DNA from: Alphaproteobacteria bacterium
GTDB taxonomy: Bacteria; Pseudomonadota; Alphaproteobacteria; CAAGCB01; CAG-977
Assembly: GCA_017480385.1 (NCBI GenBank)
Contig: JAFVAT010000006.1
Coordinates: forward strand, 1 to 49,492
DNA length: 49,492 nucleotides
Direction of reading: 5' to 3'
Shown here: positions 1 to 49,492 of the stretch, in pieces
Numbering within the stretch: the stretch's first letter is position 1
Layout: each line of letters starts with the position of its first letter
Position numbers and translations under genes: made by a program
Notes under the pieces: model-generated
Database searches by the model: none
What the model saw: only the letters and a program-made list of their open reading frames with translations
What the model was told of the DNA's origin: nothing

Positions 1-188
1 ATAAGGTAACAAAAACGTAATATTAAATCCGAAAAAGGAAATGTTTTTTCAATTTAACGCGCTTCCTTTTTTTGAAAGAACTGTTTTCAATAGGATTGTT
101 CGGCTTTTTTCATTTTGTATCAATTGAATAGAAAGAAAAAAAACGCGTTAGGTCGTTTTCTGAATAAAAATAAAGACTCTTTTGCCTG
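1..188. other. AT-rich intergenic edge, no gene seen
   Basis: No convincing coding frame with a ribosome binding site lies here. The stretch is AT-rich and holds a loose inverted repeat (AAGGAA near 36-41 and TTCCTT near 64-69, separated by about 22 bases) which might end transcription of a gene outside the window; the long loop makes this weak. Confidence 0.4.
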
Positions 189-209
189 ATGCAGAAGATT
201 TTCTGTTAC

Positions 210-240
210 AAAAAACCCTCCGAACCGTTCAGTCGGAGGG
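210..240 (-). terminator. Intrinsic terminator after the rubredoxin fusion gene
   Basis: CCCTCCGA (216-223) pairs perfectly with TCGGAGGG (233-240) around a 9-base loop. On the minus strand the stem is followed by a T run (210-215). It lies 24 bases past the stop codon of the flavin reductase/rubredoxin gene and closes the dapB-to-rubredoxin operon. Confidence 0.85.
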
Positions 241-263
241 CTTTCCTTTGGTTTTGCCGGACG

Positions 264-1049
264 TTATTCTTTGACAAAAACGCTTTTTGGCTGTTGGCAG
301 ATCGGGCAGACATAATCCTCCGGCAAGTCTTCAAACGGTACATCGCCGTCATAAACATATCCGCAGACCGAACAGACATATTTTGCCTCAGCCGGTTTTG
401 TTTCCGCCTTTTCTTCCGCTTTTTCAAATTCTTCCGGCCCGACTCCGCAGACGGGGCAAACATAATCTTCCGGCAATTCTTCCCCTTCATAAACGTATCC
501 GCAAACTTTACATACCCATTTCGTCATCTTTTTTTCTCCTTTTTCATTTGTAAGTGTGCATTGTCCTGATTGAAAAGCCTCCATAACTTTCGGCTTCCAC
601 GTTTCCTGATATTCCGTATAGCTTAATGCTTTGCTTTCGCCGTCAATAGCTTCTGTCACTTCACAGAAAAACAGCGTGTGAGTCGAAAGCTGTTTTGTTT
701 CTGTTACCCGGCAATGCAGATAAGCTGCGGCACCGTCTAAAACCGGAAGGCCCTTCATAAAATGATGCGGGACTTTTTCCCATTTGTCGGCGGACCGGCA
801 AGACTGAAATCCAAAATTGCCAATAATAAACGGGTCTGTTGTTTCAGACACGACGGACAGAGTTAATTCTTTAGTTTCCTGAAGGCATTCGTTGGTTTTT
901 GTGCATTGATTGCAGGCAATAATCAGTACGGGCGGCTGGACGGTTGCCTGCATTACCGCATCAACAATGCAGCCGCCGAATTTATCGCCGTTTTTTACAC
1001 CGATAACATAAAGACCGTAAGTGAGTTTAAAAAAAGCTTTCGTATCCAT
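264..1049 (-). CDS. Flavin reductase domain fused to two rubredoxin domains
   Basis: About 261 residues. The N-terminal 155 or so residues look like an FMN-binding flavin reductase domain ([15 protein letters not shown] start, FFCEV near the end). Two rubredoxin domains follow, each with two CxxC iron-binding knuckles: CKVCG...CPVCG and CSVCG...CPICQ, linked by a Glu/Lys-rich spacer. The layout matches high-molecular-weight rubredoxin (Hrb) proteins of anaerobes, which pass electrons from NAD(P)H to oxygen- or peroxide-reducing partners; that role is inferred. A TTG 18 bases upstream is in frame, but ATG at 1049 is preceded by GGAA at good spacing, so I use it. An in-frame ATG at 527 has a far stronger Shine-Dalgarno sequence and would release the two rubredoxin domains alone. 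It is last in the operon behind the alanine racemase homologue. Confidence 0.88.
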
Positions 1050-1067
1050 ATAATTTCCTTGCAGCAA

Positions 1068-2084
1068 CTAAAAAGAATTTAAGCGAATCAAAACATCGGC
1101 TCCGACTTCCATACCGGCATCAAGAGCCAACTTATCCGGCGTATAAAAAGCATCGAATAAGTTTACTTCATCGGCAATATGAATGCAATCGGCAGCTGCG
1201 GTTGCATCAACAGGCAAATAGTTTGTAGTCGGCGGGGCCAAAACCGGCAAAAGAGTATTTTTAAAATGGACAAAACAGCCGGGCTTGTGAACAATGCCGT
1301 CTCCGGAACCGGCCAGAACAGAAGCGACCAAGGTTCTTTTTTGCAAAACAAAGGAGTCATTGTAGCCGATGCTTTCACCGGCGGAAAACCACCTGAGCCA
1401 GCCGATCTTTGCCGTTAACGCGGCGGCAGAGCGGGTGCCGGGCAAAGCTGTTGAGCCATATAAGGCAGCGCCGGCACGAATCATATCGAAATGATATTCT
1501 TTTCCCAAAGCGGCGCCAAAGGAAGCGGCCAGGCTTTTTTTTGCGGTCGGGAACTGCGCGGCATACTTGGTAAATAATGCAAGCTGTTCTTTGTTTTTCG
1601 GATTATCCGGCCTTTCGGCACATGATAAGTGAGACATCAAAAAGGATACGGAACGCCCCTTTAAAGCGTGTAAAACAGAGGGGGAATCAAAAGCGTTAAT
1701 TCCCGCCAGATTAAACCCCGTGTCCAGACGGACGGCAATATTTTGTTCTTTTGGATAACGGTTAAGGGCTTCTTTTGTTGAAAAAACAGGCGTCAGATTC
1801 AAATTTTTGTAATCTTGCAGCGTATCGGAGCCGATCAAAGCGTCCAAAACGAAAACAGCCGCATCGGGAGCAAGACGGCGGACTTTTTCTCCTTCATTCA
1901 GCCGGTTGACAAAAAAGGTTTTGCAGCCGGCTCGGACTAATGGCGGAACAACATTGTCGAATCCTAATCCGTAGGCATTTGCTTTGACGACAGCGGCAAT
2001 TTCTGTGGTGGGACAAGTTTTCTGCATCAACAGAAAATTATGTTTTAAATTTTCAGGAAAAACTGTCAGTTTAAACACGGACAT
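1068..2084 (-). CDS. alr: Alanine racemase family protein
   Basis: A fold-type III PLP enzyme of 338 residues. The PLP lysine motif VVKANAYGLG is near residue 34, IRAGAALYG follows the barrel, and the second catalytic tyrosine lies in SIGYN. The expected reaction is L-Ala to D-Ala for peptidoglycan. Two family signatures look eroded: the SMD segment reads TTN, and the C-terminus stops at RLNSF, just where family members usually carry an R-x-x-R-x-Tyr end. It is shorter than the usual 360-390 residues. There is no clear Shine-Dalgarno sequence; ATG is 3 bases after the stop of the outer-membrane protein gene, so translational coupling is likely. The family call is firm; full catalytic activity is not. 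Confidence 0.85.
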   Translation of the reverse strand: MSVFKLTVFPENLKHNFLLMQKTCPTTEIAAVVKANAYGLGFDNVVPPLVRAGCKTFFVNRLNEGEKVRRLAPDAAVFVLDALIGSDTLQDYKNLNLTPVFSTKEALNRYPKEQNIAVRLDTGFNLAGINAFDSPSVLHALKGRSVSFLMSHLSCAERPDNPKNKEQLALFTKYAAQFPTAKKSLAASFGAALGKEYHFDMIRAGAALYGSTALPGTRSAAALTAKIGWLRWFSAGESIGYNDSFVLQKRTLVASVLAGSGDGIVHKPGCFVHFKNTLLPVLAPPTTNYLPVDATAAADCIHIADEVNLFDAFYTPDKLALDAGMEVGADVLIRLNSF

Positions 2085-2087
2085 TTT

Positions 2088-2609
2088 TTAAAATTCGAAT
2101 CGTAATTTCAGTAAAAGAACATCGGCGCGCAAAGAAGATTCTTCGGCAAACCGCTTAACATCTTTTGAAGATTGTGTGTGTTTGTATTCAATGCCAAAAT
2201 TCAATCCGAACAGACCGTATTCCACCCCGAACATGCCTTGATATACCGACGTTGTTTTATGGCGGACCGAAACATATCCACCGCCTGCGCCTGCATATAA
2301 TCCCAACAGCGGAATGCGGACATAAGCATTGGCCAAAGCGCCGTAAGTTTCCATGTGACCGTTGTTGGTATTTTTCAGATTGCTTTTATTATATATGCCT
2401 TCCAACTCGACACGCACGGGAATAACCGGCAGAGCATAACCGATCGCACCGGAATAAAAAGCGGCCGTATCGTATTTATATCTGGCATTTTGATAAACGG
2501 TTTTGCTGTCGTTATGAAAGTCCAGTCCGATCCCGCCGGAAAGGTACATTCCGGCCTGCGCAGCGGAGGAAAAAAGCAGGAAAATAAAGGTGAAAAGATA
2601 CTTTTTCAT
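2088..2609 (-). CDS. Outer-membrane beta-barrel protein
   Basis: About 173 residues. It begins with a signal peptide (MKKYLFTFIFLLFSSAAQA, cleavage likely after AQA) and continues with alternating hydrophobic strands rich in Gly and Tyr, ending LLLKLRFEF, a C-terminal Phe typical of BAM-inserted porins. It resembles the small eight-stranded opacity/OmpW-like barrels. The start at 2609 is preceded by GGAGC with 7-base spacing; an earlier TTG frame that would overlap dapB is unlikely. It sits between dapB and the alanine racemase gene in an apparent operon. The specific function is unknown. Confidence 0.8.
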   Translation of the reverse strand: MKKYLFTFIFLLFSSAAQAGMYLSGGIGLDFHNDSKTVYQNARYKYDTAAFYSGAIGYALPVIPVRVELEGIYNKSNLKNTNNGHMETYGALANAYVRIPLLGLYAGAGGGYVSVRHKTTSVYQGMFGVEYGLFGLNFGIEYKHTQSSKDVKRFAEESSLRADVLLLKLRFEF

Positions 2610-2641
2610 AATTCTTGCTCCATTATGCAGCTCAAGTTTAT

Positions 2642-3442
2642 TCACTTTAATCCTAAAACGTCTGACATTGTATATAAATTTTTAGGTTTTCCCTGTCCCC
2701 ATAAGGCGGCCCAGACAGCGCCGTCCGCAAAAATTTCGCGCGAAGAGGCTTTATGCGTTAATTCGATGCGTTCTCCCAATCCGGCAAAAATTACTGTGTG
2801 ATCGCCGACCACATCGCCGCCGCGCAAAGCCGAAAAGCCGATTTCGCCTGTCGGACGAACGCCCGTATTGCCATGCCGTTCATAACGTGCTCTGTCGTTT
2901 AAAGAAATTTGCCGTCCTTCTGCCGCCGCTTTGCCTAATCCCAAAGCCGTTCCTGACGGGGCGTCCGCTTTGTTGCGGTGGTGCATTTCGACGATTTCGA
3001 TATCATAAGAGGGGTCTAAAATGCCGGCGGCTTGTTTTACTAAGGAAAATAATAAATTGACGCCGATACTCATATTTGGAGAAGCGACAATAACAGTTTT
3101 TTCGGCACACTTTTTTAAAAAGTCCATTTGTTCCGCCGTTAATCCCGTTGTGCCGGTGACCAGAATTTTTCCTGTTTCAGCCGCCATTTTCGCATGCTCT
3201 ACGGTTGCGGCGGGTGTTGTGAAGTCAATAACGGCATCGCTTATGTTGAATAATTCAAACGGATATGCCGTTACGGCTAAATTCAAGGGCCGTACGCCGA
3301 TGATTTCGCCGATATCCCGACCGATAAAGCCGCTTTCGCGCCGTTCCGATCCGCCGGATAACTCGCAGTCCTTATTGGTTAAAATGCGGCTGAGCAGCAT
3401 TTTACCCATTCTACCCGCGCACCCTGTTACGCCTATTTTCAT
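2642..3442 (-). CDS. dapB: 4-hydroxy-tetrahydrodipicolinate reductase
   Basis: The cytosolic NAD(P)H-dependent enzyme of the diaminopimelate/lysine pathway. The Rossmann motif GVTGCAGRMGKML is at the N-terminus. The catalytic His/Lys segment EMHHRNKADAPSGTALGLG and the C-terminal block SALRGGDVVGDHTVIFAG are intact. The 266-residue length is normal. AGAGG lies 6 bases before the ATG. As first gene of a minus-strand operon it supplies meso-DAP, which fits the peptidoglycan theme of this window. Confidence 0.97.
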   Translation of the reverse strand: MKIGVTGCAGRMGKMLLSRILTNKDCELSGGSERRESGFIGRDIGEIIGVRPLNLAVTAYPFELFNISDAVIDFTTPAATVEHAKMAAETGKILVTGTTGLTAEQMDFLKKCAEKTVIVASPNMSIGVNLLFSLVKQAAGILDPSYDIEIVEMHHRNKADAPSGTALGLGKAAAEGRQISLNDRARYERHGNTGVRPTGEIGFSALRGGDVVGDHTVIFAGLGERIELTHKASSREIFADGAVWAALWGQGKPKNLYTMSDVLGLK

Positions 3443-3487
3443 GAAACGCCTCTTTTTTGTTTTTAGCTGTTTTTATCGTAAAATAAA

Positions 3488-3580
3488 ATGAATCATATGC
3501 CAATAAGTAAAAAAGAACGCACTGGCAGAAAAAAATTTTGTGGTGTCGCAGCACTATTAGGTTCTGGAGAACAGAAATAA
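3488..3580 (+). CDS. Possible 30-residue small protein
   Basis: ATG at 3488 (or 3497) opens a short frame ending in TAA at 3578, encoding a lysine-rich then hydrophobic peptide (ISKKERTGRKKF, then CGVAALLGSGEQK). There is no strong Shine-Dalgarno sequence and I recognise no family. The only support is that it occupies a 297-base gap and is followed at once by a second tiny frame with a good ribosome binding site. It could equally be the remnant of a larger gene. Confidence 0.25.
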   Translation: MNHMPISKKERTGRKKFCGVAALLGSGEQK

Positions 3581-3592
3581 CGGAGACTATCT

Positions 3593-3628
3593 ATGCCTTT
3601 TAAAGATCGAAATGTTATAACCATATAA
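3593..3628 (+). CDS. Possible 11-residue peptide frame
   Basis: ATG CCT TTT AAA begins 6 bases after CGGAGA, a usable Shine-Dalgarno sequence that overlaps the end of the upstream small frame. It encodes MPFKDRNVITI and then TAA. It may be a leader peptide or chance. The rest of the gap (3629-3739) is AT-rich with an AAAGAAAG/CTTTCTTT inverted repeat and no other feature I can support. Confidence 0.15.
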   Translation: MPFKDRNVITI

Positions 3629-3739
3629 AAAACAGTTAAAACAAATTCCTTAAAGAAAGCACTTTCATTTTTTGAATTCTTGAAAAACTTTCTTTATCAA
3701 AAGATATAAATTTAACGCATATTAAAAGGTATTTTCAGA

Positions 3740-4711
3740 TCAGCGTTCTCTTTTTGTCAGAAGTGCGCGTGTAACAGCCGATGACACGCTTTCCTGTCCA
3801 AATTTTTGAGAAGAAGGCTGATTTTCAAAATTCTTTTTAGCCACCGGTGCACGTGCGATCAACGCATCGATTTTTGCAGCCTGTTCTTTATGGACCGCAA
3901 CAAAATGACCGCTTTCCAAAATTTTGGGATCAGCCGAAAAATAGCAGCTGCCGTCGTTGTTAAGACACAATTCCTTTACTATTTGCGCTGCAGACTGGGA
4001 ATGAGCGTATGTATCCGTCCGATGATCACCCCGCGCTTCACGTCTTTTCATCATCTCAACCTGATAGGCTTCATCATAGGCCTTTTTGACGGGATCATTG
4101 TCATACCAAGCTAAAAAAGCCGCCGTACGCGCCGTGCCGTTTTCCAAAGCGTTTTCTTCATATAAGGCCCGTTCGAATGCTTTGCCGATTGCCTGATTGT
4201 CCTGCTGACGGCAAAAAGCAAATAAAGGTCCTTCATTTCCTTTTTCCATCATTTCGCCCAACACCTGTGCGGCGGTCGCCTGAGCATCTGCCTCAACGGC
4301 ACGGGTCCGCATGACATTTGATTTGATCGTCTCATGACGCGGCCTTTTATCATCGCTTGCGTCATATTCTCCGCGTTCAAACTGTCCGGCATGGCGGCAT
4401 TCGTGGATCAAAACGCCGACCAATACTTCGTCTTTGCTCATGGGATTCAAAACAATGTTTTTCTTTTCTTTATTGCACCCGCCGTTACAGCCGAACGCAA
4501 ATTCCATGCCCAGTTTATAACCGGCTTTGCTGGCAATTTCCAAAGTCTTTCGCCCCGTATCGGAGGCAACAATCTGATTGATCATTTCCGTAATACGATA
4601 CTGCGTCTCTTTATTGCCGACAATTTTAAACGGCGGCGTTAAATTCTGTTCCAACTCTCCTGTTTCGGCAACGGGAAGAGACTGTTCAAATCCCTGTTTT
4701 AACCCAGACAC
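3740..4711 (-). CDS. Putative zinc metallopeptidase (HExxH) at the end of the Mla-type operon
   Basis: 323 residues, mostly helical and polar, without signal peptide or membrane span. The segment VLIHECRHAGQFERGE gives His103-Glu104-x-x-His107, the zincin signature, preceded by a Cys-rich loop (CNGGC) and followed by conserved-looking EADAQATA. It resembles the DUF6782-type putative metallopeptidases; that match is from memory and uncertain. Translation starts at a GTG directly after the TAA of the lipoprotein gene (no gap), with AAAGGAC upstream, so it is co-translated with the lipid-transport genes. A cytosolic protease acting on, or regulated with, that transporter is only a guess. Confidence 0.6.
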   Translation of the reverse strand: MSGLKQGFEQSLPVAETGELEQNLTPPFKIVGNKETQYRITEMINQIVASDTGRKTLEIASKAGYKLGMEFAFGCNGGCNKEKKNIVLNPMSKDEVLVGVLIHECRHAGQFERGEYDASDDKRPRHETIKSNVMRTRAVEADAQATAAQVLGEMMEKGNEGPLFAFCRQQDNQAIGKAFERALYEENALENGTARTAAFLAWYDNDPVKKAYDEAYQVEMMKRREARGDHRTDTYAHSQSAAQIVKELCLNNDGSCYFSADPKILESGHFVAVHKEQAAKIDALIARAPVAKKNFENQPSSQKFGQESVSSAVTRALLTKRER

Positions 4712-5311
4712 TTATTTTTGTCCTTTTTTTAAATTCTTTTGCGTATAGTCAGCAATAATCCGACCCAGCTCTTTTAACAGTTTCTGTTCTGCCAAAACAA
4801 CGCTGTCGTAATCATCGCCGACCGGTTCGATCAAAGTTGACCGTGTCCTATAAAGTACATTGCCAGAATTTGACATGATTGTCCACCATGTATCCAAAAC
4901 GGCTTCTTTTTTAAAAGCTGCATCAAACCGCAAAACTTCGACAAACAAACGATACGGGAACAAGTCTCTGTTCAAGTTGATCTGTTTGGCAGCCGGATAT
5001 CCCATGCATTCGGAAATGGAATTAGCCAAAACACGCGGAAAAACATCGGATATTTGTTCCGCCCATCGGTTAAATTCAGAGGCCGTTAATGTAACAGAAT
5101 CCGGCTGACGGATAACAATTTGCGGTTTATCCAAATAATTAGGAATAATGACCGGTTCAATTCCGATCAGAATTTTATCCGCATTTTTCAATGTGATGCT
5201 CTGCATCGGCAAATCGCTGCTGTCCAGCACATAAAAAGTTGAAGGACGCGTTGAACCGCAGGCACTGACCAACAGACACATAACAGCGGCCAAGCAAAAA
5301 TATTTTTTCAT
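4712..5311 (-). CDS. ABC-type transport auxiliary lipoprotein (PqiC/ABC_trans_aux-like)
   Basis: 199 residues. The lipoprotein signal peptide has the lipobox LVSAC (Cys18) and the motif STFYVLDSS follows, typical of the ABC_trans_aux family. The body matches PqiC-like periplasmic lipoproteins that accompany MCE proteins and interact with the outer membrane. Its start overlaps the mlaD-like stop by 4 bases (ATGA). The family is known as a partner in phospholipid transport between the two membranes; this gene replaces the MlaC/MlaA parts, which are not in the window. Confidence 0.85.
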   Translation of the reverse strand: MKKYFCLAAVMCLLVSACGSTRPSTFYVLDSSDLPMQSITLKNADKILIGIEPVIIPNYLDKPQIVIRQPDSVTLTASEFNRWAEQISDVFPRVLANSISECMGYPAAKQINLNRDLFPYRLFVEVLRFDAAFKKEAVLDTWWTIMSNSGNVLYRTRSTLIEPVGDDYDSVVLAEQKLLKELGRIIADYTQKNLKKGQK

Positions 5312-6138
5312 CGGGAACTTCCTTTTCCTCTTAACAATGCTTCAGGGTGACGCTCTAAATAATCGGACCAGTTACGCAAAGACTGGGCGGCGGAACTGAA
5401 ATCACGCAGCATTTTGTTTAAATCCATCATCGTTCTTGAATCTTCATCAAAAGAACTGAGAGCCTTTTCCGCTTTATCCGCAGCCGAAGACAATGTTGAC
5501 GTCATATTGACCAAATGCTTCATCATTTCAGGCGACTCGCTGTTAACAGAATGCACCAGCTGATCCGTTTCCTCCAATAAGTGATTCAAATTCGTCAATG
5601 TTTTTTCCAAGGGCAGTTTTTGAAATATCTGCAGCAATTCTTCTCCGGTTGACGGTAAAGTAGGAATTTCAATCACCTTGGAATTATGTTTTTGCAAAAT
5701 AATCGGCGTGCCGGGATAAAATCCCATGCCAATCATCATTTGCCCGGTCAGCAGGCTTTGGTTTTCCAGTTTCGCGCGCAATCCTTTGGCGATCATTTTG
5801 TCTGTAAATTCAATAATATCTTCCTTAGAAGGACGACCGCGCGTATTTGTGACAATAAAACTGTTTTGATTTGTTTCGATGTAAACGGGCGTTTGGATTT
5901 CCAGAGTCTGCACATCAGTAATCAAAGAAATACCGATAACGCGTCCGATCGGCACACCATTAAAGACAACCGGAGATCCGACATTCAAGCCCTTGATCGA
6001 TCCTTGAAAGTATAAAACATACTTAATAGAACGGGAAAAAAAGCGGTCTTGGTTAATCAGCAAAAAAATCGCGATAAAAATAAAAAACGCTGCTAAAATA
6101 AAAGCGCCGATAACTTTGGGATTTGCTTTCTGAATCAT
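5308..6138 (-). CDS. mlaD: MCE-domain protein of the lipid transporter (MlaD-like)
   Basis: About 276 residues. One N-terminal membrane span (VIGAFILAAFFIFIAIFLLI) is followed by a single MCE/MlaD domain (YVLYFQGSIKGLNVGSPVVF), then a helical C-terminal tail of about 100 residues, longer than in E. coli MlaD and closer to alphaproteobacterial members. It should sit in the inner membrane, form a hexameric ring and bind phospholipid. The start at 6138 has AAGGAA 6 bases upstream; an in-frame GTG lies inside the end of the ATPase gene and is less likely. The gap to mlaF is 10 bases. Confidence 0.88.
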   Translation of the reverse strand: MIQKANPKVIGAFILAAFFIFIAIFLLINQDRFFSRSIKYVLYFQGSIKGLNVGSPVVFNGVPIGRVIGISLITDVQTLEIQTPVYIETNQNSFIVTNTRGRPSKEDIIEFTDKMIAKGLRAKLENQSLLTGQMMIGMGFYPGTPIILQKHNSKVIEIPTLPSTGEELLQIFQKLPLEKTLTNLNHLLEETDQLVHSVNSESPEMMKHLVNMTSTLSSAADKAEKALSSFDEDSRTMMDLNKMLRDFSSAAQSLRNWSDYLERHPEALLRGKGSSR

Positions 6139-6148
6139 ATTTTTTTCC

Positions 6149-6904
6149 TTACTTTTCACCGCGTGTTAAAAAATGTTTCAACGTTTCATTCGGCGGATTT
6201 TTCAATAATTCATTCGGACTGCCCTGCGCAATAACTGTTTTTGACTGCGCGTCCAAATAAATCGAATTGGTGCCGATCGCAAAAATCGACGGAAGTTCAT
6301 GTGTTACCATAACAATCGTAGTATGCATGTTTTCTTTGATCTGCAAAATCAAATCGTCCAGATTCTTGGAACTGATCGGGTCCAGCCCCGCCGACGGTTC
6401 ATCAAAGAAAACAATTTGAGGATCCAGCGCCAAAGCTCTGGCCAATCCGGCCCGTTTTTTCATACCGCCGCTGATTTCCGCCGGATAATAGTTTTGAAAC
6501 CCGCCCAATCCGACCAGATCAAGTTTCAAAGCAACGATGTCTTTAATTTCCGCCGCTGTCAGAAACGTATACTGTTCCAAAGGCAGCGCCACATTTTCCG
6601 CCAATGTCATGGAAGACCACAGCGCGCCGCTCTGGTACAAAATTCCGGCCTGACGCATCAAGGCGTCTCTGTCCGCTTTTGTTGCGCCGTTTCCCCAAAA
6701 AGGCCTTCCGACGAACATTTCCGTTCCTTTTGCGGGTTGTTTTAATCCGGTTAAAACCGTTAAAAGAGTGCTTTTTCCGCAGCCGCTGCCGCCCATAATG
6801 ATAAAAACGTCTTCTTTATTAACGGTAAAGCTGACATCATGCATGATAACGGTATTGCCGTAAGTGACTGTAAAATCAGAGACTTCTAAAAAAGGAACGG
6901 TCAT
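6149..6904 (-). CDS. mlaF: ABC transporter ATPase (MlaF-like)
   Basis: 251 residues. Walker A GGSGCGKST (residues 38-46), a Q-loop region near LYQSGALWSSMT, the family-type signature ISGGMKKRAGLARAL, and Walker B IVFFDEPSAGLDP are all intact, with the switch His in VTHEL. The variant SGGMKKR signature is characteristic of the Mkl/MlaF branch. It powers the MCE phospholipid transporter on the cytosolic face. Its ATG begins within 2 bases of the mlaE stop, with GGAG just upstream. Confidence 0.93.
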   Translation of the reverse strand: MTVPFLEVSDFTVTYGNTVIMHDVSFTVNKEDVFIIMGGSGCGKSTLLTVLTGLKQPAKGTEMFVGRPFWGNGATKADRDALMRQAGILYQSGALWSSMTLAENVALPLEQYTFLTAAEIKDIVALKLDLVGLGGFQNYYPAEISGGMKKRAGLARALALDPQIVFFDEPSAGLDPISSKNLDDLILQIKENMHTTIVMVTHELPSIFAIGTNSIYLDAQSKTVIAQGSPNELLKNPPNETLKHFLTRGEK

Positions 6905-6905
6905 T

Positions 6906-8030
6906 TTACACTCCGCAGACGCTGAAAATAAAGGTTAACACAGCCGTTGCGATCGTCATCCAAACAATCGAATAAACAACAGCGGAAGTCGTTGCAGACC
7001 CGACGGCGGACGCATTCCGACCGCAGTTAATGCCCTGAAAACAGCCGCATAAAGCGATAATAACGCCATAAATGGCGCCATGAATGATTCCGATAATAAT
7101 ATTTTTCATTAACAGAGCTTTCATCGTCATGCGGAAATAATCTTCCGGTGACAGTCCCAGCATAAAAATTCCGACAAAAGCGCCGCCTAAAATTCCCATT
7201 AAGTCAGCATAAACAACCAATAACGGCATCATCAATGACAGAGCCAGCATTCTGGGAGTCACCAAAAAATCAAACGGGGAAATGCCCATTGTTTTCAAGG
7301 CGTCCACTTCTTCATTCACCTGCATTGACCCCAAAGTCGCCGCATAAGAAGCTCCTGTCCGTCCGGCCATGATCACGCCGGCCATAATTGCCCCCATAAC
7401 GCGGGTAACGGCAATCGCGACAAGGCTTGAAACATAAATTTGGGCACCGAACAGCTTCAGTTGGATCGATCCGACAAAGGCCAAAATCAATCCGACCAGA
7501 AAACAAATCAGAGAAACGATCGGAAAGGCGCCCGGCCCAGCCTCTTGAAATTCGTAAAACAAATCCGCCCGACGCATCACCGCCCGTCCCAAAAAAAATC
7601 GGACAAGAGAAGCGTATGTCTGACGCGCAAAAGCATAAACGCTTTTTGTTTTTTCCAAAAACTGCAGAACAACATTTCCCAGAAATGTTAAAAAAGCCTT
7701 ATGCTGTATGGTCTTGGCGGCTTCTGTATGTTTCGGCACGGCAAAAGCCAGGGCCAGCAAAGAATCGATTCCCGTCGGAAAATTATTCAGAACACAGCGG
7801 ATATTATTCTGTTTGCATATTTCCATAACATGCACCAAAAAAGCCGTCAGCTGACTGTCCCATTGTGTGATTTGACTGCCGTCAAGAATGATTGAATCAA
7901 AATCCTTTTTTTCAACGGCGTCAAAAACGGCGGCTCGATTATCAATATTATTTTTTGACAACCATTCTCCGGACAAAAACAACGACAAGGATTGATCCTG
8001 ATTTTTTTTCAATACAATATCAGCGGGCAT
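6906..8030 (-). CDS. mlaE: MlaE-type permease with N-terminal STAS domain
   Basis: 374 residues. The first 95 or so form a STAS-like domain (SLFLSGEW...FDSIILDGSQITQWDS...), comparable with MlaB. The rest is the MlaE permease (EAGPGAFPIVSLICFLVGLILAF, TGASYAATLGSMQVNEEVDALKTMGISP), with about five membrane helices. MlaB and MlaE are separate in E. coli but often fused in alphaproteobacteria. It is the first of the transporter genes, 29 bases after the Bax-like gene, so transcription may come from further upstream. Confidence 0.92.
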   Translation of the reverse strand: MPADIVLKKNQDQSLSLFLSGEWLSKNNIDNRAAVFDAVEKKDFDSIILDGSQITQWDSQLTAFLVHVMEICKQNNIRCVLNNFPTGIDSLLALAFAVPKHTEAAKTIQHKAFLTFLGNVVLQFLEKTKSVYAFARQTYASLVRFFLGRAVMRRADLFYEFQEAGPGAFPIVSLICFLVGLILAFVGSIQLKLFGAQIYVSSLVAIAVTRVMGAIMAGVIMAGRTGASYAATLGSMQVNEEVDALKTMGISPFDFLVTPRMLALSLMMPLLVVYADLMGILGGAFVGIFMLGLSPEDYFRMTMKALLMKNIIIGIIHGAIYGVIIALCGCFQGINCGRNASAVGSATTSAVVYSIVWMTIATAVLTFIFSVCGV

Positions 8031-8059
8031 ATATGGCTCTTTAAAAATATAAATTATAG

Positions 8060-8989
8060 TTACTCTGCCGCAGATTTAACCGTCGCCAAAGATTGAGAAT
8101 CCAACGGTGTTAATTCATACTGCAGGATAAGATGTTTGATAATATCAGGATATTTAAACGGTTTATAGGGGAAATTTATTAATAAATGAGCTACGGAATA
8201 GCCTCTCATTAAGTTGTGAGAACGCCTGTATTTCGCCCGCGCAATTCTATAGTTTTCAAAATAACCGTTTGTATTCAAATAATGAATCTGGCTTAAAACA
8301 GCTTCGTACAAAGAAGGAAAAACCTTAATGCGGTACTGAGGGCCTTCTTTTTGTTTTTCATCGGGAACAGCGCCGTTTCCGTCCCAATCGCGCTGATTGA
8401 AAACGGCATTGTATTCCCGCGCATAACGGCTGGTGCCAAATCCGGAATCCTGTGCCGCCATTGTCAGCAAAAGAGTTGGCGTTACAGCGTCTACCCTTGG
8501 AATTAATGTATTAAACAATGTATCCAGATCGTCCGAAAGCTTGACATCATAACGCGTGATCCATTCCTTCAGTTTATCCATAGATTCTTTTGTCAGGTCA
8601 CCGGTTTTATCGAATTCCTCTTTTAATGCCATGACTTGTTCGCGCTCTGCCGCTAACGTTTCATTCGCGCGCAAAATCACCGGCAGCATTATTTCGTAAA
8701 ACAGCGCCGGACGCACTTCGTCATATTTTTCTTTGTTAAAGTCCTGCGGAACAGACTGAACAAAGATCCGCGGCACCGGTTCTTTTTCTGTCAAATGCGG
8801 CAGCATATTATAATGGCGGCTTTGAAAAAAGCGCTGCAGCTGAGCGGTTTTAGCCGGAGAAACAAAAATTCCCTCTTCTGTTTCCTGAAAAGACGGCAAG
8901 TCATCGCGCATAAATATAAAAAGGCCTGCCGCGGTTAAAAGCAGAAAAGCGACCGCACCGACAATTGCATATAATCGTGCTTTATTCAT
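8060..8989 (-). CDS. Bax-like protein with glucosaminidase-type domain
   Basis: 309 residues. One N-terminal membrane anchor (residues 7-27) precedes a Bax/FlgJ-like region: PRIFVQSVPQDF, MLPVILRANETLAAER, then TMAAQDSGFGTSRYAREYNAVF. In E. coli Bax the matching block is ANESAWGTSRFA...NLFGEW, with the Glu thought to be catalytic. Here that residue is Asp181 and the FGEW motif is changed, so hydrolase activity is doubtful. The position, tethered in the periplasm, suggests a peptidoglycan role. Its ATG overlaps the end of the DUF2333 gene by 8 bases, an arrangement implying joint function. Confidence 0.75.
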   Translation of the reverse strand: MNKARLYAIVGAVAFLLLTAAGLFIFMRDDLPSFQETEEGIFVSPAKTAQLQRFFQSRHYNMLPHLTEKEPVPRIFVQSVPQDFNKEKYDEVRPALFYEIMLPVILRANETLAAEREQVMALKEEFDKTGDLTKESMDKLKEWITRYDVKLSDDLDTLFNTLIPRVDAVTPTLLLTMAAQDSGFGTSRYAREYNAVFNQRDWDGNGAVPDEKQKEGPQYRIKVFPSLYEAVLSQIHYLNTNGYFENYRIARAKYRRSHNLMRGYSVAHLLINFPYKPFKYPDIIKHLILQYELTPLDSQSLATVKSAAE

Positions 8990-10040
8990 CTTCGGTCTGC
9001 CATAAGGTTTGTTCCATATTTTTCAATTCGGAAACCGCCCGCGACAAATAAAATCCGGCATTTAACAAATGGTTGGGAACCGCCTGAGAAACCGGTGCGC
9101 CGTTGACAACCGCCGCCGGCTGCAATCGGACGGATTTTTCCAAAAATTTCAAAGCGCTCAGCCGTTCTTTTTCCAATGTTTCATTAACAAACAGTGTTTC
9201 AAAGTCCTCTTTCAGATCACGCAGTGCCAAAAAATAAACGTATGCCTGCCCCTTGACATTATAAAAGACATTATCCGCCTGAAAATCCCATACTTTTTGA
9301 GAACCGTTTTCCGCCTGCTGTTCCAAGGCTTCGACGCACTCTTCAGTTCCACGTATAATCTGTGCGATAATAGATTCCAAAGCTTCCTTGGATATATTAA
9401 AGGTTTCTTTTCCTTGCGCTGCGGCTGTCTGATATGACGTCAGCAGCTCTTTGGCCTTTTTATATTTTTTAACGGAGGAAACGGCCGGCTTCCAATTCTG
9501 AACATGCCAGACAGCAGGCGAATACGCCAATCGTTCCGCCGCATCGCTTAAAGCTTCCGATTGCGCATTAACGATGCTGAGAATATCGGTGACATTTTTG
9601 ATTCCCATTATAATGCCGGTTTGAAACGCAGGCATATTGTCTAATGCTGCCGCCGGAAAGAAAAAGGGCTTGTTCGGCGTAAACATATGTGTGCTGATTT
9701 CCCGACCGACCAAAGCGGCCAATGTATCAGGCAGGACCGGTTTTTGAGGAGACTGCCGGACCGGAAAAGCCGGATCAGCATCAATATGGTGCGTAATAAA
9801 AGCGCCAACGGGATAATATAAAACAAGGAACGCAAAAAGAATGCCCAGTCCGAAATGCCACCATTTTAATATAAATGAAACCGTCTTTCGGCGTATTTCC
9901 GGCAAAGAAGAAAATAACTTTTTCACAAACAGGCGTCCCCGCTCCAAAGCGTTTTTTCCCTTTTCCTTAACAAGCGGCCAATAATCTTGTGTTATTTTTT
10001 TCCAAACGGTTTGAAGCTTCCCGCGAAAATTCTCTTTCAT
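8982..10040 (-). CDS. DUF2333 family inner-membrane protein
   Basis: About 352 residues. It has a cytosolic Lys/Arg-rich N-terminus, one membrane span (WWHFGLGILFAFLVLYYPVGAFI) and a mostly helical periplasmic body beginning with THHIDADPAF. This is the DUF2333 pattern; the family has no established function. I place the start at 10040, where AAAGGA lies 7 bases upstream, instead of the in-frame start 48 bases earlier. It heads the apparent seven-gene operon with Bax-like, MlaE, MlaF, MlaD, lipoprotein and peptidase genes, and is divergent from dnaK. Confidence 0.8.
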   Translation of the reverse strand: MKENFRGKLQTVWKKITQDYWPLVKEKGKNALERGRLFVKKLFSSLPEIRRKTVSFILKWWHFGLGILFAFLVLYYPVGAFITHHIDADPAFPVRQSPQKPVLPDTLAALVGREISTHMFTPNKPFFFPAAALDNMPAFQTGIIMGIKNVTDILSIVNAQSEALSDAAERLAYSPAVWHVQNWKPAVSSVKKYKKAKELLTSYQTAAAQGKETFNISKEALESIIAQIIRGTEECVEALEQQAENGSQKVWDFQADNVFYNVKGQAYVYFLALRDLKEDFETLFVNETLEKERLSALKFLEKSVRLQPAAVVNGAPVSQAVPNHLLNAGFYLSRAVSELKNMEQTLWQTEDE

Positions 10041-10148
10041 TTTTTGCGTCCTTTCTTTAGCCAAGGATATTTTAATCATACGCGACACGGATCAAAAAGG
10101 CATCTAATTTTATATAAAAATTTTTTATCAAAAAAATATGTTTAGGTG

Positions 10149-10180
10149 CTTGCGAAATCAAAACAAGTTTCCTATATAAA
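10149..10180 (+). promoter_or_regulatory. Candidate RpoH (heat-shock) promoter of dnaK
   Basis: CTTGCGAA (10149-10156) and CCTATATAA (10171-10179) are separated by 14 bases. This matches the sigma-32 pattern CTTGAAA / CCCCATNT in its alphaproteobacterial form (CTTG...CYTATNT). It lies 54 bases before the dnaK ATG, which has AGAGG at 10221-10225. The rest of this divergent gap is AT-rich and presumably also holds the minus-strand operon promoter. Confidence 0.65.
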
Positions 10181-10233
10181 GCAGCGATAATTGCCGGAGA
10201 CGGCAAAATTTAAAAAGAAAAGAGGTTTTTTTT

Positions 10234-12150
10234 ATGGGAAAAGTAATAGGTATTGACTTAGGAACAACGAATTCTTGTTTCGCTATTATGGACGGCAAGG
10301 ACGCCCGCGTCATTGAAAACGCAGAAGGCGCGCGCACGACGCCGTCAATGGTCGCGTTTACGCAAGGCGGTGAAAGACTGGTCGGACAATCGGCAAAACG
10401 TCAGGCCGTCACTAATCCGGAAGGAACTTTTTTTGCGATTAAACGTTTGATCGGTCGCCGTTTTACGGATAAACAAGTTGAAAAAGCAAAAACACTGGTG
10501 CCGTATCACATTATTTCCGGTGAAAACGGCGATGCATGGGTGGAAGCACATGACAAAAAATATGCGCCGAGTCAGGTTTCCGCTTTTATCTTACAGAAAT
10601 TAAAAGAAGACGCTGAGGCTTATTTAGGCGAACCCGTCACACAGGCTGTTATTACCGTGCCGGCTTATTTTGACGACTCCCAGCGTCAGGCGACAAAAGA
10701 CGCCGGCAAGATCGCCGGATTGGAAGTCCTGCGCATTATTAACGAACCGACGGCAGCCGCTTTGGCTTATGGTTTGGATAAGAAATCCAACGGTACAATT
10801 GTTGTATACGACTTGGGCGGCGGCACGTTCGACGTATCCATTTTGGAAATCGGCGACGGCGTTTTTGAAGTGAAAGCCACAAATGGCGATACGTTCTTGG
10901 GCGGTGAAGATTTCGATGCGCGCATCATCAACTATCTGGCTGATGAATTCCAAAAAGAACAAGGCATCGACCTGCGTCAGGACAAGCTGGCTTTGCAGCG
11001 TTTGAAAGAAGGCGCTGAAAAGGCCAAGATCGAACTGTCTTCCGCGCAGCAAACTGAAATCAATCTGCCGTTTATTACAGCCGATGCGACAGGTCCAAAA
11101 CACTTGAACATCAAGCTGACCCGCGCCAAAATGGAATCATTGGTGGAAGATTTGCTGGAACGCACCAAAATCCCCTGCGAAAAGGCTTTGAAAGATGCGG
11201 GATTAAAGGCTTCTGACATTAACGAAGTCATCTTGGTCGGCGGTATGACCCGTATGCCCAAAGTGCAGGAAATCGTCAAAGACTTCTTTGGCCGCGAACC
11301 GCACAAAGGCGTGAACCCGGACGAAGTTGTCGCTTTGGGCGCAGCGATTCAGGGCGGTGTTTTAAAGGGCGATGTTAAAGACGTTCTGTTGTTGGATGTT
11401 ACGCCGCTGTCTCTGGGGATTGAAACGCTGGGCGGCGTGTTTACACGCTTGATTGACCGCAATACAACAATTCCGACACGTAAATCGCAGGTCTTCTCGA
11501 CAGCAGAAGACGGACAGACTGCCGTAACAATCCGCGTGTTCCAGGGCGAACGCGAAATGACGGCGGACAACAAACTGCTCGGTCAGTTTGATTTGGTCGG
11601 TATTCCGGCGGCGCCGCGCGGCATGCCGCAAATCGAAGTCACTTTTGATATTGACGCGAACGGCATTGTGAATGTGTCTGCGAAAGATAAGGCAACCGGC
11701 AAAGAACAGACAATCCGGATTCAATCCTCCGGTGGATTAAGCGAAGCCGATATTGATAAAATGGTCAAAGACGCCGAAGCTCATGCCTCCGAAGACAAAA
11801 AGAAAAAGGAAGCCGTTGAAGCCAAAAACAAGGCGGAAACCTTGATTCACACAACGGAAAAGAATTTGAAAGACTTAGGCGATAAAGTTTCAGCAGCGGA
11901 CAAAGAACGCGTTGAAGCCGACATCAAAGCGCTGCAAGATGTTTTGGATTCCGGCGATGTTGCAACAATCAATGCGAAATCCGAAGCGTTAATGCAGTCT
12001 TCGATGAAGATCGGCGAAGCCCTGTACAAAGCACAGCAGGCTGAAGCTTCTGCTGGCCCGCAACAGGGAGCAGACGCTTCCGCTTCTGCGGAAACAAAAC
12101 CTGATGAAGGCGTTGTTGATGCTGATTTTGAAGAAGTCAAAAAAGACTAA
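10234..12150 (+). CDS. dnaK: Molecular chaperone DnaK (Hsp70)
   Basis: 638 residues, full length. The ATPase domain opens with [11 protein letters not shown] and contains [14 protein letters not shown] and the linker region [15 protein letters not shown]. The substrate-binding domain and helical lid follow, and the C-terminus ends in an acidic [11 protein letters not shown] typical of bacterial DnaK. It folds nascent and stress-damaged proteins with DnaJ and GrpE. The gene is separated from dnaJ by a good terminator, so dnaJ is expressed partly by read-through or its own promoter. Confidence 0.99.
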
Positions 12151-12167
12151 TTCTTTCTGATATATAG

Positions 12168-12204
12168 CCGTTCGGAGAGGAAAAGCCCCCTCCGGACGGT
12201 TTTT
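12168..12204 (+). terminator. Intrinsic terminator between dnaK and dnaJ
   Basis: CCGTTCGGAG (12168-12177) pairs with CTCCGGACGG (12190-12199) with one G-T wobble, followed by five T residues. It lies 18 bases after the dnaK stop and would lower dnaJ expression relative to dnaK. Confidence 0.85.
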
Positions 12205-12232
12205 GCATACTTAAGATAAGGCTTTTACGAAT

Positions 12233-13384
12233 ATGGCTAAACAGGATTATTATGAGCTTTTGGGCGTCACCAAAGAGGCTTCTGAAATCGAAATCAAAAA
12301 AGCGTACCGCACTTTGGCGATGAAATACCACCCCGACCGCAACCCCGGCGATAAAGAGGCTGAACTGAAATTCAAGGAAGTTACCGAAGCTTATGAAATT
12401 CTGAAAGACGGCCAGAAGCGCGCCGCTTATGACCAATACGGCCATGCCGCCTTTGCACAGGGCGGCGGATCCGGATTTGGTGGAGGGTTCGGCGGATTTA
12501 ACTTTGGCTTTGGCGGCGGAGCCGGCGGTTTTGGAAGCATTTTTGACGATATTTTCAGTGAATTTATGGGGGGCGCTGCCGGACGGGGACGGTCTTCCCA
12601 GTATGCCGGCCAACGGGGCGCGGATATTCGGTACGATCTGGAAATTTCTTTGGAAGAAGCTTACAGCGGCCTGAAAAAAGAAATAGAGATTCAATCTGCC
12701 GCGCGTTGTGATGAATGCGACGGAACGGGAGCCGAGAAAGGATCCAAAGCGGAAACATGCGATATGTGTCACGGCACGGGACGCGTGCGCCGACAATCCG
12801 GCTTTTTTATTGAAGAAAGAATGTGTCCGACCTGTCATGGCACGGGACAAGTCATTAAAAATCCGTGCAAAAAGTGTAAAGGCACCGGCAAGGTTTCTCA
12901 GAAAAAAGTGCTGGAGGTCAATATTCCCGCGGGCATTGATAATGAAAACAGAATGAGATTGTCCGGTCAGGGCGAAGCGGGCATGCACGGCGGGCCGAAT
13001 GGTGATCTATATATTTTTGTGCATATCAAACCGCACGCTTTGTTCAAGCGCGAAGCTACTGATTTATATTGCGATATTCCCGTTTCGATGACAACGGCGG
13101 CTCTGGGCGGCACGATTGAAATTCCCTGTATCGACGGCACAAAAGAAAAAGTCACGATCAGTGCGGGAACGCAGACCGGCGATGAAGTCCGTTTGCGCAA
13201 AAAAGGCATGTCCGTTCTGCAAAGTAAAGGGCTGGGCGATTTGTTCGTCCGTTTCAAAGTCGAAACGCCGACCAAACTGACGGCCAAGCAAAAAGAATTG
13301 CTGAAACAGTTTGAGGCGGAGGGTAAAGAAAGCAGTCCCGAATCCAACGGCTTTTTTGAAAAACTGAAAGATTTTCTGAAATAA
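12233..13384 (+). CDS. dnaJ: Co-chaperone DnaJ (Hsp40)
   Basis: 383 residues, type I DnaJ. The J domain has His33-Pro34-Asp35 in [11 protein letters not shown] Gly/Phe-rich stretch follows, then four zinc-binding CxxCxGxG repeats ([32 protein letters not shown]), the substrate-binding domains and dimerisation tail. It stimulates DnaK ATPase and delivers clients. The ribosome binding site is weak (AAGG about 11 bases upstream). Confidence 0.98.
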
Positions 13385-13436
13385 ACGGACATTCTCTCTT
13401 AGGAATTGCAGAAAAAAATATCGGAACCAAACCGGC

Positions 13437-13861
13437 ATGATTTCTTTTAAAACATATTCCTCGCTGCCCGCGGACGCAGTGTTTATCCGTCAAAAAGTTT
13501 TTGTGGAAGAACAAGGTTTTCAAGACGAATTTGACGAAACGGATCAAAAAGCGCAACATATTGTTTTATATATGGACAGCTTTCCTGCCGCTGTCTGCCG
13601 GTTTTTTTCAGTCATGAAAAACAGGCTTATGTTGTAGGACGAATTGCCGTGATCAAAGAATACCGCGGTCAGAACTTAGGTGCTCTTATCCTGCGCGAAG
13701 CAGAAGAACAGGTAAAAAAACAAAATGGAGACAAACTTTTTCTGGCCGCGCAAGTCAGAGCGGCAGGGTTTTATGAAAAACAAGGATATACGAAAACAGG
13801 AAAAGAATTTTACGACGAATATTGTCCGCATATTTGGATGTATAAAAAGTTAATGCTTTAA
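13437..13861 (+). pseudogene. GNAT acetyltransferase (ElaA-like) interrupted by a frameshift
   Basis: Two reading frames together make one GNAT protein. The first (13437-13637) supplies PADAVFIRQKVFVEEQGFQDEFDE; the second supplies EKQAYVVGRIAVIKEYRGQNLG (acetyl-CoA loop) and AAGFYEKQGY. The break lies at a run of seven T residues (13602-13608); adding one T (or removing two) gives a continuous protein of about 140 residues. The intact family transfers acetyl groups to small amines or proteins. It may be a recent pseudogene, a slippage-controlled gene or a base-calling error. Confidence 0.8.
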
Positions 13862-13967
13862 CGGACTTTATTTATTGGCAGGCATTTTTTTATGATAAAA
13901 AATCACTCTGAATTTATAAAAAGGCATCTTTACTAAAGTTCCGGCATTCAGATTTGGAAAATTGATA

Positions 13968-14186
13968 TCATTTCAAACAAACATGTCGGGGCATGTCTTC
14001 TTCGGAAGACAAACGGCGTAGTGTTTCGCAATATTCGCACCAGTCGTCCATAGCGTTGGTTAAAAGCTGAGCAATAAAATCATTTAATCCGATGCCTGTT
14101 TCATCGGCCTGTTTTTCTAAAAAAGAATACAGAGGGGCATCTATTTTTAAAGAAAGTTTTTTTTGAGTGGAAAATGCGGCTGTCAT
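13968..14186 (-). CDS. Small ribbon-helix-helix-type DNA-binding protein
   Basis: 72 residues. KKLSLKIDAPLYSFLEKQADETGIGLNDFIAQLL has the strand-helix-helix pattern of CopG/Arc regulators, followed by a Cys/Trp-containing tail (DDWCEYCETL). The in-frame open region reaches back over the PBP gene, but ATG at 14186 has AAGGA 8 bases upstream and is the sensible start. It is divergent from the PBP gene; an AACTTGG/CCAAGTT inverted repeat in the gap (14206-14254) could be its operator. No toxin partner is adjacent. Confidence 0.65.
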   Translation of the reverse strand: MTAAFSTQKKLSLKIDAPLYSFLEKQADETGIGLNDFIAQLLTNAMDDWCEYCETLRRLSSEEDMPRHVCLK

Positions 14187-14284
14187 AAGAGTTGTCCTTG
14201 AATTTAACTTGGTTTTAAGTTCTTCAGGCTTATGGTTTAATTCTGTTCCAAGTTTATTAACAAATAGTAACCCTTTATCCGAAG

Positions 14285-16162
14285 ATGGCCAAAAAGACAG
14301 GAAATCAAAATAAAAAAAGCAAAAAATCCGCCGAGTCGGAAAAAAAGCGAAAAACAGAAGCCTCAAACCGAATTATAAAAGGAATCGGCAGAATTTTTCC
14401 GGTATGGTTGCGGTCGTATCTTTTGAGAATCGGAATCGGGCTGGCTGGCGTTTTGATCATCTATGTCGGATACTGTGCCATTACTTTGCCGGATATTGAA
14501 AAAGCCGTTAAAACGGCACGAGCTCCTCAAATCACGATTCTAGCGTCAAACGGCGAAGAAATTGCTTCTTACGGCGCTCAATTTGGGCGGCCTGTGGAAT
14601 TAAAAAGGCTGCCGGATTATGTGCCGCAGGCGGTTATCGCAACGGAAGACCGACGGTTTTATTCTCATTTCGGTGTGGACATTCGATCCGTTTTTCGTGC
14701 TGTAACCGTTAATTTCATTAAAAACCGCAAAGCACAGGGAGCCAGTACGCTGACACAGCAGGTGGCTAAAAATCTGTTTTTATCTTCCGAAAAAACGGTA
14801 CGTCGAAAAGTACAGGAGTTGCTGCTTTCTTTTTGGTTGGAGCATAAACTGACAAAAAATCAGATTTTAACGGTTTATCTGAACCGTGTTTATTTCGGGG
14901 CGGGTACTTACGGGATCGAGGCGGCGGCTCAAAAATATTACGGCGTTAAGGCAAGGCATTTGAACTTGTATCAGGCAGCTGTTTTGGCCGGTTTGTTAAA
15001 GGCTCCTACCCGCTATAATCCCTTAACTCACCCGAAACAAGCGGATAAAAGAGCCAGATTGGTCTTGGCCAATATGGTCAAAGCGGGCTTTATTTCCGCT
15101 AAAAGGGCATTGAATGCTGCGGAAACAGGAGCTGTCGCCGGAAAAAACAGAGATAAATCTGTTTATTATTTTACGGATTGGGTTGCTGATGAGGCAGAAG
15201 CTTATTTAGGTCGGGTTAATCAGGATATTATTATAAAAACAACTCTTGTTCCCGAAATGCAGACCGTTTTGGATCAGGAAATCAAACAGGCTCTGGATTC
15301 TGAAGAGGCACAAACAAAAAAAGTATCACAAGCTGCCGGTGTTGTTATGGACAAAGACGGCGCCGTGTTGGCCATGAACGGCGGCAAAGATTATCGGAAA
15401 AGTCAGTTTAATCGGGCTGTTGAAGCTAGACGGCAAATCGGATCAGCAATTAAGCCATTTGTTTATTTGACTGCTTTTGAAAAAGGAGCCTCGGCAGCAG
15501 ATATTGTGGAAGACAGACCGATTTATTTAAATGGCTGGAACCCCAAGAATTTTAATGGCAAATATTATGGACGTATTTCTTTGCATGACGCTCTGATTCA
15601 TTCGGTGAATACGGTTGCCGTTGCGACGGCTGTCAAAACGGGCGTAAGATCAGTTTTAAAAACGGCACGTCGATTCGGCATTGTCGGCGCTGATTGTGAC
15701 GCAAACGGAGCAATAGCACTAGGTGTTTGCCAAACGCGTCTGATTGATGCAGTCTCGGCTTATGCCTCTTTATTAAACGGCGGCTTTGCGGTAACGCCTT
15801 ATGGAATTGCGGAAATTACGGGAAAGACGGGGAATATTTTATATTCTCGATCCGACAGCGGACGAGCGCGTTTAGTAAACCCGCGCTATGTGGCGGAGTT
15901 AGGCTCTGTTTTAATTGATGTCATTCAAAAAGGGACGGGCAAAAAAGCCAATCCGACAGTATTGGCAAAAGGAAAAACCGGAACGACTCAAAATTATCGG
16001 GACGCTTGGTTTATCGGTTATACGCAAGAAATTGCCGCCGGTATTTGGGTCGGCAACGATGATGAAACACCGATGATCAAAGTCACCGGCGGCAGTTTGC
16101 CGGCAGAAATATGGGGCAATGTCGTGCATGATATTTCTTTGCCGCCGCAGGAGGAGGATTAA
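14285..16162 (+). CDS. Class A penicillin-binding protein (PBP1A-like)
   Basis: 625 residues. A basic cytosolic tail (residues 1-40) and one membrane span (LLRIGIGLAGVLIIYVGYCA) lead into a GT51 glycosyltransferase domain with the catalytic ATEDRRFYSHFGVD motif and GASTLTQQVAKNL. The transpeptidase domain has SAIK (SxxK), SVN (SxN) and KGKTGTT (KTG). It polymerises and crosslinks peptidoglycan in the periplasm. It is compact for the family (many PBP1A are over 700). No strong ribosome binding site is seen. Its TAA overlaps the transglycosylase stop codon on the other strand. Confidence 0.93.
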   Translation: MAKKTGNQNKKSKKSAESEKKRKTEASNRIIKGIGRIFPVWLRSYLLRIGIGLAGVLIIYVGYCAITLPDIEKAVKTARAPQITILASNGEEIASYGAQFGRPVELKRLPDYVPQAVIATEDRRFYSHFGVDIRSVFRAVTVNFIKNRKAQGASTLTQQVAKNLFLSSEKTVRRKVQELLLSFWLEHKLTKNQILTVYLNRVYFGAGTYGIEAAAQKYYGVKARHLNLYQAAVLAGLLKAPTRYNPLTHPKQADKRARLVLANMVKAGFISAKRALNAAETGAVAGKNRDKSVYYFTDWVADEAEAYLGRVNQDIIIKTTLVPEMQTVLDQEIKQALDSEEAQTKKVSQAAGVVMDKDGAVLAMNGGKDYRKSQFNRAVEARRQIGSAIKPFVYLTAFEKGASAADIVEDRPIYLNGWNPKNFNGKYYGRISLHDALIHSVNTVAVATAVKTGVRSVLKTARRFGIVGADCDANGAIALGVCQTRLIDAVSAYASLLNGGFAVTPYGIAEITGKTGNILYSRSDSGRARLVNPRYVAELGSVLIDVIQKGTGKKANPTVLAKGKTGTTQNYRDAWFIGYTQEIAAGIWVGNDDETPMIKVTGGSLPAEIWGNVVHDISLPPQEED

Positions 16163-17937
16163 GTATTCGGTTTATAAACCGGATAACGGCCGGCTAACAC
16201 GTCGTCAACAGAAGAAAGGTCTTCTCCAAACAAGCTGCGGTAAATCCAATAATTTGCGATTACTTTTTTTACAAAGCCGCGTGTTTCCCGTGAAGGGATC
16301 GCTTCAACAAACATGATCGGGTCGTCTTGGAAATCTTCACGTTTTTTCCACTTAACAGTGTTGCGCGGTCCGCAGTTATAAGACGCTGTCATCATCAGCA
16401 GATTGCCGTCGATTGCCGGGTAATTCAATAATGTTTTGATAAGCTCTTGTCCGATCATTAAATTATAAGGAATCTTATGCAGCCGGCTGAGCTGATAAGG
16501 CTGTTTCAATTTGCGCGCCATTAATCTGGCTGTGGCCGGCATCAGCTGCATCACGCCACGGGCACCGGCTTTGCTGAACGCTTTATTTTTAAAACAAGAT
16601 TCCTGACGGACAAAAGCGTAAACAAGCGCTTTGTCTATTTCCCAGCCATTGGTCGGAGTCCAGTTCGGATAAGGATAAAGGGCATTATCCCCGTCAGGTG
16701 TTTCAACTTCACCGGACAGGGCTGCCAAACGAGCGCCCAAATCGGGATATTCAACAACGGATTCCGCATAGGCCAGTAATTGCTTGCGTAAGGATTTTTT
16801 TTCGGCATAAAGCTTTATCAATTCTTTTTCGGCATATTCCATTTGCCCTATTTGAACTAAGGCAACAGCACGCCGACCGGCAGGTTCAACTAAAATGGCA
16901 TCCATGTCCGGCTTTTCTAAATCTGAATTTTTCCAAGAATGACCGATCGGCCACCCTAAAGCCCGCTGGGCTAAGATACCATAAAAAGAATTCGGAGAAG
17001 CTGCGGCTGCTTGTCTTAAATAAAAGGAAACGTCCTGATATTGTCCTGATTTTAATAAAAGTCGTGTTGTCCAAAATGCTGCCGCTGCCTGCTGTGTTGG
17101 AATCGCCTGCGGGTGAACTGTTAAATTTTTAAACGCTTTTTCTGCCTCGTCCCATTTATGCAGACGAAAAGCCGTTAATCCGGCAACCCAATAAGCCAGC
17201 GGGTTGCGTTTTTCGGCATGTTTCATCGGTTCTTGGATCGTTTCCCAAGCTTTTTCGTCCTGTCGGTCAATAAAATAAGCAAAGGCCAGGGCTGTTAAAG
17301 AATCATCGCGGTCTTTTTGAGAAAGGTACTTTTTGACTAATTTATCGTTTAAATGCAATTTTGCTGCTAACGTTTTGCCGTTTCGAATAGCTGCGGAAAA
17401 ATACAGCATGGCCAAACGGATTTTCTTTCTGTAGGGATCGGGAACATAGGAAGCTCGTTTGAAAAAAACCAGATCAATTGGGTCTGCTATACGCATGGAA
17501 GTACAGGCTCCGGCTGCCATATGCGCCGCCGGATCGGAGGGTTTTTTTGTCGGTAGCGGCGCCTTTTTTTGAACGGCTAAGTCATAAACAGATTCGGCAA
17601 TCGGCAGGTCTGCATATTTTTTCAGCCAATCGCTTAATTGCTTTTTTGTCGGCTGAGCTTCCTCTGCCAGATAAAACTGCGCCAAAACATATCCTTTTAA
17701 AAGATCATTATCAACGGCTTGAAGCAATGTTTCGGCCTGCGCAAAGTCGTTGTTGTCTAAGTGAGCAAAAATTTGTGTATACAGATCTTTATCCGAAGGA
17801 GGCAAAACTTCGGTTTCCAAAAGCGGAGCCTGCTGAAGGACGGGAGAAGTTAAATGAAAGATTTCGTTTGCCCCGACCGATAAAGGCCATAAAAAAACAC
17901 TGCAGCAAACAACCGCAAAAAAACGCAGATAAAACAC
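16159..17937 (-). CDS. Soluble-type lytic murein transglycosylase
   Basis: 592 residues. An N-terminal signal peptide (FFAVVCCSVFLWPLSVGA) precedes a long alpha-superhelical region built of TPR-like helices, then a C-terminal SLT domain: FVRQESCF with the catalytic Glu, AGARGVMQLMPATA, and ASYNCGP. This is the Slt70 layout. It cuts glycan strands to 1,6-anhydro ends in the periplasm. GTG is the likely start. It is convergent with the PBP gene, sharing bases in the stop codons (4-base overlap), and lies 17 bases after the gene at 17955-18710. Confidence 0.92.
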   Translation of the reverse strand: MFYLRFFAVVCCSVFLWPLSVGANEIFHLTSPVLQQAPLLETEVLPPSDKDLYTQIFAHLDNNDFAQAETLLQAVDNDLLKGYVLAQFYLAEEAQPTKKQLSDWLKKYADLPIAESVYDLAVQKKAPLPTKKPSDPAAHMAAGACTSMRIADPIDLVFFKRASYVPDPYRKKIRLAMLYFSAAIRNGKTLAAKLHLNDKLVKKYLSQKDRDDSLTALAFAYFIDRQDEKAWETIQEPMKHAEKRNPLAYWVAGLTAFRLHKWDEAEKAFKNLTVHPQAIPTQQAAAAFWTTRLLLKSGQYQDVSFYLRQAAAASPNSFYGILAQRALGWPIGHSWKNSDLEKPDMDAILVEPAGRRAVALVQIGQMEYAEKELIKLYAEKKSLRKQLLAYAESVVEYPDLGARLAALSGEVETPDGDNALYPYPNWTPTNGWEIDKALVYAFVRQESCFKNKAFSKAGARGVMQLMPATARLMARKLKQPYQLSRLHKIPYNLMIGQELIKTLLNYPAIDGNLLMMTASYNCGPRNTVKWKKREDFQDDPIMFVEAIPSRETRGFVKKVIANYWIYRSLFGEDLSSVDDVLAGRYPVYKPNT

Positions 17938-17954
17938 GAAAAATTAATCCAATG

Positions 17955-18710
17955 TTATTTTACGATAATATAACTGGCGCATTCTTGATCAGCCAAAGGT
18001 CCCATTTTACATTTTGAGATTTTTGGCTTAGGTTTCGCTTGTCCCATAGCTGGGCATTTGGAATTATAGGCAGCATGCTCTTCAACAACAGAAGAACCGG
18101 CGGCCAGATTCTTTAAGTTTATAGCAAAATTGATATCTATAAGTTTATAAAAAAGTTTCAATTGGCTGATAGGTGTATCCGTACGGTTTTGAATAACGGC
18201 TTTCCATCCGCAGTTCATCGTCATTCCCGTTGTGTCACGATAGTCGAAATCCGTAATATAAAGCCAGATTTCTCCTTTAGGCGGCGGGGGAGGCGGCAAA
18301 TTTGATCCTTGAGCCCCTTGATTTGAACCGCCCGTTCCTTCCAAAACGTCAAAAGACGGCAATTCGTCATCATCCGCTTCAGAAACCGGCGCGGCTTGAG
18401 GGCGCGGACGGAACACAGCTTGGGTCGGGGCTGCGTTAGCTTGTGCGGCGGGGGTTGTCTTTGTACCGGAATTTGTTGTAAACGAATTTGTTTTTGCCTG
18501 AGCCGGCGCAGCGCGGTTTCCCGTATAAGGATTTGATCTGGCAGCAGTCGTATTTGTATTTGTCGGCTTGACCGGCGCGGGCGAAGTAGTCGCTGCTGTT
18601 GTTTTCGTTGTAAAGCCCGATGTTGTCGTTTTTGAGGTATATTGGGCTTCAGCAGACAGTGAAGCACCGATAAAAACAGTGCAAAGAACAGCGAGACGAC
18701 CTAAATGCAT
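17955..18710 (-). CDS. Secreted Thr/Pro/Ala-rich hypothetical protein
   Basis: 251 residues. A signal peptide (cleavage after SAEA) is followed by about 120 residues of low-complexity Thr, Ala, Pro and Asn, a polyproline run (PPPPPPP near 141), and a C-terminal domain of about 105 residues with four Cys (MNCGW, SKCP, SKCK, QECAS) that could form two disulfides in the periplasm. I do not recognise the domain. AAGGAG lies 6 bases before ATG. It probably shares a transcript with the transglycosylase gene. Confidence 0.75.
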   Translation of the reverse strand: MHLGRLAVLCTVFIGASLSAEAQYTSKTTTSGFTTKTTAATTSPAPVKPTNTNTTAARSNPYTGNRAAPAQAKTNSFTTNSGTKTTPAAQANAAPTQAVFRPRPQAAPVSEADDDELPSFDVLEGTGGSNQGAQGSNLPPPPPPKGEIWLYITDFDYRDTTGMTMNCGWKAVIQNRTDTPISQLKLFYKLIDINFAINLKNLAAGSSVVEEHAAYNSKCPAMGQAKPKPKISKCKMGPLADQECASYIIVK

Positions 18711-18820
18711 AGTAAGCTCCTTATAGATTTTAAGGAAAATTAAAACTAATTTAGTTTACCTTAAATTATTCTTTTTTACAGTATAAAAAAATATTTTAAG
18801 CGTAAGATCGGGAGAAAAAA

Positions 18821-20188
18821 ATGAAAAAATATTTTTTTTGCGGCGTTGGCGGCAGCGGCATGAGCAGTTTAGCGTTGGCATTAAAGAACAAAGGAATAGA
18901 AATCAACGGTTCTGACAGATCCCGAGATGCCGGATTATATGCCGATAAATTTAAGACATTGGAAAAGCAGGGCATACAACTGTTTGCACAAGACGGCAGC
19001 GGTCTTGATGAACAAACAAGCGCTTTAATCGTTTCCTCGGCAGTGGAGGAAACGATTCCCGATGTGATCAAAGCCAGAGCATTAAATATTCCCGTTTATA
19101 CCAGAGCCCATCTTTTAGCAGCGTTTTTTCATGAACATAACGGTATTGCCGTAGGCGGCACCAGCGGAAAAACGACCGTGACGGGCATGATCGGCCATAT
19201 TTTAAAGGAAGCCGGCATTGATCCTACGGTTATTAACGGCGGCATAATGCTGAATTATGCTGATTCTTTAGGATTGGGAAATGTTATTGCGGGACAGGGA
19301 ACGTTTTGCGTTATCGAAGCGGACGAAAGTGACGGATCCATTGAATTATATCAGCCGGCTGTTTCGGTTGTGACTTCTCTTTCTTTAGATCACAAACCGA
19401 TTGAAGAATTAAAAGAACTGTTTGGCGATTTTGTTGAGCGGGCATCCGTCGGCGCCGTTTTAAATGCGGATAATCCGGATGTGGCTGCATTAAAAAACAG
19501 AAACTCTAATATTCTGTCTTTTTCCGTGCATGGCGCGGAGGCGGATTTAAAAGCTCTTGATATTACGGCACTGGAAAACGGCGTGCAGTTTGTTTTAGAT
19601 GGAGAAACCATTACTTTGCCGGTAATCGGTCGGCATAACGCGGCAAATGCTTTGGCAGCCATTGCAGCGGTTGAAATAATCGGCATTACGCGGGCTCAGG
19701 CTGTTCAGGCATTATCGACGTTTAAAGGGATTCGCCGGCGCTTGGAAACAGTCGGCGTGACCAAAAAAGGAATAACCGTCATTGATGATTTTGCGCATAA
19801 TCCTGAAAAAATAGCGGCGTCGCTGTCGGCTCTGAAAGAATATGACGGACGGTTGATTGTTATTTACCAGCCGCACGGGTTCAAACCGACAAAAATGATG
19901 CGCGCCGGTATTGTAGATGCGTTTGATCGGCTGCTCAGCTTAGATGATACGTTGATTATGCAGGAAATTTATTATGCCGGCGGAACGGCGCAAAAAGATA
20001 TTTCTGCGGCTGATTTGGTCAGGGATTTGGAAAAAACGGGCAAGCGTGTTCACTTTATTCCCAACAGAAAAAAAATTACGGCATTGGTGAAAGGATTGGC
20101 GGCCAAAGGGGATCGCATCGTGATTATGGGGGCCCGCGACGAAACGCTGAGCGATTTTGCCCGAAGTATTTATGAGGCGGTTTCATGA
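18821..20188 (+). CDS. Mur ligase, MurC/Mpl type
   Basis: 455 residues. It opens with GVGGSGMSSLALAL, has the ATP loop GGTSGKTTVTGMIG, the VIEADESDGSIE metal/substrate segment, and the late motifs FKGIRRRLETVG and VIDDFAHNP. These place it in the MurC/Mpl branch that couples UDP-MurNAc to L-Ala or to a recovered tripeptide. Its stop overlaps the ldcA start (ATGA), and LdcA produces the very tripeptide Mpl uses; I therefore favour an Mpl-like recycling role, though sequence alone does not exclude MurC. GGGAG precedes the ATG by 6 bases. Confidence 0.85.
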   Translation: MKKYFFCGVGGSGMSSLALALKNKGIEINGSDRSRDAGLYADKFKTLEKQGIQLFAQDGSGLDEQTSALIVSSAVEETIPDVIKARALNIPVYTRAHLLAAFFHEHNGIAVGGTSGKTTVTGMIGHILKEAGIDPTVINGGIMLNYADSLGLGNVIAGQGTFCVIEADESDGSIELYQPAVSVVTSLSLDHKPIEELKELFGDFVERASVGAVLNADNPDVAALKNRNSNILSFSVHGAEADLKALDITALENGVQFVLDGETITLPVIGRHNAANALAAIAAVEIIGITRAQAVQALSTFKGIRRRLETVGVTKKGITVIDDFAHNPEKIAASLSALKEYDGRLIVIYQPHGFKPTKMMRAGIVDAFDRLLSLDDTLIMQEIYYAGGTAQKDISAADLVRDLEKTGKRVHFIPNRKKITALVKGLAAKGDRIVIMGARDETLSDFARSIYEAVS

Positions 20189-21063
20189 AAACGATTGGCG
20201 TTTTGGCTTCGTCCAGTGCTGTATCCCGTCAGGTTTTATCAGACGGGATCGCCTATTGGGAAAAAAGGGGGCATGTCGTTAAACAATCACGGCATTTATA
20301 TGCGCAAAAGCGGTTTGCGGCGGGAACAGATGAAGAAAGATTGGACGATTTGCATGCCTTTTTTGAAGATGATCAAATCGATGTTATTTTTGAAGCCGGA
20401 GGCGGCTATGGTTCTTCACGATTACTGGGCAAAATTGACTATGATTTAATCGCGCGTCATAAAAAGCCGTTGGTCGGGCTGAGTGATACGACGGCGCTGC
20501 AGCTGGCATTGTTGGCTAAAGCGAATTTGATCAGTTTTTCGGGATATTTGATGAAACCGCGGTTCGGGCGGGTGATTGCGCCTTATACGGAGCACTCTTT
20601 GCTGGATTGTCTGGAAGGGCGTGATCAATTTGTTTCGGGGCTGGAAACGGATTATGCCGGCGGTCCGATAGAAGGCCGGTTAATCGGCGGGTGCCTGTCT
20701 TTGGTTGCAGCCGTATTGGGGACGCCGTATTTTCCGGATCCGACAGACGGTATTTTGATTTTGGAGGATATTTCGGAAGAACCGTATGCTGTTGACAGAA
20801 TGCTGACACAATTGGAAAATGCCGGTGTGTTTGATCGGGCTGCGGCCATTGTTTTTGGTGTTTTTCTGGACTGTAAGGCCAAGGATCCTCAAGATGGGAC
20901 AATAGAAGACGTTTTAAACGAGTGGAAGCTGAGAATTAAAGCGCCTGTTTTTCAGGGACTTCCTTATGGGCATCAGGCGGGATCACTTGTTTGGCCGGTT
21001 GGCGGCGAAGGGACTTTAAAGGCTGGCGGCCTGCAGATAAAGGGAGAAAAATTTTATGGTTGA
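20185..21063 (+). CDS. ldcA: LD-carboxypeptidase (peptidase S66)
   Basis: 292 residues. The S66 fold is clear: GVLASSS near the start, a GGGYGSSRLL nucleophile-elbow region, GLSDTTALQLAL, GGCLSLVAAVLGTPYFPD, and the C-terminal PYGHQ motif with the catalytic His. LdcA removes the terminal D-Ala from murein tetrapeptides in the cytosol during cell-wall recycling. Overlaps of 4 bases with the Mur ligase gene and 8 bases with the U32 gene indicate one translationally coupled operon. Confidence 0.92.
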   Translation: MKTIGVLASSSAVSRQVLSDGIAYWEKRGHVVKQSRHLYAQKRFAAGTDEERLDDLHAFFEDDQIDVIFEAGGGYGSSRLLGKIDYDLIARHKKPLVGLSDTTALQLALLAKANLISFSGYLMKPRFGRVIAPYTEHSLLDCLEGRDQFVSGLETDYAGGPIEGRLIGGCLSLVAAVLGTPYFPDPTDGILILEDISEEPYAVDRMLTQLENAGVFDRAAAIVFGVFLDCKAKDPQDGTIEDVLNEWKLRIKAPVFQGLPYGHQAGSLVWPVGGEGTLKAGGLQIKGEKFYG

Positions 21064-23353
21064 ATTGCTTGCTCCTGCCGGTCAGCTTGATTCGGGATAT
21101 GCGGCTTTTGCCTATGGAGCAGACGCCGTTTATTTGGGATTGACTCGTTTTTCCGCACGGGCTGAAGCCGAAAATTTCACACCGGAAGCATTGATTGATT
21201 TCGTGCGTTATGCGCATGGTTTGAACAAAAGAGTATTAACCGCGGTCAATACAATTTTTTTTGAAGAGGAAAAGGCCGATTTGATCGAAACGCTGCAGGC
21301 GGCGGCAGACGCCGGAGCGGACGGCGTCATTGTGCAGGATTTAGGAACGGCGCGGCTGATCAGAAAATATTTTCCTTCTTTGCGGCTGCATGCCAGCACG
21401 CAAATGGCCGTTCATAACCGTGACGGGGTTGAGGCTCTGCGGGATCTGGGATTTAAACGTGTGGTTTTGGCCAGAGAATTGACACTTGAAGAAATTAAAG
21501 ATATTTGCCGTGTTCCCGGCATAGAAAAAGAGGTCTTTATTCATGGGGCCTTATGCTATTGTTACAGCGGTTTATGTCTTTTTTCCTCTCTTTATGCGGG
21601 ACGAAGCGCGAATAGGGGAAAATGTGTTTATCCGTGTCGGGAAAGTTTTCATATTGAAGAAGAAGATAAACATGTCTTTTCAATGAAAGACATGGCGCAA
21701 AATGAAAATGTTTTGCTGCTGGAACAGGCCGGAGTTGATGCGCTGAAAATTGAAGGACGCAAAAAAAGTCCGCTGTACGTTGCGGCGGTAACGGATTATT
21801 ACCGTTCGATTTTGGACGGAGAAAAGAATAAGGCTATTTTACAGGAAAAGCGTGATAAAATCAGCTGTATTTTCAGCCGTCCGACAACGGAATTTTTTTT
21901 AAAAAGCCGTAAAAACTTTAACGTGATTGATCCCGATATTGTCGGACACCGGGGACTTTTTTTGGGTCGGATCAAAGTATGCGCGGCGCATGGCGGTCGC
22001 CGGCATATCAGTTTTAAAACAACGGCTTCTGTCAGTCGGTATGACGGCATTCAGATTGATTTGCCGAAAGAAGAGCGTCCGTTCGGTTTTTCCGCGGAAA
22101 CGCTGCGCGTAAATGGTAAAAATGTTTTTGAAGTTAAGGCCGGACAGAATGTCGAAATTTCTTTGCCGGATAAAGCGCCGTTTATTCCTGTCGGAGCAGC
22201 GGTTTATTTGGCGTCTTCCAATGCGGTCAAAACGGCATTTCCTTATGCCAGACCGAAAGAAGCGGAAACGCTTATCGGAAAAATAAATGTTTCGGTTGAT
22301 ATGAATGACTCCTATGTAACAGCCGAAGCCGTCGGACAAAGCGTGACGATACAAGGAGAATTTGCCGGGGCCAAATCTTTGGAAACGGCGGAAAATGTCG
22401 TTCGCAGCGCTTTTGCTAAAACGGGCGGTACGGGTTTGGAGCTGGAAAATTTAACTGTTCGGAACACGCAGAGGCGCTTTATTCCCTTATCTGTTTTAAA
22501 CGATCTGCGCCGCCGGCTGTATGAGCGGGTGCGAAATGTATTGCAGCAGACTGCCGCAATGCGGAAAACAGAGGAAAAAGAACGTATTCTGAAACAAGAA
22601 AGCGCTTTGGCGGTGCAGGTAAAACCAAAGAAATCTTTTAGTGTTAAAACGGACGATGAAGCTTTTTGCGCAGAGTTAATTAAAACCGACAATCCGGCGA
22701 TTGATGAAATTGTTTTCATGCTTTCGCCGAAAACGGATTTAAGTCTGTTTGATTTCAAAAAGAAAAATAAAATCCGTATTGCTTTGCCGGCGATCGCCCG
22801 GCAATGGGAAATACAAGCCTTAAAACAAAAAACAGAAGCTTTAACGGCGACTGGTTTTGATAAATTTGAAATTGCAAATGCTTGGGGGCTAAATATTTTC
22901 AAAAATAAAAAGGTCGATCTTTCTTTTGATTGGCCGGTCTATGTCGCAAATCTGTCGGCGGCGCAGGCCGTTTTGGAAATGGGTGCCGCTTTTTTTGTCG
23001 TTTCTCCGGAGGCTCCTGATCCGACCGGTTTGTTTCAGGCTTTTCCGAGTCAGGCTGCCGGAGTTGTTTATCAGGATCCTCCTTTATTTATTTCTGAATC
23101 CTGTCCTTATGCGGCGGTGGAAAATAAATGCCGGAACTGCGGCGGAAAACGTTCGGAAATCATCACGTCCCGATACGGCAGCTTTGTTTCTGTCATGAAA
23201 GACTGCCGTCATTTTTTATTGGGGGAGCGTCCGCGGATTAAAAAGAAGGAAATGATCAAATCCGGCGCATGTCTGCTGAGAGCAGAATTTATGTACCGTT
23301 CGGAAACGCCGCAGCAGCGTATGATTATCTTGCAGAAATTGACAACGGCATAA
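21056..23353 (+). CDS. U32 family protein (RlhA-like, with DUF3656-like region)
   Basis: 765 residues. The N-terminal U32 domain has ELLAPAGQLDSGYAAFAYGADAVYLGL, a Cys-rich centre (GALCYCYSGLCLFSS, RGKCVYPCR) and LKIEGRKKSPLYVA. A DUF3656-like central region and an extra C-terminal part with CPYAAVENKCRNCGG follow, whose cysteines could bind an Fe-S cluster. U32 proteins such as RlhA, TrhP and UbiU/V hydroxylate RNA or ubiquinone precursors; the RlhA layout (23S rRNA hydroxylation) is closest, but members of this length are not characterised to my knowledge. The link with murein recycling may be only transcriptional. Confidence 0.85.
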   Translation: MVELLAPAGQLDSGYAAFAYGADAVYLGLTRFSARAEAENFTPEALIDFVRYAHGLNKRVLTAVNTIFFEEEKADLIETLQAAADAGADGVIVQDLGTARLIRKYFPSLRLHASTQMAVHNRDGVEALRDLGFKRVVLARELTLEEIKDICRVPGIEKEVFIHGALCYCYSGLCLFSSLYAGRSANRGKCVYPCRESFHIEEEDKHVFSMKDMAQNENVLLLEQAGVDALKIEGRKKSPLYVAAVTDYYRSILDGEKNKAILQEKRDKISCIFSRPTTEFFLKSRKNFNVIDPDIVGHRGLFLGRIKVCAAHGGRRHISFKTTASVSRYDGIQIDLPKEERPFGFSAETLRVNGKNVFEVKAGQNVEISLPDKAPFIPVGAAVYLASSNAVKTAFPYARPKEAETLIGKINVSVDMNDSYVTAEAVGQSVTIQGEFAGAKSLETAENVVRSAFAKTGGTGLELENLTVRNTQRRFIPLSVLNDLRRRLYERVRNVLQQTAAMRKTEEKERILKQESALAVQVKPKKSFSVKTDDEAFCAELIKTDNPAIDEIVFMLSPKTDLSLFDFKKKNKIRIALPAIARQWEIQALKQKTEALTATGFDKFEIANAWGLNIFKNKKVDLSFDWPVYVANLSAAQAVLEMGAAFFVVSPEAPDPTGLFQAFPSQAAGVVYQDPPLFISESCPYAAVENKCRNCGGKRSEIITSRYGSFVSVMKDCRHFLLGERPRIKKKEMIKSGACLLRAEFMYRSETPQQRMIILQKLTTA

Positions 23354-23446
23354 GTTTTGTTTGAACTTCTTTGCATCTTGTTTTAAAATATTAAACTGTT
23401 TCAGCAGAAACGATACCTTAATGAATTAAGAAAGAGCGTGAGAAAA

Positions 23447-23689
23447 ATGCCAAAATCCCCTGTTCAGCCTAATGATGTTTATCAAAAAGCCAGCGGCTTA
23501 TCTTCTAAATGGTTGGTAGAAAGAATTATCGAATTTCCCGATTTGCCACTGCATGTGCGGCTGAATGAACAGGGCGGAAACGAAAGAACGGTTACGGTTG
23601 CTTTGTCGGCATTGCTGGATACACGGCAATGGAAGCCGGTGAAAACGGCTGTGCAGGAAGAAGAAACTGTCCCCGAAAAGAAGGATTAA
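23447..23689 (+). CDS. Small hypothetical protein
   Basis: 80 residues, soluble and charged (PLHVRLNEQGGNERTVTVALSALLDTRQWKPV). An in-frame GTG sits 9 bases earlier but too close to AAAGAG; ATG at 23447 fits that site better. No family recognised. It is convergent with thpR, with only 10 bases between the stops. Confidence 0.6.
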   Translation: MPKSPVQPNDVYQKASGLSSKWLVERIIEFPDLPLHVRLNEQGGNERTVTVALSALLDTRQWKPVKTAVQEEETVPEKKD

Positions 23690-23699
23690 TTCCTTCCGC

Positions 23700-24248
23700 T
23701 TACCAATAATAGAGCGGATATTCCGCTTCAGCCCGATAATAAGAACCGTCCCCGTCAGAACGCGGGTGGCTGGAATACAGCGTGAAATGATCCACGTGAA
23801 ACGCCTCAGATCTGAACAGGTTGTTGTATTCCAGAAATTTATGAACGTCCTCAATGCCGGTGCCATTCAGTTTGGCCAAAGTGCAATGCGCATGAAATTT
23901 ATGCTTGTCCGGCGGCAGACGGTTTCTGGAAACAACGCTTTCGATTTTATCATGCAGAAAATCCAGCGCCTGATAGTTGCACACGCCCGCCCATAAATGA
24001 CGCATCTGCATGCCGTTGGCGAAAAAGCCGACCTCCGCCATTTGCAGATCAAAGACCGGCGCGCGCATCTGCATAAAGTCATCATGCAGGTCATTGGCGA
24101 TATCTTCATCAATATTGCCGATAAAACGCAGAGTAATATGCAAGTTATCGCGTTCTACCCATTTTGCATTCGGCACGCCGCCGCGCAGAGAATAAAGCTG
24201 GTCTTTGATGTGTTCGGGCAGTTCAATCCCGGCAAAAAGGCGAATCAT
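23700..24248 (-). CDS. thpR: RNA 2',3'-cyclic phosphodiesterase
   Basis: 182 residues. The 2H phosphoesterase signature is present twice: His37-Ile-Thr39 in HITLRF and His121-Cys-Thr123 in HCTLAK. ThpR/LigT opens 2',3'-cyclic phosphates on RNA to 2'-phosphates. The N-terminus RLFAGIELPEHI is typical. Single gene, divergent from the gene at 24382. Confidence 0.93.
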   Translation of the reverse strand: MIRLFAGIELPEHIKDQLYSLRGGVPNAKWVERDNLHITLRFIGNIDEDIANDLHDDFMQMRAPVFDLQMAEVGFFANGMQMRHLWAGVCNYQALDFLHDKIESVVSRNRLPPDKHKFHAHCTLAKLNGTGIEDVHKFLEYNNLFRSEAFHVDHFTLYSSHPRSDGDGSYYRAEAEYPLYYW

Positions 24249-24381
24249 AAACGGTTTCTCCTTGCTGTTTTGTTAGGGGTTCAGTGTAAAATAAAAGACT
24301 TAAAGAATCCTTGCGCTAATCAGGAATTGACTTTTGTTAAGGTTTTAAAGAAAATAGAAGAGTCAGAGAAATGAGGATTTT

Positions 24382-25233
24382 ATGAACGATGGCTCATTTA
24401 TTGCATTTGAAAATGAAAAACAAATAAAAGAAGGTCTGGAACGCTGGCAGGCTTCCGCGTTGGTGGACGCCGTTAAAAATCTGAAAGAATGTCAGGCATT
24501 GCGGCAGGCGGTGAAAGCTTTGGAAAAAAGCAAGGCGGTCGAACTCTTAAAGGACAAGGATAATCCCGAAAAATGGCTGGAGCTGTATCGGGCGCATCAG
24601 GTGCTGGATCAAAAAGCCATGGAAATGGGGGAAAAGGAACAGCCTTGGACGCACGAGCAGTTTTTGTTTGACGCTTTATTATCTGCCGTTATTCGCGGCG
24701 TTATGCACGAAAATCTGGATATCGATCCGGAAGAGGATGGATTGGATTTGAATGTGATCCTGAATGAAATGGACGATCCGGCTGATTTCTTTGATGAAGA
24801 AATTGAAAAGGACGAGGTTTTTCAGGAAGCGTTGGATTCTGCCTCTGCCGATGATGTCTTTAAAGTGCATTCCCGTTTGGCGCATATTTTGACGAAGTGC
24901 AACAACTCTTATACGCTGAAGCGATCGGATTATGTTGTGGAAACAGTTAAAATGCCGATAATGGGCTTTTTGGGCAAAAGTCTGTTTCCCGTTTTCGGCA
25001 ACGCGGTGAAAAAGGTTCAGTCCAAGACGCCCAGCGGCAAAGGCCGCGGCGATTGGATCGATACGCCGACCAGCTTTATTTTGGCCAGAACGAACGACTT
25101 GCTGCAGGAAGCCAAAGGTCGCCTGTCCATGTACGCCGAAGAAAAAGAAGAACAGGAAGCGGCGCGGATTCGGCGCAAGCGGTTGATTTTAAAAATCAAA
25201 CGTTTCTTTGTGAAAAAGAAACAAAAGAAATGA
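24382..25233 (+). CDS. Hypothetical acidic protein with basic C-terminal tail
   Basis: 283 residues, largely helical. There is a very acidic middle (IDPEEDGLDLNVILNEMDDP...DFFDEEIEKDE) and a Lys/Arg-rich C-terminus (RIRRKRLILKIKRFFVKKKQ). No signal peptide or membrane span. GAGG lies 6 bases before the ATG. Its stop overlaps the MazG-like start (ATGA), so the two are co-translated. No family recognised. Confidence 0.65.
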   Translation: MNDGSFIAFENEKQIKEGLERWQASALVDAVKNLKECQALRQAVKALEKSKAVELLKDKDNPEKWLELYRAHQVLDQKAMEMGEKEQPWTHEQFLFDALLSAVIRGVMHENLDIDPEEDGLDLNVILNEMDDPADFFDEEIEKDEVFQEALDSASADDVFKVHSRLAHILTKCNNSYTLKRSDYVVETVKMPIMGFLGKSLFPVFGNAVKKVQSKTPSGKGRGDWIDTPTSFILARTNDLLQEAKGRLSMYAEEKEEQEAARIRRKRLILKIKRFFVKKKQKK

Positions 25234-25640
25234 CTTTAAACGAACTGGCTGCTGCTGCTTTAGAGCTGACAACGCGCAAAGGATTTCACGATACCGAACG
25301 GGGATTGGAAAGCGCTTTGGCGGGACAACCGGAGCTGTTGGCGGAAGCGCATCATTTGCAGACGGCGCGCAGGTTGGCCTTGATTCAAAGCGAGGTTTCC
25401 GAAGCGTTGGAGGCCTGTAGGAAAAACAGGCGAGCGGATCGGGTTGCTTTTGAAAAAGAGGGTGCAACGAAAGAAGCCTTTGAAAAATATATCAAAGATT
25501 CCTTTGAAGACGAGCTGGCCGATGCGTTGATTCGCATTCTGGAACTGGCCGAGACAGAAGGCATAGACATAGAAGCGCACGTTGTGGCGAAAATGAAATA
25601 TAACGCTGAACGGCCCTATAAATTCGGCAAGGCGTATTAG
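25230..25640 (+). CDS. MazG-like nucleotide pyrophosphohydrolase family protein
   Basis: 136 residues, all-helical. IQSEVSEALEACRKNR and DELADALIRILELAE give the ExxE...ExxD metal-binding pattern of MazG/dUTPase-like NTP pyrophosphohydrolases, which hydrolyse NTPs to NMP and PPi. The open frame extends upstream inside the previous gene, but ATG at 25230 overlapping its stop is the likely start. The 3' end meets a possible cryptic tail of the opposing glycosyltransferase gene. Confidence 0.8.
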   Translation: MTLNELAAAALELTTRKGFHDTERGLESALAGQPELLAEAHHLQTARRLALIQSEVSEALEACRKNRRADRVAFEKEGATKEAFEKYIKDSFEDELADALIRILELAETEGIDIEAHVVAKMKYNAERPYKFGKAY

Positions 25641-25766
25641 CGTTTAATCGGGCTTTTCCGCCTTTTTTGCAAACGGGACAGAGGAGTGCGAAACCAATCT
25701 TTCCAAGAAAATCGCGGTGCCAGCAGAAAATGGCTTTTTTCGTTTTTCAATTCGAACGGGATATGT

Positions 25767-26666
25767 TTAAATTTTTTGGTCTGTATGCTTTAAAGTAATT
25801 TTAACGCCGAAAATGCGCCAGACCGTCTTGTCCGGCAGGACGGATTTTGTGTAAAACAATCCCTTTTTAAAATACTTCGGCTGAATTTGCCGGCGCAGGG
25901 CGTCAATCGGGTTATGATGCTTGGTGAAGTCCTTTTCCTGATCGACCAGATTGCCCCAGCGTTCTTTGAAAATCTTATCGTTTTTTTCCAGCTGTTTTTT
26001 GCGTTCCGCACTGCCGAACGAAGCATGGCGTTTGTGGTATACATACAGATTGTCGATCAAGGTGCAGCGCAGACCATTTTTGACCATACGAAAAGAAAGG
26101 TCGCGTTCTTCGTTGAATCCCTTGCCGTAAACTTCGTCCAGCGCGCCGTAAGTGTCAATGGCATGTTTGCGCAGGCACAGGCAAAACCCTTCCGCCGTGG
26201 GAATAGTTGGATAAGCGGGCCGATGCAGCTGTTCTATTTTTTCGTTCATGGACGCGACCGTTTCTCCGTCGCGCAAAGGAATAAAATAACTGCCGCTGTA
26301 AGAAGCAATCGGCGAAGCGACGGCAATTTGCGGATCGGAATCAAAACATGCGGCGATTTTTTCGCAGAATCCGGCTGGAATTATGGTGTCGCTGTTCAAC
26401 AAAACAGTGATTTCCCCCTGTGCGCGGGCGATCCCGTTATTGCATGTTTTGGGAAAGCCGGAATTTTCCGCGTTGCGGATCAGCGTAAATTTGTCGGGAT
26501 TGGTCGCCGCCTCTTTTTTTAAATAAGCGGCAGTTTCTTCTTGTGAACAGTCATCGACAAGAATCACTTCCCCGTTTGAAAAATCGAAGTTTTTCTTAAC
26601 GCTTTCAAGGCATTTTTGAACGTCTTCCAAGGCGTTGTAAACGGGAATGATGACGCTGATCTTCAT
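25767..26666 (-). CDS. Family 2 glycosyltransferase
   Basis: About 299 residues. The GT-A fold is plain: ISVIIPVYNALEDVQKCLESV, VILVDDCS, NSGFPKTCNNGIARAQGE, and the DxD-like LLNSDT. It transfers a sugar from a nucleotide donor, probably to a surface polysaccharide or lipid; acceptor unknown. ATG at 26666 has AGGAAA upstream. The last codons run into an A6 tract (T6 on plus, 25772-25777); removing one A would extend the protein by about 46 basic residues and end it within the MazG-like stop codon, so the present end may be a frameshift product. Confidence 0.88.
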   Translation of the reverse strand: MKISVIIPVYNALEDVQKCLESVKKNFDFSNGEVILVDDCSQEETAAYLKKEAATNPDKFTLIRNAENSGFPKTCNNGIARAQGEITVLLNSDTIIPAGFCEKIAACFDSDPQIAVASPIASYSGSYFIPLRDGETVASMNEKIEQLHRPAYPTIPTAEGFCLCLRKHAIDTYGALDEVYGKGFNEERDLSFRMVKNGLRCTLIDNLYVYHKRHASFGSAERKKQLEKNDKIFKERWGNLVDQEKDFTKHHNPIDALRRQIQPKYFKKGLFYTKSVLPDKTVWRIFGVKITLKHTDQKI

Positions 26667-26761
26667 TAGAGTTTCCTTTTTAGAAAAAATCCTGTCCGCC
26701 CCATTATTACAATGCCGGAAAGCGTTTATCAAGTTTATCCTTTTAAAGCTAAGAATTTTCC

Positions 26762-26790
26762 TTGACCTGTCAGGGATTCGGCAGTATTTT
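26762..26790 (+). promoter_or_regulatory. Sigma-70-type promoter of glyQS(-ppdK)
   Basis: TTGACC (26762-26767), a 17-base spacer, then TATTTT (26785-26790). It lies 45 bases before the glyQ ATG. The leader has no evident Shine-Dalgarno sequence but contains the palindrome AACTCGAGTT just before the start codon. Confidence 0.55.
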
Positions 26791-26835
26791 TTGCCAGAGC
26801 TTTTAACGTTTGATTTACTTTAACTCGAGTTTAAA

Positions 26836-27714
26836 ATGGCGAACAAATCAGGAAACGATTTTCAGTCACTTATCTTAAAATTACATGCGTATTGGGCCGA
26901 ACAGGGCTGTGTCATTCTGCAGCCTTATGATATGGAAGTCGGCGCGGGCACGTTCCACCCGGCGACCATTCTGCGCGCTTTGGGCCCCGAACATTGGAAA
27001 GCAGCGTATGTCCAGCCGTCCCGCCGTCCCGTTGACGGTCGTTACGGCGACAATCCGAACCGCCTGCAGCACTATTACCAGTATCAGGCAATTCTGAAGC
27101 CGTCCCCCGAAAACGTGCAGGATCTGTATCTGAACAGCCTGAAAGTGTTGGGGATTGATCCGGCACATCATGATATTCGCTTTGTCGAAGACGACTGGGA
27201 AAGTCCGACTCTCGGCGCGTGGGGCTTGGGCTGGGAAGTCTGGTGTGACGGCATGGAAGTGTCGCAGTTCACTTACTTCCAGCAGGTCGGCGGCTTTGAA
27301 TGCTCTCCCGTTTGTGCGGAATTGACCTACGGTTTGGAACGGTTGGCGATGTACATTCAAGGTGTTGAAAATGTCTATGATTTGGATTTCAACGGCGAAG
27401 GCGTAACCTATGGCGATGTCTTCCACCAAAACGAAGTCGAATACTCCAAGTACAATTTTGAATGCGCCAATACGGAAATGTTGTTACAGCACTTCAAGGA
27501 CGCGGAAAAAGAATGTCAGGCGCTGTTGGCGGCGAAAATTCCTCTGCCGGCTTATGATCAGTGTATCAAGGCCTCCCACCTGTTCAACCTGTTGGACGCC
27601 CGCGGCGTTATCAGCGTGACGGAACGCGCCGCCTATATCGGGCGGGTACGCGCTTTGGCAAAAGGGTGCTGCGAAGGCTGGCTGAAAAGCCGCGGCCATT
27701 TGGCGGAGGGTTAA
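26836..27714 (+). CDS. glyQ: Glycyl-tRNA synthetase alpha subunit
   Basis: 292 residues, normal length. The class II catalytic subunit motifs are intact: [47 protein letters not shown], and [10 protein letters not shown]. With GlyS it forms the bacterial alpha2beta2 enzyme charging tRNA-Gly. Only 3 bases separate it from glyS. No ribosome binding site is visible. Confidence 0.98.
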
Positions 27715-27717
27715 GAG

Positions 27718-29871
27718 ATGAGCGAATTTTTCTTGGAATTGTTCAGCGAAGAAATTCCCGCGCGCATGCAGGCGGATGCGGCGGCGCATATCAAGGATTT
27801 TATGACAAAGACGCTGGGCGAAAATAAACTGGAGTTCAGTGAAGCCGTTTCTTTTGCCGCTAGCCGCCGTTTAGGGCTGTGCGTCAAGGGATTGCCCGCG
27901 GCACAGGCCGATTTGGTTGAAGAGCGCAAAGGACCTTCCGTTTCTTCTCCGGAACAGGCGCTGAACGGCTTTTTAAAGTCTGTCGGATTAACAAAAGAAC
28001 AGTTGGAAGTCCGTGAAACGCCGAAAGGCACATTCTATTTCGCTTCCCTGTCGCATAAAGGCCGTTCGACCGCCGAAGTGCTGCAGGAGGCTGTTGTGTC
28101 CCTGTTAACGACATTTCCGTGGCCGAAGTCCATGCGTTGGGCAGAACACAAGGAACATTGGGTGCGTCCTTTGCACGCGATCGTCTGCTTGTTTGACGGC
28201 GCTGTTGTTCCGGTTACTTTTGCGGGCGTGCAGTCCGGGAACGTGACGTATGGGCACCGTTTCTTGGCTCCGGCGGCAATCGAAGTGAAGGACTTTGCGG
28301 ATTATCAGACAAAAATCCGCGATGCTTTCGTGATTATTGATCCGGAAGAACGCAAAAAGATCATTTCCGAACAGGCTCATGCTTTGACCAAGGAAGCCGG
28401 TTACAAGCTGTTGGAAGATCAGGGGTTGCTGAATGAAGTGGCAGGATTGGCGGAATATCCCGTGCCTTTGACGGGCAAAATCGATGACGAATTTATGTCT
28501 GTGCCGCAGGAGGTGTTGATTACGTCTATGCGGGCGAATCAAAAATACTTCTGTATGACGGACGAAAGCGGCAAAATGGCACCGCGCTTTATCGTAGTAG
28601 CCAATATGAAAACAGCGGATAACGGCAAGGAAATCATTGCCGGAAATGAACGCGTGCTGCGGGCGCGTCTGTCGGACGCCCGTTTCTTCTGGGACGAAGA
28701 CCGGAAAACGACTCTAGCGTCCAAAGCGGATAAGCTGCAGTCCCGCGTGTTTCATGCGAAGCTTGGCTCTGTGGCGGATAAAGTTGAGCGTATGCGCCGG
28801 CTGCTGCCCGAATTGCTGAAGTATATTCCCGGCGCCGATGCCGGAGCGGCTGATCGTGCGGCGCTGCTGTGCAAAGCGGACTTGTCGACCGGCATGGTTG
28901 GCGAATTTCCGGAATTGCAGGGCGTTATGGGGCGGTATTACGCTTTGTTTGACGGCGAAAGCGAAGCGGCTGCGAACGCGGTGGCAGAACATTATTCTCC
29001 GTTGGGGCCGAAAGACGCCTGTCCGTCCGCGCCCGTCAGCGTGGCCGTTGCTTTGGCGGATAAAATTGATACGCTGGTCGGATTCTGGCTGATCGATCAA
29101 AAGCCAACCGGTTCGAAAGACCCCTTCGCGCTACGTCGTGCCGCGTTGGGCGTTGTCCGGCTGATTTTGGAAAACAAAATCAATCTGCCGATTTTTCAGA
29201 TTTTAAACGCTTCCCGCGCCATGTACGGCGATTCGGCTCAGACGGCAATCAGAGAAGCAATGACCGAATCTGAAAAAAGAAACGAAAACGAAGAACCGAC
29301 CGTTCTTGTCAACTGGTCTGTGCGCCAAATGGCGTCTTTAATGAACTTTATAGCCGATCGGCTGAAAGTTTTGATGAAAGACAAGGGCGTGCGTCACGAC
29401 TATATCGCGGCGGTTTACGGCCTGACTCAACAGGATAATTTTGAATCCGTTGATCTGTGCCGCGTCATTGCGCGTGTCGGCGCTTTGACAAAATTCCTTT
29501 CGGTCGAAGATGGTGCGGATTTGCTGACGGCTTACCGCCGTGCGGCGAATATCGTTCGGATCGAAGAAGGGAAAGATAAATGTTCCTATCATTCGGCGGC
29601 GGAAAAAACGCTGTTTAAACTGCCGGAAGAAGGATCTTTGTTTGACGCGCTGGATCAGGTTGTGTTAAACAGTTCAAAGAAGATTGCTTCGGACGATTTC
29701 GAGGGGGCAATGGAGGACTTGGCCAAACTGCGCGGTCCCGTCGATGCTTTCTTTGAAAAAGTCCAAGTGAATTGTGATGATGTTCAGCTTCGTGCCAACC
29801 GGCTGCGCATGCTGTCGATGATAGTCGGCGCAATGGGCGGCATTGCTGATTTTTCTGTAATTGAAGGGTAA
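27718..29871 (+). CDS. glyS: Glycyl-tRNA synthetase beta subunit
   Basis: 717 residues. It begins with FFLELFSEEIPARMQ, typical of GlyS, and carries PSPxAL-like ASRRL, the EFPELQGVMGRYYA HD-type segment and a C-terminal anticodon-binding-like region (LRANRLRMLSMIV). The beta subunit binds and orients tRNA-Gly. The ATG follows a GGAGGG-type site overlapping the glyQ end. ppdK follows after 17 bases. Confidence 0.98.
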   Translation: MSEFFLELFSEEIPARMQADAAAHIKDFMTKTLGENKLEFSEAVSFAASRRLGLCVKGLPAAQADLVEERKGPSVSSPEQALNGFLKSVGLTKEQLEVRETPKGTFYFASLSHKGRSTAEVLQEAVVSLLTTFPWPKSMRWAEHKEHWVRPLHAIVCLFDGAVVPVTFAGVQSGNVTYGHRFLAPAAIEVKDFADYQTKIRDAFVIIDPEERKKIISEQAHALTKEAGYKLLEDQGLLNEVAGLAEYPVPLTGKIDDEFMSVPQEVLITSMRANQKYFCMTDESGKMAPRFIVVANMKTADNGKEIIAGNERVLRARLSDARFFWDEDRKTTLASKADKLQSRVFHAKLGSVADKVERMRRLLPELLKYIPGADAGAADRAALLCKADLSTGMVGEFPELQGVMGRYYALFDGESEAAANAVAEHYSPLGPKDACPSAPVSVAVALADKIDTLVGFWLIDQKPTGSKDPFALRRAALGVVRLILENKINLPIFQILNASRAMYGDSAQTAIREAMTESEKRNENEEPTVLVNWSVRQMASLMNFIADRLKVLMKDKGVRHDYIAAVYGLTQQDNFESVDLCRVIARVGALTKFLSVEDGADLLTAYRRAANIVRIEEGKDKCSYHSAAEKTLFKLPEEGSLFDALDQVVLNSSKKIASDDFEGAMEDLAKLRGPVDAFFEKVQVNCDDVQLRANRLRMLSMIVGAMGGIADFSVIEG

Positions 29872-29888
29872 GGAGATATCTAACCACC

Positions 29889-32567
29889 ATGACAAAATGG
29901 GTTTATAAATTCGGAGATGGAAAAGCCGAAGGTAAAGCCTCCGACAAGAATTTGTTGGGCGGCAAAGGCGCAAACTTGGCGGAAATGAGCTCGATCGGGA
30001 TTCCCGTTCCTCCGGGCTTTACGATTTCGACCGAAGTCTGCACGTACTATTATGCAAACGGCAAAACATTTCCCGCCGATTTGGCCGAACAGGTCAAGGA
30101 AGGCATCGCGCACTGCGAAGCGATTGTCGGCAAAAAATTCGCCGATCCGAATGATCCTCTGCTGTTTTCCGTGCGTTCCGGCGCCCGCATTTCTATGCCG
30201 GGCATGATGGACACCGTTCTGAACTTGGGTCTGACGGATGAAACTGTTAAAGGTTTGGCCAAATCTTCCGGCGATGAACGTTTTGCTTATGACTCCTACC
30301 GTCGTTTCATTCAGATGTATTCCGATGTTGTTATGGGCGTCAAACATGAAAACTTTGAACATGTCCTGACCGCGATGAAAGAGGCCAAAGGCTACAAGTC
30401 CGATACTGATATGACGGTTGATGACCTGAAAGAATTGATTGCCGAATACAAGAAAATCGGCGAAAAGTTCGGCAAGCCTGTTCCGCAGGATCCGGAAGAA
30501 CAGCTCTGGGGTGGCATCGGCGCTGTGTTCATGAGCTGGATGGTTGACCGCGCGATCTACTATCGTAAGTTGAACGATATTCCCGAAGATTGGGGAACCG
30601 CTGTGAACGTCCAGACAATGGTGTTCGGCAACGCCGGCGATGATTCTGCGACAGGCGTTTGTTTCTCCCGCGACCCGTCCACCGGCAAGAACGCTTTCTA
30701 CGGCGAATTTTTGGTGAAGGCTCAGGGTGAAGACGTCGTGGCCGGTATTCGTACGCCGCAGCAGATTTCTAAAGAAGGCAAGAAGGAACGTGGTTCCGAT
30801 CTGCCCTGCATGGAAGAAGCTATGCCCGAATTGTACAAACAGCTCTGCGACATTCGTGAAACGCTGGAAAAGCACTATCACGACATGCAGGATATGGAAT
30901 TTACGATTCAGAACGGCAAACTGTATATGCTGCAGACCCGTAACGGCAAGCGCACCGCCGCTGCCGCTGTCAAAATGGCGGTTGATATGGTCAACGAAGG
31001 TTTGATTGACAAGAAAACGGCTTTGATGCGCGTTGAACCGAAACAGTTGGACGACTTGCTGCACCCGACTTTGGATCCGAAATCCAAGAAAGAAGCAATT
31101 GCGGATGGTCGTTTGCTGACGCAGGCTCTGAACGCTTCCCCCGGCGCGGCTGTCGGTCAGGTTGTGTTCTCCGCCGATGATGCGGAAGCTTGGGCAAACG
31201 AAGGCAAGAAGGTTGTTCTGGTTCGTCTGGAAACATCTCCGGAAGACATTCATGGCATGCATTCCTCTCAGGGTATTCTGACGGCGCGCGGCGGTATGAC
31301 GTCTCATGCGGCGGTCGTTGCCCGCGGTATGGGAACGCCGGCTGTTTGCGGCGCTTCTGATGTCAAAGTCGACTATGCCAACAAGAAAATGACGATTAAA
31401 GGCGTTGAAATCAAAGAAGGCGACGTCATTACGCTGGACGGTTCGACCGGTGAAGTCATCAACGGCGCCGTAGCGTTGAAAGACGCTGAACTGACCGGCG
31501 ATTTCGGTCTGTTCATGGGCTGGGCTGACGAAGTTCGCAAGCTGAAAGTTCGCACGAACGCTGATACGCCGCATGACGCGCAGGTTGCCCGCAAGTTCGG
31601 TGCCGAAGGAATCGGCTTGTGCCGTACGGAACATATGTTCTTCGATCCGCAGCGCATTAAGCACATGCGTGAAATGATTCTGGCGGAAACGGAAGAAGCT
31701 CGTCGCGAAGCTTTAGCAAAACTGTTGCCGTATCAGCGCGAAGACTTCAAAGGCTTGTTCTTGGCTCTGGAAGGCTTGCATGTCACGATCCGTTTGCTGG
31801 ATCCGCCTTTGCATGAATTCCTGCCGACAAAGGAACCGGAACAGCGCGAAATCGCCAAAGAATTGGGCACGACATTGGAAGCCGTTCAGGCGCGTGTCAA
31901 CCAGCTGCATGAAGCCAACCCGATGTTGGGTCTGCGCGGTTGCCGCTTAGGTCTGACCTATCCTGAAATCACGGAAATGCAGGCGCAGGCCATTTTCGAA
32001 GCGGCTGTTGAAGCCTCCAAGGAAATGGACAAGCAGGTTGAACCGGAAGTCATGGTTCCGCTGACCGACACAAAGAAAGAGCTGGACATGATGAAGGCGA
32101 TTATCGTCAAGAAAGCCGAAGAAGTCATGGAAAAGGCCGGCGTAAAGTTCAATTACATGATCGGTACCATGATTGAAATGCCGCGTGCCGCTTTGACAGC
32201 CGACAAGGTTGCCGAAACAGCCGAATTTTTCAGCTTCGGTACGAACGACTTAACGCAGACAACGCTGGGTATGAGTCGTGACGACGCGGGATCCTTCCTG
32301 CCGAATTACGTTGCTAAAGGCATCTTCGCCAAAGATCCGTTCAAGTCCATTGACGAAGAAGGCGTGGGTCAGTTAGTTCAAATGGCTGTCGAAAAAGGCC
32401 GTAAGACCCGCCCGAACATTAAGTTGGGCATCTGCGGTGAACACGGCGGCGATCCGGCTACGATCGACTTCTGCCACCGCGTTGGTCTGACATACGTTTC
32501 CTGCTCGCCGTTCCGCGTGCCTATCGCACGTCTGGCTGCGGCTCAGGCGGCTGTCCGTAACGCCTAG
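29889..32567 (+). CDS. ppdK: Pyruvate, phosphate dikinase
   Basis: 892 residues. The N-terminal ATP-grasp domain starts GGKGANLAEMSSIG; the phospho-carrier domain has GGMTSHAAVVARGMG with the swivelling His near residue 475; the C-terminal PEP/pyruvate barrel has the catalytic Cys in YVSCSPFRVPIARLA near residue 871. It interconverts PEP + AMP + PPi and pyruvate + ATP + Pi, serving glycolysis or gluconeogenesis in low-oxygen organisms. AAGGAG is 13 bases from the ATG, a long spacing. A long open frame on the opposite strand is only a codon-bias shadow. Confidence 0.98.
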   Translation: MTKWVYKFGDGKAEGKASDKNLLGGKGANLAEMSSIGIPVPPGFTISTEVCTYYYANGKTFPADLAEQVKEGIAHCEAIVGKKFADPNDPLLFSVRSGARISMPGMMDTVLNLGLTDETVKGLAKSSGDERFAYDSYRRFIQMYSDVVMGVKHENFEHVLTAMKEAKGYKSDTDMTVDDLKELIAEYKKIGEKFGKPVPQDPEEQLWGGIGAVFMSWMVDRAIYYRKLNDIPEDWGTAVNVQTMVFGNAGDDSATGVCFSRDPSTGKNAFYGEFLVKAQGEDVVAGIRTPQQISKEGKKERGSDLPCMEEAMPELYKQLCDIRETLEKHYHDMQDMEFTIQNGKLYMLQTRNGKRTAAAAVKMAVDMVNEGLIDKKTALMRVEPKQLDDLLHPTLDPKSKKEAIADGRLLTQALNASPGAAVGQVVFSADDAEAWANEGKKVVLVRLETSPEDIHGMHSSQGILTARGGMTSHAAVVARGMGTPAVCGASDVKVDYANKKMTIKGVEIKEGDVITLDGSTGEVINGAVALKDAELTGDFGLFMGWADEVRKLKVRTNADTPHDAQVARKFGAEGIGLCRTEHMFFDPQRIKHMREMILAETEEARREALAKLLPYQREDFKGLFLALEGLHVTIRLLDPPLHEFLPTKEPEQREIAKELGTTLEAVQARVNQLHEANPMLGLRGCRLGLTYPEITEMQAQAIFEAAVEASKEMDKQVEPEVMVPLTDTKKELDMMKAIIVKKAEEVMEKAGVKFNYMIGTMIEMPRAALTADKVAETAEFFSFGTNDLTQTTLGMSRDDAGSFLPNYVAKGIFAKDPFKSIDEEGVGQLVQMAVEKGRKTRPNIKLGICGEHGGDPATIDFCHRVGLTYVSCSPFRVPIARLAAAQAAVRNA

Positions 32568-32578
32568 TACTGCTCGTA

Positions 32579-32613
32579 CGGAGGTGGCGGCGCCACGGGC
32601 GTAACGCCCTCCG
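32579..32613. repeat. GC-rich three-way hairpin element after ppdK
   Basis: CGGA (32579-32582) can pair with TCCG (32610-32613) around two small hairpins, TGGC-GGC-GCCA (32585-32595) and GGGCG-TAA-CGCCC (32597-32609). It is much richer in GC than its surroundings, and hairpins of similar style recur at the window end. Function unknown. Confidence 0.45.
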
Positions 32614-32630
32614 GACAGAGAAAAGAAAAG

Positions 32631-32663
32631 CCTCCTGCTGAAAGGCAGGAGGTTTTCTTTTTT
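32631..32663 (+). terminator. Intrinsic terminator of glyQ-glyS-ppdK
   Basis: CCTCCTGC (32631-32638) pairs perfectly with GCAGGAGG (32645-32652) around a 6-base loop and is followed by a T-rich run. Confidence 0.93.
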
Positions 32664-32704
32664 TTATCGTCATTGCAACCGCTAAGCAAAAACAGGCTAA
32701 AACG

Positions 32705-32893
32705 CCTATCGCCAATTACACCTAAATTCATTTCGGATTTTCAATCCTCATTCATTAAGGTTCATTGAACTTATCCTCCGAAACGATAAGTATTTGTCGT
32801 TTCAGAGCAACGTTTCTGTAAGGTCAATGAGCCTTGATGCGCAAGGACGTCGGAAAACGTCCGAAGCAAGTCTTAGGCGGAATTGGCGATAGG
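32705..32893. repeat. 13-bp inverted repeat flanking a non-coding stretch
   Basis: CCTATCGCCAATT (32705-32717) is repeated exactly in inverse at 32881-32893. Between them lie several short palindromes (GAAACGA/TCGTTTC; GGACGT/ACGTCC) and no convincing gene. It may be the footprint of a small non-coding mobile element; no target duplication is evident. Confidence 0.4.
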
Positions 32894-32931
32894 GGCGCGG
32901 CAATCCGGCGGGCGGAAAATAAGTATGCGGA

Positions 32932-33069
32932 CTATACGATTAAATGTTTAGTCCTGAAGCCGTTTAATAAATTCCGCGGCATCATATGGCCGGCAATATC
33001 TAAAAACTCGACAACGTCCAGCCGCCGTTCGCCGTTTTCATACTTTGACACATACGATTGCAGTGTTTA
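32932..33069 (-). pseudogene. Remnant of an XRE-family HTH regulator
   Basis: An uninterrupted frame between stop codons encodes LQSYVSKYENGERRLDVVEF followed by LDIAG. This is the second half of a Cro/C1-type HTH (recognition helix and following helix). The first half is absent and a TAA stands immediately upstream in frame, with no start codon. The downstream residues lose similarity. It is probably the remains of a regulator that once stood divergent from the gene at 33147. Confidence 0.55.
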
Positions 33070-33146
33070 AATAGTTTCTGTTCACTGAACATTTTCCTGC
33101 CGCGATTTTTTGAAAACGAAATATTTTTTATGAAGGGGTATTTCCA

Positions 33147-34187
33147 ATGCAAGATACAATCAAAAAATTTTCTGTTAAAAAGAAGTGTACGGCATCTGTT
33201 TACGACAGCAAGGCGTATCGAATCTGCTCTTTAATTCTGTCGAAAGGAAATAAAATGGGGGCGCAAGATTATCCGTTTGTTTTTAGAAACACATTGAAAA
33301 CGGCAACGAAGGGCAAGAGTCAAAAGGAACTGTTTGAATTTTGCAAAAAGGAAAAAATGATCGGCGGAGGCTGGCCTCTTGCTCGTATTCCCAAAGATAA
33401 AGAAGAAGCTTTGGCTTTAGGAAAAAACGGACAAACGCAGAATGCGGAGCGTTACGGTCAAGGATTCACGCGGGCTTTGAACTGTCTGGGGAAAATGAGG
33501 GAAAACGATATCGTATGGACGCGGTGCGCAGGGCTTTATTATATTTGCCCCGTGCTGTCCGGTTGGGAATATCTGGCAGGTGAAGAGGCGGATATTTATG
33601 ATATGCATCAAATCGTTCGGGTGAAAGATTTTATTGAAGTCGGAATGGCAGAGAAGGTTCCCGGAAAGATCATCAGCAGTTTTGCGCCGCGGGGATGTTT
33701 GCAGCGAATAAAAGATGACGATTTCTTTTTATCAAAATGGTCCTTGAAAATTTTAAAAGAAGTCTGCCCCGATTATCACGATTACGATCATTTGGATTTA
33801 TCCGTCATTTCCGGTGAAAGAATTTTTGAATTGTTGTCGCCGAAAGAGGTTGAAGCGGTTATCTGTTTATATCTGCAAAAAGAATTGGGGTATTTTATTT
33901 ATACGGACACCGTCAGAACGGATATGGAAACGTATGAGTGCGTTTTAGTCAAAAATGACGGAAGCCACTTTGCTTTTCCGCAGGTAAAAACAGGAAAAGT
34001 GTCTCTTGAAGGAAAGGCGTATGAACATCTTTTAAAGGGAAATGACAAGGTTTATCTTTTTTCTGATAAAGGAACAATTACGGACACGGACAATAAAAAT
34101 ATTATTGCCTTGGATAAAAAAGAGATTTTGGATTTTATCCGAAAAAACAGCCCTCTTTTTCCTGAAAAAATAACCTCATTTCTTTAA
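33147..34187 (+). CDS. Hypothetical protein, possible PD-(D/E)xK nuclease
   Basis: 346 residues; no signal peptide or membrane span. The C-terminal third has a helix (KEVEAVICLYLQKELGY), a beta-rich segment (YECVLV, Glu264) and PQVKTGKV (Gln279-x-Lys281), consistent with a restriction-endonuclease-like fold of the E...QxK type seen in Mrr-related enzymes. That is an inference from motif spacing. The N-terminal part (NDIVWTRC...YYICPVL) may be a recognition domain. AAGGGG lies 8 bases before the ATG. It sits next to an XRE-regulator remnant and between terminators, looking like a horizontally acquired single gene. Confidence 0.6.
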   Translation: MQDTIKKFSVKKKCTASVYDSKAYRICSLILSKGNKMGAQDYPFVFRNTLKTATKGKSQKELFEFCKKEKMIGGGWPLARIPKDKEEALALGKNGQTQNAERYGQGFTRALNCLGKMRENDIVWTRCAGLYYICPVLSGWEYLAGEEADIYDMHQIVRVKDFIEVGMAEKVPGKIISSFAPRGCLQRIKDDDFFLSKWSLKILKEVCPDYHDYDHLDLSVISGERIFELLSPKEVEAVICLYLQKELGYFIYTDTVRTDMETYECVLVKNDGSHFAFPQVKTGKVSLEGKAYEHLLKGNDKVYLFSDKGTITDTDNKNIIALDKKEILDFIRKNSPLFPEKITSFL

Positions 34188-34300
34188 TTTACAGGAAATG
34201 TGGCGTGTTTTTCCAAAAATAGCATTACCCGTCTGTTTTTTTAAGGGCACATTTAATATTTGTTTTTTCCAAAAGATAGTGCTAGACCCTTTTTGTCAGG

Positions 34301-34322
34301 CGGCCAAGAGAGGCCGTTTTTC
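34301..34322 (+). terminator. Intrinsic terminator after the putative nuclease gene
   Basis: CGGCC (34301-34305) pairs with GGCCG (34312-34316) around AAGAGA, then TTTTTCC. Upstream in this 192-base gap are two similar T-rich segments (TTTTTCCAAAA...TAG near 34213 and 34265) of unknown meaning. Confidence 0.75.
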
Positions 34323-34379
34323 CTTTTTTAAATCGCGATAAAAGAGTTTTTTCCGCCTCTTAAGCGGAAGGGGGGACGT

Positions 34380-35579
34380 ATGAAAAAAGAAACCGTTCTT
34401 TATTTGGCCGTATTGTCCGTTTTTGCCGGCAGCAATTGTTTGGGCGCGATTGACGGCGCTTTGTCCATGATTGCCGGAGAAATGCATGTCAGCCAGACGA
34501 CCGCTTTATATGCCGGCAGCGTGGCGGCGTTGGCGTGTATGTTTTCGGGATTATTTTTTGGCGCTGTCGCAGGGCGGAAGCTGCCCTACAAAACGGCGGC
34601 GGTTTTGTGTATGACGCTGGCTGTTGGCGGCGGTGCCGTTTCCGTCGTTCTGACTAGCTTTCCGTGGCTGTTGTTCATGCGGTGCGTGTTCGGTTTCGGC
34701 GTCGGCGGGCTGATGTGCATTCAAAATCCGGTCGCGACAAGGCTGATCAGTCCTGAAAAACGCGCTTCTATTTTGGGCGTGGGGACATGCGTTGCTTTCG
34801 GTTTCCAATGCGTATTGCAGTTTGTCGGCGGTGTTTTGGCCGATATCCGGTGGAATTATGTGTTCCTGACGTATTTATTGCTGATTTTGCCGTTTGCCTT
34901 TTTATTGATTTTTCTGCCTGAGATGAAGCTTGACCCCGTCGAAGAAAAAAAGGAAAAAGGACGGGGGCTGCCTCTGTCCGCCGTTTTGATGTGCTTTGTG
35001 CAGGGAATTGTCTGGCTGAACATTGCGCCGTTGCTGTTCGGCAGCGCTTTCTTTGTTGCGCCGGTTTCCGACAGCGCGACGGTTGCCGCAATTATCGCGA
35101 TGCTGTTTTCCATGGGATGCATGGCGGGCGGTCTGCTTTTCCCGATTTTATATAAGCGGTTGGGAAAGTATTCTTTTTCAGTCTTTTTAATCATGGCGGC
35201 GATCGGTTTGGTTATGAGCGCCAAAGCCGGCGATATTGTAACGTTGGGGCTGGGGTTCTTTATCGGCGGCGTGGGGCAGTCGTGCATGCAGGCGGGAATT
35301 ATGATGTTCCTCAGTTTGGTGTGCGCCCCCGTTCAGCTGGGCGCAGCGTCCGCTTTAATGACGGTTTTTCTGAATCTGGGAGCGTTTATGTGTTCCGCCT
35401 GGGACGCTTTGATCGGTCGCCTGACAGGGGATACGCTGTATATGCCGCTTTATATCGGTGCGGGCATGTTTGCCGTGATTTCCTTGATTTTATGGATCTG
35501 TCCGCCCTTTCCAAACGAAAAATCAAAGACGGCGCTTGATGAAAGCGATAAAGCCGCAGATATTTTGAACGCGGCATAG
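34380..35579 (+). CDS. MFS transporter
   Basis: 399 residues with about twelve hydrophobic helices and a polar central loop (KLDPVEEKKEKGRG). Family landmarks include the loop 2-3 region AGRKLPYK and GFGVGGLMCIQNPVATRLIS. A secondary transporter, probably drug or metabolite export; substrate cannot be told from sequence. A strong GGGGGG-type ribosome binding site lies 5 bases before the ATG. It may begin an operon with the next three genes. Confidence 0.85.
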   Translation: MKKETVLYLAVLSVFAGSNCLGAIDGALSMIAGEMHVSQTTALYAGSVAALACMFSGLFFGAVAGRKLPYKTAAVLCMTLAVGGGAVSVVLTSFPWLLFMRCVFGFGVGGLMCIQNPVATRLISPEKRASILGVGTCVAFGFQCVLQFVGGVLADIRWNYVFLTYLLLILPFAFLLIFLPEMKLDPVEEKKEKGRGLPLSAVLMCFVQGIVWLNIAPLLFGSAFFVAPVSDSATVAAIIAMLFSMGCMAGGLLFPILYKRLGKYSFSVFLIMAAIGLVMSAKAGDIVTLGLGFFIGGVGQSCMQAGIMMFLSLVCAPVQLGAASALMTVFLNLGAFMCSAWDALIGRLTGDTLYMPLYIGAGMFAVISLILWICPPFPNEKSKTALDESDKAADILNAA

Positions 35580-35639
35580 CCTTATCAGTATGGATATGCT
35601 AACATAATGTTGTTTTACGGGGGGAAGGAATACAACATT

Positions 35640-35990
35640 ATGAAAACGGCTATTTTTTGGAAAATGGCGCAGGGTGTGTTTGTATTCGGCGAAGACAGTC
35701 CCGTTGAGCCGCCGTTGAATATGGCGGATTATTCCGGTTCGCATGTTGAAAAATGGGAGGAACTGCGCCGGACAAATCCTGATTTAGCCGGTTATGAATG
35801 CGAAAATTTCCCCCGCGGCCGGTTGATTTGGGACGATAATCAAAAGGCTTATTTCTTTTATGCCGATGAAAAAATCCTGTCTGATTCTATGGCGGTGAAC
35901 GCTGTTTTAAATCAGCTCGGATTGTCCCGAAAGGACTATGTGTTCCATTTTTGCAGGGATCCTCATTACAAAACGGGCGGAGCTGTTTAA
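35640..35990 (+). CDS. Hypothetical protein
   Basis: 116 residues, soluble, aromatic-rich (MKTAIFWKMAQGVFVFGED...YAFFY-like YFFYADEKIL). The ATG at 35640 is preceded by GGAAGG; an earlier in-frame ATG at 35607 is possible. Its TAA overlaps the next ATG by one base (TAATG). No family recognised. Confidence 0.6.
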   Translation: MKTAIFWKMAQGVFVFGEDSPVEPPLNMADYSGSHVEKWEELRRTNPDLAGYECENFPRGRLIWDDNQKAYFFYADEKILSDSMAVNAVLNQLGLSRKDYVFHFCRDPHYKTGGAV

Positions 35991-36763
35991 TGGCCCGCAT
36001 TCGTCTGAAGAACAAAAATTATGTCAAAAAAGAACGTGTCGTTAAACCGCCGGTTTGGCAGACAAAACGTTTTTGGTTGACGGTTGTTTTGCTTTATGCG
36101 CTGTGGATTTTCGGGCTGCGAAGGCCGGTCTATCAGCTTTTCTATGGCTCTGCCGCGGAACAGCCTGTTGAACAAATGGCTGAAACATGGGAAGAAACAG
36201 AAGGGCAGCAGTGGCAGAAAACAACCGCCGGCGGGTATGAAATTCGTTATAAAGTGCGGCAGAAATATACGGTTCTCGGGCGTATTGTTTATGTGGATTG
36301 GTACCAAAATTTTATAGGCACCTGGTATCGTTCGGCTATGAGTGTCGGAACGTATTTGTATGATGCCGTCGTGCCGGTTGATGTGTCTGTTATTCACGGC
36401 GCAACCGCGGCGGAGGATAACTGGCGCAAGCTGAAGTTTTCCCACGAGGAAAGATTGTTGTGGTCAAGTTACCGTTATGGGGAAAATACGGTTTTTAACC
36501 GTGATGAAATCAATAACAACCATGTCATTCCGGCGTCTCAAAACATTTTGCGCGCTTTGAAAATTGTTAAAATCGGAGAGCCGGTTTATATAGAGGGCTA
36601 TTTGATTGATTGGACGGGGACAGGCAAATATGCGGATTACAAATTCAATACGGCTGTGACTCCGGGAGAATTTTCCAAAGAAAAAGTAGGCGGATTGCTG
36701 ACAGGCTTGTGCAGGCAGATTTTTGTGACTAAAATTGCTTTTGGCGGATATGTTTTTGAATGA
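35990..36763 (+). CDS. Hypothetical single-pass membrane protein
   Basis: 257 residues. A basic N-terminus, one membrane span (FWLTVVLLYALWIFGL, about residues 32-47) and an extracytoplasmic beta-rich domain containing YEIRYKVRQKY and VYIEGYLIDWTGTGKYADY. The late segment (EERLLWSSYRYGENTVFNRDEINNNHVIPAS) could suggest an enzymatic or binding domain, but I recognise none. Coupled to the preceding gene by TAATG. Confidence 0.65.
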   Translation: MARIRLKNKNYVKKERVVKPPVWQTKRFWLTVVLLYALWIFGLRRPVYQLFYGSAAEQPVEQMAETWEETEGQQWQKTTAGGYEIRYKVRQKYTVLGRIVYVDWYQNFIGTWYRSAMSVGTYLYDAVVPVDVSVIHGATAAEDNWRKLKFSHEERLLWSSYRYGENTVFNRDEINNNHVIPASQNILRALKIVKIGEPVYIEGYLIDWTGTGKYADYKFNTAVTPGEFSKEKVGGLLTGLCRQIFVTKIAFGGYVFE

Positions 36764-36776
36764 AAGAGAGGAAAAA

Positions 36777-36926
36777 ATGAAACCGAAGAAAAAACGCGAT
36801 CCGATCGCGCATGAATTGCTTTGTTCAGGAAAGTACAGGCAGCGGGTCGTTAAAAATAAAAAACATTATTTTCGCAAAGAAAAACACAAAAAAAGCTTCG
36901 ATAAAAAATATTCGGAGCTTTTTTTA
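36777..36926 (+). CDS. arfA: ArfA-like ribosome-rescue factor read into its own terminator
   Basis: The peptide DPIAHELLCSGKYRQRVVKN, then KKHYFRKEKHKK, aligns with E. coli ArfA ([34 protein letters not shown]): the Ala, Leu-Leu, RQRV, KNKK and RK.KH positions agree. ArfA recruits RF2 to release ribosomes stalled on mRNAs lacking a stop codon. As in E. coli, the frame has no stop before a strong intrinsic terminator (36888-36925), so its mRNA would end near codon 48-50 and the product be made only when tmRNA cannot tag it. The formal open frame runs on to 37064 through unrelated sequence. AGGA precedes the ATG. ArfA is best known in beta- and gammaproteobacteria. Confidence 0.78.
36888..36925 (+). 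terminator. Intrinsic terminator inside the arfA-like frame
   Basis: AAAAAAAGCTTCG (36888-36900) pairs with CGGAGCTTTTTTT (36913-36925), 13 pairs with one T-G wobble, around a 12-base loop. The descending arm supplies the T run, so the transcript would end inside the coding frame without a stop codon. Confidence 0.8.
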
Positions 36927-36996
36927 GTCCTTTATATCGTTTTGTTTAATTGTTATGATTCCGGTATTCAATCAAAGCCTGAAGGGGGAAGGGTTT

Positions 36997-38064
36997 ATGC
37001 GGAACAAGTTTATTTCCGTCTTTTTTATTTTATGCATACTCTGTTCCGGTTCCGCCCGGTCTGAGGAGGGCGGTCTTTCCTTCGCAGAATTTTGGAAGAT
37101 TTCAACAGAATTGTTTTGGCGCAAGGCTTCTGTGTCGAAAGTTCTCTGGCTGATCAGGATCGGCGCAAGCGTAACCGGAAAAGACGATGACGGCAAAACG
37201 CTTTTGATGCAGGCGGCTAAAAATAATGCCGATCCGGCGGTGATTGAAACTTTGATTAAAGAAGGATCGGAAGTAAATGCCAAGTGCAGGGCCTAAGCGG
37301 CGGCAGAGAGGCCGGTCTTGCCGTAATGGACGCCTTGATCAAAGCCGGGGCCGACGTCGATGCCAAAACCGTAAGAGGAGATACGACTCTGATCCTTTCT
37401 GCCAGAAAAAAAGGCAGATCTGAAGATTATTAAGACTTTGATTCAAGCCGGCGCCGATGTCAACGCAAGGAATGCAGAGGGAAAAACGGCTCTGATTTGG
37501 GCGGCCCGAAACAACTATAGTGCGGCAGTGACTGACACGCTGATCAAAGCCGGTTCCGATATCACAGTTGTCGATGTGAAAAAATGAACGGCGCTGATCT
37601 GGGCTGCCAGAAACAATTTTAATCCGGAAGTAACGGATATTTTGATTAAATCCGGTGCCAATATTGAAGAAAAAGGGGCTTATCAGACAACGCCTTTGAT
37701 GTTTGCGGCGGCAAAGAATCATAATTCGCAGGTAACGGAGGTATTGCTGAAGGCCGGTGCCAATGTTAATCAAAAAAGCGGCATATGTAAAAACGGTTTT
37801 TCTTTAAGCGTGTATTTGCTTGAAAAACTGGCTAATCTCAAACCCAAAAAATGGGGCGGCGATACGGCTTTGATTTTGGCGGCTAAAGAAAATCGCAATC
37901 CCGAGGTTGTCATTGCTTTAATCAAGGCAGGCGCAGATGTCGGCTCGAAAAATGCGGAAGGAAAAACAGCCCTTCAATATGCGCAGGATAATCCTCAAAT
38001 GAAAAATACAAAGGCTTTGACTATGCTTAGAGAATCTTTGATGAAGGAAGTGATAAATCAGTAA
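36997..38064 (+). pseudogene. Secreted ankyrin-repeat protein, disrupted
   Basis: The start has a signal peptide (MRNKFISVFFILCILCSGSA) with AGGGGGAAGG just upstream, then repeats of the type GKTLLMQAAKNNADPAVIETLIKEG and TALIWAARNN. Three lesions break it: a frame change before the TAA at 37294, another at an A7 run (37406-37412), and an in-frame TGA at 37585. The original frame returns for the last part (to 38064), so all repeats can still be read. When intact it would be a periplasmic or exported ankyrin protein of about 350 residues, probably for protein-protein contact. Confidence 0.82.
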
Positions 38065-38070
38065 AGTTCC

Positions 38071-38916
38071 TTATTTCAAAAAGGCTTTGATTTGTTCCGC
38101 ATACTTTTGACCCGTTTGATAACCGATCGTGTGAACCGTACGCATCTTGTCATCGTTATGTTCTATTTTGCCGATCGGCAAAGCATTCGCCGGGCGGATT
38201 GCAATCAAATCACCCTGTTTTTCTTTTTGACGAATATAGTTCAGCGTTTCGTTGTAAATTTCGTGCCGTTTTTCTAAGGCGGAAACCAGTCGCGGATACT
38301 TCTTAAACGCGATTTTAAACAAGGACAGCAGCTTTGTTTTCTTTTTGGCATATCCTTCGGGGCGGGTCAGAATAACGACATTTCTGTCATATCCGATCGA
38401 TTCAAAATATTTAACGGGAATTGCGTCCGAAATGCCTCCGTCCAGCAGGCGGTAGGCGTCAATCTTAACAATTTCGGAAACAAGAGGCATGGACGCCGAC
38501 GCCCTCAGCCATTCCAAATCGGCATAATCCATTTGGCTCAGCCGTTGATAAACGGGATTGCCGGTCAGGACGTCCGTGCAGACAACAAAAAAGGCCGTTG
38601 CACTGTTCCCGAAAGTCTCTGTATCTAAAATATCCAGCTTTTCCGGAATTTCATGATAACAAAAATCCGCATTGTACAGATTTCCCGTCATTAACAAAGA
38701 ACGTAAGCTGCAGTACCGTTTGTCCCGGCAAAAGCGCGTGTTGTATCTGAGCACACGGCCCTTTTGTCGGGAAATGTAATTGCACCCGAATGCGGCGCCG
38801 GCCGAAACGCCGATGACGCCGTCAAAAAATAAATTGTTTTCTAAAAAAGCGTCAATAATGCCCGCGCTGAATAAACCGCGCATGGCCCCGCCTTCTAAAA
38901 TTAAGCCTGTTTTCAT
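38071..38916 (-). CDS. Patatin-like phospholipase
   Basis: 281 residues. The oxyanion loop GGAMRGLFSAG, the nucleophile elbow Gly-Val-Ser38-Ala-Gly, and the catalytic Asp in LLDGGISDAIP are all present, giving the Ser/Asp dyad of patatins. It resembles bacterial YjjU/RssA-type patatins; probable lipid acyl hydrolase in the cytosol. It is convergent with the ankyrin pseudogene, 6 bases apart. No obvious ribosome binding site. Confidence 0.9.
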   Translation of the reverse strand: MKTGLILEGGAMRGLFSAGIIDAFLENNLFFDGVIGVSAGAAFGCNYISRQKGRVLRYNTRFCRDKRYCSLRSLLMTGNLYNADFCYHEIPEKLDILDTETFGNSATAFFVVCTDVLTGNPVYQRLSQMDYADLEWLRASASMPLVSEIVKIDAYRLLDGGISDAIPVKYFESIGYDRNVVILTRPEGYAKKKTKLLSLFKIAFKKYPRLVSALEKRHEIYNETLNYIRQKEKQGDLIAIRPANALPIGKIEHNDDKMRTVHTIGYQTGQKYAEQIKAFLK

Positions 38917-39087
38917 TTTCGTTCAAAAAATAATGATATCCTTTTGTATAAAATTTAGCTCTTTTTAACATAAAGAGTGTTAAATGTTTTTTAATAAATA
39001 TTATTGTTTTTTTTAAAAAACGTTTTTTTATAGGCGTTTTTTCCAAATAACGGTATACTCTGCATTAAATATGGCAAGGAGGTCATG

Positions 39088-39483
39088 ATGCCTGAATATC
39101 CTACTATTATGATTAACGATTTTTTGGATACGGACGTGCGCGGCATTTTTACGACTCAGTATGTTGAGTCCGCGGAAATGTTGCTGGTGCACAATTTAAC
39201 CGGCTTGAAAGTTAAAATCGTCAAAGAACCGTCTGCTGTGGTCACGTATCTGTTTTCTTTGACAAACGGCTGGATTGAAATTCAGCGCGAGGCCGTCAGC
39301 GGTCCGATTACCTTTATTCCGATGATGCTGCCTAAAGAAGGCGAAGAAAAAGAAGCCGAAAACAGAGAAGCTTCCATTGAGGAATACAGAAAATACAACG
39401 GATTAAGATATCTGAAAAATCTGGCTATTCTTTTGGGCGAAGCTCCGGAAAAAATGGATTCGATTGCGCTGGAATGGCCTTGA
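39088..39483 (+). CDS. Hypothetical protein
   Basis: 131 residues, soluble, with beta-rich first half (LLVHNLTGLKVKIVKEPSAVVTYLFSL) and a charged Glu-rich linker before a helical end. AGGAGG at 39077-39082 favours the second of two adjacent ATGs. Upstream, TATACT near 39053 may be a -10 element. It ends directly against the deacetylase gene on the opposite strand. No family recognised. Confidence 0.65.
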   Translation: MPEYPTIMINDFLDTDVRGIFTTQYVESAEMLLVHNLTGLKVKIVKEPSAVVTYLFSLTNGWIEIQREAVSGPITFIPMMLPKEGEEKEAENREASIEEYRKYNGLRYLKNLAILLGEAPEKMDSIALEWP

Positions 39484-40431
39484 TTAAAAGGCGTCCTGCC
39501 GTACTAAAGCGATCATGCTGATAGGGACGAAAACCAGCCCTTTCTTCCGTGCTTGGGGAATCCATTTCTTCAGGGCTTTAACGGTCGCTTTGTGCGGGTG
39601 ACCGATGCCGACGGCTGTATGATGTTTTAAAGCTCGTTTTTCCAACAAAGACAACTGCGCCATAATATCCGCTTCATCAAGGGAATTATCCAAAAAAACA
39701 TCACGGACGGCATAAGGAACATGTTTGTCCCGCGCTGATTTCCAAGCAACGCTGTCGGCAGAAGTTAAAGAATCCAAAAATAAAAGCCCTCTTTTCTTCA
39801 GTTCATTGATAACTATGGAGACCGCCCTTTTGTTGGCGGTAAATTTGCTGCCCATATGGTTGTTCAGGCCGACATAGCCTGTAAAAGATGACAGCATCAG
39901 ATCCAATTTTTGCAAGATTTCTTCTTCTGACATATCAGAACGCAGAGCATTTGTTCCCGGATCAAAGTGAGAATTGATCGGCTCCATAGGGGCATGAAGC
40001 AGCAATTCATGCCCTTTGCTTTGAGCCGTTTCAGCTTGTTTCTGCAAGTCATCGGCATAGGCGAGAAAAGAGGCTGTAATCGGCGCCGGCAAAGATAAAA
40101 CAGCCCGTGTCATTGAACGATTAACGCCTAAATCATCGATGACAATCGCTATCATAGGGGTTTCTTCCTCAATGTCGGGAATCGGAACGGCATGTTCCAG
40201 CCATGGCGGCAATGCGGTGGCCGGTTCGGGGCTTGCCGGTTCTTTTTTGGCAAAAAATAATCCGGCTGTCTCAAAAGAAGATGATGACGCGGCAGAGGCC
40301 GGCAGGACTGCTCCCCATACGCGCCTTTCGGAACTGTGTGCGTGCGGTGATGTGTATGGCTCGGCCAAAGCCGGTTCCATAAAACAGCAAAACAATAAAA
40401 AGAAATGAATAAAAAAAGGCAGGCGGAACAA
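39484..40431 (-). CDS. Divergent polysaccharide deacetylase family protein
   Basis: 315 residues. A signal peptide (FFIHFFLLFCCFMEPALA) and a variable Pro/Ala/Ser linker precede the domain, which begins MIAIVIDDLGVNRS (metal-binding Asp pair), has HELLLHAPMEP, NHMGSKFT and GIGHPHK. This is the COG2861 divergent deacetylase family, likely periplasmic and often found near cell-division and wall peptidases. TTG is the probable start, with AGGAG 10 bases upstream. It is divergent from lexA. Confidence 0.85.
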   Translation of the reverse strand: MFRLPFFIHFFLLFCCFMEPALAEPYTSPHAHSSERRVWGAVLPASAASSSSFETAGLFFAKKEPASPEPATALPPWLEHAVPIPDIEEETPMIAIVIDDLGVNRSMTRAVLSLPAPITASFLAYADDLQKQAETAQSKGHELLLHAPMEPINSHFDPGTNALRSDMSEEEILQKLDLMLSSFTGYVGLNNHMGSKFTANKRAVSIVINELKKRGLLFLDSLTSADSVAWKSARDKHVPYAVRDVFLDNSLDEADIMAQLSLLEKRALKHHTAVGIGHPHKATVKALKKWIPQARKKGLVFVPISMIALVRQDAF

Positions 40432-40491
40432 GAATCTAAATCTCCTGAAATTAAAATTGTTTTACTGTAAGACAAAAAATTAAAAAAATCC

Positions 40492-40520
40492 TTGCGAAAA
40501 ACAAAGAACTAAAGTAGAAC
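40492..40520 (+). promoter_or_regulatory. lexA promoter with overlapping LexA box
   Basis: TTGCGA (40492-40497), a 17-base spacer, and TAGAAC (40515-40520). The perfect alphaproteobacterial LexA box GAACTAAAGTAGAAC (GAAC-N7-GAAC, 40506-40520) covers the -10 element, so LexA would repress itself. A third, imperfect half-site (GAAA at 40528-40531) follows at the same spacing. Confidence 0.8.
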
Positions 40521-40550
40521 AAAAAGAGAAACTTTGTTCGCGGAGGACTC

Positions 40551-41246
40551 ATGCTGACCAAAAGACAATATCAGCTGCTGATGCTGATTGAAAAAAAATT
40601 ACGTGAAGACGGCGTTTCCCCTTCTTTTGAAGAAATGAAAGAAGCCATCGGATTGAAATCGAAATCAGGGATTCATCGTTTGATTTCGGGGCTGGAGGAA
40701 CGTGGTTTTATTCGTCGGCTGCCAAATCGGGCCAGAGCTTTGGAGATCCTGCGTCTGCCAGATAATCAGGAGGAAAAACAAAATACGGTTCTTTCGGCAA
40801 GAAGTCTTGTGAATCAGCAAACGACTCGGTCTTTTTCCAGATTGAGCGAAAATTTGATCGCTAATTCTGTTGAACTGCCTCGTTACGGCAAAATTGCAGC
40901 CGGGACACCGATTGAAGCGCTGCGCAGTAATGAAATGGTGTCCGTTCCTGCAAATATGATTGGAAACGGGGAGCATTATGCTTTGACTGTTGCCGGCGAT
41001 TCTATGGTTGAGGCAGGCATTTTGGACGGAGACACGGTGATTATTCAACGCACAAGCACAGTTGAAAACGGAGAAATTGCGGTGGCTTTGGTGGACGGCT
41101 GCGAAGTGACGCTGAAAAAGATCCGTCGTAAAGGAAATTCGATTATACTGGAACCGTGCAACAAGAATTATGAAGCGCGGATATACAGTCCCGAACGGAT
41201 TACGGTACAGGGAAAATTGATTGGTTTAATGCGCAGTTACGGATAA
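40551..41246 (+). CDS. lexA: SOS repressor LexA
   Basis: 231 residues. The N-terminal winged helix (LTKRQYQLLMLIEKKL...KSKSGIHRLISGLEERGFI) binds DNA; the C-terminal S24 domain has the self-cleavage site Ala117-Gly118 and the Ser151/Lys189 dyad (AGDSMVEAG and EVTLKK). RecA filaments trigger self-cleavage after DNA damage. GGAGG lies 4 bases before the ATG. The extended linker between the domains is usual for alphaproteobacteria. The tRNA-Glu/integrative element begins about 70 bases downstream. Confidence 0.98.
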   Translation: MLTKRQYQLLMLIEKKLREDGVSPSFEEMKEAIGLKSKSGIHRLISGLEERGFIRRLPNRARALEILRLPDNQEEKQNTVLSARSLVNQQTTRSFSRLSENLIANSVELPRYGKIAAGTPIEALRSNEMVSVPANMIGNGEHYALTVAGDSMVEAGILDGDTVIIQRTSTVENGEIAVALVDGCEVTLKKIRRKGNSIILEPCNKNYEARIYSPERITVQGKLIGLMRSYG

Positions 41247-41271
41247 AAGCGCAAAAAGATTCAAAAAAGTA

Positions 41272-41300
41272 TTGACGGATTAGCGGATAAACTTTATATA
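41272..41300 (+). promoter_or_regulatory. Promoter of tRNA-Glu
   Basis: TTGACG (41272-41277), 17-base spacer, TATATA (41295-41300). It lies 17 bases before the first base of the tRNA. Confidence 0.75.
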
Positions 41301-41317
41301 TAACCCGTCCTGAAGAT

Positions 41318-41393
41318 GTTCCCATCGTCTAGAGGCCTAGGACATCGCCCTTTCACGGCGGTAACGGGGGTTCGAATCCCCCTGGGAACGCCA
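41318..41393 (+). tRNA. tRNA-Glu (TTC)
   Basis: A full cloverleaf of 76 bases. The acceptor arm GTTCCCA pairs with TGGGAAC, the anticodon loop CTTTCAC gives TTC, the T arm is GGGGGTTCGAATCCCCC, and GCCA ends the gene with encoded CCA. Its 3' 44 bases form the left attachment site of the integrative element. Confidence 0.97.
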
Positions 41394-41396
41394 AAA
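41350..41396 (+). repeat. Attachment site copy 1 (in tRNA-Glu)
   Basis: A 47-base sequence from the anticodon loop to just past CCA, repeated exactly at 49302-49348. The bases next to it differ at both ends, which sets the limits of the direct repeat. Confidence 0.93.
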
Positions 41397-41400
41397 CAAA

Positions 41401-41423
41401 CCGTTGATTTTCAACGGTTTTTT
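41401..41423 (+). terminator. Element-borne terminator behind tRNA-Glu
   Basis: CCGTTGA (41401-41407) pairs with TCAACGG (41411-41417) around TTT, then a T run. It lies just inside the element and replaces the tRNA's original terminator, which was displaced to 49358. Confidence 0.8.
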
Positions 41424-41697
41424 ATTTTGCCTGCTTCCGAAAATCCCCGCCGTGTCTGCGTTATGTCTGCATTGTGTAACGAAAAAAAAGTCACCGACTC
41501 CGGCAGGCTGTTAGAGCCGTTTTCTTCGGTCGGGTTCTCCGAATCTGCATTTTCAGATATGCTGTTTAAACGCATTTTAAAGCCCGTATATGCGCTTTGA
41601 TTGTTTCAGGTAGGGTGTAATAGGAAAAATGCCTAACGCTTATTTCTGCAACAAAAGAATAAGGATTTTTAGCAAAAGAAACGGTGCTTCGGTGGCG
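41424..41697. other. Left end of the element, no gene supported
   Basis: Contains the tandem TGTCTGC motifs (41453-41473) matched at the right end. A 45-residue open frame starting at 41464 has no ribosome binding site and overlaps these motifs, so I do not call it. Confidence 0.6.
41453..41473. promoter_or_regulatory. Candidate integrase arm sites, left
   Basis: TGTCTGCGTT (41453-41462) and TGTCTGCATT (41464-41473), 11 bases apart. The same pair, with the same spacing and orientation, occurs near the right end (49175-49195). Confidence 0.6.
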
Positions 41698-42288
41698 TCA
41701 TACAAACTTGATCTCGATTACCCGCGGAATATCCTTCCCGCTCCCGTCGGTCTGCGCTACCTTGTCAACGGGCTTTTCTCCTATCGTGTCGCGGATTACT
41801 TCAAAGGCCCTTACGTTACCGGAAAGGGCTTTGTTGATTAAAGCAACGGCAACTGATTCCGCCGTGTCCCCTGTTTCCAGCAATAAAAGCAACCGTTCTT
41901 TAAGGGCCTTTCTTTCCCGTCTGGCTTCACCCGATTTTTTACCGCCGTTTTTACCTCGTCTCTTTGCTTCGCTCTTGGTTAAACCGCCTTTTTGAATAGG
42001 CTTCAGATTCCCGTTATTCATTTTTGCCCCCTGTTTTTTTCCATTATACGGATTTTTCCCCTGAAACGCCACCGAAAGAAAACGGCGGGGATTATCCCGC
42101 CGCTTCCTTTTGCTCTTTTCCTGTTTTTCTTCTCCGGTGTTTATCAATTCGCCGATAAGAGCTACCCTTAAATCGCTTTCCGCTATTTCTTCAGGCGTAA
42201 AAGTTCCTTTCTGGCGTCTTTCCAAGTTCTGCCGACTGTACTTTTCATTTTGAGCCGTCCGTTTAAACAATGTCTTCAAGATCGACAT
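41698..42288 (-). CDS. KGG-motif protein, terminase-small-subunit-like tail
   Basis: 196 residues if started at 42288, which overlaps the antitoxin gene by 26 bases. The C-terminal 107 residues begin at an internal ATG (42021) with GGGGGC upstream and contain KSEAKRRGKNGGKKSGEARRERKAL, then ALINKALSGNVRAFEVIRDTIGEKPVDKV. The latter resembles phage proteins adjoining terminase genes. The N-terminal 89 residues are highly charged and could be a separate or non-translated part. Likely DNA-binding; role in packaging only a guess. Confidence 0.55.
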   Translation of the reverse strand: MSILKTLFKRTAQNEKYSRQNLERRQKGTFTPEEIAESDLRVALIGELINTGEEKQEKSKRKRRDNPRRFLSVAFQGKNPYNGKKQGAKMNNGNLKPIQKGGLTKSEAKRRGKNGGKKSGEARRERKALKERLLLLLETGDTAESVAVALINKALSGNVRAFEVIRDTIGEKPVDKVAQTDGSGKDIPRVIEIKFV

Positions 42289-42631
42289 TTAACGCTTTCG
42301 CAATCGCTTTAAGGCTTTTCAGACTCCCGTCTGATTTCCCGCTTTCGATTTTTTTTATCATATCAACGGACAAGCCCGCCTCGGCGGCAAGTTCCGCCTG
42401 CGTCTTTTTCCGGTATTCCCGATAAACCTTTACGGGACTTTCGCCGTCAAGAATAGCGTCAACAACAGAGGCGGGCATATATTCCCCTTCGCCCCGTGCT
42501 ATCCGTTCTTCTATCGCCTTTGCGTCCGCCGCGTCCTGCGCGTCTTCTATCGCTTCAATCAGTTTTTCATAAATGGCAAGTGGGATAATGGCGAATTTTT
42601 CCCCTTTGATTGTCAAAACTTCCGCATTCAT
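42263..42631 (-). CDS. XRE-type antitoxin of the RelE pair
   Basis: 122 residues. The N-terminal part (EVLTIKGEKFAIIPLAIYEKLIEAIED) is Phd/YefM-like. The C-terminal part is a Cro/C1 HTH (TQAELAAEAGLSVDMIKKIESGKSDGSLKSLKAIAKAL). ATG at 42631 has GGGGAG 8 bases upstream and lies 4 bases after the toxin stop. It should neutralise the RelE toxin and repress the operon through the repeats at 42931-42996. Confidence 0.82.
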   Translation of the reverse strand: MNAEVLTIKGEKFAIIPLAIYEKLIEAIEDAQDAADAKAIEERIARGEGEYMPASVVDAILDGESPVKVYREYRKKTQAELAAEAGLSVDMIKKIESGKSDGSLKSLKAIAKALNVDLEDIV

Positions 42632-42635
42632 TGCT

Positions 42636-42893
42636 TTAAACTCCCCTGTAAACGTCCCCGCGCTTTCCGATTTTTTCAATCTTCATAATCGCGCCCGTTT
42701 CGTTAAAGATAACTCTATAATCTCCAACCCGTAACCGATAGTAAGGTAAGCCCTGCAATTTCTTAATCTGGTTCTTCAGGCTGTCCGGTGATTCCGCGTA
42801 TTGCTCTATCTTCGCCCGTATTCTGTCCGCGTCCGCCTTGTTCGCTTTTCTTAAAAACTGGCGTGCCTGTGCGCTGTATCGTATTTCAAACAT
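42636..42893 (-). CDS. RelE/ParE-family toxin
   Basis: 85 residues. FEIRYSAQARQFLRKANKADADRIRAKIEQ and YYRLRVGDYRVIFNETGAIMKIEKIGKRGDVY show the full RelE fold with the Arg-rich RVGDYRVIF strand. RelE toxins cleave mRNA on the ribosome, ParE poisons gyrase; the RVIF/YR-type end favours RelE. ATG at 42893 follows AAGG; the longer TTG frame would run through the promoter. Toxin-first order with an HTH antitoxin is HigBA-like. Confidence 0.87.
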   Translation of the reverse strand: MFEIRYSAQARQFLRKANKADADRIRAKIEQYAESPDSLKNQIKKLQGLPYYRLRVGDYRVIFNETGAIMKIEKIGKRGDVYRGV

Positions 42894-42918
42894 TGCCGCC
42901 TTGCCCTTTCTGTCTTTT

Positions 42919-42947
42919 ATTTTAGGAATTAAATTATCCCTTGTCAA
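42919..42947 (-). promoter_or_regulatory. Promoter of the toxin-antitoxin operon
   Basis: On the minus strand TTGACA (42947-42942), 17 bases, TAAAAT (42924-42919): nearly consensus sigma-70. It lies 25 bases before the toxin ATG and is overlapped by the first 21-bp repeat. Confidence 0.75.
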
Positions 42948-42996
42948 TAAAAACAGATAATAAAATTATCCCTTGTCAATAAACGAATAAGGGATA
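42931..42996. repeat. 21-bp direct repeats and palindrome, likely antitoxin operator
   Basis: AAATTATCCCTTGTCAATAAA occurs at 42931-42951 and exactly again at 42963-42983, 32 bases apart (three helical turns). The second copy's TATCCCTT (42967-42974) is also mirrored by AAGGGATA (42989-42996). Confidence 0.8.
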
Positions 42997-43116
42997 TTTC
43001 CGCGGCTCAAAATTTTTTAGGCAGGCGAATTTTGGCCGACTTCGATTTTTACCCCATTTTTTCGCTTAAACGTGATTAAAAATAAATGGGGTACATATGG
43101 TATATATCTATATGTA

Positions 43117-43206
43117 TATCAAAAATTGGTAGGGTTCGGGGGGTAAAGGTATCAAAAATTGGTACCTTTTTCTGTTTTTAAAGGTATCAAAAATTGGTAG
43201 GGTTCG
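43117..43206. repeat. Three iteron-like direct repeats (possible replication origin)
   Basis: TATCAAAAATTGGTA occurs at 43117-43131, 43150-43164 and 43185-43199; the first and third share 22 bases (ending GGGTTCG). The middle copy is also part of AAAGGTATC...GGTACCTTT, a palindrome. An AT-rich TATATATCTATATGTATATC stretch adjoins. The repeats lie just past the 3' end of a replication-type HTH gene. Confidence 0.7.
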
Positions 43207-43209
43207 CCC

Positions 43210-43773
43210 TTATAAAAGCCCCTGTTTCCGTTTCCAATTTTCAAGAGATTGTAAAAGCTCGTTTGTGTGTGAATCCGCGCTGGCGTTCTGTATAACGGGG
43301 GCGGGCGCGTTGTCGTTCGCTTCGGTCGGTCGTTTCTTGTCGCCGTCGTTTTTATCGCCGCTTTTCGTTTTCAGTAAAGCAATCAGTTCCGCGTCCTTTG
43401 CGTTGTTCGGGTATTGCTTCCAGTCGTCAGTTCTGGCGTGTCCGTTCCGGTCGTCTCTCCGAAAAGTCAAGAGCCATTCAGAAACGTTCCCTCTGTAAAC
43501 GCCCTCTTTTGTCCGTTTGATAAAGCCTTTGTTCCAAAGGTCAACAATAGCGCATTTTGTTGTATTTACTGTAAAACCAAAAGCCGCTCCGTCAGAGTAT
43601 CCGAAAGGAATCGTTCCGTTGTTCGTTCCGGTGTATCGGGTAAGAATACAGACTAAAAGCCCTTTTGCGCTTCCGGTCAGTTCCGCAAAAGCGCGGCTTT
43701 GGATCAGGTTAAACGGCAGGGCAATAAACTTTCCGCCTATTCTTTCCTTGTTTGATCGTTTTCCCCGTGACAT
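43210..43773 (-). CDS. Winged-helix protein of replication-initiator type
   Basis: 187 residues. IALPFNLIQSRAFAELTGSAKGLLVCILTRYTGTNNG and FTVNTTKCAIVDLWNKGFIKRTKEG match the helix-turn-helix proteins of alphaproteobacterial plasmids, phages and islands, in which a short initiator-like wHTH domain is followed by a variable tail. The C-terminal part is low-complexity (DKNDGDKKRPTEANDNAPA). The iteron-like repeats next to its 3' end support a role in replication or copy control of the excised element. AAGG precedes the ATG. Confidence 0.6.
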   Translation of the reverse strand: MSRGKRSNKERIGGKFIALPFNLIQSRAFAELTGSAKGLLVCILTRYTGTNNGTIPFGYSDGAAFGFTVNTTKCAIVDLWNKGFIKRTKEGVYRGNVSEWLLTFRRDDRNGHARTDDWKQYPNNAKDAELIALLKTKSGDKNDGDKKRPTEANDNAPAPVIQNASADSHTNELLQSLENWKRKQGLL

Positions 43774-43795
43774 TTTGCCTTATCCTTTTTCGTTC

Positions 43796-43818
43796 GGCGG
43801 GGGTTTATCGCCCCCGCC
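43796..43818. other. Strong GC hairpin between two element genes
   Basis: GGCGGGGG (43796-43803) pairs with CCCCCGCC (43811-43818) around TTTATCG. No T run follows on either strand, so it is better seen as an mRNA processing or translation-control stem than a terminator. Confidence 0.55.
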
Positions 43819-43830
43819 TGTAAAGTTCCG

Positions 43831-44208
43831 TTATTCCGTTCCTAAAAGCGTTTTTCTTAAATCTCTTTGAAATTTTGCTTCTTGTTCAAACCAAGTTATA
43901 AGATTTTCAAAAGCCTGTTTAACATAAGGCAGGTCGTCAAAAACGTTTTGAAGATCAGGCGTCACGTTTTTATAAAGCTCCGCGAATAAGTAAAAGGCTT
44001 CGTCCGCGTCGCGCGGTGCCGTTTGCATAGCTTTCTGATACATTTCCAAAGCCGCCGCTTCGTAAGCGTCCGAATATTCGGAAAAATCCGTTCCCGGATA
44101 TTCCCCTTCTTTGTCATAGTATTTTTCCGACAAGTCAAAAAGCCGTGTTAAAGACTGATTGCCGCGTTTCGCTTGATTGATTAACTGATTATATAATTCT
44201 GTGTTCAT
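43831..44208 (-). CDS. Hypothetical element protein
   Basis: 125 residues, helical and acidic (YDKEGEYPGTDFSEYSDAYEAAALEMYQKAMQ, then YKNVTPDLQNVFDDLPYVKQAFENLITWFEQ). AGGAA lies 8 bases before ATG. Its first eight residues, MNTELYNQ, and the ribosome-binding region are nearly identical to those of the next gene upstream. No family recognised. Confidence 0.6.
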   Translation of the reverse strand: MNTELYNQLINQAKRGNQSLTRLFDLSEKYYDKEGEYPGTDFSEYSDAYEAAALEMYQKAMQTAPRDADEAFYLFAELYKNVTPDLQNVFDDLPYVKQAFENLITWFEQEAKFQRDLRKTLLGTE

Positions 44209-44223
44209 TTTGTTTGTTCCTTT

Positions 44224-44442
44224 TCATTTATCGCCCTGTTCCGCAAGGCGCGGGAGTGAAAAACACGAAACAAAAAACGTGCCGCCGTCCTTACGGATAG
44301 GCGCTCCCGCATATAATACGGGCATAAAAATAGAACGCTGTCGGGGTTCTGACCGTTTGTTTTTGAGTTTTTCAGGCTCGCTTTCAGCGTAGCGCAAAAA
44401 GAATGTGCTTGTAAAATGTTGATTATATAATTCTGTATTCAT
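44224..44442 (-). CDS. Small hypothetical element protein
   Basis: 72 residues, basic (MNTELYNQHFTSTFFLRYAE, then EPRQRSIFMPVLYAGAPIRKDGG). AGGAA lies 9 bases upstream of ATG. The leader and first codons duplicate those of the gene at 43831-44208. RYAES...MP is also echoed in the next upstream gene. Unknown function; might be a decayed copy. Confidence 0.45.
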   Translation of the reverse strand: MNTELYNQHFTSTFFLRYAESEPEKLKNKRSEPRQRSIFMPVLYAGAPIRKDGGTFFVSCFSLPRLAEQGDK

Positions 44443-44455
44443 TTTGTGTTATTTC

Positions 44456-44668
44456 CTAGTAACCTCCTGAAACTGAGCAGGCGGGGGACTCACTAAGCCA
44501 TAACACGGGCTGGCGGGTATTCTGTATATTTCCCGCTCTCGTCCCCCTTGAAAAGGGCATAAAAAGAACACTTAACGGAGTGTTCGCCGGTGTTATGTTT
44601 AGGCTTTCAGCGTATCGCGCCGCCGCCTGTTTGTAAAGCGTTTTTAATAATCCGTTAAGAATTACCAT
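44456..44668 (-). CDS. Small hypothetical element protein
   Basis: 70 residues (VILNGLLKTLYKQAAARYAE, then PANTPLSVLFMPFSRGTRAG). The ATG overlaps the stop of the 253-residue gene by 7 bases, pointing to coupled translation. Shares RYAES and a following MP-G-R pattern with the 72-residue neighbour. No family recognised. Confidence 0.45.
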   Translation of the reverse strand: MVILNGLLKTLYKQAAARYAESLNITPANTPLSVLFMPFSRGTRAGNIQNTRQPVLWLSESPACSVSGGY

Positions 44669-45423
44669 ATCCCCGCCGCCTTTCGTTCGCCGCTGACGTT
44701 GTCGTTCGCTTCCTGTAAAGTCTTTAATGCCGCCGCTTCGGCAAGGTTCACGGATAACCTTTGCAATAGCCAAGCGGGCAGGTGTCCCGTCATAAAAGCC
44801 GCCGTGAAAAACTCGTCAACGGGAATATAAACGCATTCCGCGCCGCTTCCGTTTGAGTTCGCCACCGCCCGCCAGCGCGTCACTTTCGACGGTTGAGATA
44901 AAACAAGCCGCGCTATTTGAAACGGGATTAAATAAACGTCCCCCGTGTCTTCAAAAGTGAATAAATAAAAATCCGTCCGTTCGTTCGGGTCTGTCAGGCA
45001 AGAAACGAATTTTCCGCCGTTGTTACGGATTTCAAAGGTAAGCTCCGGAATACCTTTATCCCGCCAAAACATACAGACGCCCGCCTTTCTCCGCTTCGCG
45101 TCAATCCGCGCCGTTAAAATCGCCCCGGTGCGCGGTTCGGTGTAGCGGACTATGTAATCAATCCCCGCAAATTGTCGCGTTTCGTCCTTTACTACTTCAA
45201 CGCTGGCGGTCGCTCCGAAAAAGCGTTTTAAAGCGTCTATATCGTCCGGTATAAACTTTTCGCTGTAAGCTATATCCCGCGCTTTCTGTTCCGCAAAGGA
45301 TAAAGCTTCGTTGTCATTAACCGCTTGACGCGCCCCGGCAAGGTGGGTATTATAATACCGTTCTTGCATATCAAAGGGGCGGTCGCTGGTGTCTGCGGTG
45401 GCCGCTTCTTTTATTTCCGTCAT
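44662..45423 (-). CDS. Hypothetical element protein, possible nuclease fold
   Basis: 253 residues, soluble. The middle has GIDYIVRY (Asp89) and, after a turn, AILTARIDAKRRK (Asp108-x-Lys110), then beta strands (GIPELTFEIRNN, DFYLFTFEDTGDVYLIPF). The D...DxK spacing is what a PD-(D/E)xK core shows, but I cannot confirm it by eye. Its start overlaps the AlpA-like gene stop by 4 bases (ATGA). Ends with the ANDN tail motif shared by other element proteins. Confidence 0.55.
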   Translation of the reverse strand: MTEIKEAATADTSDRPFDMQERYYNTHLAGARQAVNDNEALSFAEQKARDIAYSEKFIPDDIDALKRFFGATASVEVVKDETRQFAGIDYIVRYTEPRTGAILTARIDAKRRKAGVCMFWRDKGIPELTFEIRNNGGKFVSCLTDPNERTDFYLFTFEDTGDVYLIPFQIARLVLSQPSKVTRWRAVANSNGSGAECVYIPVDEFFTAAFMTGHLPAWLLQRLSVNLAEAAALKTLQEANDNVSGERKAAGIW

Positions 45424-45659
45424 TTCCGCCCCCGCGCCTGTTTGATTGCTCCGCCGGTTATGCCGTTCCGGTTGTCGTTCGCGCTGGCGGTTTCCAGTTC
45501 TTTAATCCAAGCTTCAAACGCGCCGCGTGAAATAAGCGTCCGCCGTCCGACTTTTACGGATACGGGAGCTTTTCCCGCCTGTTTGAGATTGTAAAAGGTC
45601 GCCCGTCCTATGCTGGCGGCTTTGCAAAACTCCGCCACTGTTAAAAGTTCTTTGTCCAT
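45420..45659 (-). CDS. AlpA/excisionase-like MerR-type DNA-binding protein
   Basis: 79 residues. LLTVAEFCKAASIGRATFYNLKQAGKAPVSVKVGRRTLIS is a winged-helix domain of the AlpA/excisionase family (HTH_17 type), followed by FEAWIKELE. Such proteins act as recombination directionality factors or switch on integrase genes of islands. GGAG lies 9 bases upstream. It heads the left operon of the element, just past a terminator. Confidence 0.82.
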   Translation of the reverse strand: MDKELLTVAEFCKAASIGRATFYNLKQAGKAPVSVKVGRRTLISRGAFEAWIKELETASANDNRNGITGGAIKQARGRK

Positions 45660-45741
45660 TGTTCAAATCTCCATATTTGTTTAATGAAAACCGCTCAGGC
45701 TTTTATCGTCTGTCTGTTTCCATTGTGGGAGATTGACGGAT

Positions 45742-45782
45742 AAAAAAAAGCGTTACACCGTGTCAGTACACCGTGTAACGCC
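45742..45782 (-). terminator. Terminator after the coiled-coil gene
   Basis: GCGTTACAC...GTGTAACGC gives a 9-bp stem extended inside by GTGT/ACAC, followed on the minus strand by eight T residues. It also contains the 10-bp TACACCGTGT twice as a direct repeat. It separates the int-rhuM side from the AlpA side. Confidence 0.88.
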
Positions 45783-45820
45783 ATAAACAACATATTGATT
45801 TGTATAAGAAAAAGGGAGCG

Positions 45821-46690
45821 TTATTTTTTTGGATAACCGCCGCTTTTCTTCATTGCGGGGCGGCATATCGTCGCCATATAAGGAATAATCCTTTCGGATA
45901 CTTTATCAGGTGATAGAACTTTCTTCTTTCTTGCTGTCTCTGTTAAGTTATACTCAATTTGCTTCTTTGTTTTTCCGTCAAAAGATTCTTTGAGCGCTGC
46001 TTCAAAAATCACGTCCAGAAATTCCGTTGTATATCCGTTCGGTAGAATGTATCCGGTTTCCGCCACCGCTGGCGGGTTGTTCTTCAAAGCCGCTATTTCC
46101 GCTTTCAATCGTTCGTTTTCCGATTTCAAAGCTTCAATTAAAGCGGATTCAGTAATCAAATCGGAGTTTTGATTATTTTTGATTTCCGTTTGTTGTTCGT
46201 TTGTTACTTGTTTGTTATCCGTTGGTTGTTTTTTATCCGGTGTGTCCGTTCGCGCCAATGTTTCCGCCGTTTTTGTTGGTTGGTCGTTTGTTATTTGTTG
46301 GTTATCTGCTGGTTGCTCCGGCGCGCTGGCGAGTAAGAGAGGATTCGGAAAAAGATTTTTTATTTCTGATAGCCGAAAAATCAAACCTTGAAATAAAAAA
46401 CGCTTTTCTCCTTTTATCGTTATAATGCAAGCTACGCCGTTTGTTTGATAATATAAATTAAAGTTCATATCTCGTTTTAAAATATCTAAACGATTTCCTA
46501 AAAAACGCATTTTATTATCAAAACAATCAGCCGATATTGTAAGGCTTCTTTCTCTTACTTTTTCCCTTAACGGCTGTAAAACGCTTTTTGTAAATAAATC
46601 CATATATTTTTCTTGTATCTTTTCGACTTTGTTTAATTCGCCGTAAAAAGCATAAGAAACAACATTATAAAATTCTATTAGTTCTTGCAT
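45821..46690 (-). CDS. Hypothetical coiled-coil element protein
   Basis: 289 residues. The N-terminal domain (LIEFYNVVSYAFYGELNKVEKIQEKYMDLF) is followed by a Gln/Asn/Thr-rich linker with an imperfect internal repeat (NQQITNDQPT / NKQVTNEQQT), a short coiled coil (LIEALKSENERLKAEIAALKN) and a basic C-terminal domain (YILPNGYTTEFLDVIFEAALKE). The start at 46690 has GGAAG close upstream. Function unknown. The gap to rhuM (46691-46867) holds no gene. Confidence 0.6.
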   Translation of the reverse strand: MQELIEFYNVVSYAFYGELNKVEKIQEKYMDLFTKSVLQPLREKVRERSLTISADCFDNKMRFLGNRLDILKRDMNFNLYYQTNGVACIITIKGEKRFLFQGLIFRLSEIKNLFPNPLLLASAPEQPADNQQITNDQPTKTAETLARTDTPDKKQPTDNKQVTNEQQTEIKNNQNSDLITESALIEALKSENERLKAEIAALKNNPPAVAETGYILPNGYTTEFLDVIFEAALKESFDGKTKKQIEYNLTETARKKKVLSPDKVSERIIPYMATICRPAMKKSGGYPKK

Positions 46691-46867
46691 TTTCTTCCGT
46701 CCCTTGTTTGCGGTTGCCTTGTCTGTTCGCAAGGGCAGGCGGTCAAGGTGTCCGCTTTTCGCCCCGTCGGGCTATCCCTTGCTATCTCTTTCGCGCGCGT
46801 ACTGTTGGGATTTCCCCCTTTTTTACTGTGTAAGAATGTTTCCGATTTTTCGCATAGTTACAAAGAC

Positions 46868-47890
46868 TTAATCCGGTTTGAACAATTTTTTTATCTGCCT
46901 GTCAAAATCGGATTCTATCTTTTGCGTTTTGTTGAACTCGTCATATTCGGCAAAAGCCTTTTTTACCGCCGTTTCGTGTGAAACAGAGCCGTTCCCGTTC
47001 AAAACGCGGTATTCGTTAAAGGAAAGAAACTTGTTCACGCTGCCCGCAAATTGTTCCATTGTAAAGGCGTTCCGGCTTTCTATTATCCGCTCTATGTAGT
47101 CAAAGAAAGAGCTTACGGCCCTTTCCAGCCGCTTTATCTCCGCTTCCGTCAGGTAGTTTTTAGCAATAATGGAATCCGACTTTAAAACCCGTCCGGAGGG
47201 TGCGTTCTTGAACGTCTTCAATCCCATTAAAGGCTTTGACGCGTCGGCTGTGTTATAAATGATTTCCGCTGCTGTCTGTCCGCAAATGGCGTAATGGAAT
47301 TTGTTTTGAACGGTAGCATAAAAATCGCGCGTTGTATCGCTGTTTCGGTCGTAATCAATAGAACATTCGGCAAATATATCCGTTATCTGCTGCCATATTC
47401 GCCGTTCGCTTGCCCGAATAGAGCGTACCCGCTCCAGCAGTTCCTGAAAATAATCTTTTCCGAAATACCGCCCGTTCTTTAAGCGATCGTCGTCTAGAAT
47501 AAAGCCCTTAATGATAAAATCCCGCAAGCGTTCGGTCGCCCATATTCTAAACCGCGTCGCCTTTGCCGAGTTTACCCGATAACCGACGGATATGATCATA
47601 TCCAAATTGTAAAAGGTTGTCGTGTATGTTTTCCCGTCTTCGGCAGTATGTTCCAAAATGGAACTAACTGCGCTTGCTTGCAATTCTCCGCTTTCAAATA
47701 TATTTTTGATATGTTTTGTTACGGCGGGGCGGTTCACTCCGAAAAGCTCTGCTATTTTCTTTTGCGGAAGCCAAACCGTATCATTATGCAAAAACACTTC
47801 AATTTTCGTTTTTCCGTCCGGCGTTGCGTAAAGCAAAAATTCCGTCAGTTCGTCCGCCGTGGTGATTTTCTTCAATTTGTTTCCTGTCAT
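46868..47890 (-). CDS. rhuM: RhuM family protein
   Basis: 340 residues. VWLPQKKIAELFGVNRPAVTKHIKNIFESGEL, TTTFYNLDMIISVGYRVNSAKATRFRIWATERLRDFIIKGF and HYAICGQTAAEIIYNTADA are RhuM signatures (Salmonella SPI-3 rhuM relatives). The N-terminal part is HTH-like. RhuM genes are frequent cargo on genomic islands beside integrases and restriction genes; their biochemical role is not settled. It follows the integrase stop by 9 bases, with AAGGA in that gap, so the two are co-transcribed. Confidence 0.92.
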   Translation of the reverse strand: MTGNKLKKITTADELTEFLLYATPDGKTKIEVFLHNDTVWLPQKKIAELFGVNRPAVTKHIKNIFESGELQASAVSSILEHTAEDGKTYTTTFYNLDMIISVGYRVNSAKATRFRIWATERLRDFIIKGFILDDDRLKNGRYFGKDYFQELLERVRSIRASERRIWQQITDIFAECSIDYDRNSDTTRDFYATVQNKFHYAICGQTAAEIIYNTADASKPLMGLKTFKNAPSGRVLKSDSIIAKNYLTEAEIKRLERAVSSFFDYIERIIESRNAFTMEQFAGSVNKFLSFNEYRVLNGNGSVSHETAVKKAFAEYDEFNKTQKIESDFDRQIKKLFKPD

Positions 47891-47899
47891 AGTAATCCT

Positions 47900-49156
47900 T
47901 TATCGTATCGCCACAATCTTGTTTTCCCGTTGGTTCGTAAAGGGTAACTTCGCCACCGCTTCCCGTAAGGTCGTATCGCAAAGGTGTGCGTAATGCTTGG
48001 ACGTTATCCGGGTGTCGGCGTGTCCTAAAAGCTTTGAAATAGTCAAAAGGTCAACGCCCCGTTGCGCCAGCATTGACGCGTAAGTGTGCCGCAATTCGTG
48101 AAAGTTTATGACGGGTTCGATTTTCGCTTTCCGGCAGGCTTCAAACATAGGCCGCTGTTGGTCGTTCTTTCCCCATTGCTTCCCGTTCCGGCGGGTAAAG
48201 ACAAAATCCGATCCTGTTTTCCCGGCTGTCAGGCTTTCAAAAAAAGTCATTCCTTCCTGCGGTAACGGTATATGTCGCCCTTTGCCGCTTTTGCCGGGTT
48301 GTATGTAAACAAAGCCCTGATCCGGCATAAAATCGGAAACGCGCATTTTCGCCAGTTCGCCATAACGCGCGCCCGTGAATAACGCGCCTTGTATCAAATC
48401 CTTAAAATCGGGTTCGGAAACGTTCAATAAAAACTCGACTTCATAGGGCTTCAAAAAACGAATCCGCGCCTGGTCCACTTTTGAAAACGGTTTAACGCGC
48501 CGCCAGGCGGTATCACTTGCCGCCTTGCCGTCATAAAAGGCTTTGTTCAATATTGCTTTAAAGACGGTTAAAATCCTGTTTGCCGTTGATTTTCGGGCGC
48601 GCTTTTCTTCGTCCGTCTGCGGTGGCGGTAAAAAAGCCTGTCCGTCAAAAAGCTTTGTCCGCTTTCGGCGCGGCTGTTCCGCCAAGCGTTCAAGCCAGCG
48701 TTTTATTTCAAGCGTTGTCAGGTCGTTAATCAGTCGATCCCCGAAAACGGGCAGAATATAGGCGTTTACCGTAATAGAAACGGTCTTAAAGCTTTTCCGG
48801 TTCAATTTATACCAATTCAAATACTCCTCTGCGGCTTTTGCCACCGTTAAAGGCGCGGTAATCAGTCCCGCGTCCGTTTTATATTCTTTTTCAAACTCCC
48901 GTGCTTTTTCGGCGGCCTGAAAGTATGTAAAGACTGTTTCCCCGTCCGCGTCTTTGAAGTCGTCCGCTTCTCCGATCAGGCGCGTTTTATATTCGTGAAA
49001 GCCGATTCGCGCCGTCCAAGTGCCTACGCCTTTTCCGTCCCGCCTGTAACATAAAGCCAAGCCGCCGCCGATTCCGGCGTAAAACCGCTTTTGAAGAGGT
49101 AATTTAAGCCGCGCCGTTCTGTTATCAAGCGCGTTTGCTCTGTTTGTCCTTGCCAT
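47900..49156 (-). CDS. int: Tyrosine recombinase (integrase) of the element
   Basis: 418 residues. The arm-binding N-terminal region (AGIGGGLALCYRRDGKG, ARIGFHEYKT) is of the P4/phage type. SAM-like core-binding region around residues 105-155. Catalytic residues Arg264 (GARYGEL), His353-x-x-Arg356 (HELRH), His379 (LLGHAD) and Tyr389 (SKHYAH) are intact. It should cut at the 47-bp tRNA-Glu repeats. I choose ATG 49156; the open frame reaches 49222 by a TTG. No ribosome binding site is seen. A LexA-type box and two arm-like motifs lie just upstream. Confidence 0.95.
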   Translation of the reverse strand: MARTNRANALDNRTARLKLPLQKRFYAGIGGGLALCYRRDGKGVGTWTARIGFHEYKTRLIGEADDFKDADGETVFTYFQAAEKAREFEKEYKTDAGLITAPLTVAKAAEEYLNWYKLNRKSFKTVSITVNAYILPVFGDRLINDLTTLEIKRWLERLAEQPRRKRTKLFDGQAFLPPPQTDEEKRARKSTANRILTVFKAILNKAFYDGKAASDTAWRRVKPFSKVDQARIRFLKPYEVEFLLNVSEPDFKDLIQGALFTGARYGELAKMRVSDFMPDQGFVYIQPGKSGKGRHIPLPQEGMTFFESLTAGKTGSDFVFTRRNGKQWGKNDQQRPMFEACRKAKIEPVINFHELRHTYASMLAQRGVDLLTISKLLGHADTRITSKHYAHLCDTTLREAVAKLPFTNQRENKIVAIR

Positions 49157-49174
49157 ATTAAATACCGTTATTCG

Positions 49175-49195
49175 TGTCTGCGCTGTGTCTGCATT
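49175..49195. promoter_or_regulatory. Candidate integrase arm sites, right
   Basis: TGTCTGCGCT (49175-49184) and TGTCTGCATT (49186-49195), same orientation and 11-base period as the pair at 41453-41473. They lie between the LexA-type box and the int start codon. Confidence 0.6.
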
Positions 49196-49197
49196 AC

Positions 49198-49212
49198 GTT
49201 CTAAAACCGTTC
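49198..49212 (-). promoter_or_regulatory. LexA-type box upstream of int
   Basis: GTTCTAAAACCGTTC on plus, GAACGGTTTTAGAAC on minus: a perfect GAAC-N7-GAAC, 42 bases before the int ATG. Its second half is TAGAAC, as in the lexA promoter. No convincing -35 is placed correctly upstream, so the promoter itself is not defined. Confidence 0.6.
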
Positions 49213-49267
49213 TGGTCTTCAATAAACGTCAATAGACTGAATATAATAAAAACAATAACTTAAAGTG

Positions 49268-49292
49268 TCTATAAAAGTCTATAAAAATCTAT
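49268..49292. repeat. 10-bp tandem repeat beside the right attachment site
   Basis: TCTATAAAAG, TCTATAAAAA and a partial TCTAT follow one another with a 10-base period, ending 10 bases before the core repeat. They may bind an excision factor or bend DNA. Confidence 0.55.
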
Positions 49293-49301
49293 GATACGAC
49301 T

Positions 49302-49348
49302 CTTTCACGGCGGTAACGGGGGTTCGAATCCCCCTGGGAACGCCAAAA
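49302..49348 (+). repeat. Attachment site copy 2 (partial tRNA-Glu)
   Basis: An exact 47-base copy of 41350-41396, carrying only the 3' part of tRNA-Glu. It is not a functional tRNA. Confidence 0.93.
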
Positions 49349-49357
49349 TAAAAAAAT

Positions 49358-49381
49358 GCGCCCGAAAGGGTGCTTTTTTTA
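49358..49381 (+). terminator. Original tRNA-Glu terminator, now displaced
   Basis: GCGCCC-GAAA-GGGTGC (49358-49373, one G-T pair) followed by seven T residues. Before insertion it would have stood directly behind the intact tRNA. Confidence 0.85.
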
Positions 49382-49404
49382 TTTTAGTTTCGAGGGGAGA
49401 AGAG

Positions 49405-49487
49405 AACCCCCGTATTGGGGTTCGGTGAGCCGCAACGGCGGCGAACGTCGCGCAGGACGGGACGTCCGAGCGACCGGCTTGACCGGT
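49405..49487. repeat. Cluster of four GC-rich hairpins at the window end
   Basis: AACCCC/GGGGTT (49405-49422), GCCG/CGGC (49429-49439), GGACG/CGTCC (49455-49467) and ACCGG/CCGGT (49473-49487) follow closely. GC content is far above the neighbours. No coding frame is apparent before the window ends. Confidence 0.5.
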
Positions 49488-49492
49488 GAGCG

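Follow-up and report, generated by a model that had tools for sequence, protein, structure and literature searches.

Does the direct repeat GAAC-N7-GAAC in front of the integrase gene int of a small integrated element bind LexA, the product of the adjacent lexA gene, or does it belong to the site-specific recombination system of the element itself? The question arises in the window, by which we mean the whole analysed stretch of 49,492 nucleotides of an alphaproteobacterial genome. The earlier note had described this repeat as a LexA box in the int promoter region. The features that bear on the question are collected in Table 1.

The element and its neighbourhood

Approximately 8 kb of the window are bracketed by the tRNA-Glu gene and a 46-bp exact copy of the tRNA 3' end. 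The empty site is observed in a relative (G003), where tRNA-Glu runs straight into sequence resembling the right flank of the window. The element contains int, a RhuM-family gene, an AlpA-like HTH gene, a gene for a DnaD/O-like replication protein, further unknown genes and, at the left end (42263-42947), genes for a RelE/ParE-like toxin and its HTH partner. The lexA gene belongs to the host and is not carried by the element, because it lies beside tRNA-Glu on the host chromosome of relatives without the element. It is single-copy in 12/12 genomes of the family. Of the 11 lexA loci scanned, 10 adjoin a tRNA-Glu gene, and the remaining one starts at a contig end.

No relaxase or transfer genes were recognised among the scanned ORFs of the element, a scan that small or divergent genes could escape, and no virion genes were recognised in the element. 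Since genes of both kinds were not recognised, the element is satellite-like rather than an ICE. Phage-inducible chromosomal islands (PICI) and P4-like satellites are similar in size and likewise have an integrase, AlpA-like and replication-initiator-like proteins and a specific att site, the AlpA-like and replication proteins being candidates here, assigned by weak matches. The differences are that no helper phage, packaging or interference is known for the element, and that its replication protein resembles initiators of the DnaD/O type.

A sister element was found in the same genus (G006:C42, also CALXTY010000042.1, L033), in the same tRNA-Glu gene beside lexA. Its int is 88% identical, and most element genes are common to both. 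No further sisters were found by order-level and G027-centred searches, nor by a class-wide search with another element protein.

Two other repeats were observed within the element. Three copies of TATCAAAAATTGGTA at 43117-43206, with spacings of 33 and 35 bp, adjoin the end of the DnaD/O-like gene (43210-43773); they are iteron-like and may form a replication origin. The inverted repeat GCGTTACAC...GTGTAACGC, followed by a T run, lies ahead of the AlpA-like gene on the minus strand (approximately 45749-45781).

Table 1. Features of the lexA/tRNA-Glu/int region, in coordinates of the window
Feature	Position	Strand	Remarks
lexA operator GAACTAAAGTAGAAC	40506..40520	+	host, outside the element; 30 nt before the lexA ATG
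Host lexA gene	40551..41246	+	Pfam LexA_DNA_bind and Peptidase_S24
tRNA-Glu gene, integration site	41318..41393	+	ARAGORN
att copy within tRNA-Glu, left end	41351..41396	+	46-bp exact repeat
Matching GCAGACAC-type repeat pair, left end	41453..41470	-	without GAAC box
AlpA/HTH_17-like protein, candidate directionality factor, first 74 residues	45438..45659	-	62% identical to the 78-aa protein of the sister
Tyrosine integrase gene (int), 418 aa	47900..49156	-	Pfam Phage_integrase, E 4.8e-28
GCAGACAC direct-repeat pair, arm-type-like	49175..49192	-	11-bp period; between box and int
GAAC-N7-GAAC repeat GAACGGTTTTAGAAC	49198..49212	-	GAACG direct repeat, 11-bp period
GTCTATTGACGTTTATTG	49220..49237	-	10-bp-period repeat; inverted relative to 49268-49292
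Promoter-like TAGACA-N17-TATTAT before int	49243..49271	-	prediction only
ATAGA(C) repeats, three copies	49268..49292	-	10-bp period; close to the att core at the right end
att copy, right end	49303..49348	+	46-bp exact repeat

The repeat upstream of int

The start of int was set at ATG 49156. This codon is conserved in the sister, whose int ORF starts at the corresponding ATG after an in-frame stop; in relatives, too, the N-terminal sequence is kept. The start preferred by the ORF caller, TTG 49222, was rejected, as the sister and the relatives support ATG 49156. The repeat lies on the minus strand where the earlier note had placed it, with 41 nt separating it from the ATG, so that it spans positions -56 to -42. 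Short units (AGAACG, GAACA) recur with an 11-bp period, which is one helical turn. These GAACR units sit between the arm-like GCAGACAC pair on one side and the core-side repeats and att core on the other. They were considered as further copies of the GCAGACAC arm sites and rejected as such, since the two kinds of unit are not alike and no GAAC units occur in the left arm.

The sister contains GAACAGTTTAGGAAC at exactly this distance from its int ATG (-56 to -42). In the ungapped alignment of the upstream regions the half-sites are identical at 8/8 positions and the box interior at 4/7, compared with 55/89 (62%) for the sequence from the core to the box and 19/20 for the GCAGACAC pair. At a background identity of 0.63, the probability of eight conserved positions is 0.025. 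Conservation in sister elements had been proposed as a check, and the box is indeed kept, half-sites and 7-bp spacing alike, in the single sister found. The basis is thin (n=1), but since the half-sites are retained amid 62% identity, the repeat is probably functional. The sister box starts directly downstream of its best promoter-like match, TTGAAA-N17-TATAGT, with which the promoter-like sequence of the window is not co-located.

The number of such motifs in the window by itself means nothing. Three perfect GAAC-N7-GAAC sites are observed where 1.64 are expected, and three are reached in 23 of 100 shuffles. The 2.03-Mb genome has 66 perfect sites, nearly all of them within long ORFs, and the only clear non-coding ones are at lexA, at int and at one further locus, with ORFs around all 66 called by a simple longest-first rule. 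Two candidates for promoter matches (L018 and L028) were rejected, as the sites fall within a coding sequence or right at its end. A perfect box would arise by chance in the 150 nt ahead of int with a probability of 0.0024 at the composition of the window and 0.0065 at that of the sister.

The further non-coding site, GAACGTAAAAAGAAC (L002:1501-1515), scores 14.1 bits with the matrix described below and is a fairly good fit to the extended host LexA form. There is no clear gene closely downstream of it.

The comparison was extended to 10 integrase relatives in the class and approximately 36 upstream regions from IMG/VR. No perfect GAAC-N7-GAAC box was found near int in these approximately 45 more distant relatives. 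The upstream regions of L201 and L202, identical as printed, have a perfect GTTC-N7-GTTC at -139, which we read as a chance match. Many relatives (L075-L083, L184-L222) contain a repeat pair with an 11-bp period at most about 50 nt from the start codon, each with a sequence of its own, and 10-bp-period repeats also occur in several relatives. The pair before int is likely a conserved autoregulation or arm-site layout. Among other phage-type integrases of the family, one of approximately 40 upstream regions has a perfect GAAC-N7-GAAC (L170, before int of G003:C4), and this box belongs to a longer arm-like repeat, GGAACCCCGGTGGAACCCCG. The case shows how an arm-like repeat can by itself spell GAAC-N7-GAAC and so mimic a LexA site. 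A scan of viral contigs for the box together with the arm repeat gave two matches, roughly the number expected by chance, neither of which looked like an int promoter, and no relative of the window integrase was found in a phage collection at E 1e-20.

Comparison with the host LexA operator

The published LexA motif of Alphaproteobacteria, GTTC-N7-GTTC, is the same direct repeat as GAAC-N7-GAAC (PMC3323433; PMC12700426). In the family considered here, the sites at lexA, recA and a UmuC/DinB-type polymerase gene have the extended form GAAC-[A/T]AA[A/C]-N3-RAAC. Positions 5-8, defined from these three promoters, are almost always [A/T]AA[A/C] across host sites, which are known by sequence only. 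The lexA promoter carries its own box, as the earlier note had claimed: of 11 lexA promoters examined in the family, 10 contain GAACTAAAGTAGAAC and the eleventh differs by one base. The second half of this box coincides with the predicted -10 in TTGCGA-N17-TAGAAC. Upstream of the -35 of recA, the near-consensus GTTY-N7-GTTC was found in 11 genomes (L047-L055, L057, L058). The UmuC/DinB-type gene is directly preceded by GAAC-N7-RAAC in 9/9 loci, eight of them perfect (L267-L272, L264-L266); the gene was not found in the genome of the window. There is no perfect box within 260 nt upstream of uvrA, which hence does not help to define the regulon. A more distant genome (G010) carries GAACATTTAGAGAAC, so departure from the interior is possible. 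The recA promoters of the family also contain a second, inverted GTTC...GAAC arrangement across the promoter.

The int boxes of both elements have all eight half-site bases, but neither contains GAAC-[A/T]AA[A/C], positions 5-8 being GGTT in the window and AGTT in the sister. With a matrix of 17 host sites, including those of the UmuC/DinB type, the two boxes score 2.4 and 5.9 bits, compared with 13.7-21 bits for the scored host sites, and fall at the 20th and 47th percentiles of random interiors with perfect half-sites. The lexA and recA matrix that this one superseded also ranks them low. The fit to the alphaproteobacterial direct-repeat box therefore holds for the GAAC tetramers and their spacing and fails for the interior of the extended host form. 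The TAGAAC second half is shared by int and lexA in the window, but the sister has AGGAAC, and at lexA there is a promoter reason for TAGAAC, namely the predicted -10. What stands of the proposed LexA box in the int promoter is a real repeat kept in the sister, with an interior that does not match the host operator.

Candidate roles of the repeat

Three readings were weighed, the weights being judgements and not computed posteriors. We give a probability of roughly 0.45 to the repeat being bound by a recombination protein of the element, either its AlpA-like protein or Int. An AlpA/Xis-like directionality factor (RDF), or Int, would bind the two GAACR units one helical turn apart in the attachment arm on the int side, where they have the arm-like repeats on one side and the att core on the other. 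Binding would repress int and at the same time give the DNA a shape suited to excision, as is known from P4 and KplE1. We infer both which protein binds and its effect on int. Excisionase sites usually take the form of direct repeats beside att that recur once per helical turn.

Several observations point to such a recombination site. Firstly, the half-sites are kept in the sister at a level well above that of the sequence between the core and the box. Secondly, the units are short, have an 11-bp period and lie between the arm-like pair and the core. Thirdly, both elements have the AlpA-like gene, and the box interior is unlike that of host LexA sites. Finally, there are precedents: the L170 repeat, and RDF sites, short direct repeats one helix turn apart, that overlap the int promoters of P4 and KplE1 (PMC7498355). 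Autoregulation has been proposed as possible for most tRNA-associated integrase genes (PMC2951348). The sites of P4 Vis, KplE1 TorI and phage 186 Apl are likewise short direct repeats with a 10-11-bp period beside att and before int, and these systems also combine an element-encoded small HTH protein with a tRNA-associated integrase.

There are differences as well. The sites described here are putative, and the AlpA-like assignment is weak (phrog E 1e-4, HTH_17 below the cut-off), the 78-aa protein of the sister giving weak matches to HTH_17 and excisionase profiles. The GAAC units number only two, fewer than in many RDF arrays, and the RDF sites could instead be the ATAGAC repeats. No GAAC repeat occurs in the left arm or in the distant relatives. 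Further, if the repeat belongs to recombination, its exact GAAC-N7-GAAC form would match the alphaproteobacterial LexA consensus by coincidence. By our estimate, chance places GAAC or GTTC in roughly one of 11 helical-turn repeats, which is fairly often.

It is less probable that the repeat is a weak, non-canonical operator through which host LexA would directly repress the int of a satellite-like element. DNA damage would then act through RecA and LexA self-cleavage to derepress int, which with the directionality factor would lead to excision, and the element would be mobilised with neither a helper phage nor a SOS repressor of its own. Both elements have the tetramers and spacing of the published motif exactly and at the same position, host lexA and umuC/dinB-type genes bear sites of this type, and the sister box begins just past a promoter-like sequence. 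However, both int boxes differ from the family sites at lexA, recA and the umuC/dinB-type gene in having no A-rich interior and in their low scores, the TAGAAC likeness to lexA is lost in the sister, and the approximately 45 more distant relatives have no perfect box near int. The one box among approximately 40 other phage-type integrases of the family is part of a longer repeat. We prefer the recombination site to the LexA operator because RDF or Int sites are expected at such a position, phage-type integrases are more rarely under the direct control of LexA, and the box interior argues against LexA.

Least probable is coincidence, a chance GAAC-N7-GAAC kept through a short divergence time or by its promoter location: the perfect genome matches are almost all coding, the window count is not above chance, the interiors score like random ones, the carriers are two elements only and any of dozens of promoters could have been picked for the first observation, but the probability is low both for a box arising in the 150 nt ahead of int (0.0024-0.0065) and for neutral retention of its eight bases (approximately 0.025).

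The arrangement of a tyrosine recombinase gene behind a putative LexA site is shared with LexA-controlled integron integrases (intI; PMC3108266). The element is not an integron, however, and the intI sites are E. coli-like and experimentally validated, whereas the int box is known from sequence alone. If LexA does bind here, integrases under direct SOS control would be found not only in integrons but also in a tRNA-site satellite-like element of Alphaproteobacteria. For the present, the result is chiefly a caution: the alphaproteobacterial LexA operator, a direct repeat with an 11-bp period, can be imitated by ordinary excisionase or integrase repeats. Since recombination repeats share this period, a match to the LexA consensus in front of an integrase gene counts for little until it has been compared with the extended operator of the host.
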